Assembly (NCBI GenBank): GCA_024663395.1
Contig: JANFAH010000015.1
Span: 434,001 to 498,000, forward strand
From: Pisolithus tinctorius
Taxonomy: Eukaryota; Basidiomycota; Agaricomycetes; Boletales; Pisolithaceae
DNA: 64,000 bases
Direction of reading: 5' to 3'
Every line of letters begins with the position of its first letter. The stretch's first letter is position 1. The notes beneath the pieces were generated by a model. That model saw nothing but the letters and a program-made list of their open reading frames with translations. It was not told where the DNA came from and did no database searches. Positions 1-64,000 of the stretch are shown piece after piece. The position numbers and the translations under genes are program-made.

Positions 1-63
1 AGAGATAGGGGCTATGGGTCTGGGCTGGACTGGGCTTGAGTCCAAGAGTCATGAATGTGACAG
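1..63 (-). repeat. End of a gypsy-B-like LTR (window edge)
   Basis: The first 63 bases end in TGTGACA and are followed at once by GTATCCCCCTCTTAGG, the reverse complement of the polypurine tract that precedes the gypsy B LTRs elsewhere in this window (53004-53016). This is therefore the inner edge of a 3' LTR of a minus-strand relative of gypsy B, cut by the window edge. Confidence 0.6.
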
Positions 64-1128
64 TATCCCCCTCTTAGGAACCAAACCCTTGAGGTTCCAT
101 AGGGAAATATACTCAGAGGGTTACACAATGTAGTCACATGACTGACAGTGAGTCTGAGTGCACACACAGTGCTGAGGGTGAGCCAGAGGGCCAGGAAACA
201 GGGCAGTGATGATCAGAGGTCCAGTAGTTCAGCCCAGAATGGCATATGCTGGGTCTGGGGACAAGGGTCAAGACTGAGGAGTGTTCTGGGAACCCAAGGC
301 CAGAGAAGCAATGAAAAGGGGGCCAGAGACTGGTCTAAGAGGCTGTCAGATGGTTTAGTGGGCCAGGATGAGCCAGAGCCAAGTCTGGAAGTGATTAGGC
401 CAGCTGGACAGGGGTTCTGGAGGCAGCTGAAAGCTGAAGCCAGTGTTTCATAGGGCTGGAGTTGCCCTTTGGAGATGGGTTAAGGCAACATGAAGGCCAA
501 GAGGGTCCAGAGGGGTCTGGAGATGACCAAAAGATGGTCCAGGGGTGTACCAATGTGCTTCTGAGTGATACTAGAGTGACATGAAGGCTGGGTGGGTGCA
601 GGAAGGACCAGGGAACCAGTCTAGGAATGTACTGGTTGGACTGGGGGTGCACTGCAAAGGCATGGAGGGTCATGGGAATGGCTGAGAAGGCCAGAACAGG
701 TCCAAGGTCCACTCCAGGGGGTCATGGGGTCTGAAAAGGTGTATCTACAGAAGAAAAAGAGAACAGATAACTGAAAACAGAGAAGCATAACAAGGAAACA
801 GGAAACTGAAGCTAGAGACAGGAGTCAAAGCTGAAGGCTGAGACTGAGGGTGGCTGAAGCCAAAGGCCAAGGCTGGGGGTGGCCAAAGCTGAAGGCTGAG
901 ACCAAGCATGGCTGAAGCCAGTTGTGCTAAATCACATGCTGTCCAATCACAAGTGTGCTGGAGGAAACAGTGAGACTAATGACTGGTCAAGGGGACAGAA
1001 GGCCAGGAAGGCCAGGGACTGGTCTGATGGTCAGAGAGGGCTTAGAATAGCCAGGTGGGGACCAGTCAGGAGCCAGAGAGGGCCAGAGGGGCCAGCTGGA
1101 GACTGGTCTAATGGTCAGTGGGGGCCTG
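64..1128. other. Purine-rich non-coding repeat, no gene
   Basis: After the polypurine tract the sequence is G/A-rich and built of short degenerate motifs such as GGCTGAAGCCAAAGGCC and CCAGGGACTGGTC. CpG is almost absent. No reading frame resembles a retrotransposon protein. It is probably decayed internal sequence of the element whose LTR edge lies at 1-63. Confidence 0.5.
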
Positions 1129-2451
1129 TGATGAGCCATATTACATAATATGTGGATAGAAACTGATGACAGAATACCCAAATGAAAATGAGAGCTCATT
1201 GGGACAATTATGTAACTTTGTGATATACTGGAGATGTAGTCCTTGGGAACACATATAAAACATGGTGAGATGCTCACCAAAGCTTACATAATGTATTATG
1301 TGGTCTACTGAATGATTTTTCAACAAACAAACAATTCCCAACAGTGTTTTTGCACCCTTAAGCCTCCTTGCTGTAACACAAGTCAAGAAATCACCATTCT
1401 GGCTCATCAGGGACATTCTGTCAGGGCAACCCCAGCAAATGCCAGTGTACACTATAGTATAATCAATAGAATATGCTATCAGCACCATTGGTCTCTTCAG
1501 AAAACTGCTAGAAGTCATCTCCTGCACTGTTTCCCCACCTATGCCCCATGTGTCCTGGAACCAATCAGTACAGCAAGAGCTGAGAATGATGTGGAGGTCC
1601 AATCTGGCATTCATAAACAAACAAATCACCCACTAACTACTACATCACAGCTGAAGAAAAGCCTGCCTGAAGGCTCAGGTGAAGCACAACCCTCCTAGGC
1701 ACTCCCAGTATCATGGGAGGGTTGGCCAGACTGTACTCTGAGCTGAACTGGGGATCACAGGGAAGGAGTTATTTGGTCATTTATGACTAAAGGAAATATC
1801 CAATGCCAGATAGAAGGCCAGGAATGTGCAACCTGGTAGCTCAGTAGCATATCCCTCCCATGGTACCTGGAGTGAGAGAGGGTTTAGCTTCACCCTGACC
1901 TCCATACCACTTTCCCCTTCACATAGATGCACCAGTTAATGGCTGATTGGTTTGTTTATGATAGGATGAAAGCCAGATTGGACCTCCACATCATTCTCAG
2001 CTCTCACTGTACTGATTAGTTCCAGGACACATGGGGCAGAGTTGGGGAAACAGTGTAGGAGATGACTTCCAGCAGGTTTCTGAAGAGACCAATGGTGCTG
2101 ATAGCATATTCCATTGATTATACTGTAGTGTACACCAGCATTCGCTGAGGTTGCCCTGACAGAATGTCCCTGATGAGCCAGAATGGTGATTTCTTGACTT
2201 GTGTTACAGCAAGGAGGCTTAAGGGTGCAAAAACACTGTTTGGAATTATTTGTTTGTTGACAAATCATTCAGTAGACCATGTAATATATTATGTAAGCTT
2301 TGGTGAGCATCTCACTATGTCTTTTATGTGTTCCAAAGGACTACATCTCCAGTATATCACAAAGTTACATAATTGTCCCAATGAGCTCTCATTTTCATTT
2401 GGGTATTCTGTCATCAGTTTATATCCAAATATTATGTAATATGGCTCATCA
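1129..2451. mobile_element. Fold-back element FB1 (long terminal inverted repeats)
   Basis: The two ends are inverted copies of each other: 1129-about 1625 against about 1955-2451, beginning TGATGAGCCATATTACATAA and ending with its reverse complement. Only about 330 bp of spacer separates the arms. No transposase frame is visible, and open frames in the arms are mirror images of each other, hence by-products. The arms and spacer are recognisably related to FB2 (3438-4928), for example the shared stretches around CACTGTTTCCCCACC and GGAAATATCCA. No clear TSD is seen. It is a non-autonomous DNA element of unknown superfamily; a transcript across it would fold into a long hairpin. Confidence 0.8.
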
Positions 2452-3437
2452 GAGAGCCATGACCACCTGCTTCAATCCATCCACCAACACCTTGGGCTCA
2501 ATAATAATAGTTCACTCACTACACCACAATCAATGAAAAACATGCAAACATTGGGATAATTTTGTGAGCCACTGTACTGTCAGTTAATTCCACTGCCTCC
2601 AAGCCCCTGTCAATGCTCCCTTTGGAATTCATTCTGCTCATCACCTCAGGTTGCATCCTACCCCCTTGCAGCTTTGGAGTTGCTCGCAACCATCAACATG
2701 TTGTCCAGAGTCATTGATATGCCATTCCAAATTCTGCAACCTAGCCACTGCACCACCACATCACCAGTCAATCCTGCCATATGTCTGTAAAAAATCTGGT
2801 TACCCCTGTCACCCCAAAATCCTGCAAGACTTTCTTCATACCCATATACTCTCCCCTTTGGCATTCTGCCATCCCTCCTAGCTTTGCCTTCCACCCTTTG
2901 CTCTGTGGTACACCATACCATCAATCTTGTGGAAAATACCCATGCATCCTCTGCTCTTTTATTGACTACCTAACAGTCCAGTTTCACATGTCCCTGTACT
3001 TCACTGATGTCTGACACACCCACCTTTATTTTCCAGACTTTTAGTTTTTCTGCCCCACTTTGTTCTGACTTGTACCTACATCCCATGTACTATATAATTC
3101 TGCCTTAGTGTCAGAATAATACCCACCCACTTTTGGAGTCACTATCTATGTGTCTTTTGTGAGTCTAAGCATCCCCAGTGTCAAAAGAGTCTATTGCATC
3201 TACAGTGTCAACCATGTCTCCAGCCTCTCTCTTTCTTCTTGAGTTCTCTGCATCATACAAGTCCTTTATCATGCCCTCTTTATCAGGTAAATCCCCTCTT
3301 GGTGCCAAGGTCCTCATTCAGAATTCTGTATACCCAACCTGTTCACTCTTTGTGCACCTACAAACCCCCCCAGAATTAAATTCTGCATCTCTTGCTCATC
3401 TACCTACAGTGAAGGACAAAACTGTTGCAATGTTTGC
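2452..3437. other. No gene recognised (about 1 kb)
   Basis: CpG-poor, pyrimidine-rich sequence between the two fold-back elements. Short open frames exist on the plus strand but show no recognisable domain, no splice-supported extension and no repeated copy in the window. Confidence 0.5.
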
Positions 3438-4928
3438 CATGTGTGAATTGTTGATGATGTAGCTCAGGCTATTCTGCATGGGGAGTCGTGATACATACAC
3501 CATTGGAGAGGGGTGACCCTTGGCTTTCCAGAACACTAAGGTATATCACAAACAGAGCAGTACATTCTGAGATACACTGTGTTCTTTCCAAAATGTGCAT
3601 TGCAACACTTTTGTCCCTGACCAGTGGAATAGTGAAAAGAGAGCTTTTGATGGGATCAAGAGCATGAGGGATGGGAAAATATGATTACATAACAAACCAA
3701 ATAACCTTCCAGATGATTTGTCAGCATTCAAACAATGACAAACATTGGATTTGTACCATTATGCCTTCCTCTTTTACCACAACTCAAGAAATCATTGCTC
3801 TGGCTCACATGGCCATTCTCTCAGGGAAATCTTATCAAATACTGATGGCCACTACAGTACCATCAATTTAATATGCTCTGAGAACCATCAGTCCCTTAAA
3901 AAACCTGCTTTCAGTCATTTCCTGCACTGTTTCCCCACCCATGCCTGATGTGTTCTAGCACTAATTGGTACTTGGAAGGCTGAAAATGTTATGGAGGTCA
4001 ATCTGACACTTCAGAACATGATGGGCAAACCAATCCTCTCTCAACCAATGCATTTCTACTACAGGGAAGCTGGTATAGAAGTTTGTACTCCAAGCACCAT
4101 AAGATGGTTCACTAGATCTTGCTCTGATATGAACTGTGGATGACTTGGGAAGGGCTACTTGGTCATATGTGACCACAGGAAATATCCAGGGCCATATGGA
4201 AGCACAGGATTCTGCACCCTGGCAGCTCAGTAGAATGTCCTTCTGATGACACCTGAGGGTAAAGAGGGTTTTGTCTCACTCCAACTTCTATACCAGCTTC
4301 CCAGTGGTAGAAATGCATTGGTTGAGAGGGGATTGGTTTGTCCATCATTTTCTGAAGTGTCAGATTGACCTCCATAACATTTTCAGCCTTCCAAGTACCA
4401 ATTAGTGCTAGAACACATCAGGCATGGGTGGGGAAACAGTGCAGGAAATGACTGAAAGCAGGTTTTTTAAGGGACTGATGGTTCTCAGAGCATATTAAAT
4501 TGATGGTACTGTAGTGGCCATCAGTATTTGATAAGATTTCCCTGAGAGAATGGCCATGTAAGCCAGAGCAATGATTTCTTGAGTTGTGGTAAAAGAGGAA
4601 GGCATAATGGTACAAATCCAATGTTTGTCATTGTTTGAATGCTGACAAATCATCTGGAAGGTCATTTGGTTTGTTATGTAATCATATTTTCCCATCCCTC
4701 ATGCTCTTGATCCCATCAAAAGCTCTCTTTTCACTATTCCACTGGTCAGGGACAAAAGTGTTGCAATGCACATTTTGGAAAGAACACAGTGTATCTCAGA
4801 ATGTACAGCTCCATTTGCAATATACCTTGGTGCTCTGGAAAGCTGAGCATCACCCCTTTCCAATGGTGTATGTTTCATGACTCCCCATGCAGAATAGCCT
4901 GAGCTACACCATCAACAATTCACACATG
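3438..4928. mobile_element. Fold-back element FB2
   Basis: Arms of about 560 bp (3438-about 3997 and about 4370-4928) are inverted copies. The element begins CATGTGTGAATTGTTGATG and ends with the complementary CATCAACAATTCACACATG. A spacer of about 370 bp is homologous to that of FB1. It lies directly against the truncated left end of gypsy B copy 1. No protein-coding capacity is evident. It is a second, diverged member of the family defined by FB1. Confidence 0.8.
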
Positions 4929-5682
4929 ATACCTTGAGTACCCAGTCTTATTAGCAGTCACCTTAATGGATGTTGAGAAACTTCATAATGACATCCTAAC
5001 AGTGCTGCCAGATGACCCAGTCTCACAAGTCTGCCTGTCTAGCATGGCAGATCCCCAGTGGTCTGTTGATGACACTGGCTTCCTTCAACTTGATGGAAGG
5101 ATCTACATGCCAGACTCAAATGATCTTTGCCTTAGTGTCTTGTGCCTCAAGCATGACCACCTCCTGTCCAGCCACTTTGGCCAAAATTGAACATTAGAAC
5201 TCATCCAGCATGAATATACCTGGCCCAGCCTTAGGACATTCATCAAAGACTACATCCAGTCTCACACTGGCTGTGCCCAGGCCAAGGTCCCCTGCAACCA
5301 GCCTTATGGCCTCCTCAAACAACTCCTGGTGCTGGAGAAGCCATGGAATTCCAATGGATTTCATTGAGCAACTCCCAGCCTCATCTGGCTTCATGGAAAT
5401 ACTCATTGTTGTTGACTGGCTGTCCAAGCAAGCCATCTTCATCCCTACCCCATGATACTGTCACAGCCCCAGAACTTGCCAAACTATTTCTACTCCACAT
5501 CTTCTCCAAACACAGAGTACTGGCCCACATAACCTCAGACTGAGGCTCAGAGTTTGTGTCCCATTTCTTCCAGTCACTTAGCAAAGCCTTACATATGCAT
5601 CTACATTTCACCTTGGGTTACCTCCCTAAGGGGGGTGGCCAGACTGAGAGGACTAACCAGACTCTAGAACAGTACCTCTGAG
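4929..5682 (+). pseudogene. gypsy B-1 integrase, N-terminal part
   Basis: Reads as the linker and zinc region of a gypsy integrase (VEKLHNDILT, then SVDDTGFLQLDGRIY, then HFGQN stop TLELI) and the start of the catalytic core (DFIEQLPASSGFMEILIVVD, TSD stop GSEF). Stops fall where the family has Arg: QN-R-TLEL and SD-R-GSEF are both TGA here, as expected from CGA. At least one frameshift is present. The reading frame is cut at QYL by gypsy A-1 and resumes at 11411. Compare the same region of gypsy B-2 at 47756-48893. Confidence 0.85.
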
Positions 5683-6079
5683 TGTTACGATATGTACTCT
5701 TTTCCTTTCTTCTCCTTTTCCTCTCATCTTATCTAATCTTTTGTCTTATCTTATCTCTTGGTCTCGGTCTGACCTCCAGCCTAGACCTCGCCTCACCTTC
5801 ACCTTGCTTTCCCCTTCTAGTACATTCCGCTCCACTATGATATCATTATGACATCACCATGATGTCATGGACCTCATGTATGCCTCGCTGTTCCCTCATG
5901 TACTATAGTATAAGTACCGTTGCTCAATCACCCAACTAGCTCTAAGCTAGTTCATTTGGGTCTTTGAGTCCTAAAGCCGCCTGCTTCTAAGCCATCTCCT
6001 TTCCTCTCTTCTAAAAACTCTTCTTTGTTGGTTCTTGGTGCGAGCCTACAACAAACCCTGTTGTTTAGGTCTCATCACA
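5683..6079 (+). repeat. 5' LTR of gypsy A-1 (397 bp)
   Basis: TGTTACGATATG to TCTCATCACA. Compared with the 3' LTR it has 16 extra bases in a CT-rich stretch near the start and 11 near the TATA region. All base differences lie at CpG-derived dinucleotides. Confidence 0.95.
5901..5954 (+). promoter_or_regulatory. LTR promoter: TATA-like box and inferred transcript start
   Basis: TACTATAGTATAAG at 5901-5914 is TATA-like. About 35-40 bases downstream, AAGCTAGTTCA (5944-5954) is the exact 11-base complement of the sequence just after the LTR (6082-6092). In Tf1-type elements the first 11 bases of the mRNA are the self-primer, so the start of transcription is inferred to be at about 5944. Confidence 0.6.
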
Positions 6080-6081
6080 CT

Positions 6082-6092
6082 TGAACTAGCTT
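6082..6092 (+). other. Primer-binding site for self-priming
   Basis: TGAACTAGCTT lies two bases after the LTR end and is perfectly complementary over 11 bases to AAGCTAGTTCA inside the LTR; the match stops on both sides. No tRNA-type TGG start is present. This is the arrangement of self-primed Tf1/sushi chromoviruses. Confidence 0.65.
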
Positions 6093-6386
6093 CTCATCAT
6101 TGTACCCTCGCACCGTCCGTCACCATTCCTCACTTCCTCTGCGAAGGTTCGTGGGTGTACTCGCCAAGTCCCCCGGCCTCAGAACCCGACCTGAATCTCT
6201 TCATCCCATATATCCCTGAGCACTGCCCGCTTACCCCGCTCTTCGACCATAACCTTTACCCCCTTCCACCACCCCCCTCTTACCCTTTCTCCATTGAATC
6301 CATCTTCCCTTGTTCACTCCCTGCTGAACCACAGCAACCCCGTTACAACCTCCGTCCCTGCCATGCCCTAAGATGTCCAGATTGCT

Positions 6387-7335
6387 ATGGAAGGCATCCA
6401 GGGCCAGCTCACCAACCTCTGCAACACCCTTGATGCTCTTCGAGACGAAAACTACCTGTTAAGCAACGAGCTAAGAGACACTTGAGGAATGATTGCAACC
6501 ATTGAGGGTCAGCGCGAACAGTGGAACGCCCTCCCCGCAGATGTGATCCAGAGGAGGATAGAAGTGATGGCCAACCTGGGTCAGTACGCCAGTGATCGTG
6601 CTAAGTTCTCTGAATGGTGGGTAAAGATGAAGGTATGGGTCGCGCAGAATAGAGGGTATGGCCTGATATGGCCGAAATGATCGAGGATATTGACAGGTTC
6701 TTCACCCCTCAAACGGATGTTGAGTGGGCAAAAGCTCAAATGCGCATGATGCGCCAGGGAAACTCTCGCTATGAAGAGTTTTATGCAAAGTTCGAATCCC
6801 TGAAAGTACAAGGACGGGTTACTGATGAAACCGCCGGCTTCCTGTTGGAAAACGCTGTCCACCCCACCATCATAAAGGAAGCCCTAAGGAGGGGATACAC
6901 CCAGGGCAATTACCTTCAGATGACCATCGCCTTCCAAGAAGCAGCCCTTGCTAGGGATCGTTTCAAACTCTTGTATAATCACTACCCCGATGAACCCGCT
7001 CCCCGCTCCTCGTACAACCGCCCTGCATACTCCCCTTGCTTCACCCCTACCGGAACTCAACCCATCGCGGCGCCCCTATGGAAATCGGTGCTGCTCGCTT
7101 CCCCCCTCGTCCCATCCCCTCTCACATCAAGTGCTTCGACTGTCAAGGGAACCACTATAAACGTGATTGTCCCTGCGCCAAAGGAAAGGGTCCCGCTAGA
7201 CCCAACATACAGGAGGTAATGCAAGAGGCACAGGAAAACACCCTCTGTCAGATGTCGTTCAAAGAAATGCAGGCCTTCTTCTACAACAAGCAGATCAACA
7301 AAATGAAGGGTCAGGGAAAAGAGTTCGGCCAGTAG
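6387..7335 (+). pseudogene. gypsy A-1 gag
   Basis: The capsid region includes QREQWNALPADVIQRR, EWWVKMKVWVAQNR and AEMIEDIDRFFTPQTDVEW. The C-terminal zinc knuckle is CFDCQGNHYKRDC (CX2CX4HX4C). The ATG at 6387 is the first in frame after a stop. Damage relative to copy 2: CGA to TGA at about 6483, a deletion of about 110 bp after VAQNR (removing about 38 residues and shifting frame), and a 1-base deletion near 7070. A proline-rich open frame just upstream (6035-6433), ending in RYNLRP, may be leader or a lost gag N-terminus. Gag stops with TAG at 7333-7335, just after the frameshift signal. Confidence 0.85.
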
Positions 7336-7355
7336 AGGATCAGGTCTCCACTGGC
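7314..7355 (+). promoter_or_regulatory. gag-pol -1 frameshift signal (slippery site plus hairpin)
   Basis: GGGAAAA at 7314-7320 is read G-GGA-AAA in the gag frame, a canonical X-XXY-YYZ heptamer. After a 7-base spacer, GCCAGTAGAG (7328-7337) pairs with CTCCACTGGC (7346-7355), 9 of 10 positions, around an 8-base loop. The gag stop lies inside the stem. Pol is open in the -1 frame from this point. The same site is present in copy 2 (18316-18357). Confidence 0.75.
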
Positions 7356-10300
7356 TATGTTTACAATAAGTTTTCTGTCCTAGGCATTGACAATTTCCCT
7401 ACCAAGCAGGATATATTTAACTCGGAGACTACTGTACCATCTGAAGAGGTGATCCCAGTGGGTGTGGCCGCAGATGTAAAACTATCAGTGCTTAATTCCT
7501 CTTGCGATAAAAATAAAAATACACCTACTCAGAAAACAAAAGAAACCCCGAAAATAAGGATGGCAGATCCAAAGGCCGAATTGGAGTTGGAGGTGGTGTT
7601 AGAAGGATGAGAAAGGAGGTGGAATGTAAAAGCGCTGGTGGACTCAGGAGCCAATGATACCTTCTTGGATAAAAAATGGGCCGATGCAAATGACATCCCT
7701 CTGATCAAGCTTGGTCGACCTGTCACCGTCCTTAATGTTGATGGAACTCCTAATGTGGCCAGCAACATCACACATATTGCCTCCCTTGTCATGAACTACC
7801 AGGGGCACCAAGAGTCTGTTTGGGCTCAGGTCACCATGCTCGGCACACACCCTCTCATACTTGGCTACACCTGGCTACAAAAACATAACCCAGAGGTGTG
7901 TTGGGAGACCAAGCAGGTGAAGTTGTCCCGCTGCCCCCACAAGTGCCATGACCTCGCTCCAAGGATGAGAGCAGAAAGGTTGGCAGAGGAACAAGAAGCA
8001 CAGGATATGGAGTACCTCTATCCGAAGCTTTGCTCCACCAGGGTTCGGGCTGGGACTACCGAGGAACTTGTCCCAAAGGAGTATCATCAGTACCTCAAGG
8101 TCTTCTCCAAGGAAGAGTCAGAGAGAATGCCACTCCGAAAACTGTGGGACCATGCCATCGATCTCAAGGAAACCTTTACTCCCAGGCATGGTCGCCTTAT
8201 TCCGCTTTCCGTTGAAGAACAGAAAGAGGTATCAGATTTCCTTGAAGACCAACTACGTAAAGGCTACATACGCCCCTCGAAATCACCGCAGACATCCCCC
8301 GTCTTCTTTGTTCCCAAAAAGGATGGGAAGAAACACATGGTTCAGGACTACCAGTACCTGAATGAACACACCGTTAAGAACACGTACCCTCTTCCCCTCA
8401 TTTCTCAGCTCATTGATAAGCTCAAGGGATGTAAGCTCTTCACCAAGATGGATCTCCGATGGGGATACAACAATGTTCGTGTCAAGGAAGGAGATGAGTG
8501 GAAGGCTGCCTTCATCACCCATAAGGGGGCATATGAACCACTGGTCATGTACTTCGGTCTCTGCAACTCGCTGTCTACCTTCCAGAACATGATGAATGAC
8601 ATCTTCGGTGACATGGAGGATGTCCTCGTGGTCTATATTGACGATCTGATGATCTTCACGAAAACAGACAATGAAAAGGAACATGACAGGATCGTCCTGG
8701 AGGTGTTGAAAAGGTTGGAGGAAAACGACCTCTTCGTTAAACTGGAGAAGTGCTTCTTCAAGCAAAAGCAGGTGGAGTTCCTGGGCATGGTGGTTGGCAC
8801 TGAGGGGGTCAGCATGGATGAAAACAAGGTTAAGGCCATAGCCGAGTGGCTGGTTCCTACGAAGGTCTGCTCAGTATGAGCCTTCTTGGGATTGGCAAAC
8901 TTCTACCATCGTTTCATCAAGGACTTTGCACAGATTGCTCGTCCCCTCAATGACCTTACAAGAAAGGACCCACTCTGGACTTGGGGTCCCTGGGAACAAC
9001 AGGCTTTTGACACCCTGAAGGTCGCCTTCACCACTGCCCCCGTCCTGGCATTTCCAGATCAGGACAGGGAGTTCCGTTTAGAGACTGATGCCTCAGACTT
9101 TGCTACTGGTGCCATCTTGTCTGTGAAATGTGAAGATGACCTCTGGCGACCTGTCACCTTTTACTCTCACTCCATGTCCCCCCCTGAATGAAACCACCAG
9201 GTCTTTGACAAGGAGATGCTGGCCATAATCTGTGCCTTGGAAACGTCGCGACACTATCTTGAGGCCACTCCTTATCAGTTTGAAGTCTGGACAGACCACT
9301 CAAATCTCCAGTATTTCATGAAGGCACAGAATCTAGATCACTGCCAAGCATGTTGGGCCCAGTACCTCTCCCAGTTCCACTACAGGCTGGTGTATAAACC
9401 TGGCTCTTGAATGGCCAAGGCTGATGCCCTTTCAAGGAGGGAGGACCACGAACCCACAAAAGGGTCGGACAACCAGGGGGTCACATTGCTCGACCCCTCT
9501 AGGGTGGCAGCTACCCTGATGATAGGAGAGGATGTTGATCTTGTTGTCACTTTAAAGTCCGCTTCCTTGGTAACTCCGCAACCAGAAGGCTCCACCCTCG
9601 AAGAAGGGCTGTATGTTTGTCAGGGAAGGGTTTATGTTCTGCCTGCTGTCAGAATCCACTGTCTTGAAAAGCACCACGACACCCTGCTTGCAGGACATCC
9701 TGGATGGAAGAAAACTCTGGAGCTCGTCTCCCATAACTATGTTTGGCCTGGAATGACTGCCACTGTTAGAGACTACGTCTCGGCATGCCACCGTTGTCAA
9801 ATGGCTAAGAGTTCTAGAACTCCCCCTGCAGGAAGACTTCTTCCAAACCCTGTCCCAGAGTGTCCCTGGACCGATGTCTCGGTTGATTTCATGGAGTTAC
9901 CAGAAGCTCAGGGTTTCGATAACGTCATGGTGGTGGTAGACAGGTTTTCGAAGGAGGTGGTGTTTGCCCCTACCACCAAGGAGGTCTCCTCACTTCAAAC
10001 TGCAGAGCTCTTCCGGGATCATGTGTGGACCCAGCATGGGCTACCCTCCTCCATCATCTCTGATCACGGCCCCCAGTTTGCCAGTGCATTTACCACTGAG
10101 CTCTGTAAAATGCTTGGGATCAAACCCAAGCTTTCCACTGCCTTTCATCCCCAGACAGACGGTCAAATGGAACGACTTAACCAGGACCTACAGCAGTATC
10201 TTTGCCTCTTTGTCAACGACCGACAGGATTCTTGGCCTTCTTGGCTCAAGGTTGCTCAGTTCTCCTACAATAACAAGCAACAGGAGTCTACTGGCAAGAG

Positions 10301-11024
10301 TCCCTTCTTGGTTACTCGTTCCTATACCCCCAGGATGGGTGTAGAACCCTTCCTCTCCAAGGCAGAGGCTGCTACAGACCACACTGTTGACCTCGCTAAG
10401 GTTCTGGAGGACACGAGGAAGGCCTTGGATAAAGCTGCGGACCGAATGAGAGCCTCTGCAGATGTGTCTCGTTCTGATGCTCCCTCCTACTCGGTTGGCA
10501 ACATGGTGTGGCTGGAAACCTCCCATATCTCTCTATCTGGCCGCCCCTCCAGGAAGCTCACAGAACGATGGATTGGCCCTCACAAGGTTGTTTCACTCAA
10601 ACCCAATGTGGTAGAGTTGCAACTTCCCAAAACACTCAAAATCCATCCAGTCATTAATGTCTCTCAGGTCAAACTGTACAAGGGACCTTTGGAGGGCCAA
10701 ACCGTCACTCGCCCGGGACTGGTGGTGGGCCACAAGGGCGATGAAGAGTTTGAGGTGGACTATGTCGCTGATTCTCGCCTAAAAAGGAACAGGCTTGAAT
10801 ACCTCGTCCACTGGAAGGGATACCATGACGAGGATTGCACCTGGGAACCTGAGTCCGCTTTGAAGTCTGCCCCTGGTGCTGTCAGGGACTTCTATTGTCA
10901 CAATCCCTCCGCCCCTCAAAAACTCTGTGGAATGGACTCCTCCCTCTTCTCCTCTCTCTTCCAACCCCTAGAAAACTTCACTGACACTGTCCCTACCTTC
11001 AATCACCTGGAAGTTGATCTCTAA
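7321..11024 (+). pseudogene. gypsy A-1 pol (protease, RT, RNase H, integrase, chromodomain)
   Basis: One frame throughout, broken only by TGA stops at about 7608, 8877, 9189 and 9408. At 7608 and 9189 copy 2 reads CGA (Arg); at 8877 it reads CGG (Arg), and at 9408 it reads TCA (Ser). Protease has DSGANDTFLD. RT has the YIDD box (VVYIDDLMIF). RNase H has ETDASDFATG. Integrase has the HHCC finger (HCLEKHH then CHRCQM) and DDE core (DVSVDFME, SDHGPQF, DGQMERLNQ). The R of the usual SDRG motif is H here, CGC to CAC. A chromodomain (RLEYLVHWKGYHDED, TWEPES) near the C-terminus would target heterochromatin in intact relatives. The product cannot be made from this copy. Confidence 0.92.
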
Positions 11025-11035
11025 GGAGGGGATAG
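11022..11035 (+). other. Polypurine tract of gypsy A-1
   Basis: TAAGGAGGGGATAG immediately precedes the 3' LTR, and the same tract borders the LTR of copy 2 (14639-14651). It is the expected plus-strand primer of reverse transcription. Confidence 0.85.
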
Positions 11036-11405
11036 TGTTACAATATGTACTCTTTTCCTTTCATCTTATCTAATCTTTTGTCTTATCTTATCTCTTGGTC
11101 TCAGTCCGACCTCCGGCCTAGACCTCACCTCACCTTCACCTTGCTTTCCCCTTCTAGTATGTTCCACTCCACTATGATATCATTATGACATCACCATGAT
11201 GTCGTGGACCTCATGTATGCCTCGTGTACTATAGTATAAGTACCGTTGCTCAATCACCCAACTAGCTCTAAGCTAGTTCATTTGGGTCTTTGAGTCCTAA
11301 AGCCACCTGCTTCTAAGCTGTCTCCTTTCCTCTCTTCTAAAAACTCTTCTTTGTTGGTTCTTGGTGCGAGCCTACAACAAACCCTGTTGTTTAGGTCTCG
11401 TCACA
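11036..11405 (+). repeat. 3' LTR of gypsy A-1 (370 bp)
   Basis: TGTTACAATATG to TCTCGTCACA, followed by the TSD CTGAG. Differences from the 5' LTR are listed under findings; all are CG against TG or CA. Confidence 0.95.
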
Positions 11406-11410
11406 CTGAG

Positions 11411-12156
11411 TCTACTGCAATTATCAGCAGGATAACTGGGCCACCTTCTTGCCTTTGGCCAAGTTCATGTATAACAATGCTCTTAGCATGACTACCAGTG
11501 TCTCACCATTCCTCACTAATAAGGGCTACCACCTCACCATCTCAGTGTTCCCAGAGTGTGACCTCACCTCTGCTTGGGCTTGTAATTATGCAGTCAACTT
11601 AGACTCACTGCACCAGTATCTTTGTGAGGAAATGGCCCTCACTCAACAGCACCACCAAGGACCAGCTAATGCTAAATGCATGCTGGCCCCAGACTTCAAG
11701 GTTGGTGACCAAGTCTATGTTAAAGCCAAGTACTTGCAGTCTACTGGGCCTTCCAAAAAGCTCTCAGAGAGAAACCTTGGGCTGTACCCAGTCATAGCTC
11801 AAGCCAGTACCCACTTGTTCACTCTGCACCTACTGGGCTCAATGCATGCAGTACATCCAGTCTTGCATGTCTCCCAACTTGAGCTGGCCATACCTAATAC
11901 CATCCCAAATCAGACTCAGCCACCACACCCACCAGTTCAAGTTGATGGCAAACTAGTGTTTGAGGTAGCAGGAATCCTTGACTCTAAGGTCAACTGGCAT
12001 TGCAAGTGTTGGCTTCAGTACCTAGTCCAAAGAACTGGCTATGAGGGTACATATGAAGAAACTACTTGGGTACTTGCTATGGAGCTAGACAACACATCTG
12101 AACTTGTACAAGAGTTCCATGCCTACTACCCCAGTAAACCTGGCCCTTTTCAGTGA
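11411..12156 (+). pseudogene. gypsy B-1 integrase C-terminus and chromodomain
   Basis: Continues the integrase interrupted at 5682: VYCNYQQDNWATFLP, LAKFMYNNAL, then DQVYVKAKYLQSTGPSKKL, HAVHPVLHVSQLELA and a chromodomain-like end (CWLQYLVQRTGYEGTYEETTW to KPGPFQ stop). The frame is open here. The motif KAKYLQST is the site where X1 is inserted in gypsy B-2. Confidence 0.88.
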
Positions 12157-12221
12157 GGACTGATCTCAACCAGCCTCAGTTCCCTTTCCTCTCTCAGTAT
12201 CTAGTTTCCTCTGATCTCATA

Positions 12222-12558
12222 CACTGCAAGCATTTCACAATTTTTCATGACCAAACATGTTGAAAAAATTGAAGGAAGAGATACCATGTTATAATGGATG
12301 TTTTTGCAGACAAGCTCAAAAAATAATATTTCATTTTCTTTGCCTTCTCCACCAGCAAACATGAATTGACAGTAATTGTCATTAGACTAGAATCTAATGG
12401 TCATTACCATCAATCAATATTTATAGGTGGGACATGCAAAGAAATTAAATTATTACTTCTGGATTTTTTGTTTGAAAACATTTAAAATGACATTGTATCT
12501 CTTCTTTCAATTTTTTTCAACATGTTTTGTCATGAAAAATTGTGAAATGTGTGCAGTG
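12222..12558. mobile_element. CACTA-like MITE (337 bp)
   Basis: Terminal inverted repeats of about 60 bp start CACTGCAAGCATTTCACAAT on the left and CACTGCACACATTTCACAAT on the complement of the right, with a few mismatches. It is flanked by the 3-bp duplication ATA (12219-12221 and 12559-12561). Termini CACTG and a 3-bp TSD fit the CACTA (CMC/EnSpm) superfamily. There is no coding capacity. It sits just behind the pol stop of gypsy B-1. Confidence 0.85.
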
Positions 12559-12674
12559 ATACTTACCTAGTGTCCTTTTCCTCTTCTTTCTGATTTCTTC
12601 ACACTAGTATATAAGACCTATAAGACCAAGACCATAAATGATGATATTGGCAAGGCAAAAAACAAGTTGTTATG

Positions 12675-13568
12675 CTACATGGACTGTTCAGCCTTGGCAC
12701 TGGCCTCATCACCCTCCTCAGCCTCCTCACACCCACCTCTAGCCTCCTCTTGCAACTTGTCAGTGTTGAGCTCAGATGAACCTGAGTCAGAAGGGGTGGC
12801 CAGTAGCCTGTACCACATGACTTGTTGATGATTGCCTCTAGCACATCAGCAACCTGGCCTGAGTTGGCAACCATGACCTCTTGCAGGTTGAAGAGGCCAG
12901 CCATGTTGGTGATTGCATTGGCTATGGCAATCAGGCACTTGAACTGCTCCCTCAGGGTTGAGTTGCCATCCCCAGCCTCCCTTGGCTTGCCCTTGATGAC
13001 CTTGGGCTCATCAATTTCCAACACCCCAGTTGGTTTCATGCTGGCCTTCATCTGCCTTTTCTTGCTAGGCTTGGCCTCAGGTGCCCCCTCATCAATTTTC
13101 CTCTTCTTCCCTTTATCCACCTTCACACTGGTGTTCAAACCAGCCTCCACATCCTTTCCATCCCTGGCCACCTACATTTCTCTTTTGAGAGGTTGCACCA
13201 CACACAGGCAATGTGCTTCTTGTTGCTGTCTACAAGGAACTCACAGACAGTCTTTGCCCAGGTGCAGCAAGTACAGCTGAAAGAGGAGGTTAAAGTGAAA
13301 CACATGTGAGGTAGGGAGGGAACTCACCCAGGGTCCATGACCACCCTTTTTACCTCTGAGCCAGCCTCATCACTGCTGCCAGCTTGGACCCCATTTTCAG
13401 CCTTGAGCTTGCACCTTCACTCAGCCTCCCTGTCCTCCTTGGCCTTCATCATTTCCTCCTCATTGTTGGTGTTGTACTTGATTGCATTGTCCAACACCTG
13501 GGTCCAGTTGATGGTGATCAGCCTCCATTGTTGTTGTTGGGCATGGCAATCAGTCTCATATCAGACAT
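12675..13568 (-). pseudogene. Antisense accessory gene of gypsy B, copy 1 (Zn2Cys6-like)
   Basis: Reads on the strand opposite to gypsy B-1 pol, between pol and the 3' LTR. The N-terminal exon has NNNNGG and TGPRCWTM in a shifted frame (the copy 2 equivalent reads VNWTQVSDDAIQYDTN). An intron near 13280-13333 (GTGAGT..TTTCAG) follows. Exon 2 has the cluster CTCCTWAKTVCEF, IACVWCNLSKEKC (CX2CX6CX12CX2CX6C), then GVLEIDEPKV and a helical C-terminus. Broken by TGA at 13417-13419 (Arg expected) and a frameshift near SCGTGYW. Homologue: 19480-22333. Known Zn2Cys6 domains bind DNA in fungal transcription factors; function here is inferred only from the pattern. Confidence 0.75.
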
Positions 13569-13656
13569 GATGAGCAGAATGTGAATGAAAGAGAGAAGAG
13601 GACTTAGCAAAGCCAGGACTCTCAAATTTTTCTAACTCAGCTGCAATTTGGACTCA

Positions 13657-14179
13657 TGTCAAGTTCAGGGTGTCCGGGTTGAGGCTGGACTGGAGACCAA
13701 AGTGGGCACAAGGCCAAGGGGTCAGGATCAGGAGGGGAGTCAAAGATACAGATGGTTGGACTGATTGGACTTAGCAACTGAGGCTACAGCACTATTCCCT
13801 TGTGTGGGTCTCAGTCTGAGTCTGAGGCCAAGACAGGGTTATCAGAGTTAACTTTGTTGATTTCAGACTGAGGGGTACAGGCTGAATATCTACAAGTTTA
13901 TATACTAAAGTAATTATAGTATGGAGACTGGTAATGCTGGTCTTGCAAGGATTGCTAAGACAATTGGTAAGGCAAGTATTAGTAATGCATGACTAAGGTA
14001 ACAGAGACTGGGACAGGTAGACTGGGGACAGGACCGGGCAGGACCTAACTGAAATGAAACACACTGCAAAGCAGTGCTTACTGTGCTAGACCAACTGGAG
14101 ATGTGGGACTGGTGAGGCCAAGGCCGGACTGAGTGAGCACGAGGCTGAGTCCAGCCAGGGTCGAGGCATGACTATGACA
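13657..14179 (-). repeat. 3' LTR of gypsy B-2 (523 bp)
   Basis: On the plus strand it runs TGTCAAGTTCAGG to GACTATGACA and aligns over its full length with 52437-52959. It is followed by GTATCCCCC, the complement of the polypurine tract. The outer flank is the TSD ACTCA. Confidence 0.93.
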
Positions 14180-14244
14180 GTATCCCCCTCACAGGGGTGC
14201 CGGACTGAGTGAGCACGAGGCTGAGTCCAGCCAGGGTTGAGGCA
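14180..14244. other. Partial tandem duplication of the LTR edge
   Basis: After the polypurine complement, 14201-14244 repeats LTR sequence 14119-14163 (GGACTGAGTGAGCACGAGGC), ending at GGCA where gypsy A-2 begins. A segment of LTR end plus polypurine tract has been duplicated in tandem and the second copy is cut by gypsy A-2. Confidence 0.7.
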
Positions 14245-14638
14245 TGTGACAAGACCTAAACAACAGGGTTTGTTGTAGGCTCGCACCAAGAACCAACAGA
14301 AGAAAGAAAAGAGACAAAGGAGGAGACGGTTTAGAAGCAGACGCCTTTAGGACTCGAAGACCCAAATGAACTAGCTTAGAGCTAGTTGGGCGATTGAGTG
14401 ACGGTACTTATACTAAGGTACATGAGGTAACGGTGAGGCATACATGAGGTCCATGACATCATGGTGATGTCATGATGATATCATAGTGGAGCGGAACGTA
14501 CTAGAAGGAGAAAGCATGGTAAAGGCGAGGCGAGGTCTAGGCTGGAGTCCGGACCGAGACCAAGAGATAAGATAAGATGAGAAGATTAGATAAGACAAAA
14601 AGGAAAAGAAAAGAAAGAAAAGAGTACGTATCGTAACA
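14245..14638 (-). repeat. 3' LTR of gypsy A-2 (394 bp)
   Basis: On the plus strand TGTGACAAGACC to CGTATCGTAACA. It contains the same TATA-like region and the 11-base self-primer segment (as TGAACTAGCTT on the plus strand near 14369). Confidence 0.93.
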
Positions 14639-14649
14639 CTATCCCCTCC

Positions 14650-17600
14650 TTAGAAATCGACTTCCAGGCAATTGAAGGTCGGGACAGTGTCAGTGAAGTT
14701 CTCTAGGGGATGGAAGAGGGAGGAGAAGAGGGAGGAGTCCATGCCACAGAGTTCTCGAGGAGCAGAAGGATTGCGACGATGGAAGTCCCTGATAGCACCA
14801 GGGGCAGACCTCAAAGTGGACTCGGGTTCCCAAGTGCGATCTTCATTGTGATACCCCTTCCAATGGACGAGGTACTCAAGCCTGTTCCTTTTCAGGCGAG
14901 AATCAGCGATATAGTCCACCTCAAACTCCTCATCGCCTTCGTGTCCCACCACCGGTCCCAGGCAAGCGACAGTTTGTCCTTCCAAAGGGCCTTTGTAGGG
15001 CTTGGCCCGAGAAACGTTAACAACCGGGTGGATTTTGAGGGTCTTAGGAAGTTTCAACTCTACTGCATTGGGTTTGAGTGAAACAACCTTGTAAGGGCCA
15101 ATCCATTGTTCTGTGAGTTTCCTGGAAGGACGGCCAGAGAGAGAGATGCGGGAGGTTTCCAGCCAAACCATGTCACCAACCGAGTAGGAGGGGGCGTCAG
15201 AGCGAGACACATCTGCAGACACTTTCATCCGTTCTGCAGCTTTGTCTAAGGCCTTCTTTGTGTCTTCTAAAACCTTAGCGAGGTCGACAGCGTGATCTGT
15301 GGCTGCTTCTGCCTTGGAAAGGAAGGGTTCCCCGCCCATTCTGGGGGTGTAGGAACGAGTAACCGAGAAGGGAGTTTTGCCAGTAGACTCCTGTCGCTTG
15401 TTATTATAGGAAAACTGGGCGACCTTGAGCCAAGAAGGCCAAGAATCCTGCTGGTCGTTGACAAAGAGATGGAGATACTGCTGCAGATCCTGGTTAAGAC
15501 GTTCTGTCTGGCCATCTGTCTGAGGATGGAAGGTGGTGGAGAGTTTGGGTTTGACCTCAAGCATTTTACAGAGTTCCACAGTGAACGCGCTAGTAAACTG
15601 GGGACCACGATCGGAGATGACAGAGGAAGGGAGTCCATGCTGGGTCCACACATGGTCACGGAAGAGTTCAGCTGTCTGTAACGAGGAAACCTCCTTTGTA
15701 GTGGGGGCAAAGACCACCTCCTTCGAAAACCTGTCTACCACCACCATGACATTATCGAGGCCCTGTGCCTTAGGTAACTCCATGAAGTCAATCGAGATGT
15801 TGGTCCAGGGGCATTCTGGAACAGGGTTTGGAAGGAGTTTTCCTGCAGGAGGGGTTCTAGAGCTCTTAGCCATCTGGCAACGATGACATGCTGAGATGTA
15901 GTCTCTAACAGTGGCTGTCATTCCCGGCCAGACATAGTTACGGGAAACGAGTTCCAGGGTCTTCTTCCAACCAGGGTGTCCTGCGACCGGGATGTCATGA
16001 TGTTTTTCGAGGCAGTGCATCCTGACAGCGGGTGGGACATAAACCTTCCCCTGACAGATGTACAGTCCCTCTGTGAGGACAGAACCTTCTGGTTGTGGCG
16101 TTACTGAGGAGGCGGACTGCAGGGCAACGATGAGATCAGTGTCCTCTCCCACTATCAAGGTAGTTGCCACTCTGGAGGGATTGAGCAACGTGACCCCTTG
16201 ATTATCTGACCCTTTTGGCTCGTGATCCTCTCTCCTAGAAAGGGCGTCAGCCTTAGCCATTGAAGGCCCGGGCTTGTACACCAGCTTGTAGTTGAAGCGA
16301 GAGAGGTACTGGGCCCAGTGTGCCTGGCGACAGTCCAGGTTTTGCGCTTTCATGAAATACTGGAGATTTGCATGATCAGTCCAGATTTCAAACTGATAAG
16401 GGGTGGCCCTGAGGTAGTGTCGCCACGTTTCCAGAGCACGAATTATGGCTAACATTTCCTTGTCAAAGACCTGATAGTTTCGTTTGGGAGGAGACATGGA
16501 ATGGGAGTAGAAGGCGACAGGTCGCCAGAGGTCATCTTCACATTTCACGGAGAGGACAGCACCAGTGGCAAAGTCAGAAGCATTGGTCTCTAGATGGAAC
16601 TCCTTGTCCTGATCCAGGAATGCAAGGACAGGGGCGGTGGTAAAGGCGAGTTTCAAAGCGTCGAAGGCCTGCTGTTCTCGGGGTCCCCAGGTCCAGAGTT
16701 GATCCTTTTTTGTGAGGTCATTGAGGGGGTGAGCGATTTGTGCAAAGTCTTTGATGAAGCGACAATAGAAGTTCGCTAACCCCAAGAAAGCCCGTACCGA
16801 GCAGACTTTCGTAGGGGCCGGCCACCCGGTAATGGCCTTGACCTTACTTTCATCCATACTGACCCCTTCAGTTCCCACTACCATGCCCAGGAACTCCACC
16901 TGTTTTTGCTTAAAGAAGCACTTCTCTGGTTTGACAAAGAGGTCGTTCTCTTCTAGCCTCCTCAACACCTCCAAGACTATCCTGTCGTGTTCCTTTTCGT
17001 CATCCGTTTTTGTGAAGATCATCAGATCGTCGATATAGACCACAAGGACGTCCTCCATGTCGCCGAAGATGTCATTCATCATGTTTTGGAAGGTAGATGG
17101 CGAGTTACAGAGGCCAAAGTACATGACCAGTGGTTCATAAGCGCCTTTATGAGTTACAAAGGTGGCCTTCCACTCATCTCCTTCCTTGACACGAACATTG
17201 TTGTATCCCCATCGGAGGTCCATCTTGGTGAAGAGCTTGCAGTCCTTGAGTTTATCGATGAGCTGAGAGATGAGAGGGAGAGGGTACACGTTTTTAACCG
17301 TGTGTTTGTTGAGGTACTGGTAATCCTGCACCATATGCTTCTTCCCATCTTTCTTTGGAACAAAGAAAACAGGGGAGGTCTGGGGTGACTTCGAGGGACG
17401 GACATAGCCTTTATGCAGTTGGTCCTCAAGGAAGTCCGACACCTCCTTTTGTTCTTCCACAGAAAGCGGGATGAGACAACCGCGTTTGGGAGAGAAGGTT
17501 TCTTTGAGGTCGATGGCATGGTCCCATGGTTTACGAAGCGGCATCCTTTCCGACTCCTCTTTTGAGAACACCTTTAGGTACTGGTGGTACTCCTTCGGGA

Positions 17601-18350
17601 CGAGTTCTTCAGTAGTGCCAGCTCGGACCCTGGTGGAACGGAGCTTTGGGTAGAGGTACTCCATGTCCTGTGCCTCTTGTTCTTCAGCTACTCTTTCTGC
17701 TCTCGTCCTTGGAGCTAGGTCATGACACTCTCGAGGACATCAGGACAACTTCACCTGCTTGGTTTCCCAACACACCTCTGGGTTGTGTTTTCGTAACCAG
17801 GTGTAGCCAAGTATGAGGGGATGCGTGCCGAGCGTAGTGACCTGGGCCCAGACAGACTCCCAGTGTCCTTGGTAGTTCATAACAAGAGAGGCGACATGTG
17901 TGATGTTGCCTGCCACGTTAGGAGTCCCATCAACATTGAGAACAGCAATGGGTCGTCCAAGTTTGACTAGTGGAACGTCATGTTCATCAGCCCATTTCTT
18001 GTCCAAGAAGGTATCGTTGGCTCCTGAATCCACCAACGCTTTCACACTCCATTTCTTCTCTCGTCCTTCCAACACTACTTCCAACTCCAACTCGGCCTTT
18101 GGATCTGCTGTCCTTATTTTCGGGGTTTCTTTCATTTTCTGGATAGGCGTATTTTTATTTTTATCGCAAGAGGAATTAAGCACCGATAGTTTTACATCTG
18201 CAGCCGCGCCCACTGGGGTCGCCTCTTCAGATGGTACAGTAGTCTCCAAGTTAAATATATCCTGCTCGGTAGAGAAATCGTCAACGCCTAAGACAGAAAA
18301 CTTATTGTAAACGTAGCCAGTGGAGACCCAATCCTCTACTGGCCGAACTC
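14650..18350 (-). pseudogene. gypsy A-2 pol, almost intact
   Basis: From the frameshift site (18351-18357) the pol frame runs VEDWVSTGYVYNKFSVLG, protease with LVDSGANDTFLD, then one stop (TGA at about 17740, KLS stop CPRECH, from CGA) and 1004 residues without interruption. RT has YIDD at about residue 210 of that stretch, RNase H has ETNASDFATG, and the integrase HHCC finger reads HCLEKHH..CHRCQM. The DDE core has NISIDFME, SDRGPQF and TERLNQ, and there is a C-terminal chromodomain (RLEYLVHWKGY, TWEPES). All catalytic residues of RT and integrase are present. This copy shows what the family encodes; only the stop and the missing 5' end disable it. Confidence 0.93.
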
Positions 18351-18357
18351 TTTTCCC
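18316..18357 (-). promoter_or_regulatory. -1 frameshift signal of gypsy A-2
   Basis: On the minus strand GGGAAAA (18351-18357), 7-base spacer GAGTTCG, then GCCAGTAGAG pairing with CTCCACTGGC around an 8-base loop that differs from copy 1. The gag stop (18336-18338) lies in the stem. Conservation of heptamer, spacer and stem between the copies supports function. Confidence 0.75.
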
Positions 18358-19340
18358 TGACCCTTCATTTCGTTGATCTGCTTATCGTAGAAGAAGGCCT
18401 GCATTTCTTCGAATGACATCTGATGGAGGGCGGTTTCCTGCGCCTCCTGGGTTACCTCCCGTATGTTGGGCTTAGCGGGGCCCTTTCCTTTAGCACGAGG
18501 ACAATCATGTTTGTAATGATTTCCCTGGCAGTCGAAGCACTTGATGTGAGAGGGGACGGGATGAGGGGGGAAGCGAGCAGTGCCAATTTCCATAGGGGCA
18601 CCATGGCTGGGTTGAGTACCGGTGGGGGTGAAGCGGGAGGAGTACAAAGGGCAGTTATAGGAAGAGCGGGGAGCGGGTTCATTGGGATAGTGATTGTATA
18701 GAAGTTTAAAGCGGTCCCTAGCTAGGGCAGCCTCACGGAAGGCAACGGTCATCTGGAGGTAGTCGCCCTGCATATATCCCCTCCTTAGAGCTTCCTTTAC
18801 AATGGCAGGGTGAACGGCATTCTCCAGAAGGAAGCCGGCGGTTTCGTCAGTGACTCGTCCTTGAACTTTTAGGGATTCGAACTTTGCATAGAACTCTTCA
18901 TAGCGAGAGTTTCCTTGGCGCATTGTGCGCATCTGTGCTTTGGCCTACTCAACATCCGTCTGAGGGGCAAAGAACCTATCAATGTCTTCGATCATCTCGG
19001 CCGTGTCAGGCCATACTCCAGTAATGATGGTGAGGGAGAACTTGGCCTGGGCAAACCTTCCTGCCACAGGGCCTGTCATGCAGGACCACACCGCGGTACA
19101 CTTATCTTGGGCAGTCGGTAGGGCGGTCCTATTTTGCGCAACCCATACCTTCATCTTCACCCACCATTCTGAGAACTTGGCATGGTCACCGGCGTACTGA
19201 CCCGGGTCGGCCATTACTTCTATCCTCCTTTGAATAACATCTGCGGGGAGGGCATTCCATTGTTCTCTCTGTACCTCAATGGCCATGATCGTTCCTCGAG
19301 CATCCCTTAGCTCATTGTTTAGTCTGTAGTTTTCGTCGCG
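18336..19340 (-). pseudogene. gypsy A-2 gag, 5' truncated
   Basis: Reads from ELRDARGTIMAIEVQREQWN through the capsid part (EWWVKMKVWVAQNRTALPTAQ, MTGPVAGRFAQAKF, ITGVWPDTAEMIEDIDRFF) to the zinc knuckle CFDCQGNHYKHDC and a C-terminal EEMQAFFYDKQINEMKGQG. One in-frame TAG at about 18943 stands where copy 1 has TGG (Trp), a G to A change. The 38 residues after VAQNR are lost from copy 1. The gag N-terminus is removed by the deletion at 19362. Confidence 0.88.
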
Positions 19341-19362
19341 AAGACCGTTGAGGAGGTCGCGG

Positions 19363-19479
19363 ACCTCTTAGGGGTCAAACCCATGAGACCCCTGTGAGGG
19401 TGGCAGGCTGAGTTCGAAAAACTGATACTTGTAGGCCACTAAGCCCTTTGTGTCTTTCTTTCTCATCCTATTCATCATG
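19363..19479 (-). other. Pre-LTR segment of gypsy B-2
   Basis: On the minus strand: GAACTCAGCCTGCCACCC, CAGGGGTCTCATGGG, CCCCTAAGAGG. It aligns with 52960-53010 of gypsy B-1 and so places the antisense gene inside the retrotransposon. The polypurine tract itself is cut by the junction with gypsy A-2. Confidence 0.8.
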
Positions 19480-19764
19480 TCCAAATCAAGGCCGATCAGC
19501 ATGACTGGCAACAACAACAAAGGCCAGGTTATTGTCAACTGGACCCAGGTATCAGACGATGCTATCCAATATGACACCAACAAGGAGGAGGAGGTGATGA
19601 GGGTGAAGGCGAAGGAGAGGAAGAGAAGAAAGGCAGCTGAACAAGCCCAGCAGGAGGAGCAGGCATGGCTGGAGGTTGAGAGAGCAGAGAGGGAGAGAGT
19701 CAAGGCTGAGAGGGCAGTGTGGGAGGCCAAGGAGGAGAGGGCACATGAGGAGGAGGAGAAGTGC

Positions 19765-21587
19765 TGTCACACACCAAAGGTGTTTGGTGAGGTGGACATG
19801 GATGCAGCTGATGAATGGAGATGAAGACTGTAGCCCTCATGCGAAGAAGGACAGCCAGAAATGTCAGCAGTCATCCCTCACACAAGAATGAGTCATCAAT
19901 GCCAAAGAAAAGAAAGGAGAAAGCGAGTTAAGCACTGGTTAAAATTCTTAAGTGCCCATGTACAGCATTCCGGTTTTTGACACATCTCTGCCATTTCTGC
20001 AGATACTGAAACCATTCCCACACTCGCTTGTAGTGCTCAGCCATGCGATCCTACCTTCCAAAATTGGAAAGGATTTGCACACTCCACACATTTCTACAGC
20101 ACTCCCTCCAAAAGACGCTCATTTTGCTAATTCTTCTGATATGGCTGCCTTCACATCAATCATTTCAATCATTTCGCTTGTCCCCTTTGCTAGGGACCAT
20201 GGCTACATATATCTACCAGGAGTTCCTACCAGCTTCCATCCTGAAGTGTCCTGGTACATCCCATCCTCATCTGCCCCCTCCCAGCCCATCCAGCTCGGAC
20301 AGCACATTCTTTTTGTCAGTATGACCTCTAGGAGGATGTTCTTTGGTCACCTCAGGTCTGTCATTTGCTTGGAAAGGTCTTATGTGGTCGTTTCAGTCTA
20401 TCCAGTCCAAGAAGCATATGGATCCTTCCTCCCTGCTCCCTGCAATGTCTTCATACCAGTCTCGTCCATCATTCTTCCAAAGCTGCAACAGCTACAGTAT
20501 AATCCACTGTTCTCCACTCTCCCTGATCACATCCATGATGAGTATGATGCACATCTTGCCTCCTTGTTGCAAGATACAGCAGAAGACGCTCCCCCTTCAT
20601 CCTCTCCTCCAACAGAGCCTTATTCATGAAGTATCTATTTGCTTCACTGAGAGGATGGTTTGGGGGGGAAAGTTGCAATCCCCTATGCTCCTGTCACCCC
20701 ACAGACCCCCAAAGCTTGACCCCTGTTGACATCTGACTCACCCTGTCTGCTTTTGGATGTACTATATCAGCATCAGATCAGTGCTGCCTCTCTGTCATCC
20801 CACTTTGGCCCAAAGGAGATCTCTTTGAGATGTGACATGCACAGCCTCCCCCTAATGCAATTCCAGTGCGCTTTCCCAGTTTCTGACTTTACTTGACTCA
20901 TACTTTGACATCCTGACTGTCTTTGACTCACTTATTGCCAATACTTACCAATCTTTTGGCCTTGCTTACTGATTCTTCACTTTTTGGCTTACTTATCCTT
21001 ACCAATGCTCACCAATGCTTTCTAAGACAATTACCCACTGCTTACATTCCTTACTCATCAGTTACCAATCACTTACCAAGTGTTTGCACCTTGTTTTCCA
21101 TAGGCAACGCCCCTGTACTGTATATAATCACTGTACTTAGATAGCTAAAAAAAAAGAAGACATCAGAGAGCCCCTCTTGCTTGCATTTTATCATCTCTCA
21201 GTAATTCATTCAGCAGCTTCGATAGTTGAGACTTTATTAAGGGTCTAACCATCATCTACTTCACTTATCATCATCTATCATCAATATACTTCACTCCAAG
21301 CCCTTCCTGAGCTCAGTGCAGCCTAGGACATCGAATTAAGTCATCATCCATCCATCTGTAGGCTGACAGCAGTCTACCCCATCGCAATCTATTGCATTCT
21401 TGCTCCCTCTTCATCAGGAGCACCCCCAACCCTCAGCACTCATCTTTGAGTGTTGTACTTCACAAATACCCTCCCAAATCAAAGGTTCCACCATCTGGGT
21501 ACCACATAGGCACACCACCACTCGCTCTTTTTGTCTTTTGTGTTGGTTTTGGTTGGTTTCCACCACTGAACCACACTTTGACTCACA
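19765..21587 (+). mobile_element. Element X, copy 2 (1.8-kb LTR-like unit)
   Basis: Ends TGTCACACACC and TTTGACTCACA. Flanks are GTGC (19761-19764) and GCAC (21588-21591), explained as two decay products of a 4-bp TSD GCGC. Like an LTR it has TG..CA ends, a late TATA-like box (CTGTATATAATCACTG near 21118) and pyrimidine-rich sequence after it. No internal retrotransposon domain is present, so it is best read as a large solo LTR, or alternatively as an unknown short element. Two further copies: X1 (22925-47751) and X3 (28342-30186). Confidence 0.85.
19958..20629 (+). CDS. Conserved protein encoded by element X (copy X2)
   Basis: A 223-residue frame starting MYSIPVFDTSLPFLQ, the start shared with X1 and X3 (MYGIPVF). 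Conserved blocks in all three copies: DHGYIYLPGVPTSF, VSMTSRRMFFGHLRS, YGSFLPAPCNVFIPVSSIILP and HDEYDAHLASLLQD, followed by a Ser/Pro-rich end. No known domain, signal peptide or membrane segment is recognised. At QQLQ (copy X2) the ancestral codon was CGA, still Arg in X3 and a stop in X1. The function is unknown; conservation across copies suggests it was translated at some time. Confidence 0.55.
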   Translation: MYSIPVFDTSLPFLQILKPFPHSLVVLSHAILPSKIGKDLHTPHISTALPPKDAHFANSSDMAAFTSIISIISLVPFARDHGYIYLPGVPTSFHPEVSWYIPSSSAPSQPIQLGQHILFVSMTSRRMFFGHLRSVICLERSYVVVSVYPVQEAYGSFLPAPCNVFIPVSSIILPKLQQLQYNPLFSTLPDHIHDEYDAHLASLLQDTAEDAPPSSSPPTEPYS

Positions 21588-22333
21588 GCACAAGGCCAAG
21601 GCCAGGAAGAGCAGTGAGGCTGGGGCCAGTGGTAATGAGACTGGCAAGGTCAGGAAGGTGGTTATGGACCCCAGGTGAGTACTTTTCTAACTTTGTGCAC
21701 ATCCCTCCTAACAATGCTTTTAGTTGTACCCACTGCACCTGGGCCAAAATCGTCTGTGAATTTGTCATAGATGGCAACAAGAAGCACATCACATGTGTGC
21801 AATGCAACCAATTGAAAGGCAAGTGTTGCTGGCCCGGGGATGGGAAGGATGCCAAGGCCAGTCCCAAGGTCAAGGCCAACAAAGGGAAGAAGAGGAAGCC
21901 TGATGATGAGATGCCTGAGCCCAGGCCAAGCCAGAAGAAGTGGGCGAAATCGAAAGTGGTTGAGGTGTTGGAGATCGATGAGCCTGAGGCTGGCAGGAAC
22001 AGGGCTGGGAAGGCCAGTGTGGCAATGTCCTTGGGCTTGGAAGAGAAGCTCAAACGACTTATCAACACCATGGGAATGATTGCCAACAACTTGGCAGGCC
22101 TCTTCGAACTCCAAGAGGCTGTGGTTGAGAACTCAAGCCGCATCGCCGATGCCCTCGAGTCGCTACTCAATGAATCATACAGCTTTGGAATGGCAGTGTC
22201 CCCCTCGGATTCAGGCTCATCTGAGCTCGACTCCAATGAACTGTGCGAGGAGGCTGAGTGGCTGAAAGCCCATGGTGAGGACAAAGAGGAGGGGACCGAG
22301 GGGGAGGATGAGACCATGGCCAAGGCCAAGTAG

Positions 22334-22503
22334 CCTGTAGTGTAGGGCCTCGTAGTATTCTCTTCTGCAAATGTCATGTGTGGTGTCCAGTGTCTGGTGT
22401 CCAATCTTGGTCTTGTACAGTAAGTGAGAACAAACAAGAAAAAGAAAACACTAGATACCGATAGGAAACAGAAACAGGAACTGAGGCCAGTTGAGACCAG
22501 TCC
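22334..22503. other. Gap between the antisense gene and gypsy B-2 pol
   Basis: Short convergent intergenic stretch; the side next to pol aligns with 12157-12215 of gypsy B-1, so it belongs to the retrotransposon. No LTR lies here. Confidence 0.7.
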
Positions 22504-22920
22504 TCATTGGTATGGGCCAGGTTTACCAGGGTAGCAGGAATGGAATTCTTGTATGAGTTCAGATGCATTGTCCAGCTCTGTAGCTAGTACCCAAGTGGTT
22601 TCTTCATCAGTCCCCTCATAGCTGGTCCACTGGACTAAGTATTGAAGCCAACACCAGCAATGCTGGTCAACCTTAGAGTCGAAGATTTCAGCCACTTCAA
22701 ACTCTAGTTCACCGTTGACCTTGACTGGTGGGGGTGGTGGCTGAGTCCAGTTCAGGATGGTATTAGGGACAGCCAGCTTGAGTTGGGAGACATGGAAGAC
22801 TGGGTGAACTGCACACATTGAGTCCAGTAGGTGCAGTGTGAATGAGTGGGTACTGGCCTGAGCTATGACCAGATACAGCCCAAGGTTTTTCTCTGAGAGC
22901 TTCTTGGAAGGCTGAGTAGA
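22504..22920 (-). pseudogene. gypsy B-2 pol C-terminus (integrase end and chromodomain)
   Basis: Reads STQPSKKLSEKNLGLYLVIAQ, HPVFHVSQLKLAVPN, CWLQYLVQWTSYEGTDEETTW to KPGPYQ stop. It is the continuation of the integrase that ends in KAKYF at about 47756. The intervening 24.8 kb are X1 and the KDZ transposon. Confidence 0.9.
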
Positions 22921-23350
22921 CTGGTGTGAGTCAAAGTGAGGTTCAGTGGTGGAAACCAACCAAAACCAACACAAAAGACAAAAAGAGCGAGTGGTGGTGT
23001 GCCTATGCGGTACCTAGATGGTGGGACCTGTTCTTTGAAGGGGTTTTTGCAAGCTACAACACTCAAAGACAAGTGCTGAGGGTTGGGGGTGCTCCTGACA
23101 AAGAGGGAGCAAGAATGTGATAGGAAGCGATAGGGTAGACTGCTGTAAGCCTACAGAAGGATGGATGGCAAGTTAATTCAATGTCCTGAGCTGCACTGAG
23201 CTCAGGGAGGGCTTGGAGCGAAGTATATTGATGATAGACGATGATAAGTGAGGTAGACAATAGTTAGACCCTTAATAAAGTCTCAACTATCAAAGCTGCT
23301 GAATGAATTACTGAGAGATGATAAATTGCGAGCAAGAGGGGCTCTCTCAC

Positions 23351-23600
23351 CACTTCAGGTAACCAATTTTCATAAGCATTTAGGCTGAAGTTTTTCTACA
23401 AATCATCCAAGCTAAAAGCCACTCAGACCAGGTCATCCCAGGGACATCTGGCCATGTCCCAGGGCTATTTGCAGTGTGCAGGAGCTGGGATGTCCCATAA
23501 TCCCAGCCCTTTGGTAATATATTTTGGGCTGTCCCATGGCTGCCTTAGGTGTCAGGGGTCCTCAGCTGCAAAAGTGCAGCTCATATTCACACTGAAATCC
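23351..23600 (+). repeat. Left terminal inverted repeat of the KDZ transposon
   Basis: Close inverted match to 46105-46354 over about 250 bp, including GGGATGTCCCATAATCCCAG, a single copy of the palindrome amplified in the arrays. Weaker inverted homology continues further in (for example 23970-24060 with 45660-45750). Confidence 0.85.
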
Positions 23601-24384
23601 CACTTCTGACCAAGAAACCAAAGCAGTCACAATTATCCAGGATGATGAGAATACCTGGCAAAGTAGGGGCCTATGTATGTGGCAGCCACTGACTTTCCAA
23701 AACCATTTGGTACACTTATTATGCACAAATTTGAAGTGGGAAATCAGTGTGATTGTGAGGTGTCATCTCCAGAATCATACAATACTTCTGGAAGTGAGCC
23801 TTGCATCATTGTGATAAATTTTAATGGATTCAGCACTGTCCCATGAGTAAGTTCCATTGTGTATAGAAGGAGTACACATTAATAAGATCATACTAAATGC
23901 ATTCAATGAGGATGAGTGGAAGACCTTCCAAGCCAAGGAATAGATTGTAGCACAATACATGACACTATTGTGGGGCACAAGCATGTGAGAACCCCACTGT
24001 CCAAAGGGGTTATGTAATCTGATTGCTGTGGTGCCCAATGTCCCATTATGACCCTGGGCTGTAAGGCCCTCCAGTGGACCACCATGTGCTTCAAATACCA
24101 ATCCAGCCAGGATGGGCAGAAGACTGAACTTTGTTGATTCTCAAAGGAAGGGTGGACTTGTGTTGCTAAAGACCACTGAAGTCTGTTGGAGATGGTGCAT
24201 TCTGTGTATTACTCTTCATGGATAATTATTCCCAAAGTTCTGATCTAACCCCCAAGCAACTGACATTAGTACTCAAACCATATAGCTCAGTGATTAAACC
24301 ACAAGGTCAACTCCAGGAGACTGCTGGTTCAATCCCACCTTTAGTCACATGTTCATCAAGGGCATCTATGTAGAACAACCAAGA

Positions 24385-26290
24385 GGCAATGATGGGACAT
24401 CCCACCCCCCATTTTTGGAGGCCAGTGGGAGGTCCCATGATAGCTTTGGAGGCTATTGTGGGACATCCCACCCCCCTCTCTGGAGGCCAGTGGGATGTCC
24501 CATGATAGCTTCAGAGGCTACTGTGGGACATCCCAGCCCCCTTTCCATAGGACAATGGGATGTCCCATGATAGCTTCAGAGGCTACTGTGGGACATCCCA
24601 CCCCCCTCTCTGGAGGCCAGTGGGATGTCCCATGATAGCTTCAGAAGCTACTGTGGGACATCCCAGCCCCTTTTCCATAGGACAATGGGATGTCCCATGA
24701 TAGCTTCAGAGGCTACTGTGGGACATCCCACTCCCCTCTCTGGAGGCCAGTGGGATGTCCCATGATAGCTTTGGAGGCTACTTTGGGACATCCCAACCCC
24801 CTCTATGGAGGTCAGTGAGATGTCCCATGAGAGCATCAGATGCTACCATGGGACATGCCACCCCCTTCTCTGGAGGCAAGTGGGATGTCCCATGATAGCT
24901 TCTGATGCTACTGTGAAACATCCCAACCCCCATTCTAGGGGACAGTGGGATGTTCCATGATAGCTTTGGAGGCTACTGTGGGACATCCAACCCCCCTTTC
25001 CAGAGGTCAGTGGGATGTCCCTTGATAGCTTCGGAGACTACTGTGGGACATCCCACCCTCCTCTCTGGAGGCCAGTGGGATGTCCCATGATAGCTTTGGA
25101 GGCTACTGTGGGACATCCCACCCCTTGCTCTGGAGACCAGTGGGATGTCCCATGATAGCTTCAGAAGCTACTGTGGGACATCCCAGCCCCCTTTCCATAG
25201 GACAATGGGATGTCCCATGATAGCTTCAGAGGCTACTGTGGGACATCCCACCCCCCTCTCTGGAGACCAGTGGGATGTCCCATGATAGCTTTAGAAGCTA
25301 CTGTGGGACATCCCAGCCCCCTTTCCATAGGACAATGGGATGTCCCATGATAGCTTCAGAGGCTACTGTGGGACATCCCACCCCCCTCTCTGGAGGCCAG
25401 TGGGATGTCCCATGATAGCTTTGGAGGCTACTATGGGACATCCCATCCTCCTCTCTGGAAGCCAGAGGGATCCCCCATGATAGCTTTGGAGGCTACTTTG
25501 GGACATCCCAACCCCCTCTGAGGAGGTCAGTGAGATGTCCCATGAGAGCATCAGATGCTACCATGGGACATGCCACCCCCTTCTCTGGAGGCAAGTGGGA
25601 TGTCCTATGATAGCTTCTGAAGCTACTGTGAAACATCCCAACCCCCATTCCAGGGGACAGTGGGATGTTCCATGATAGCTTTGGAGGCTACTGTGGGACA
25701 TCCAACCCCCCTTTCCAGAGGTCAGTGGGATGTCCCTTGATAGCTTCGGAGACTACTGTGGGACATCCCACCCTCCTCTCTGGAGGCCAGTGGGATGTCC
25801 CATGATAGCTTTGGAGGCTTCCATGGGACATCCCAACCCCCTTTCTATAGACAGTGGGATGTCCCATGATGGCTTTGGAGGCTACTGTGGGACATCCCAC
25901 CCCCCTTCCAGATGCCAGTGGGATGTCCCATGATAGCTTCAGAGGCTACTGTGGGACATCCCACCCTCCTCTCTGGAGGCCAGTGGGATGTCCCATGCTA
26001 GCTTTGGAGGCTACTATGGGACATCCCAACCCCCTTTCTATAGACAGTGGGATGTCCCATGATAGCTTTGGAGGCTACTGTGGGACATCCCACCCCCCTC
26101 TCTGGAGGCCAGTGGGATGTCCCACGATAGCTTTGGAGGATACTGTGGGATGTCCCACCCCCCCTTCCATAGGCCAATGGGATGTCCCATGGTAGCTTTG
26201 GAAGCTACTGTGGGACATCCCACTCCCCCCTCTGACGGCCAGTTGGACATTCCACCCCTCTCCATAGAGGCCAGTAGGATGTCCATGTAC
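24385..26290. repeat. Left hairpin minisatellite array (about 65-bp units)
   Basis: About 29 units of the form TGGGATGTCCCA, then a TAGCTT..AAGCTA-type inner palindrome, then TGGGACATCCCA, then a C-rich linker of about 20 bp. Each unit can fold into a hairpin with arms of about 21 bp. The two 12-mers are both one CpG transition from the perfect palindrome TGGGACGTCCCA. Open frames here are by-products. Confidence 0.9.
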
Positions 26291-27470
26291 TATATGTCAG
26301 AACACCAAAATGCTCTCAAATCAATTTTGTGGCAGCTTCAAGTCAACCAGATCCACCATGCAGGGCTGTATTGACATATTGCACAGGTAATGTTATCTAA
26401 TTTTTATACTAACTCACAGAGCACAGCGAAGGGCCAATGTAGCAGATTAAATGGGGGCAAATTGTGCAGCTGCAAATGATAACAACATGATGGGTCTGAT
26501 AAAAGATAGACCTGTTTTAGTAGCAATGCAGTAGATTAATTCTCAACACACAAATAGGCTCTTAGAAAAAGCATTGAACAACAATGTTTATAGGGAAAAG
26601 TCAATGAGAGAACCCAGACAAGACCAAAATAAATCCAGAAGTCAACCTCTGCAGCTCTACACTGCTTGCATGTAACATAGAACTGTAGTATCCTGATGAT
26701 GATAACAACACCTGATTAGTAAGCAAGAGATGTTGCCCAAGTCCCTTTAATCTGAGGTACTGCTAACCTTGCCTCAACACCACTTTCAATCCTTGCTTTC
26801 CAACCTTGCCACCCCCCTCACTGTGTGGAAAAACCCTATCTGTCAAAACTTGAAGGAAATTGACTTTTGAGTGTTTTTAGTCCTCTCAAAATTCAGGCTA
26901 TTTACCCATTATTTTGAGCTAATCATTTCAATTCCATTTGAATTCCATTGAGGTCCCTCGACTCACCAGGGAAAAACAATCACTTGATCACAGTAATAAA
27001 ATATAGATAAGGTACACAGGAGACCAGGCAGCAGAACTCACCAGAGCCCCTGGCCATTGGACACAGTGACACTAGGAGAGTTGTCAGCCAGTGATCACCA
27101 CATCAACACTTGCTTAATGTCACCATGTCCCCTCCTCATTGCTGGAGGCTCCTTTATCTGTAGGTGTGGCCTCTAAGCTTCACCTCAAATGTCCTTTGAC
27201 CTAACTCTCTGCAGCCCAAACTCTTCAAACAAGCATACAGTATTTTGAGTAGATGCATCTTCCCTGTAGAATGTCAATCAGTAGAAAATTCATTCGTAGA
27301 TCAAGTGAGCAGCAATATGGCAGTGTGGCCACAGGAGGTAACAAAATAACAGTCAAGCAGACAAATGCTCTTGCATTCAAAATGACGGAGAACTGAGAGA
27401 TTTGATTCACTCACTGCTCACCCTATCATGGAAAAACAAACATGTATTTCTAAAGAAAATACTGAGGAGA
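26291..27470. other. No gene recognised between array and cargo gene 1
   Basis: About 1.2 kb of CpG-poor, A/T-richer sequence. No domain, repeat or splice-supported frame is seen. It may hold the 3' UTR of cargo gene 1. Confidence 0.5.
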
Positions 27471-28341
27471 CTAATAATCTAAGTAATCCTCAGGAAATTC
27501 ATCCTCATACTGTGCAGCACTACCTCTGTCAACCCATTGCTGTGCTGTAGGCTGGGCTGGGGGGTAGTAGTCAGAGATATATGGAGCATCATGGTAAACA
27601 TGATGGTCAGGGCGAGATGGTATGCGATACGTCTGACGGGACGGAGGGAAATGCCCCGAACCATGGCGGGCAGGCAGTAATACCTATAGAGAAGCTAAAC
27701 AAAATGTGACAATGAAGGATCAAGTCACAAACATTGTAGGGAATATCGGAGGGGCCAGGATCATGATAGTTGGTGCAGTCATAACGAGGGTCCTGCAGGA
27801 CATCCTATTGGTCTCCTTCAAGAAACAGAATGCCTGGGTTACTCACCTCATAACGCCGAGATGGTGGAAACTGCTGAGAAGGGCCAGGGTCCCACGGGTG
27901 CGAACGGCTTGGGACAGCATTATGATGCAGATCCTGTGCAGTCCTCCATTAGTCTTTTAATCAACTGGTATGTCCAGACCTCACCCCATAGCGCCGAGCC
28001 GGCAAGGGGCGCTCAGATCAACCGGGCTCTCGAGTGTTCTCGCAGCTTGTGTGTGCTGGTGGGTCACGAAGTGCATCCTGTGCATGTCACCTGTTAGTTT
28101 CGACCAAAATGCAGCAGGGTAAATCACTACACCGTGGTTGCCAGCAATGGGGCGTGCATCCCTGCCTTCGTCATGCAGGGGCATTTGGCGGTCAGAGCGT
28201 GAAGCCTTGGGGAGCATTAGTGGACACCAGAGGTTGAGTGGATTGACTCACCTCACGAGGAACTGTGTCATTATCCGTCACCTCCACACGAGGCCGCTTG
28301 CGTGATGGAAATGGGATTCCGCTCTGTGCATGATGTGCCGC

Positions 28342-30186
28342 TGTGAGTCAAAGTGTGGAAAGGCAGTATAAACCAACCAAACCAACACCAAAGACAAATA
28401 ATGTGCGAGTGGTGGTTTGCCTCCGTGGAACCTGGAGTGCAGAGAAACCTAAATGTGTGGGGGGGACTTCAAGTAGAGGGCTCCTGGCGCAAGTCGTCGA
28501 CGAGTTACGCAGGAGAGGATGAATGAATGCTGATTGAGAAGGGGATGCTGAACAGAGCAGGGGTGTTCAGCCGAAAGGACTTGGGAGTAATGGATTTCGA
28601 TAGGATGTGCTCCTGGCGCAAGTTGATGACGAGTTATGCAGGAGTGGATGGATGACTAAGCAGGTGTGCTGACAGAGCACAGATGATACTTCAGATGAAT
28701 GAATGAAGGTAGATAGACCCTTGAAGGAGCCTCAACTACCAATGATACGAATGAAGACAGATAGACTCTTCCGAATGAGCCTCAACTGTCAATGATGAGA
28801 TAGGCACTGAACTGACTGCTGGACTGCTTCTGATTTTTTTTTTTTGTAGCTAAGTACATGGGGGTTTATATACTGTGGGGGGAGCACAGCTTGTGACAAA
28901 CAAGGCACAAACACTTGGTAAGTAATGAGTAAGGACTGAGTAATCATGATGAGTAAGCGAGAAATGAAAAGTAAGCAAGCAAAGAAGATTGGTAAGTATT
29001 GGCAATGAGCGAGTCAAGGATAGTCAAAATATCACAAAATGAGTCAAACAGAATCAGAGTAAGCGCACTGATATCACATTAGGGGGTGGCGATGCAAGTT
29101 AGATCCCGGCGGAGACATCTCTAGATCCAAAGACGGCATGACAGATGGACAGTGTTTCCAGACAGGGAAGTATTAATTCCAGAACTGAAGGGCATGAGTC
29201 AGGCGTCAAAGGGGGCTAGGGCGTTGGGGGTCTGTGGGGCATTGAGAGCATACACAATCGTGTCTCCCACCCTTCCATCCTCTCAGCAAAGTTAACAAAA
29301 GCTTCATGAATGGGGCTCTGATGGAGGAGGAGGAGAAGGGGGGACGTCCTCTGCTGGATCTTGCAGTAAGAAGGCAAGATGCATGTCATACTCGTCATGA
29401 ATGCGATCAGGGAGGCTGGAGGACAGTAGATTATACTGCAGCTGTCGCAATGTGGGAAGAATGACGGACAAGACTGGAATAAAGATGGTGCAGGGAGCAG
29501 GGAGGAACGATCCATATGCTTCATCAACCAGGGAGACTGAAACGACCACATAAGACCTTTCTAACCGAGTGACAGACCTGAGGCAACCAAAGAACATCCT
29601 TCTAGAAGTCATACTGACAAGGAGAACATGCTGACCAAGCTGCATGGGATGAGACGGGGCTGACAACGACGGGATGAACCAGGGGGCTTCAGGACAGAAG
29701 CTGGTGGGAACGCCTGGCAGATATATGTAGCCACTGTCTCTGGCAAATGAGACAAGCGAGATGATTGACAAAGAGGCAGCCATGATTGATGGACCTAGCA
29801 AAATGAGCGTCTGATGGATGGAGTGCTGTAGAAATGTGCAGGGTGCGAGGATCCTCTCCAAATTTGGAAGGAAGAATCGTGGGGCTGAGCACTTTAAGTG
29901 AGCATGGGAATGGAGTCAATATCTTTGGAAATGGTGGAGATACGACGAAAACCGGAATGCCATACATGGGCGCTAAAAACCTTTAACGCACGCTTAACTC
30001 ACTTCCTCTTTTCTCTTTAGCACTGACAACTCATCCTTGTGCGAAGGATGACTGTTAACGTCCAACAGTCTTTCTACGCATGAGGCCTTTAGTCTTCATC
30101 TGCATGCTTGGGCATTGTGCACAACTCGTCAACGAGTTAGGCAGAGTCAGCTGTAACCATGTCCACAACACCTTTGGTGTGTGACA
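28342..30186 (-). mobile_element. Element X, copy 3
   Basis: Ends TGTGAGTCAAAG and TTTGGTGTGTGACA with the intact 4-bp TSD CCGC (28338-28341 and 30187-30190). At 1845 bp it is the least decayed copy: CpGs persist (for example GTCGTCGACGAGTTACGC). Near its sense 3' end it has a poly-T/A run and a degenerate tandem repeat (CTCCTGGCGCAAGT at two places). Confidence 0.9.
29304..29967 (-). pseudogene. Element X protein, copy X3 (frameshifted)
   Basis: Starts MYGIPVFVVSPPFPKILTPF. After DAHFAR the frame shifts by an indel and continues in SIISLVSFARDSGYIYLPGVP through MTSRRMFFGCLRSV to PAEDVPPSPPPPSEPHS. It retains CGA (Arg) at TLRQLQ, which is TGA in X1 and CAA in X2. Confidence 0.6.
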
Positions 30187-32689
30187 CCGCCATACCTGGA
30201 TCCTCTTCTTCGTGGGACTTCTGCCACTCAGGATCATCAGACACCTTGCACAAAACCATGCCATCAGGAGCCTTGACCAGTGCGATCTCTCCCTTTAATG
30301 GGTGTACATCCCTTATGCTGATGACATCTGCAAAAACGGTCAGTGATGAGTTAGACAAAAAATGTACGCAATCCCTTCATTCCAGGGTTTGATTTCGACC
30401 TCTGGCACACCATCCAGACGATCATTTTTCTCGTCATCGTTGTCATCAGATTGTCCATCGTACATCGAGCCTAGCTTTCTCTGCAGATAAGGTACCACAA
30501 GTTGGTGGAGAGCGTCAGCTTTGAGTTTCTTGTACTCAAAACCAGGGCCTGGTGGAGGCACCTCAAGCGGCCAGTTGATTATGACGAGAGAGTTCCTCCT
30601 AACAAACTCAAGAAGCCGCTGCCAAATGATTTTCTGGGGATCACCAACTTCGACCCCACAGGTCGCTTATGGGAAGACACTTAGAAGAGAATATATGGAA
30701 TACCAGAAATACGTACTGCATAGATCTTGGAGTGCCGTTATCAACTTCTCCTTCATCATAGATCCAAATACCCAGTGGTTGCGATCTCTTGGTATCTCCT
30801 TCATTCAACAATGCAACTCCAATGCCAGAGCTGAACTGGCAGAAGCACTTGTCCTTAATAACCCAGCCTCAGTACCATTACCATCCCTGAGACACCTAAT
30901 TGCAATGAGTCCGAGTAAGATATGTGTAACATCACTTACTTAAATATTGCGGTGTACTTGTCCATAAGTCCCCGAACATCAATGGCACGATCATTGATGT
31001 ACTTTCATATGATATCGGAACCACCAAATATGCCAGAGGTCTGGCATCCTGCAGGGTCTTGTCCAACATACATCACAACTCCAGCAATTTCGATGTCTTC
31101 AAGAGTCGACCACACTTCAGCCTGCTCGATGGTAAGATCTGCCACCCACCCACCCACTTACAACCACTTACCAATCCGGAGAACTGCGTCTTCGCATTGT
31201 GGACTCTGACTGCGATGGACTTGACTGATTTGTTAGCAGGCACTGCTGAGGAGCTCTCACTCCATTCATAAACGGCCTTCAACTTCTCCTTTCTTGCCGT
31301 GGTGTCGTCTTTGGGGATATCTTTCATGAGTTGATTGTACTCCGCCATAATGATATTGTTGACCATGTTTCGGTCAGCTGGGAAGAATGTTATAAAAGAG
31401 TATGTGACAAGGGCATGCATACCGCCATCAGGTTTCAGTTGGGTGGCCCAATACCACAAGTGGAGGAGGTTGGCCTCATTGAGCTTCGTGTGAGATGGTT
31501 TGACACTGAGCCCAGCAGCGACAAGGATGTCACGAGGAGACTTGCCATGTCGACGTCCAAGTTCTTCTGCTTTTGCCTTGACTTCGGTTGCAAAGTCACG
31601 TATCTCATTGAGAGCAGCATGGGACAAGTTCCCAGTCTTCCTAAATTTCGCGTTCCGGGCATGTTCATGATCATCCTGACTCACTATATCACTGTTGTCA
31701 ACATCCATAGCCCTACTTTTGCCCTTGCTTTTAGGTGTGTGTTCCACATGGCGACCAGGACGACATGGGGGAAACTCATCCTCAGTGTCAGAACTGGAGT
31801 CTTCAGCTGGTGGCGAAGATGGAGGAAGTGATGATTCAGAATCATCCTGATCTACTATGAACACATCAATATCGGAAGAGAATGCATTGCAGTGCGACAA
31901 AAGACACATCAAAGGATAACAAAGTGTCTAGAAAAGAAGTGAAAATGACACAGGACACTTGGTGACTCTCATGAGGATCCAAAGCACCTAGCTTTAGACC
32001 ATTGGGCACTGAACCCACAGTCAGATGAGAGAAGGGGGGGGCACCAAACCCCGGAGTCAAGGATATAACAACGCAACATCTACAGAACTGTGAGAGAATG
32101 AGAAAAATATTCAAAAAAAAATGAACCTTCATCATCCGGAAGTTGACTAGCCCCATCATCAGGACGTTGACTGCCCTCATCAGCAGGAACGTTGACCTCA
32201 ACCTCCTCAGCCTCAGCCTCACCAGTATCCTCCTCCATTGGAGTGCCCTCGACCTGGTCTTCCTGCAAGATCGGGGTAGTAGAATTTTGGGAGGACACAG
32301 AAACACTAGGAGTGAGTGATCTCCTCCTGTCACGGAGACCGAACATATGTTCTTCCCATCCTTCAGGTGGTTGCACTGCATGCTGGGGCTTGGGCTTGTC
32401 TTTTTTGATCTGTGAAGGCAGGGGTCAGATGGGATCGACGGTGACAAGATAACTTACCTCTGGTGGAGGAGCCATCTTGGTGGTGGGGATTGTGCGGTTT
32501 CGAAGAACCTGGGTGTGCAAATCCGTAGAGTCGTCCGCGACTTGGTCAACACTTTTCAGCATGCGAGGCATGTCAAGAACGATGGGGGAGGAGGGGAAAA
32601 GTGGTCAGATGAGGTATTTAAGTAAAGCCATGCCTTACCTGACATAAAAAAACCCATGGAGTTATTCGGTAAAATGGCGGCTTGTTGCG

Positions 32690-33500
32690 ATGGAATAATG
32701 ACGCTTGCAGTTATTACATGAGTAGCGAGTGGAACAAAAGGAAAATATCAGAAAAGCAGATTGGTGTCATGCCGTATCGTGATAAGTACCAGGTGGAACG
32801 AACCATAAGGAATATGCAATAATCAATACAGAGAGAGTACATACCACTTCATAATAACATATGCATGCAATGGTAGTGAACAGAGACTTGAACAATTCGG
32901 ACTCTGTTCGCGCGGGTCTCGTGTATGCGATCGAAAACGAACCTGCACAACAAACCCTTGAAGGACCAAACCCCCCCCCCCAAGAACGAACTGTGGTGAA
33001 TGCTGAGACAGGGGAAGGAGCTGAATGGAAGATGTAATAACGAAAATGGAGGAAATACATCGCTAATAAGCGGAGACTCGAACCCCTGAAGGCCCAAAAC
33101 GGAGGGAACACGTACCACTTGGTAATGGAATACATGTGCAACGGTGGCAAACGGAGAGCCTCGGAAGATGAGCTCTGTTCGTGTGGGTTTCATGCGTGCG
33201 ATCGACATCGAAACATCAGTAAATGCTGGAACAGCAAGAGAACAGTAAGGAAGAAGCAATAACCAAGACAGAAGGAATACATACCACTTAGTAATATGAT
33301 ACATGTGTGACGACGGTGAATGGAAAGGCTTGGACAATGCCATGACTCTGTTCCTGAGGGTCTCGTAGACACAATCGACGAGAACCTTCGAAGGCTCCAA
33401 ACCCCCAAGGGCACCAAGCCCTCAACTCTTGTGGACAACCGCGCCAAACGGTAGGGGCGAGAACGGATGCAGGTCAGTAACAACACGTACATGATGAAAG
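32690..33500 (-). repeat. Tandem exon-like repeats (three or four units of about 200 bp)
   Basis: On the minus strand each unit carries a similar coding-like stretch (ETLRNRVMALSKPFHS, MKPTRTELIFRGSPFATVAH, YTRPARTESELFKSLFTTIA) that ends in a donor-like GTGGTATGT or GTGGTACGT. Units are at about 32820-33010, 33090-33240 and 33255-33480, with a weaker one near 32700. They lie upstream of cargo gene 1 and could be duplicated leader exons. No domain is recognised. Confidence 0.5.
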
Positions 33501-33641
33501 GGTCCCGATCTTGAAACCTTTGTATTTGCGATATCTCCACTTACCTGCACCAGGTAGAAAATCCATTAGTAGTCATGTTGTTGGTTACACTTGAGCCAAA
33601 TAAAAAATAAAAAAGCAAAGCTTTATACAAAACAGGTATGT

Positions 33642-34430
33642 TTACAGGGTCACTGTGAAAAATACTCCGGTCGAAGTATGCCAACACTCGTCTGCCAGGG
33701 ATGGATCACTTGGTTCCACGTCCAGATGTCCGCGGACAAGAACAGTGGCGGAGTCAGGGGTGTCAGCGGACATCAGATGTATTGATACGGGGGGAGTGGG
33801 GACCTCCACGCTGATGGGGGAAAAGGGGAGGAAAGGGACCGCAGCGGTGCCCTCCTGACAGGATGACAACGTTGAGGGAGCCAAACTCGATGGAAATGAT
33901 GGTGCTATGGGAGATGATTACTGTCAAGGAACAAAAGTCTTGGAAAAGCGCCCACCTTCACGCTGGGATCTCGAAAGTAAGATGTCAGCAAGGGTGGCAG
34001 CATCGACTGCGCTCAATTTGAGATGCGAAACAATAGTGATTAGAGCGCCTGCATAACCCTTGAACGTTAGCTATCAGACAGTGGTTAGAAAATCACGCAC
34101 TTAGGTTGATGGCACTTATGCTTCACCCATTATCGAGTGAGGGTGGCTGGCACATAGTGAGATGAGGAATGGAAGGGAGAGGGAAAGAAACACAGACAAT
34201 ATTGTAAGTCAATAGGCAGATCTCCAACAGAAGGTTCTTCTTCCCCATTTGTTAGCAGCCATGGAATAACATGTAGGATCTGCCTCGGTGAATCCTGCAT
34301 GCACGGTCTGTAGGAATGTTGTAATTGCACTCTCATTAAATGGATCATTGTATGCCCCAGGTAAAGAATATAACTAACGGAATAGATGCAAAGGCTAAAC
34401 ACTTACTCGTTTGTGGCTCACCATGACGGA
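33642..34430 (-). CDS. Possible small spliced gene, unidentified
   Basis: Weak model: MVSHKR with donor GTAAGT at about 34410, possible exon VHAGFTEADPTCYSMAANKWG, an exon LKLSAVDAATLADILLSRSQ near 33975, then SLAPSTLSSCQEGTAAVPF to TGVFFTVTL stop at 33642. The parts show coding-like composition and GT..AG boundaries, but the chain is not proven and no family is recognised. It may be another cargo gene fragment. Confidence 0.25.
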
Positions 34431-34439
34431 AGCGGAGAC

Positions 34440-35470
34440 AACACTAGGAAGGATGGGAAGACTTAATTAGCATCCCTACACAGGAGTAATCAGGGATCAG
34501 GAACTGAGGAAACAAGCGAGCCTCAAACTCACCAGCTTGTAAAATGAATGGAATATCCTCAGGAAATGAAAAGGTAGAGTTTAGGGTATATCCATACCAA
34601 GATGACTTTCGAAGGCTCCAAGCCTTTGAGAGCTGCCAAGGGCACCAAGCCCCTGGCCCTTGGTAGGGGATGCACCAAACGTTCCCCTGGTGTAATAGAT
34701 GTCAAAGAGAACGTACCGTTGACCATGAAAGTAAGAAAGTGAACAAGATAAACCTGATTAGCATCTCCACACAAAGGCGGTTGGAGATCAGCGAAGGAAG
34801 GGAGATGCAAGCCTCGAACTCACCGGCGGGCAAATTGAAAAGACTCTAGTATCGGAAGGAGAAGATGGAACTGGGGGTAGCCACAGCAAACCATCGGCCT
34901 TAATAGATAACAGAGAGAATGCTGCGTTAACCAGGAAAGTAAGAAAGCGAGCAAGAGAAACCCGATTAGTGTCCCTATACAAAGACGATCGGAGATCAGC
35001 GAAGGAAGGGGGAGATGCAAGCCTCGAACCCACCAGTGGGAAAAGTGAACGGAGTCTTGTCTCAGATGGACAAGGTGGAGCTGGGGGCAGCCATGGAAAA
35101 CCATTGGCCTTGATGGATAACGGAGAGAATGCTGCCTTAACCAGGAAAGTAAGAAAGTAAGCAAGAGAAACCTGATTAGCGTCCCTATACAAAGACGATT
35201 GGAGATCAGCTAAGGAAGGGAGATGCAAACCTTGAACCACCAACAGGCAAAGTGAACGAAGTCTTGTCTCAGAAGAAGGTGGAGATGGAGGCAGCCAAGG
35301 AGAAATGTCGGCCTTAACAGGTGATGGAGAGAATGTAGTGTTGATCAGGAAGTTTGAGAAAGCAAAGAGAAACTTGATTAACGTCTAGGGGAGACGCAAG
35401 CCTCGAACTCACCAGCGGGTAACGTGAACAGCTGAGTCTCCTTTGGGAAGTAAAAGATGGACTCCAGGGT
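34440..35470. repeat. Tandem repeat, about 207-bp units
   Basis: Units start near 34735, 34942, 35150 and 35348, with a partial one near 34450. Shared core: AAGTAAGAAAG, GAAACCTGATTAG, GGAGATCAGC, AGGGAGATGCAAGCC, CGAACTCACC. On the minus strand every unit has a donor-like GGTGAGTTCGAGG. Units are diverged from each other. No protein is recognised. Confidence 0.7.
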
Positions 35471-35494
35471 AGCCAAGGAAAGCTGGCAGTCTTC

Positions 35495-36340
35495 AATGCC
35501 CCGAGTTGCGCTATACAAAGTAGCGCCTCCATGAGATGGAGTCTCGTCCGCACGACCAACAGCCAATCCATACCAAGACGACTCTCGAAGGCTCCAAGCC
35601 TTCAAGAGCCGTCAAGGGCACCAAGCCCCTGACGCTTGGTAGGGGACGCACCAAGTGTTCCCCTGGCGAAGGATTAATGACGAGAGTGGAGAGTGGAGAG
35701 TGGAAAGTGGAGAAGGGAAACAAGTGTGTGAACGTGTCAACATTGTGTATGTTTGGTTACTAAGTACACACCTATGACAATTAATTTGTCGGTATTTCCT
35801 CCGGGACTCTGGTTTGAATTGAACGCAGGGGCATTACAACATATGTTATATATTAGGTTAAGGCACCAATTAGCCCGCCCCGCATGTGTAACCTGACTGC
35901 ATACCAGCGGCATTGCAACGTTGCCCACGGCACCACCACCACCAAATAGTCCACGCGCACCGCCAGCAAATTTCTCATGCTAAGTCAGCTCTGACTTAAT
36001 GTGGTAATGATCACGTGCTCACTGCACTTGTCGCACTTCTTTTGCAAGCCCTTCAAATGATCCACGCGTCTTAATCCACGACCGCCTTCACGCTATTGCC
36101 TCAGGTGAGTTTCTTCTTTATTCCTCTTTCTTTTTCTCAATTCGTGTTGCGGAGAGGAACGTTTGGCATGTTCCTCCACCAGGATTCGAAGGGTTTGGTG
36201 CCCTTCGAGCGCTGAGATAGGTTTGGTGCCTATCTCAGTAAACTTGGCATGCTCGTGGTACCAGTTGCGTGGACGAGACTCCATTTCGTGGAGGCGCTAC
36301 CTTGCATAGCGCAACTCGGGGCATTGAAGACTGTGTGCCT
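35495..36340. repeat. Diverged inverted repeat around a CpG-rich spacer
   Basis: 35495-35670 (ending AAGCCCCTGACGCTTGGT, AGGGGACGCACC) is a diverged inverted counterpart of 36130-36340 (GTTTGGTGCC, GCATAGCGCAACTCGGGGCA). The centre (35670-36110) is unique. The layout suggests two head-to-head copies of a promoter or leader, one facing the tandem repeats and one facing cargo gene 2. Confidence 0.5.
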
Positions 36341-36684
36341 GGCATCTGTGCATGAAATCTTCACTGGGTGCAAGGTTCTATATACCATGTAGGTGTGTGA
36401 TCCACTTTTTTTTCTCATTTATCTCCCCCTTGATGGTCTCACAGATATCAGCAACGCTAGTGTTATCGGAGGAACGTTGGATGATGTGACTCCATGTCGT
36501 GGGCTGGTACTCTGACTCGGTGCCAGGGCGCACTTCAACAATTCTACTATAGCCGTATTGCTTTATTTAACTCCTCCCCCCTTCGAATGCCTCTTATCTC
36601 CTGGGTATGTTTTTATTGACCCTGTGGTGGAATCCGTACTAAGACGCTACATATTTCAGTTCTTATTTCATTTATAGGATCGAT

Positions 36685-38987
36685 ATGCCTCAAGAATGCG
36701 CTCAACAGGTCATAGCAGCAACCCAACCAGGCGATGGTGCGCTCTATTATTTAACCTAATGTGGCTCATAACCAATGCATTCTCTTTCAGGGAATTATGG
36801 TGCCTTCGACGCACGCATTCTCGCAAAATATAACGACCACTGGATCACCTCTCCTAATGCCGACTTCGTTCCCAAACCGTTTCTCTTCGAGGGGAAGACA
36901 ATCATGCTCTGCCACGATGGCCGATTCGGCCACATCGACTGTTTCCAGTGGCCTCAACTATATGCTGAGCGTTATATGTGGGCTGGATGTATCCCTCGAC
37001 ATGCAGTCTATCAGGACGACCCGACATGGTCTTGGATGTGGTGGAACATCAGGAATGTGCCAGAAGACTTCGCCTTGGAGAGAGGATCGGTGTTCAGGGT
37101 TGGTAGGGTTCATCCAGACAAGTGGAAGCATCTAGAGATCTTGTATAAATGACTAGAAGAACAGGTGAAGAACTGGCCACCAAAGAACCCTGATGATGAG
37201 GGACCTCTCCAGGTGCACATATGGATTAGGCAATGTCGAAGGTCTCTCATGTGTCTGAAGGTATGATATCTCGTTGTCTGATATTTCAATAGTTGACAAT
37301 TCCATAGCAACTCCCATTCACCTTCTGTGATACGGTGGTCCTAGTGGTGCTCTTCCAACGTCTTTGTCTGGATATTTATGCTATGGTAGACTCCCTTGAG
37401 ATAAAAATTACCCCCCCTTCTGGCCCATTTTTTAATGCAAAACAGCGTTGGATGGGTGCATTTACCACGGATCCTGATGTCTGCGAGCGACTTTTTGAAG
37501 CACGCATCCCCATATGGCTAGTCTGGAAGCCGGAGTTAGTGCCAAAGGATATGAAGATACATCGCAAGGTCGACATTACACGCCTGGAAGGCATTATCAC
37601 TACCCCAGATGAATTCGAGGTCGGCCAAATGCTCAAGTGGAATGCTAGGTGGTATTACCCTGGCGATCCTATGCATGTCCACACCCGCGAAGCTCCAGTA
37701 GTGGGTCTTGAGCAATTTGCAGTGCCCTGGCCAGAACCAAGTCCTGCAGCATCGACTCCCACAACCTCTGGCTCAATGGCCTTGAATACCGCGAGTTCCA
37801 GCATGCCCGGCTCCGCCTCGGGAGTTGCCAGAACGGATAGGGCTAAACATCACAGTGGTCCTTGTGGGTGTTTCGTTACTGATCGAGATCTTTACGCTTA
37901 CGACTATCTGCTCAGATAATTCTGCAGGTTCGAAGAAGGCCAAGACTTCCACTGCTCCGAATGTCGACTTGCCACAGGATTTTGATGATCCTGCCTTCCC
38001 CACTCACATTTACTCGTGGCACACTGCGCTTACTGACATCAACAAGGACCCCAAGAGAATTCATGCCAGTGTGCCCAAAATCGCGTATTTTTTCCCTCAC
38101 CCCACGCTATTTATGAGAGGTGAGTCCTTGGAGCGGAGGCAGAGGTACCTCTGGAATTGGTTGGTGGCCCAAGCAGGTTGGATCATGCGACTCACTGCTT
38201 CGGATGCGTCCCCCGTCATTCCCTGTTTGTGGCGTGATTATCTTAACACGATTCCCAACCACATTTCGATCAGTTTTTCTGGGAACCAAATATGTGAAGC
38301 TGCTGATATCTTTGGTCTGGAGTTCGTGAAGATTCAGCATGATGTACCGAGTCATGTGCAGTTCCACGACATTACAATTGGTCTCGCAGACCTTGCTACC
38401 ATCGACTTGGCAACAAAGGGCAAGATTCTCTGGGACCTGTATGAGCATAATTTCCGCTTCAAGCTGGTTGCCTTGGACCGTCTGCTGGTGCCCGCCCTCT
38501 GGTCGAATGTGGAATCTGAGCGGCTGGACCAAATCCATCAGGTAAGTTTTTGCCTTGCACCTCAAAAGAATCCATTTACTAAATTTTTATGCAGATCTTC
38601 CTGGGAGATTCGGAGCTTACCATGTTCGCTGAACCCTTCCCGGTTAAGGATCAAGGTCTGGCCTCACTAGAACCCCAAACGAAGCTGGAATATGTCGAGA
38701 GGTTCCAGATGCTGCTCGCTTCGTGGCCAGGGTTTCCACCGGATTTGGGAACCTCACTTCCATCGTCAGCCTCACCGGTGTGTGTTTGGGCAGTGGAAAA
38801 ACGGCTTGCGTTATTTTACGTGCAGTCATTCTTCGATAACTTCGGTCATTTGCCTATCATCCTCCATCTTATTCCGAAAAATCCTCGCAGTATTTACAGC
38901 TTGGGCGATAACTGCTTAATCCCATCATCATCCGCATTATCATCTGCATCGTCGTCTGCACTTCCCCCCCATCCCCCACAAGCATAA
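36685..38987 (+). pseudogene. KDZ cargo gene 2, unknown function
   Basis: Exon 1 MPQECAQQVIAATQPGDG joins across an intron (36736-36790) to NYGAFDARILAKYNDHWITS, LCHDGRFGHIDCFQWPQLYAERYMWAG, PDKWKHLEILYK. An in-frame TGA at 37150-37152 (Arg expected) follows, then LEEQVKNWPPKN. Later exons: FTFCDTVVLVVLFQRLCLDIYAMVD, DPDVCERLFEARIPIWLVW, AKTSTAPNVDLPQDFDDPAFP, LWNWLVAQAGWIMRL, ADIFGLEFVKIQHDVPSHV and, after an intron at 38541-38594, the C-terminus with a Ser/Ala/Pro tail. I recognise this as a family often found in Agaricomycete genomes without known function. CpG-rich, with one clear stop; otherwise open. Confidence 0.65.
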
Positions 38988-39237
38988 TTATGTGGCTATT
39001 TACTTGTAGTTACCGTAAAATCTGCATCCATTTCACCCCTCGTCTGTGTCATTGTTCTTGCCTATCGTGTATCAAAAGGTCAGCTTTCATCTATCACTGC
39101 CAGCTAACCGGACGTGCTCATGGTGGCTTGGTGTTGACAACCAGCGGACTAGAATTAGGTGTTCTGGTCACAGTCCTCCAACTTGGTGTTGCTGGATTGT
39201 CGTCTCTCCCTGGCTAGAGAACTGATCAACATTCCAG

Positions 39238-42200
39238 ATGTCATTTCGTCGCCCAAGGAAGTTTTTGAATCACCGTTCCTCGATTCCAGTGACCTCCGAC
39301 TCGCGTTCCTCTGGGAGTCATCCTCCTCCTGTACCAGTCTCCGACTTGCATTCCCCTGGAGGTCAAGCAGTACTTGTTGACCATGACCAGGTTGAGCCAC
39401 CACGCCAGGCACAGCCAATTTTTACCTTCCCATTGAACGTCTGGTCACTTTGCCTGGGCATCGCAGTTTCACGCAGCCGCCTCAGGGGACTTCAGCCCCC
39501 TGCACTGCTTCTGCTACGAACTCCCCTCCCCTCACAGGAGCTTGCCTCCCATCTGAGGATGAGCTTGCCCCTGCCCATTTGGATTGTCTAATGGAGGGGC
39601 TACATGTCAGTCACGATGACTTTTTTGCCCCGCCATCCTCGCTGTCCTGCAATGCTCACAAGAAAATGAGACAGTGGCAGCGGTGGTTGTCTGAAACCAT
39701 CCCCTCACTTATTGAGCCCTATCTTGCATATTGATGGCTCTCTAGAAACTTCCAGCACCGCGTTGACTATGAGTGCCCAGAGTGTAGTTGCGTCTCTCGA
39801 CAATTGAAGGTTCTCTGTGTTAGTTTCAATGGTAAGATTTTATTGCATGTTTTCCTCTCTACTTAGACATATGGCTTGTGCCAGGTTTGCAAGTGGTTGA
39901 TCTCACCGTCTGTCCATGTGCACTGGCAGCACTTCAGCTCCTGCAGATGGGGTACTATCCATCTGCGCCACTGGGGCCAACCCTTGCTGTCAGTTTACAG
40001 CTTCTGAGTCTGGTCAGGCAGGTCTTTATGTGCATGCCCCCAAACATTTCTGCATGGTGCAAGTCCCTTGAAGCACATCTTGCTAGCATGGGCTACAAGG
40101 TAGACACAAAGGTTTGTGTCTGAATTCTGTCCCCTTGATTATATTATCTGTATCCACTGTTTTCATTTATGTTGTGATTATGAGACTACAGTTTTGTGTA
40201 TGTCTAACCTATTGGGACTTTGTTGTTTGTGTCTAATGAATGATTGCACTGTGGTTGTATGAATGTGCACATGTCTGTAGATCTGATCTTGTGTTGTGTT
40301 TATCAAGTCAATGCATGCCTTTAACTATTTCCATCCATATCTATTAATGATGTTTGCTAATGATACTTACAGGAAGGTATACGTTGAAGGTTTAGTAATG
40401 CATACCACTGGTATTGCATCCTGGAAATCTCAGTTGATGAATATGTTCAACAACACTTGGAAAGTGCTGCAACCCCACCAGCAGACATCCTCCCTGCAGT
40501 TCCATCATCCTCTCACCACCCTCCAGATGTCTCAAGCTCAAGGACATGGCCTTCGGAATACCTATGAAAGTGTTGTCCATTATGCTTTGGTAGTCACAAC
40601 TGGAAAAATAATAATAGGTATGTTTCTTGGTGCATATACATAATCCTATGTTACTAAATAGTCTTGGGTCCTAGCTCCTCCAATCCTGATGCAATTGTTT
40701 GCATTGATGCTTGCTTTACCCAGAAACGTAGAAGAAGTCAACAGGATGACCCAGTAAACCCTACAGGTTCAGTTTTTCTGTCACAAGAAGACATTGATAC
40801 TATGGAATGTGAGGTTGAAGGTTTGAGAAGGACAAAGGCATCAATGCAAAAGAGGAGTGGTCAGTCTTCTAAGAAGAATTGTGGAGATGAGGATAGGTTT
40901 GAGCAGGGTATGAGGATACCACCATCAGTCCTCAAGGGTTGTAATGAATCCTTCACTGCAGCTGATGAGAGACATCAGAAAGTGAGCTTAGTCATTTAAC
41001 CTGTCTGCAATATTCTGATGGTGGTATAGGCAAGTACCCAATTCTTTTCAGATACTGGAGTTATGGCCCTACTCTGTCGTCATGATCGTGTTATTCACCT
41101 TGCCAACATGACTTCAGCAGGGGAGAAGCAACACTATGCACTTGCCCTCATCAAATCATTATTCAGTCACCTCCCTGATGATTTTCACATTGGGCTGTTA
41201 TATGACATAGGCTGTCAGCTTGAACAGAGCTGCAGAAAGTGGGGCTACCTTGGGCCATTTCTACCCCGAATTTCTTTTGCTATATCAGTCTTTCATGCCT
41301 TTGGTCATCAATGGGCTTGCCAGCTCATCTATCACCCTCGGAAATGAGAAGGGTTTGGGCTTTCTGATGGAGAGGGTTGTGAGCGATTTTGGAGTTCAAT
41401 TAAGCCACTAATACCATCTCTGCGAGTTTCTGGGGTATGCAATTAGTTGTGTCACAAAATGCAGGCTAATATTTTATTCAGTATCATCAACGCCTCTTTG
41501 TTATTGACTCCCAGGTGCACTATCTTGACATGAAGAGTCTTACTGGTGTTGGCCAGTGGCTTTTGCGGCGCTGGAACCACTGTCAAGAAAAAAAGACTTC
41601 TGCAAAAAAGGGTCTAAGAAAATCTGGAATCAATATTCAGACACTTCAAGCTGAATGGGAGGCTCAGGTTTCAGTACAAACCAAGCCAGCATCTCGTAAG
41701 CCTCCTGTATAAGTGATTCCTCTTGCTGTGAGCTGACAGTAATTTAAGGGCACTCTGCAAAAGCCACAGAAAATTTTATAATGCAAATGATGGCAACTCA
41801 GAAATCACTGGAAACTTATGAAGCTAGACTAGATGAACTGGAGAAGGGTCTTCTCCGAGGAGGGGCTGATATGACAAATTTAAATATACAGTTAGCAGAG
41901 TGTCACAAAAAGATTATACATTTCAAGCAAGCTTCACAAAGACAGAGGGCAAGCCTTGGAATAGATGGGCTTGCAGAGCTTTCCAGGCTCCAGAATAGTT
42001 CCTTTCTTCAGGCTGGTGGTTCTTCCTCTTCTAGATTTATAAGTTGATTGAATTCAAAGCATTCAGCTGCGTATGCATGCATTGGCAATCAAGAAGCGTA
42101 TCCGAGACCGTCTGTGTCAACGAAAGTTTGAATTAGAGAGACTAGAACGGTCTTACCGACAGACAGTTAGTGGTAAGTGGTGCTCTCAAGCATTTGCCTC

Positions 42201-43077
42201 TTGTGGTTGACTGCTTTGAAGAAAAAAAACTTCAAATCCATGTGGAAGGATCTGTCTGGCGACAAGAACCAGGAATTGTCAAGCTTTCTACCTCCTACAA
42301 TAATTTGTGTTTGCAGTTGGTAGCTCTCATCCGCCAGGGGAAAGCCCCTCAAGGGGCCATAGCACCTATACTGATCCAAAGGGATGGCTTGTTCAAACTA
42401 GATGTGGATGATGATATCTGGCAGGATATTGGTCTTGAGGATGATTCTGTGGGATTGCCACCAGCTTGGTTAGCTGATGAAAGGGTGCACTTGGGGATCA
42501 GGTCACTCCTTGAGCTGAAGAGGTGTGAGGAGGAGGAAAGGAGGCTCCTGTATGAAAGAAAAAACTTGATGGAATGGCACTCAGAGGAATGGAGATGGCT
42601 GGAGAAATGCAGAGTGGATGCAGGTAAGAGAGCTGTTTTGTCATTGAATGTATTAAGATAATTGAATGAAAATCAGGTGCAGATCTTGCATATGAACTGG
42701 ACCACAGGGCTTCAGCACTAGCAAGTCTGAGTCTCTTGTGGCAGGAAAAAATGAGGGACTTTCCAGGAGGTGCTGATGAGAGCTGGGAGGCAAGGGTTGA
42801 AAAATGGAGGAATATGGATTGTGCACCACTCACCATGGACATGGACAGAAATGAAGAGGTGGGATGGGAGGACTTGGAATCTGAGAATGATGATGGGGAT
42901 GATGAAATGCTTGATGATGACTTGCTGTGTGTTGCTGAGGAATTTGCTCTTGCAGATGAATATCACCAACAGTTCAGTGAGATGTCATTGACAGAGTTCT
43001 CATGGGCAGATGACTGGGAATTAGATGTATTGGATATGGATCCCCCATCATCTCCAAGTAAAAGACCACGTAGATAG
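39238..43077 (+). pseudogene. KDZ transposase (CxC1-type N-terminus), degenerate
   Basis: The N-terminal region ends KMRQWQRWLSETIPSLIEPYLAY. A cysteine-rich part follows (YECPECSCVSRQLKVLC, VCPCALAALQLLQMGYYPSAP, PPNISAWCKSLEAHL). The KDZ core from about 40690: IVCIDACFTQKRR, SDTGVMALLCRHDRVIHL, NMTSAGEKQHYALALI, GLLYDIGCQLEQSC, SVFHAFGHQWACQLIYHPRK, GFGLSDGEGCERFWSSIKPL. A coiled-coil C-terminus (RIRDRLCQRKFELERLERSYR) and acidic tail end in SPSKRPRR. Multiple short introns, one apparently GC-AG (near 42015). Stops: TGA at 39732-39734, 40565-40567 and 41345-41347. Catalyses element excision in intact relatives. Adjacent to the right array. Confidence 0.9.
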
Positions 43078-43159
43078 TGAAGCTAGTCTTGTATGTCTCT
43101 GAAAAATTCATTAGATGAGTGCCCATGGCATCTGAAATATTTTAATATACCAGGAGTGT

Positions 43160-45690
43160 GCAGAATTGGGGGGATGGCCCCCAGTAACCTCCAAAGCTAT
43201 GATGAAACATGCTACTGGCCTCAAGAAGGGGGTGGGATGTCCCACAGTAGCCTCTGAAGCTATCATTGGACATCCCACTGGCCACTGGAAGGGGGGGGGG
43301 TGGAACATCCCACAGTAGCTTCCAAAGCTATCATGGGACATCCCATTGACCTCTGGAAGGGGGGATGGGATGTCCCACAGTAGCTTCCAAAGCTATCATG
43401 GGGCATCCCATTGGCCTATGAAAGGGGGGATGAGATGTCCCACAGTAGCTTCCAAAGCTACCATGGGACATCCCAATGGCCTATGGAAGGGGGATGGGAT
43501 GTCCCACAGTAGCCTCTGAAGCTATCATGGGACATCCCATTGACCTCTGGAAGGGGGGATGGGATGTCCCACAGTAGCTTCCAAAGCTACCATGGGACAT
43601 CCCATTGGCCTATGGAAGGGGGGGTGGGATGTCCCACAGTAGCCTCTGAAGCTATCATGGGACATCACACTGGCCTCTGGAAGGGGGGTGGGATGTCCCA
43701 CAGTAGCTTCCAAAGCTACCATGGGACATCCCATTGACCTATGGAAGGAGGGGTGGGATGTCCCACAGTAGCCTCTGAAGCTATCATGGGACATCCCACT
43801 GGCCTCTGGAAGGGGGGGTGGGACATCCCACAGTAGCTTCCAAAGCTACCATGGGACATCCCATTGGCCTATGGAAGGGGGATGGGATGTCCCACAGTAG
43901 CCTCTGAAGCTATCATGGGACATCCCACTGACCTCTAGAAGGGGGGGATGGGATGTCCCACATTAGCCTCTGAAGCTATCATGGGACATCCTACTGACCT
44001 CTGGAAGGGGGGTGGGATGTCCCACAGTAGCTTCCAAAGCTACCATGGGACATCCCATTGGCCTATGGAAGGGGGATGGGATGTCCCACAGTAGCCTCTG
44101 AAGCTATCATGGGACATCCCACTGACCTCTGGAAGGGGGGGTGGGACATCCCACAGTAGCTTCCAAAGCTACCATGGGACATCCCATTGGCCTATGGAAG
44201 GGGGATGGGATGTCCCACAGTAGCCTCTGAAGCTATCATGGGACATCCCACTGACCTCTGGAAGGGGGGGATGGGATGTCCCACATTAGCCTCTGAAGCT
44301 ATCATGGGACATCCTACTGACCTCTGGAAGGGGGGTGGGATGTCCCACAGTAGCTTCCAAAGCTACCATGGGACATCCCATTGGCCTATGGAAGGGGGAT
44401 GGGATGTCCCACAGTAGCCTCTGAAGCTATCATGGGACATCCCACTGACCTCTGGAAGGGGGGGTGGGACATCCCACAGTAGCTTCCAAAGCTACCATGG
44501 GACATCCCATTGGCCTATGGAAGGGGGATGGGATGTCCCACAGTAGCCTCTGAAGCTATCATGGGACATCCCACTGACCTCTGGAGGGGGGGTGGGATGT
44601 CCCACAGTAGCTTCCAAAGCTACCATGGGACATCCCATTGGCCTATGGAAGGGGGATGGGATGTCCCACAGTAGCCTCTGAAGCTATCATGGGACATCCC
44701 ACTGACCTCTGGAAGGGGGGGGTGGGACATCCCACAGTAGCTTCCAAAGCTACCATGGGACATCCCATTGGCCTATGGAAGGGGGATGGGATGTCCCACA
44801 GTAGCCTCTGAAGCTATCATGGGACATCCCACTGACCTCTGGAAGGGGGGTGGGATGTCCCACAGTAGCTTCCAAAGCTACCATGGGACATCCCAATGGC
44901 CTATGGAAGGGGGATGGGATGTCCCACCATAGCCTCTGAAGCTATCATGGGACATCCCACTGACCTATGGAAGGGGGATGGGATGTCCCACAGTAGCCTC
45001 TGAAGCTATCATGGGACATCCCACTGACCTCTGGAAGGGGGGGTGGGACATCCCACAGTAGCTTCCAAAGCTACCATGGGACATCCCATTGGCCTATAGA
45101 AGAGGGATGGGATGTCCCATAGTAGCCTCTGAAGCTATCATGGGACATCCCACTGACCTTTGGAAGGGGGGTGGGATGTCCCACAGTAGCTTCCAAAGCT
45201 ACCATGGGACATCCCAATGGCCTATGGAAGGGGGATGGGATGTCCCACCATAGCCTCTGAAGCTATCATGGGACATCCCACTGACCTATGGAAGGGGGAT
45301 GGGATGTCCCACAGTAGCCTCTGAAGCTATCATGGGACATCCCACTGACCTCTGGAAGGGGGGGTGGGACATCCCACGGTAGCTTCCAAAGCTACCATGG
45401 GACATCCCATTGGCCTATGGAAGAGGGATGGGATGTCCCATAGTAGCCTCTGAAGCTATCATGGGACATCCCACTGACCTCTGGAAGGGGGGTGGGATGT
45501 CCCACAGTAGCTTCCAAAGCTACAATGGGACATCCCAATGGCCTATGGAAGGGGGATGGGATGTCCCACCATAGCCTCTGAAGCTATCATGGGACATCCC
45601 ACTGGCCTATGGAAGGGGGGGGGTGGGATGTCCCACAGTGGCCTCCAAAGCTATCAAGGGGCATCCCACTGTCCTGGGCATGGGGCCCCA
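43160..45690. repeat. Right hairpin minisatellite array (about 65-bp units, about 39 copies)
   Basis: Same unit as the left array in inverted orientation: GGGATGTCCCACAGTAGC, AAGCTATCATGGGACATCCC, CTCTGGAAGGGGG. Two unit types alternate (AGCCTCTGAAGCTATCA and AGCTTCCAAAGCTACCA). In 44880-45600 a higher-order repeat of about 323 bp (five units) is visible: the phrase CATCCCAATGGCCTATGG recurs at about 44885, 45207 and 45530. Confidence 0.92.
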
Positions 45691-46104
45691 TGCCAATCAG
45701 ATCATATAGCATCCTATGCCAGTGGGGCACTCACATGCTCATCCCCCACAAGAGCATCATTTTGATACTATGTATGTATGTACCTCAACTGTAAGTTGGA
45801 AACAAAAGTACTGATCTTAGTGAGGAGTGACTGTTGTAACAAACACAAACTTACAGTACTATTGGGGGGATTCTGAATCCATTAGCCTTTAGTAATTGAC
45901 AGGTTCACCTTCATCCACATTGTACAATTCTGCAGATGGCATCACACAAACACACTCATTGCCCAGTAGTCTTCATATATCACTTAATATGTATAATAAG
46001 TGTTTTTTGGGAGGGTAATGTTTTCATCCATCCCCTCAGTTTGATAGGTATGCTCATTGTCTGGATGATGATCATAACAGCAATGTGTTTGTGATTGAAA
46101 GCTG
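45691..46104. other. Subterminal unique segment, KDZ transposon
   Basis: No gene. Its first part is a weak inverted match to 23940-24070 in the left subterminal region, so the inverted terminal homology extends beyond the 250-bp repeat. Confidence 0.6.
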
Positions 46105-46354
46105 ACATTCCAATGTGGGTGTGAGCTGCACTTTTGCAGTTGAGGACCCCTGACACCTAAGGCAGCCATGGGACAGCCCAAAATATATTACCAAAGGGCT
46201 GGGATTATGGGACATCCCAGCTCCTGCACACTGCAAATAGCCCTGGGACATGGCCAGATGTCCCTGGGATGACCTGGTCTGAGTGGCTTTTAGCTTGGAT
46301 GATTTGTAGAAAAACTTCAGCCTAAATGCTTATGAAAATTGGTTACCTGAAGTG
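46105..46354 (-). repeat. Right terminal inverted repeat of the KDZ transposon
   Basis: Inverted counterpart of 23351-23600, ending AAAATTGGTTACCTGAAGTG, followed by the TSD CTCTCAC. Confidence 0.85.
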
Positions 46355-47038
46355 CTCTCACATCCCTTTTTCAGCTATCTAAGTACAATGATTATATACA
46401 GTACAGGGGCGTTGCCTATGGAAAACAAGGTGCAAACACTTGGTAAGTGATTGGTAACTGATGAGTAAGGAATGTAAGCATGTAAGCAGTGGGTAACCAT
46501 CTTAAAAAGCATTGGTGAGCATTGGTAAGGATAAGTAAGCCAAAAAGTGAAGAATCAGTAAGCAAGGCCAAAAGATTGGTAAGTATTGGCAATAAGTGAG
46601 TCAAAGACAGTCAGGATGTCAAAGTATGAGTCAAGTAAAGTCAGAAACTGGGAAAGCACACTGGAATCACATTAGGGGGAGGCTGTGCATGTCACATCTC
46701 AAAGAGATTGCTTCTAGGCCAAGGTAGGATGACAGAGAGGCAGCACTGATCTGATGCCAATATAGTACATCCAAAAGTGGACAGGGTGAGTCAGATGTCA
46801 ACAGGGGTCAAGCTTTGGGGGTCTGTGGGGTGACAGGAGCATAGGGGATTGCAACTTTCCCCCCCTTACTGTCCTCTCAGTGAAGCAAGTAAAAACTTCA
46901 TGAATGAGGCTCTGTTGGAGGAGAGGATGAAGGGGGAGCATCTTCTGCTGTATCTTGCAACAAGGAGGCAAGATGTGCATCATACTCATCATGGATGTGA
47001 TCAGGGAGAGTGGAGAACAGTAGATTATACTGTAGCTG

Positions 47039-47560
47039 TCACAATTTTGGAAGAATGATGGATGAGACTGGTATGAAGATGTTGCAGGGAGCAGGGAGGA
47101 AGGATCCATATGCTTCTTGGACTAGATAGACTGAAACGACCACAGAAGACCTTTCCAAGTGAATGACAGACCTGAGGTGACCAAAGAATGTCCTCCTAGA
47201 GGTCATACTGACAAAAAGAATGCACTGTCTGAGTTGGATGGGCTGAGAGGGGGCAGACAAGGATGGGATGTACCAGGATGCTTCAGGATGGAAGCTGGTA
47301 GGAACTCCTGGTAGATATATGTAGCCATGGTCCCTGCCAAAGGGGACAAGCAAAATTACTGATGTGGAGGTGGCCATATCAGAAGAATTAGCAAAATGAG
47401 CATCTTTTGGAGGGAGTGCTGTAGAAATGTGTGGAGTGCCCAAATCCTTTCCAATTTTGGAAGGTAGGATCATGTGGCTGAGCACTACAAGCGAGTGTGG
47501 GAATAGTTTCGGTATCTGCAGAAACAGCAGAGATATGTTGAAAACCGGAATGCCATACAT
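47039..47560 (-). pseudogene. Element X protein, copy X1
   Basis: MYGIPVFNISLLFLQIPKLF through MTSRRTFFGHLRSVI to VSSIILPKL, then TGA at the codon that is CGA in X3, and beyond it QLQYNLL. The remainder is still recognisable downstream (46860-47035). Confidence 0.65.
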
Positions 47561-47755
47561 GGGTGCTTAAGAATTTTCATCAGCACTTAACTCACTCCCT
47601 TTCTTTTTCTTTGGCATTGACAACTCGTTCTTGTGTGAGGGATGACTGCCAACATTTCTGGCCATCCTTCTTCACATGAGGGCTATGGTCTTCATCTCCA
47701 TTCATCAGCTGCATCCATGTCCACCTCACCAAACACCTTTGGTGTGTGACACCAG

Positions 47756-50700
47756 AAGTATTTGGCTTTGACATATACATGGTCACCAACCCTGAAGTCT
47801 GGAGCTGGCATGCATTTAGCATTGGCCAGTCCTTGATAACACTGTTGTGTGAGGGTCATTTCCTCACATAGGAACTGGTGCAATGAGTCTAGGTCAACTG
47901 CATAATCACAAGCCCAGGCAGAGGTAAGATCATGCTCCAGGTACACTGAGATATTAGGATGGTAGCCCTTGTTAGCGAAGAAGGGTGAAACACTGGTAGT
48001 AGTGCTAGGGGCATTGTTGTATGTGAACTCAGCCAGAGGCAATAGGTCAGCCCAGTTGTCCTGTTGGTAGTTACAGTAGACTCGGAGGTACTGTTCCAGT
48101 GTCTGGTTAGTCCTCTTGGTCTGGCCATCACCTTCAGGGTGGTAACCCAAGGTGAAATGTAAGCACATATCCAAGGCCTTACAAAAGAAGTGAGACATGA
48201 ACTCCAAGCCTCAGTCTGAGGTTACATGGGCTGGCACTCTGTGCTTCAAAAAGACATGGAGTAGGAATAGTTTGGCAAGTTCTGGGGCTGTTATGGTGTT
48301 GTGGGTGGGGATGAATATGGCCTGCTTGGAAAGCCAGTCAACTACTACAAGGATGGCTGTGAAGCCAGATGAGGCCAGGAGTTGCTCAATGAAATCCATG
48401 GATATGGAGTTCCACAGTTTCTCTGGCACTGGGGGTTGCTTGAGGAGGCTGTAAAGCCAATGGTGGGGAACCTTAGCCTGAGCACAGGCCGTGCAAGACC
48501 AGACATAATTTTTGATGAATGTCCTGAGGCCGAGCCAGGTATACTCACACCATATGAGTTCCAGTGTGTGGTTTTGGCTGAAATGGCCAGACAGGGGTGG
48601 TCATGCTTAAGCCACAAGACCCTTAGGTGGAGATCATTTGAGTCCAGCATATAGATCCTTCCATCAAGCTGAAGGAAGCCAGTGTCATCTACTGACCACC
48701 AGGGATCAGACATGTCAGACAGGCAGATTTGTGAGACCAGGTTGTCCAGTAGTGCAGTCAGGATATCATTATGAAGCTTTTCTATATCCATTAGCACAAC
48801 TGCCCATAAGACTGGGTACTCAAGGTAAGTGGCATGGAGGGAGACTGCTAGTTGCTCCTGGGTGAAGACCAGTCTCAGGTTTTGTGGGTTCACTCGGGCA
48901 TAGCCGCTATCCCCCTCTTTGGGGTAGATGTCCCATCATCTAGTTAGGGTGTTGGGCTTAGCCCTGAGCTTACTGGGCCTGAATCTAATGATCATGTTGA
49001 ACTGAGACAGGAACTCTGACCAACAAGCTTGGCAGCGGGTGAGTACTTTAGAGGTAGAAAAGTACTCAAGATTCTTGTGGTTGGTAACAACATTGACCAG
49101 TGAGGCCAAGCCCTCAAGGTAGTGGCACCAGGTCTGGAATGCTTCAAAAATTGCAAGCAATTCCTTATCATGGGTGTCATAATTCAATTCTGGGGCTGTC
49201 AGAGTCTGGGAGTAGAAAGTGACCGGGTGGATCTGGCCATCGCTGCAGGTGATAGAGAGGATGCCAGCAATGGCATAGTCCGAAGCATCAGTCTCAACAG
49301 TGATAGGGACCCCAGGGATGAAGTGAGTTAAAACTGGCGCAGTAGTAAAGGTGGCCTTGAGGTTGTTAAATGACCAGTGGCATTCCTCAGAGAAGCTCCA
49401 AGGAGCCCCCTTGCAGGTAAGCCAAGTCAGTGGTATGACGATGTCTGAGTAATTAAAAATAAACCAGTGGTAGAAATTCGTGAAGCTGAGGAAAGACTGT
49501 ATGTTTTTGACCTTGTGAGGCTCAGGCCAATTGCAGATGGTCTGGACTTTTTCCTTCGACATTGTGAGGCCAGCAGGGGAGAGGTGGAATCTGAGGTATT
49601 CGACTGAGTCCAAGTGAAACTCACATTTCTCTGGCTTTGCATAAAGGCCGTGAAGACAAAGCCAGCAGAGCACCTCTCAGACATGCTGCTTATGAGACTC
49701 CTTATCTCCAGAGTAGATTAAAATGTCATCTAGGTAGATGACTATGCAGACATCCAACATATCTGCAAAGATGGTGTTGACAAAGTGCTGGAAAGCAGCT
49801 GGGGCATTGGTGAGGCTGAAAGGCATCACTAACCACTCATAAGATCCATACCAAGTCCAGAATGCAGTCTTCCATTCATTGCCCAGGGTAATCTGGACGA
49901 GATGGTAGGCATGCCAAAGATCAATCTTAGTATAAATCTTGGCTCGGCTTGGTGAATCCAAGAGGTTGGAGATGAGCGGTAGCAGGTATTGGTCCTTCTT
50001 AGTGATTTTGTTGAGGCTATGGAAGTCTACACAGAGCCAGAGGGAGCTGTCCTTCTTTTTGACAAAGAGGACTGGTGCAGCATAAGGGGAAGAGGTAGGC
50101 TGAATGAATCCAGTAGTAAGGTTTTCATCAATGAAGGTCCAGAGAGCTTGCAGCTCAGCTGGGGACAGTGAGTAGATGGTCCTGAGAGGCAGGGTTGTCC
50201 CTTCTTCAAGCTCTATCTTCAGGTCATACTCCCAGTGAGGCAGGAGTGCTGAGGCCTTGGCTTTACTGAAGACATCAGCAAAATCATGGTACTCTTCTGG
50301 TACATTGGGTAAGGCCAGAGGAGGGGAAGCCAAGGCTGATTGGGCTTGAGCTGAGTCTGAGGGATGGAGCTGAAGTTGGAACTGGACAGACCCTTCTAGT
50401 TTGCAGGTGTGCACAAAAGCAGCTGCATTGATTAGAGAAACCAGAGGGGCCTTCAGGGGGGTGTGAGCCAGGGAGTCAGAGACTGGTACAGATGGCACAA
50501 GGCTGGGTTGGTCACTAGGACTGGGGTCAGGAAGGCCAGTGGGGACTGGGCTTACAGGGGGTGTTGATGGGGTTGGCATCCCTTGTGTATGAGTCCAGAA
50601 AGTAATACTGCTCAATACCCAGTCAATCAATGGATTGTATTGGGTGAGCCAGTTATGCCTGAGAACTACTTTACACTCAGAATCCAACAGGGCAAGGTAC

Positions 50701-50990
50701 AAGGTTACTGGTGTGACATCGCTGGATGCGAAGTGGATACTGACATCTACTGCCTGGGTTATAGTAAAGGTGGACCTTCCGTCAAAGAGCCGGAGTTGTA
50801 TTGGTGAGAGCGAGTAAGGGGTAAAAGAGTGTTGATTAGCAAATTGGTTATCTATGAAACAATGCATGGAACTGGAGTCCACTAAAGTACAAAGCCAAGG
50901 TAAATCATGGTTTTCTAATGTGACATAGGGGTTAAAGAATTCAGACTGGAAAGAGTGGATGTGTTGAGATGAGCCTCCAAGTTTGCACAA
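47756..50990 (-). pseudogene. gypsy B-2 pol (protease, RT, RNase H, integrase)
   Basis: Protease region CTLVDSSSMHCFIDNQFA, where the usual DSG is DSS. A Pro/Ser-rich linker precedes RT (YPLRTIYSLSPAELQ-like start, SPYAAPVLFVKKKD, YLDDILIYSG box). RNase H has ETDASDYAIAG, and integrase has VDDTGFLQLDGRIY, SMDFIEQLLASSGF and YHPEGDGQTKRTNQTLEQYL. Stops at Arg positions: LTR stop WD (near 48936) and TSD stop GLEF (near 48211, the SDRG motif). A 1-base frameshift lies near 48560 (KHDHPCL). The frame ends at KAKYF, the X1 insertion site, and resumes at 22920. It resembles marY1-type pol. Confidence 0.92.
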
Positions 50991-51039
50991 CCAGAGTCAA
51001 CACAGCTCCTGGATTGTGCAGAGTCCTGGGAGCTGCTAC

Positions 51040-52398
51040 CTATTTTTTTGTCTCAGGGGTAGAGCCTGAGCCTGAGGCCAGTGTGGCCTCAGTGGTAGCC
51101 ACAGCACAAGCCTTGGCCTTCCCAGCTTTCTTGGGTCATTTGTCCACGAAATGACCAGGGCCTCTGCAGAACATGCAGAGATTGCCCTGTATGTGATGCT
51201 TGTGTTCTTCTGGGGTGAGCTTCCCATCCTTCCTGAGCTTGCTAGGCTCAGGCTTGGAAGAGTTGCTGTTATTACTATTGCCTGGCTTTGATGAAGGTGG
51301 CTTGGGAGAAGATCCAGAGTTATTGTTACTGCCAGTCTTGGGCTGACTGTTGTTGCTGGAGCCACCAGACTTGTTGTTACCAGAGTTGGATGAGCCCTGG
51401 TGCTTACTCACCCTTTGGACTTCTTCCTTGCACTCCCAATAGCATGCATCTATTTCTTGGGCAAGGTGGCAGAGCTCATGTAGGGTCTGGGGTTTGCCAA
51501 CCCAACAGACCTCATCTTTGATTTGGTCTGGGAGGCCAGAATAGAAATGATGGCACAGCACACCATCTCCATAGCCTCAGACTTGCAAAGCAAGCTGATT
51601 AAAGTCTACTATGTACTTGTTAATGTGCTGACTTTCCTTCATATGTAAATGGTCAAGTTGGCTCTCAGTGTCAGCGACCAGGTCATGGGGACCAAAGGTG
51701 GTTTGCAATTCTAGGACAAACTCCCTCCAGGAGTCCATCCAGAGAGGCTGGTCATCAGGGTCATCGAGCCTGAGCAAGTCTGGCTCAAACCACTCAAGGG
51801 CCATGCCTTTGAGGTAGGATTGTGCAAAGATGACCTTGGCATGGTCGGTCCTAAAAGCCTGGGGACAGTCCTGGAAGTTAAGTTCACACTGGATGAAGAA
51901 GGCATGAAGTTTCTTTGGGTCAGTACCATCGAAAGTGTTGGGCTTGCTCAGTTTGGTCCTGCTTGAGGACTCAGGGCTAGTGCAGGCATTACAAGCCAAC
52001 AGTTTGATGGCCAATGTGAGGTTATCCAGGACTGTGATAGCGGGCTCGGTGTCCAGGTCTGGGAAGTCCAGATTGTCTTCCAGATCATTATCTTCCAGGT
52101 TATCATCACCAGGACCATTATCACCAGGGTCATCATCATCTGGGTTGTTGTCATCATCGTCACCCAGCCCATCATCACTGGGGTCACCCTTGGGGATGGG
52201 AACAGTGGGACAATGTGGGGTAGGGGTATTAGAAGTGCAGGCTGAGAAACCCCTGAAAGGGCTAATGGGATCTGGAGAGTGCCTAGTGGTGCCCAAGGCA
52301 GCTAATGCTGTCTCACGGTGAGCCCCACTGGCTGAAGCAGAGTCAGGATTGGTGGCAGAATGGCCATGAGGAGGTTGGAAGCGAGTCTTGGTTGCCAT
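51040..52398 (-). pseudogene. gypsy B-2 gag
   Basis: Starts MATKTRFQPPHGHSATN, 39 bp inside the 5' LTR. An acidic Asp/Asn-rich stretch is followed by a capsid part (KLSKPNTFDGTDPKKLHAFF, SYLKGMALEWFEPDLL, DHLHMKESQHINKYIVDFNQ), TGA after LALQV (Arg expected), HHFYSGLPDQIKDEV, a Ser/Asn-rich linker, and zinc knuckle CMFCRGPGHFVDK, whose last Cys position is a stop. It would form the particle shell of the retrotransposon in an intact copy. Confidence 0.9.
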
Positions 52399-52436
52399 GG
52401 TGTATTAGACCCACACAAGTGGCGAGCCCGAAACAC

Positions 52437-52959
52437 TGTCAAGCTCAGGGTGTCTGGGTTGAGGCTGGACCAGAGACCAAAGCAGGTGCAAGGCCGAGGG
52501 GTTGGGATCAGGAGGGGAGTCGAAGATACAGATGGTTGGACTGATTGGACTTAGCAACTGAGGCTACAGCACTATTCCCTTGCATGGGTCTCAGTCCAGG
52601 TCCAAGGCCAAGATGGGGTTATCAGAGTTAACTTTGTTGATTTCAGACTGAGGGGTACAGGCCAAATATCTATGAGTTTATATACTAAAGTAACTATAGT
52701 ACAGAGACCAGTAATGCCAGTCTTGCAAGGATTGCTAAGACAATTGGTAAGGCAAGTATTAGTAATGCATGACTAAGGTAATGGAGACTGGGACAGGTAG
52801 ACCAGGGACAGGACCAGGCAGGACCTAACCAAAATGACATGCACTGCAAAGCAGTGCTTACTGCACTAGACCAACTGGAGATGTGGGACTGGCAAGGCCA
52901 AGGCTGGACTGAGTGAGCATGAGGCTGAGTCTGGCCAGGGTCAAGGCATGACTATGACA
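52437..52959 (-). repeat. 5' LTR of gypsy B-2 (523 bp)
   Basis: TGTCAAGCTCAGG to GACTATGACA on the plus strand, with TSD ACTCA outside. Between it and gag the sense strand reads GTGTTTCGGGCTCGCCAC; no tRNA-type PBS starting TGG is seen, so the primer is unresolved. Confidence 0.93.
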
Positions 52960-52964
52960 ACTCA

Positions 52965-53016
52965 GCCTACTGCTCTTGCAGGGGTCTCATAGGTTCAACC
53001 CCTAAGAGGGGGATAC
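52965..53016 (+). other. Pre-LTR segment and polypurine tract of gypsy B-1
   Basis: GCCTACTGCTCTTGCAGGGG, then AAGAGGGGGATAC directly before the LTR. Aligns with the inverse of 19363-19420 in gypsy B-2. Confidence 0.85.
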
Positions 53017-53561
53017 TGTCATAACCATGCCTCAACCCTGGCTTGACTCAGTCTCACACTCATTCAGCCTGGCCTCAGCCTCACCAAGCACCTACCTCCA
53101 GATGGTCTAGTGTAGGAAGCACTGCAAAGCAGTGCTCATATGAAGTATGATTTCAGTTGAGCCTGACCCAGGCTCATACCCAGTCTGCCCTCATCTCTGT
53201 CCCAGTCTCTGGTTGTCTTTGTCATGCCTTACTAATGCTTACTCTTACCAATTGTGCTACCAATCTTTGTGAGACCAGCATTACTGATCTCTGAACTATA
53301 GATTTCCTCTAGTACTGTATATAAGCCTGTAGATACTCAGCCTGTACTCCTTAGTCTGAAACCAACCAAGTCACTCCTGAACTCCTGTCTTGGGCTTGGA
53401 CTTGAACTGTAACCTGCACAAGGGAATAGCACTGTGTTCTCAGTCACTAAGTCCAACCAGTCCACCATCTGTTCTCACTTCCCCTCTGTTCTATAGCCTC
53501 CACAGCCTCATGCCCACCCAAGACTCTGGACTGGTCTTGACCCTGGACACTCAACTTGACA
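53017..53561 (+). repeat. 3' LTR of gypsy B-1 (545 bp)
   Basis: TGTCATAACCATGCC to CTCAACTTGACA, plus orientation, same family as the gypsy B-2 LTRs. A TATA-like stretch (TACTGTATATAAGCC) lies near 53315. The outer flank is ACTGT; its partner at the 5' end has been lost. Confidence 0.88.
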
Positions 53562-53997
53562 ACTGTACTCATTTCCATGCCTAGATTACTTGAATAGGTG
53601 AATAAACAGATGTTGTTGCTACTTGTGCATGACTGAGATTACTTGCATAGATAACTATGAAGTAGTTTCATGGGTTCATGCTTGGCTTGTCAATGATCAC
53701 ATGAGGGATGAAGGACAAGGCTTCCATTGTTCTAGTACAACCCAACAACAGTAAGAGATTGCTTTTTCTTGTCAAGTTCAGCATTGGGAGAGTACTACTA
53801 TAGCCTGTATTGAGATGGATTGTCTGGTAGCTATGATAGCCTGCCCTTAATATACATGTTTCTCTAGCCACTGAATCATCCAGCAGTGGAGGGCTTTGAA
53901 GATTGAGAGCAAAGTGGGGAAATTACCATAGCAGAGAGCATAAAAAGTTCATCATGTATCTAAATGACCAGCTTATGGGCTGAAAGGATTTTTTAAA

Positions 53998-56900
53998 TCA
54001 AAGTGTTGGAAACACTGGACACATGCACTCACATAGACGATTCTCCAAAATGATTTGCACAAGAGTTTGACACAAATTTTTCCAGTCATGACCATGCTGC
54101 TCCACAGCAGAGTTGACAACCTGTTGGATAGTGGCTTCAACACCAGAACTCTTGTACTCATTGACAGCCAGAGAGACAACATCTTCATTCACAGGTGCTT
54201 GTCCATTTTGCAATAAAAAGTAACAATATTCAAAAATCAGCAGGCAATCTAAGGTGTTGAGTATCACTGAAGGAGAAGATGAGTACTACTTACAAATACC
54301 ATGCTCAGCTATTGAGTGAGTGGTGACCTCTTCTGAAGGTGCATTGGAGTTCCCTTCAGTTGTAAGTTTTGCCTAAGTTTACATATGTGACATTATGACA
54401 GCCTCAATCCCATCACAAAATGGGACTTACTGCCTGAGGTTGCAGCAGCAAAGAATGCATGGAAATAATCCATATCACCACAGGTGTAAGGAAAATAAAA
54501 TGATCAAATCACACACATCCTGGTGAATGATAACCAAGATGATAACAAAGATAGTAAGTCAGTAGGAATGGAGTTCACAAGCCACAGAATTGCTTACAAG
54601 CTGTGATCACACCAGGAAATAATGTGTGAGTGAGTTCATGCAACAGATAATGACTCTCAGACATCACTCACATCCTACCACCAAGGGCAGCACAAGCAGA
54701 CAACTCAGTACATATCCAGCCAATCTGTGCATGAAATTACTCACAAGCTGTGATGGCACAAAACAAGCACAGTGCAAGTGGGGCCAGTCAGCAGACATCC
54801 AACCAAGCCTGCCATGAAATCACTCACACCCTGTCATGGCACAAACAAGCACAGTGCAAGTGGGGCCAGTCAGCAGACATCCAACCAAACCTGCCATGAA
54901 ATCACTCACACCCTGTCATGGCACAAACAAGCACAGTGCAAGTGGGGCCAGTCAGCAGACATCCAACCAAACCTGCCATGAAATCACTCACAGGCTGTCA
55001 TGGCACAAACAAGCACAGTGCAAGTGGGGCCAGTCAGCAGACATCCAACCAAACCTGCCATGAGATCACTCACAAGCTGTCATGGCACAAACAAGCACAG
55101 TGCGAGTGGGGCCAGTCAGCAGACATCCAACCAAACCTGCCATGAAATCACTCACAGGCTGTCATGGCACAAACAAGCACAGTGCAAGTGGGGCCAGTCA
55201 GCAGACATCCAACCAAACCTGCCATGAAATCACTCACAAACTGTCATGGCACAAACAAGTACAGTGCAAGTGGGGCCAGTCAGCAGACATCCAACCAAAC
55301 CTGCCATGAAATCACTCACACCCTGTCATGGCACAAACAAGCACAGTGCAAGTGGGGCCAGTCAGCAGACATCCAACCAAACCTGCCATGAAATCACTCA
55401 CAGGCTGTCATGGCACAAACAAGCACAGTGCAAGTGGGGCCAGTCAGCAGACATCCAACCAAACCTGCCATGAAATCACTCACAAGCTGTCATGGCACAA
55501 ACAAGCACAGTGCAAGTGGGGCCAGTCAGCAGACATCCAACCAAACCTGCCATGAAATCACTCACATGCTGTCATGGCACAAACAAGCACAGTGCAAGTG
55601 GGGCCAGTCAGCAGACATCCAACCAAACCTGCCATGAGATCACTCACAAGCTGTCATGGCACAAACAAGCACAGTGCAAGTGGAGCCAGTCAGCAGACAT
55701 CCAACCAAACCTGCCATGAAATCACTCACAGGCTGTCATGGCACAAACAAGCACAGTGCAAGTGGGGCCAGTCAGCAAACATCCAACCAAACCTGCCATG
55801 AAATCACTCACAGGCTGTCATGGCACAAACAAGCACAGTGCAAGTGGGGCCAGTCAGCAGACATCCAACCAAACCTGCCATGAAATCACTCACAGGCTGT
55901 CATGGCACAAACAAGCACAGTGCAAGTGGGGCCAGTCAGCAGACATCCAACCAAACCTGCCATGAAATCACTCACAGGCTGTCATGGCACAAACAAGCAC
56001 AGTGTGAGTGGGGCCAGTCAGCAGACATCCAACCAAACCTGCCATGAAATCACTCACAGGCTGTCATGGCACAAACAAGCACAGTGCAAGTGGGGCCAGT
56101 CAGCAGACATCCAACCAAACCTGCCATGAAATCACTCACACCCTGTCATGGCACAAACAAGCACAGTGCAAGTGGGGCCAGTCAGCAGACATCCAACCAA
56201 ACCTGCCATGAAATCACTCACACCCTGTCATGGCACAAACAAGCACAGTGCAAGTGGGGCCAGTCAGCAGACATCCAACCAAACCTGCCATGAAATCACT
56301 CACAGGCTGTCATGGCACAAACAAGCACAGTGCAAGTGGGGCCAGTCAGCAGACATCCAACCAAACCTGCCATGAAATCACTCACACCCTGTCATGGCAC
56401 AAACAAGCACAGTGCAAGTGGGGCCAGTCAGCAGACATCCAACCAAACCTGCCATGAAATCACTCACACCCTGTCATGGCACAAACAAGCACAGTGCAAG
56501 TGGGGCCAGTCAGCAGACATCCAACCAAACCTGCCAAGAAATCACTCACAAGCTGTCATGGCACAGTGATGCATACCATAAATGCAATCTGTCAGTGAGC
56601 ATCCTCCTAAATCTGCCATGTCATCACTTACAAACTGTCATTCCACATCCAGATATCATGCAGGTGACACCAGTTAGTACACATCCACCTTCATCTGCCA
56701 TGAAGTCACAAACCTTCTATATCACATTATATGCACATGGCATGTCAGTTCACAATGTGCAGATAACCCTGCCATAAAATACCATACTTCCTGTCAAGCC
56801 AATCCAAATGAGGTCACTGAATCTTCAGGCAACCTTCCATGAAATCACCCACAACCTGACAGGTCAGAAAAATTCAAGGCATTTGCACCACCAGTCAGTA

Positions 56901-58661
56901 AACAGTATTCCTACCCCAGTCACAATGTTACTCACCATCTGTTATGCCAAAGATATGTGCAGAACATGTGAGGACATCCATTGCATTTAGCAACACCTGT
57001 GGCCCCACAATCAGATACTCACATCATGCTTGGGGAACCAACTGAGCATAGTAGATTCAAAATCTCTGATGTCATATCTTTCCCCTCTCTCAATTACATT
57101 TTTCATCATTCTTCCCACCACCCTTCAGAATATCAGAATTTGTGGTGAGTGCACACTGCTGGCTTACCAGTATACAGCATATTCAATACATAAACCAATG
57201 CTTGACTGCTGGGTTGATATAAGCAACCTCTGCAGGCCTTCCTCATCCAATACACTTGCTGTGCACTGGATCAAAGTAGTGCAATCTGCACTCTCATTAT
57301 GCATCTCTGTGAAGAATTCTTGCATCAAGCACAACCATCTATCACAAATGCAGTACTCACCTGCCAGTGGGAGATACAATTTAGGTGGGAATTTGCACTG
57401 CTCCATTATCTGTTTGATGTGTGTCTGCCACTTTTCTAATAACAGAGATTCCCTTTCTCTGGCCTTTTCCTCTGCTTCCTCCATCTCTAACCCTTCATCC
57501 AGAAGTTCCTCAATGGCAGCAAAATTCAATGCATCCACCTTTGTTAGCAGCACTACCACCGGGACTATGGAGATTCTTGTCAGTGACAGCCACAATTCCA
57601 GAAGTGAACATACCATGTCCTGTGTCACACTCATTGAAGAACTTCTGTTCAGCTGCAGTGACTGTCCTGTGGTAGTCAGTCATGGGGATACAATACCTAT
57701 GTATACCTGATGGTCAGTTGAGTCAGTAACTACTCCTAAGGCAATTCTCACCAAATTGCATGGATACGCTTCTTCAGTGTTGTTGCAGTTGCATGGTCCA
57801 GAACAAACTTTTTCATCTCCTCAAACTGTTCAGCAGATCCTGCCTCAAACCCTGGAGAGTCATGGAATACAAAGCCTGGGTTACTCTTGAACACAAGCTC
57901 ATCTTCAATGTTATGGTAGCCACGCTGGAGGTAATCAACTGTCACCTGACTTGCAATCCAAGGTATGTAGCATCTTACCCCTAAAGTGCCTTGCACGACA
58001 ACGTTGTCAATCTACAAATTGTTAGATAAGTGCCAAAGACTTCGCATCAGCACACCTTGTTTCCCTTTCCATCAAATATATCAGGTTTGTCTACAGTGTT
58101 ACAGACCCTCTGAAGGATGGTCGTTTTGCCGGCATTTCCTCTTCCAATGACCAAAACTCGAAATCTCTCAATATTTTTCATGTACTCCTTGGCCATTTGG
58201 GGATCCAAATGAAATGGAGCACGTGAAGGAGTGGTTTCTATCCCAAAACATCAAGGCCATCCACATCCGCCAATTAACAGTAGTCATACTTATCATAGCA
58301 CCTAGATCAGTCATTTCACCCGTGAGATTGCTGGCTGCCGCGTTTAGATCTTAGGAACTAGTTGTAGCAGATCATAATAAGCAACGTTAACAACAGTACC
58401 TGCACTGGCGGTGGCTTCAGCAGTACCATCCGTGGCAACCGCAACTGGAACGGAGCTTGTCATATCACCAGTTGGGTTACTGCCATCTGCACTCAAATTT
58501 TAGCAACTAGTTGGCCTATGATGACAAGTAAATACGATAGCACCTGTAGTTGCTGTTTCAGCTGTAACCGGATCACCGTGACTCTTGTCGGAGCGACGCG
58601 AGTGAGCGGCCCTGGCACAGGGCAAGGAAGCCAGAAACTTCTTTACACGTCCGGGAGCCAT
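53998..58661 (-). CDS. GTPase (TRAFAC/MMR_HSR1-type) with a microexon array; multi-exon
   Basis: Exons: 58661-58544, 58486-58400, 58334-58302, 58237-58056, 58011-57979, 57924-57752, 57696-57614, 57564-57361, 57306-57168, 57122-57023, then 31 three-base exons (56938 to 54431), then 54372-54294 and 54197-53998. The first ten exons total 1152 nt (384 codons), the last two 279 nt, and all junctions keep frame with no internal stop, giving about 507 residues. G1 is GRGNAGKT, G3 region FHDSPGFEAG, G4 TKVD (VVVLLTKVDALN). The start MAPGRVKKFLASLPC is followed by a Ser/Thr/Ala-rich region. Such GTPases bind and hydrolyse GTP, and this fungal family has no assigned role. CpG is normal in the N-terminal exons and lost from E6 onward. 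Splicing is inferred. Confidence 0.8.
54431..56938 (-). repeat. Tandem array of mini-introns and 3-nt microexons (23 core units of 82 bp)
   Basis: Core 54745-56552: 23 near-identical 82-bp units. On the minus strand each reads CATGACAG, three bases NNT, GTGAGTGATTTCATGG, and contains GCTGACTGG (branch-point-like CTGAC): a complete 79-nt intron plus a 3-nt exon. NN takes five values (CC 9, GG 7, CT 5, CA 1, TT 1 on the minus strand). Diverged units outside keep AG-3 nt-GT: ATG 56936, GTT 56853, GAA 56788, TTT 56632, GAT 54672, CTT 54598, GAT 54517, GCA 54431. Implied introns are 58-84 nt except one of 153. Open frames on the plus strand are by-products of the 82-bp period. Confidence 0.85.
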
Positions 58662-60043
58662 GTGGACTCGAGAGGTACAAGTCTTCGAAATGTTACGAGT
58701 GAATAAGGTCTGCAATGAATCAGTGCGAGCGTTGTTGCCGTGAGGTTCAAGTTCGACGACGACGTGGAGAGACTGATACCATCAGAGGCGCCGAAACCTC
58801 CCACCTACACGAGTAGGAGGCATGTCTTCTCACGTGACTGCCACTGCGCTTTGGTATAGCCTGGTAAATATGTGGGTCCGTAGCAGATGTAAAGGTGACG
58901 ACACCATGGCCCACTCTGAACAGGGCTATCAGTATCTAGTCCAACCTTGAGCAGTGTGCCACCACCCTCGTCCGATCTCGAAGCTACCCTTGGCGAATGC
59001 ATTGCACGGCACTTATCTCACGCCGAAGTCCAACTGGAAATGTTTTTCCACGCCGTGCGTCCCTACCCATGGAAGACAATTCATTTGTGTTGATGTGCAT
59101 AGGAACAAGGATCCGTGTTCGTTATTCCACCATGTCCAGTCTTGACCTACTGATCACTTCTCCTTGGCCTTTAATGATCAGTATATCAAAGGACTGGATA
59201 GGGTAGAATTGATCAATACGGAGCAGCCGTTTTCGTGAGATGAAGCGTCATATTTGGCGTGCAATATGAATCTACGAGGGACTGGTGTGAAACGGTGCCT
59301 GTCCTATGTTCGAGAAGGAAGAGTCGTCCTTCACGTAGTGGTCGGCGGCCACTGTCAGATGCTCCGAGTTGTTGGTGTAAAGGTGAGCGCTGTCACTGAA
59401 CGTGGTCTGCTAAAGCATCGATGTGACAGTTTTCAACATGTTACCGAAGGCGACCAACCGCATCGAACTGTGTCGAACTCAGGCGTCTCTCCTCAATAAC
59501 CGATTGCTATGTACTCTCAACCATTTGCATGCCTGTATGCGTCTCCTCCCTCTCCTACGAGCCCCATCTTGTGTATAGGCGATATTGCGGATGGAAAAGC
59601 AGATTGGGCATGCACACAGACGTTTTTTGCATGTCGACTTGGGCGTTTACTACAGGTGTGGGGAAGGAGAACAAGCTGTGCTTAAGGGTGGCCCGGAAGG
59701 TTACGAAGACTGGTCTCCTAGTGTCATCGTCAAGGCTGGGCACCCGCGCTAGAAGGACCATCAACATCTGAACTGCACCCAATGCTATTCAATCCTCGTT
59801 TCAGTCTCGTTGCCAATGCCTGACGCAGTATGGTGACTTTAGAAGCCTCTCGCCGTCGGTGGCATGGGTGGATGCCGAAGCCATTCGTCAAGGCGACCGT
59901 TGCGCTCCTGGCCGGCTACACACGCGAAACACGCTGGGACTTCTCTTTGGATGTACGCGCTCCAGTTATATTTCCCATGTAGCAGCACTCATTCCATAAT
60001 CTTTTGTACATATCCTCAGCTCTCATTTGTGTTCGTTATAGAT
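58662..60043. other. No gene confidently recognised
   Basis: CpG-rich sequence upstream of the GTPase gene, probably including its promoter. Several open frames of 60-80 codons occur on both strands, none with a recognised domain, and no chain of plausible exons was found. Confidence 0.5.
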
Positions 60044-60562
60044 ATGGCTAACGCTGAAGAAGCTGGCGGTGAGTGACGAATCAGGTGCCCTCCGGCAAAT
60101 TTTCCCGCACTGCGCCCGGCCGGTTGCAGCAGGATCAAACCCAGCTTTCAGCTTTCCGAGCACTCCCGTTCGATTGAACTCGTGCATCCTGAAAGAATCA
60201 AGCCTTCAAATTTTGGAATTTTCTATCCTCCGATCAAAGGAAAGATCAGAAATGCGAGGGGGTGGTCTCCCGGGCGACATTACAACGATGACGTCCTCCC
60301 CGTAGTATGTGCTAACGGCTCATCCGAGCCCAGGGAACACCGACGTCGCTGAGCAGGCACTCTATCACACTGGGGGGACACACTTTTGTTTCAGAAGGAG
60401 ATCAGGAGATATGCGAGACATCTGACGATTATTCTAAAAACACGACATGCGTGTGTATCGTAAAAAACAAGGGAATGGGACTTCAGCGTTCGATCAAAGA
60501 GAAATGTGTTAGAAGAGCAGTGCAACAAATACGATACAATGCCAGCGATCTAATAAATTAAG

Positions 60563-60769
60563 ATGAACTTCCGTCTTCTTATCCTCCTCCAACTTGCATG
60601 TGCTGCCTCGCTCAGGGGTCAGGCTGCTGAGATTCGATTGTGTAAGGTGAAAGGGGAGGGCTGCCCTCGCCTTCATTGTGACGTGAATCCTAGCCACTGT
60701 CGTGTTTACACCAGTGACAGTGGCAATGACCTGCTTCGGGTGATCAGTACGGGTCCTACTGTTCTGTGA
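60563..60769 (+). CDS. Candidate small secreted Cys-containing peptide (uncertain)
   Basis: A 68-residue frame starting MNFRLLILLQLACAASLRGQ, which looks like a signal peptide with cleavage after about residue 22, followed by a short mature part with four Cys (LCKVKGEGCPRLHCDVNPSHC). It is short and stands alone, and an open frame of similar length lies on the other strand, so it may be chance. It could also be an exon of the gene that follows. Confidence 0.2.
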   Translation: MNFRLLILLQLACAASLRGQAAEIRLCKVKGEGCPRLHCDVNPSHCRVYTSDSGNDLLRVISTGPTVL

Positions 60770-61049
60770 AGATCCGCTTCGTTGTTGCCTAGGTGTAGGG
60801 AGATGGGCGGAGAAGTTGGTGCGGCGGGTTCAGCACCGTAGATCATCGATCAGATGGAAAGACGTTTCGTCACAAGGCAATTGTTTATCAGCCACACAGC
60901 AAGCTCACCTGTAGTAATTGAGAGCTTCTGAATGTCAAGGTGGGTCCTGGCTGCACTACTGACGTAATCATTTACACCAAGATTCGCCTAGCCACGTCCC
61001 GAGGAGTCCTCGGAGGTGAAGTACCTGCTAACGGAACAGATATTTACTA

Positions 61050-62492
61050 GTGTGTTTTTGTGACAACAGAGTTCCTCCCAGTTGTGTGTTTTGTGGAGCC
61101 CTCAGTAGTATCAGCCGTGGGAATCTTCTCTTGCACGACGACGACGAAGATGCAACCAGCACCCGACAGCAGACTCGGACTGGGCATGCGACCACGACTG
61201 CCGTCCTACGGGCACGGGCCGTCGATCTCAGCACTGGCTCAACGGTAACAAATGCTACACCAGCCCGTTCTACATCATGGCGCCACCGACTCACAAACAG
61301 GACAACCTTGTTCGTAGGGCCGATATCAGGTGGTATATCAGACGACATTCTCAACAGACTCCTCGGGATACGTACGTTAACAATGGTGTCTTCACCCGCT
61401 GACCTGCAATGTGTGACCAGGCGTACGGTCGCGTTCAAACGACTCATCACTCCAGTCATCAAACCACCGGGCTTCGGGTTCGTCGAATACGAAGACTCAG
61501 ACTCTTCAATAAGGTGCATCAATCTGCTCAATGGCGTCGAACTGCCAGCGCTCGAAGGCGGTTGCGCAAGCAAAAAACTGTTGGTGCATCCTGAACTACG
61601 TAGACAGGTGCGCCATTCGCTTAAACTATCATGTACACCGCTATGTTTTATTCATAATATGCATCTCAGGTCCCGATGGCGACAAACCTGGTCAGGTCGA
61701 CTACCCGCAGAGGAAGCCGCAGACGGCGAGTCCCGTGCGTACGAAGAGCGCGAAGCAGAGAACCTCCGTATCGAATCCGAAGAGTTCCTCGCCCGTCAAA
61801 TGGAAGATATACAAGCGCTCGCAGAGGAACAACACAAAGCGGGGATGTTGCTCGACGACGGTGCACTCGTCAAACTCAACGTCTCGTTGCTCGGTCCCGC
61901 ACCTGTCGACAAACTGGAGCCGCATGCTCAGAAAGAAGTCGTCAAGGGAGCAGCGGCCGTGTTTGGACTGGGAGAGGAGGAGGAAGGGGGGATCAAGAAG
62001 TGGAAACTTTAGTGCTGCGGAAGGCGAGAAGGCCAAGGAACGCTTGGAAACGATTCAGCAGTCCGTTCCGCACGATAAAGAGACGCTATTCAAGGCCAAG
62101 GTCGGATGGGATGGGTCTCACCGACGTACGTCTCTCGTGTCAGATCACTTTTTTATAACGCTTACATTGCTTTTGTTCGGACGATGATTGACAGGAAGCT
62201 TGAACCAATCATCAAGCACCAGATGGTTAAGTATCGGAGTGAACTCGAAGATGACGACCTAACCATGTTTGTGGTCGAACATCTCAAGGATCACAAGGGT
62301 CCTCAGAAGCTCGTCGAGAGTCTCGAGCCTGCACGCATGTATTCACGCACTCAATCATTGTTTCGCCATATAGTTTCATCCTAGGTTTTGGAAGAAGCAC
62401 AGGAATTCGCGATTAATATCTGGAGGCAAGTCATCTTTGAGTGCATGGCTTGCGGCGAAGCTCTTCAAACCGAGCGCATGACGATCGATTAA
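61050..62492 (+). pseudogene. RBM25-like RNA-binding protein (RRM plus PWI), degenerate
   Basis: RRM: TLFVGPISGGISDDILNRLL (RNP2), intron with unclear ends near 61376-61421, FKRLITPVIKPPGFGFVEYED (RNP1), LLNGVELPALEGGC. Then EYLARQ-type linker (EFLARQMEDIQALAEEQ, GMLLDDGALVKLNVSLLGPAP), AAEGEKAKERLETIQQSVPHD, and PWI domain: RKLEPIIKHQMVKYRSELED, FVVEHLKDHKGPQKLVESLEP, EFAINIWRQVIFECMACGEAL, stop at 62490-62492. RBM25 is a splicing regulator. Signs of decay: frame change at WKL stop / NFSAAEG, loss of the long Arg/Glu-rich region that family members have between RRM and PWI, loss of the acceptor before MIDRKLEP, and GC instead of GT before VLEEAQ. Probably a broken extra copy. A possible upstream exon (MANAEEAGG, 60044) is unproven. 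Confidence 0.7.
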
Positions 62493-64000
62493 GCGGAGGA
62501 TGAGAGGACGACGTTGGTTCTTTGCGCCGATGGTACCCGCAGGGCCAGGTGTGTTGTAGCATTGGCACGATTTATGCTAAAAGATTGTGCGTGGTCTCGA
62601 AGACTTGTGGTCCAAATGCATGCTGTAGGAAGGAGAGTGGGTGGTGGGAAGGGGGATGTGGCGGTTGATATGATGATGACAGTGATAATGAACCCGTGCG
62701 CATTCAGAACCAGACTCGGGTATTCGTAAATACGCCCTTGACTAATTTTACCTCGAATGATATACTTCTCTCTTCTTTCTCTCCATGCAAGACGCGAAAA
62801 AGTAAAAATCATTGTCCGTCATCATGGTGAATGAGGAGAAAATGAATTCTTTTGAGTTGTGGTTAACTATGTGTCAAGTGTTCATCGCTTTTCTTTTTCT
62901 TCCCCCCAATATCCGCTTGAATATATTGACCGTAACTCCTTGACTTGAGCACGAATTCGGCCGTGTCTGCACCCCGAGGGCGCAAGTACATAATAGAAAA
63001 GCATTGCTCGGCAGCGTTTCAAAATATTTTGGCCACTGATATGGTTCTGGAGTGTGTCGCCGTGTTGAGTTCCACTGTCGTCGTTGGAAGTTACGCCTAT
63101 CAGAATCTCTCTGGCCATCTACATAGCACTATAGCTATTCTCGTCCTCGTCATCCAGTGCGTCATGCATTGAAAGGATCGCCAAGCGTTCGCTGTAGTAG
63201 TCTCGTGGTTGCTTGGTAAAAAGGCAAGTCCCACTCACTAGTCATCGTGATTATGCATCACGGGCGGACACGCTCAATCGCATGGTATGCTTCACGTTAA
63301 TGTGAACGGTATGGGAGATAACTCTCTTGAGATTTTCTTCTCATGTAGCGCGTGCTCTGTCAAAGGATCATCGAGCGCTTATGAGGTAGTCTCGTGATCA
63401 TATCGGTGAGAGGTAAGTCCCGCTCAGCGCCAATTGTTCTCGAGCATAAATGGAGTTTCTCCGGTAAAATTGGGGTCTCCAGTTTACTTCGTGATCATAT
63501 ACACATAACCGTTGACAACCGAACGAAGCTGATGCTGAGAAAGTCCCGAACGTTCCCTTTCATGGGTGCTCGGCTGTTTTGTGGTCACCAGTAATATTGG
63601 GTAGGTGCATCTCATCTCCGGTGATCATGGATATTCGTGTTCGTGAACGTTCCCTTTGAAAGTTGGACAACTGCTGAGCACGTTGGTGCGACAATTTTGG
63701 TAGACAAAACAGGAGTCAACGTTGTCCGATATGGTCAGCGGTTACGACTGCGGGATTAGACAGCGACTAGTAACTACTGATCAAGAAGAACTTCCGGGGA
63801 GAAGCGTATTGCGCGTTGATCTGATCGTTCGTTCGCGAAGGCCTGTTTTGATTGCCATGGACGGATGCGTTCGTACTTCGTACATTACTGTTATTTGACT
63901 TATAACTTCTTACACAATCGATGTTTTCGTTCTTCGACGGCAAGTCAACAGCTGTGAGTCCGTCTGGGCTAATTTGGTGGACAAACGTTAGAAACGTTCC
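62493..64000. other. No gene recognised; short direct repeats
   Basis: CpG-rich, no recognisable coding exon. A pair of related segments begins GTAGTCTCGTGGTTGC (63197) and GTAGTCTCGTGATC (63384), each followed by AAGTCCC(A/G)CTC, and GAACGTTCCCTTT occurs twice (63549, 63643). It may be decayed duplicated sequence. Confidence 0.45.

What the first reader, a model, noticed from the sequence alone, without database searches (positions are those of the whole stretch)
54431..56938. An array of 31 three-base microexons separated by mini-introns inside an otherwise intact GTPase gene
Seen: on the minus strand each 82-bp unit contains donor GTGAGT, branch-point-like CTGAC, acceptor ACAG, exactly three bases, then the next GTGAGT. 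Diverged units on both sides, with different donors (GTAAGT, GTAAGC, GTATGG, GTGGGT, GTGTGT) and different codons, keep the same AG-3 nt-GT spacing, and the implied introns are 58-84 nt (one 153), normal for fungi. The exon before the array ends in phase 0 and the exon after starts in phase 0, so every combination of included microexons, or none, leaves the 507-residue frame open. Known: 3-nt exons are very rare. Inferred: a combinatorial splicing cassette that inserts a variable short peptide behind a G domain. I know of no description of such an array.
Basis: partly seen in the sequence, partly recalled or inferred. Interest (0 to 1): 0.96.

Follow-up and report, generated by a model that had tools for sequence, protein, structure and literature searches.

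The report
Array of one-codon microexons
In a mushroom-forming fungus a GTPase gene contains a row of 32 three-letter units, each laid out as a one-codon exon between tiny introns, that are predicted to be spliced together into a variable protein tail; spliced sequences of two sister genes spell such tails unit by unit, and the layout would let a protein gain or lose one amino acid at a time.

Summary
The genome is Pisolithus tinctorius (Boletales). All 18 distinct places that two searches fetched by GTPase similarity alone, and 21 arrays studied in detail, carry such an array. Genome-wide, of 662 acceptor-donor pairs 0-12 nt apart, 659 have exactly 3 nt; 1 of these 659 triplets is a stop. Direct evidence of splicing: database protein P0028, from a 1,695-nt contig, ends in 44 residues, 43 of which are spelled in order by microexons 1-44 of its gene (3.5 kb of DNA); P0084 ends after six residues, exactly where microexon seven is TGA. 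These tails show uninterrupted inclusion, not combinatorial skipping. No transcript of the window's own gene was found. Introns can be identical while codons differ: 13 identical introns in the window carry five codons. Best reading: a GTPase family with a hypervariable linker built of one-residue exons, likely diversified by gain and loss of units plus selection; a role in recognition is inferred. Ten literature searches listed no description of such arrays.

The parts
57023..58661 (-). upstream exons 1-10 of the GTPase gene with their introns (exons 58661-58544, 58486-58400, 58334-58302, 58237-58056, 58011-57979, 57924-57752, 57696-57614, 57564-57361, 57306-57168, 57122-57023); last one ends ...SWFPKHD in phase 0
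   Evidence: script model; homology; exons 2-4 boundaries uncertain
56939..57022 (-). first intron of the array, 84 nt, GTGAGT...ACAG
56632..56938 (-). five diverged 5' units: microexons at 56938 ATG, 56855 GTT, 56790 GAA, 56716 AAG, 56634 TTT (first base given)
54828..56552 (-). core: 22 microexons every 82 bp from 56552 to 54830 (CTT GGT GGT CCT GGT GGT CCT CCT CCT CCT CCT CTT CAT CTT CCT GGT TTT CCT CTT CCT GGT GGT) with 79-nt introns
54373..54430 (-). last intron of the array, 58 nt
53998..54372 (-). downstream exons encoding AKLTTEG... and the conserved C-terminal region, with one short intron of uncertain borders
   Evidence: homology to P0003, P0004

Best explanation
The window holds a GTPase gene with 32 AG-NNN-GT units that are predicted to be one-codon exons, likely all spliced in order into a 32-residue tail, as spliced sequences show directly for two sister genes. 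The tail stands between the GTPase part and a C-terminal helical region and is predicted to be a flexible linker. Shown: the layout, its presence in every family member looked at, the 3-nt spacing, stop avoidance, two spliced tails spelled by the microexons, and a copy that lacks two whole units. Inferred: each intron is removed in the ordinary way by intron definition, so that a 3-nt exon need never be recognised as an exon; because each unit brings exactly one codon, gain or loss of a unit by slippage or unequal exchange changes the tail by one residue without frameshift, although the repeat length (82) is not a multiple of three; selection for different residues, together with homogenisation of introns, likely explains why codons differ between units with identical introns. 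Inferred with weaker support: the tails serve molecular recognition, by analogy with repeat domains of fungal incompatibility proteins.
For: Spliced sequences: P0028 (467 aa, contig 1,695 nt) has 44 residues after WFPNTK; 43 of 44 equal, in order and without gap, microexons 1-44 of L033, which span 3,527 bp and include one GC donor and introns of 76-83 nt; at the one difference (Q for R) the close copy L034 also reads Q. P0084 ends WFPY-ADGFYG; L035 microexons 1-6 read ADGFYG and the 7th is TGA. Spacing: TGACAG-N{0,12}-GTGAGTGAT 662 places, 659 with 3 nt (reversed-pattern controls 5 and 0); with a longer pattern 215 of 215. Stops: TAA or TGA 1 of 659, TAG 0 of 659; in 21 arrays 5 of 762 units; without L034 2 of 702 against 27.0 expected, 0 of 10,000 permutations as low; [TAA+TAG]:TAT 0:59 against 143:145 for the other first bases, p 7e-16; TGA:TGG 5:44 against 22:47, p 0.007. 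Generality: all 24 locus records (18 distinct places; the 12 best matches of each of two searches by GTPase similarity) hold a 3-nt chain of 10-20 units, up to two leading ones being outside the array. Four further arrays have mostly 75- or 77-nt introns and still 3-nt exons; 0 stops in 111 further units of seven arrays. Splice signals: in 462 introns of 79 nt GT, G5, T38, A40 and AG are nearly invariant; strict CTRAY occurs in 133 of 279 introns of other length against 52 in shuffles. Unit loss: L034 lacks 163 bp and two units.
Against: No transcript of the window's own gene: the one search for its tail found none. Both mapped tails end inside the array (P0084 at TGA, P0028 where L034 has TGA next); run-through into the C-terminal region is seen only in P0019 and P0025, whose genes are not among the loci held. 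P0084's longest contig (6,075 nt) could hold the gene unspliced, so only for P0028 does contig length prove splicing. The source label 'lgn' is not defined by the tool; RNA origin is my inference. Tails of P0100 and P0117 end in peptides like a retained intron. Annotators' models mostly stop at, jump or misread the array. Strict CTRAY is in only 241 of 462 introns of 79 nt. In two records (L022, L030) a chain of another spacing is nearly as long as the 3-nt chain (16 and 15 against 18 and 17), and k = 7 chains reach 47 against 51 in L039, as repeats allow. Between L033 and L034 codons did not change much faster than introns and flanks (5 of 180 against 84 of 5,047 sites), which speaks against fast codon change now. 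Recognition is untested.
Confidence: 0.85

Rival explanations
1. Combinatorial alternative splicing: microexons are skipped in many combinations so that one gene makes many tails.
For: every combination keeps the frame; retained-intron-like ends in P0100 and P0117 show that splicing is not uniform.
Against: 43 of 44 and 6 of 6 consecutive microexons are present in the two mapped tails, none skipped.
Confidence: 0.12
2. Intron invasion: the tail codons are old and near-identical mobile introns (introner-like) were inserted between them, one per codon.
For: codon and intron are decoupled: 13 identical introns in the window carry 5 codons; pairs with identical introns share the codon in only 25% of 189.
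Against: insertion at exactly every third base in 659 of 662 places has no known mechanism; P0023, a homologue model without the tail, lacks the residues rather than having them in one exon; the array loci examined all lie in one gene family, though other pattern places could not be fetched.
Confidence: 0.12
3. Targeted mutation of the codons: a mechanism rewrites the triplets while sparing the introns.
For: exon positions are far more variable than introns within arrays (51% against 2.1% per site in 1,137 pairs with at most 3 intron differences).
Against: close copies L033 and L034 show no such excess (5 of 180 against 84 of 5,047 sites); in the window's class the third base stays T in 178 of 198 units.
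Confidence: 0.06
4. A non-coding minisatellite inside one long intron of about 2.65 kb, with splice-like motifs by descent only.
For: it is a tandem repeat; older models leave the array out.
Against: spliced tails spelled by the units, stop avoidance, equal exon size in arrays of different period.
Confidence: 0.05

Closest known systems
Schistosoma micro-exon genes (MEG)
   Same: genes built largely of very short exons, mostly multiples of three, in a multigene family linked to protein variation (PMC10526429, passages read)
   Different: MEG exons are mostly 15 bp and at least 6 bp in its results section (abstract: 3-81), with 10-20 exons per gene and introns of 0.1-5 kb; here every unit is 3 nt, up to 62 per gene, in a tandem array of introns mostly of 75-79 nt, inside a GTPase gene
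Podospora HNWD / het-d, het-e, het-r incompatibility genes
   Same: NTPase proteins with a tandem repeat region varying in unit number, concerted evolution and diversifying selection at a few codons per unit (PMC1805685 and PMC2873952, abstracts and outlines read)
   Different: there the repeat is an exonic WD repeat domain; here each repeat yields one residue and the rest is intron
Single 3-nt exons (e.g. in RPS24) and the Xlr2 microexon of Trichoderma virens
   Same: very small exons; Xlr2 is a functional microexon in a filamentous fungus (PMC11121469, abstract and passages; RPS24 PMC12686416, search listing only)
   Different: single regulated microexons, not arrays
Introner-like elements (recalled, no call)
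   Same: many near-identical introns in one genome
   Different: scattered in many genes; here in tandem, 3 nt apart, in one gene family
PRDM9 zinc-finger arrays (recalled, no call)
   Same: tandem repeat with homogeneous units and a few hypervariable codons
   Different: the whole repeat is exonic and in frame; here the variable codon is the only exonic part

Membership tests
P-loop GTPases | G1 GxxxxGK[ST], G3 DxxG and G4 [NT]KxD motifs and a family profile match | tested here: met
   GRGNAGKT, DSPG and TKVD in the model; Pfam Arf 24.2 bits (cut-off 22.3) and MMR_HSR1 23 (21.9)
Immunity-related GTPases (IRG) / dynamin-like | closest fold of the G domain | tested here: inconclusive
Schistosoma-type micro-exon genes | series of short symmetric exons | tested here: met
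   32 units of 3 nt, phase 0; splicing shown for sister genes only
Schistosoma-type micro-exon genes | long introns (0.1-5 kb) | tested here: not met
   introns of 62-84 nt in and beside the array except the last, 58 nt
Schistosoma-type micro-exon genes | secreted protein with signal peptide | not tested
   no signal peptide predictor was run; the product is a GTPase
Fungal NLR / HNWD incompatibility proteins | NACHT or NB-ARC domain and WD40, TPR or ANK repeats (features recalled) | tested here: not met
   no such domain among Pfam matches up to E 0.01 of 31 family members; only nucleotide-binding families and one DUF
Fungal NLR / HNWD incompatibility proteins | repeat region controls non-self recognition | not testable with these tools
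   needs genetics
Introner-like elements | near-identical introns dispersed in unrelated genes (recalled) | tested here: inconclusive
   loci examined lie in the GTPase family; pattern places elsewhere, e.g. C15:395 kb, could not be fetched

The most novel reading that the evidence does not exclude
A movable-type protein diversification system: in a large GTPase family each amino acid of a recognition tail sits on its own three-base exon inside an intron cassette, so recombination among nearly identical introns, within and between genes, composes new tails letter by letter without frameshift, while codons are decoupled from their introns by strong diversifying selection or by an intron-copying process not yet described.
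Probability: 0.35. Interest if true: 0.97.

Novelty: categorically new. Interest (0 to 1): 0.95.

Why it matters
Splicing dozens of three-base exons in a row, each between introns of about 79 nt, tests how the spliceosome defines exons. It also shows a way in which a tandem repeat of any length could change a protein one residue at a time and in frame. Most annotated models of this family stop at or jump the array, so such protein parts may be invisible in other genomes too. If the tails take part in recognition, the family would be a new kind of hypervariable repertoire in fungi.

Tried and rejected
Ordinary minisatellite in an intron: rejected by the spliced tails, stop avoidance and diverged units. 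Other exon sizes: k = 7 chains come from a second GTGATT inside GTGAGTGATT (up to 47 units in L039), k = 1 and 6 on the opposite strand from the repeat itself, and in L022 and L030 another spacing gives 16 and 15 units against 18 and 17. Reversed and reverse-complemented triplets were looked at as a stop control and dropped, because GAT read backwards is TAG. The first stop count (7 of 765) included three leading calls that are not array units (two in L039, one in L052); they were removed before (762 units). The copies L013/L014 (0 of 3,546 sites differ) and L018/L019 (1 of 3,546) are too alike to compare codon with intron change. A search for the window's tail found nothing; one with the C-terminal part of P0019 found P0019 and two others. 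Structure searches gave no family finer than the GTPase fold; the C-terminal helical region was not searched alone. Literature: ten searches, read as listings except for the four papers named, listed no paper on arrays of 3-nt exons; none holds both Pisolithus and microexon. bioRxiv and most subscription journals are not held.
Full report
What was checked. The minus strand of 57100-54000 was read and scanned for AG-NNN-GT. There are 32 units with first bases at 56938, 56855, 56790, 56716, 56634, then every 82 bp from 56552 to 54830, then 54747, 54674, 54600, 54519 and 54433. Their codons read MVEKFLGGPGGPPPPPLHLPGFPLPGGLDLDA, without a stop. The introns between them are 62-83 nt, 23 of 31 being 79 nt; the flanking introns are 84 and 58 nt. 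Exons before and after are in phase 0. The gene encodes a P-loop GTPase and continues after the array into a C-terminal region that homologues share.

Chance. In this region the longest chain of acceptor, k bases, donor is 28 units for k = 3, 11 for k = 7 (a second donor-like GTGATT) and at most 1 for the other k from 0 to 12; 300 dinucleotide shuffles gave at most 2, and the other parts of the window at most 3. But a near-perfect repeat makes long chains on any spacing it happens to contain: the opposite strand gives 22 for k = 1 and 6. The repeat core alone therefore proves little.

Whose genome. The best protein hit is Pisolithus tinctorius Marx 270 (97% identity over 71% of the query), and lengths of contigs C1, C15 and C40 equal those given for P. 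tinctorius records. The species belongs to the Boletales; that it is ectomycorrhizal is recalled.

The array is a family trait. A pattern of 20 fixed bases around the microexon occurs 215 times in the genome. Twenty stretches of 9.5-9.9 kb around family members were fetched, some chosen for pattern hits, some for GTPase similarity only. All 20, and the window, hold a chain of 10-62 units. In 19 of the 21 the script finds the WFP exon 51-122 nt before the first unit; in L052 after a false first unit is dropped; in L039 it did not find that exon. To avoid the bias of choice I took the 24 locus records that two protein searches fetched (the 12 best matches of each): all 24, which are 18 distinct places, hold a chain of 10-20 three-base units. 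In 15 of the 24 the WFP exon stands 58-131 nt before the first unit; in the others the chain takes in one or two leading false units or the exon was not found. In L022 and L030 a chain of another spacing is nearly as long (16 and 15 against 18 and 17). Four of these arrays have mostly 75-nt (L021, L026) or 77-nt (L022, L030) introns and still 3-nt exons.

Spacing. Allowing 0-12 nt between TGACAG and GTGAGTGAT gives 662 places; 659 have exactly 3. The reversed-pattern control gives 5 for the open spacing and 0 for 3 nt, so the three exceptions are at chance level. With the longer pattern 215 of 215 have 3 nt.

Stops. Of the 659, one is TGA (in the gene of L034), none TAA or TAG. In the 21 arrays 5 of 762 units are stops, all TGA: three in L034, one each in L035 and L051. 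Leaving out L034, 2 of 702 against 27.0 expected from shuffled codon positions, 0 of 10,000 permutations as low. [TAA+TAG]:TAT is 0:59, against 143:145 for the other first bases (Fisher p = 7e-16); TGA:TGG is 5:44 against 22:47 (p = 0.007). The third base is C in 0 of 762. Seven further arrays add 111 units without a stop.

Spliced sequences. Seven of the 120 listed homologues carry the source label lgn, with longest contigs of 1.4-6.1 kb. P0028, 467 residues from a contig of 1,695 nt, ends after WFPNTK with DLPPYEQPQYQQQEGETREQWYERRYQEEQEQEQQHEQEYQEQQ. In L033 (C109) microexons 1-44 read the same letters with one difference (R for the last Q; the close copy L034 has Q there and TGA next). They span 3,527 bp, more than twice the whole contig, and include a GC donor. 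So these microexons are spliced in, each of them, in order. P0084 ends WFPY-ADGFYG, and L035 reads A, D, G, F, Y, G, TGA; its longest contig, 6,075 nt, would not by itself prove splicing. P0019 and P0025 have tails of the same kind and run on into the C-terminal region, but their genes are not among the loci held. P0100 and P0117 end in peptides like the in-frame reading of such an intron, so retention seems to occur. Of two models of what looks like one P. microcarpus gene, P0071 has some 55 residues more than P0061 at this very place, which suggests the same layout there; its DNA could not be read. The window's own gene has no transcript here: one search found none.

Splice signals. Of 741 introns in 21 arrays, 569 begin GTGAGT; 611 end CAG, 122 TAG, 8 AAG. 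In the 462 introns of 79 nt GT, G5, T38 (99%), A40 (100%) and AG are nearly invariant, as in a CTNA branch site; strict CTRAY is in 241 of 462, and in 133 of 279 introns of other length against 52 in shuffles. Codon positions are the most variable (mean heterozygosity 0.63, 0.62, 0.40 against 0-0.30 in introns).

Codons and introns are decoupled. Of 1,137 within-array pairs with at most 3 intron differences, 952 have different codons: 2.1% against 51% difference per site. In the window 13 introns are identical over 79 nt and carry GGT 5, CCT 5, CAT 1, CTT 1, TTT 1. Pairs with identical introns share the codon in 25% of 189, pairs with 12 or more differences in 13% of 2,254. Codons two units apart are identical more often than in shuffles (104 against 62.3, 0 of 2,000), one unit apart more weakly (78 against 63.9, 59 of 2,000), which points to duplication in pairs. 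In the window's class 178 of 198 third bases are T, so that a change in the first two bases cannot make a stop. Against steady fast codon change: L033 and L034 differ at 5 of 180 codon sites and 84 of 5,047 other sites of the aligned stretch; three of the five are C to T, and all three lie in codons that read TGA in L034; L034 also lacks 163 bp and has two units fewer. Homogeneous units with a few diversifying codons were described for WD repeats of Podospora incompatibility genes, with concerted evolution and positive selection (PMC1805685, PMC2873952; abstracts and outlines). Why introns can be identical while codons differ so much is the least explained point.

How it most likely works. Shown: layout, presence in all family members looked at, spacing, stop avoidance, splicing in two sister genes, a copy with two units fewer. 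Inferred: introns are removed one by one by intron definition; units are gained and lost by slippage or exchange; selection diversifies codons; tails serve recognition. For the window's own gene splicing is inferred from its sisters.

Known or new. The closest relatives in kind are Schistosoma micro-exon genes (smallest exon 6 bp in the passages of the results, 3-81 in the abstract; PMC10526429). A 2024 paper states that functional microexons had not been described before in filamentous fungi (PMC11121469, abstract and passages). Single 3-nt exons are known, for example in RPS24 (listing). Ten searches of the held library listed no array of 3-nt exons.

Noticed in passing
window 24393-26247 and 43171-45675: Two minisatellites of 64-65-bp units (28.6 and 38.8 copies) sharing TGGGACATCCCA / TGGGATGTCCCA motifs, without a long open frame; no link to the microexon array seen.
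   Followed up: partly
window 34717-35335: A 210-bp unit repeated three times, open for 181 codons on the minus strand.
   Followed up: no
L034 locus positions 3248, 3657, 5296: Three TGA microexons where the close copy L033 reads CGA, CGA and CAA; each involves a C to T change.
   Followed up: partly
21 arrays (L033-L052 and window): The third base of microexons is never C (0 of 762); serine and cysteine are rare.
   Followed up: partly
20 arrays (without L034): Identical codons occur two units apart more often than in shuffles (104 against 62.3), hinting at a two-unit recombination period.
   Followed up: partly
C17:1197 kb with C40:9 kb; C38:593 kb with C117:72 kb: Array genes present on two contigs with 0 or 1 difference in 3,546 bp, probably haplotype or assembly duplicates.
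   Followed up: partly
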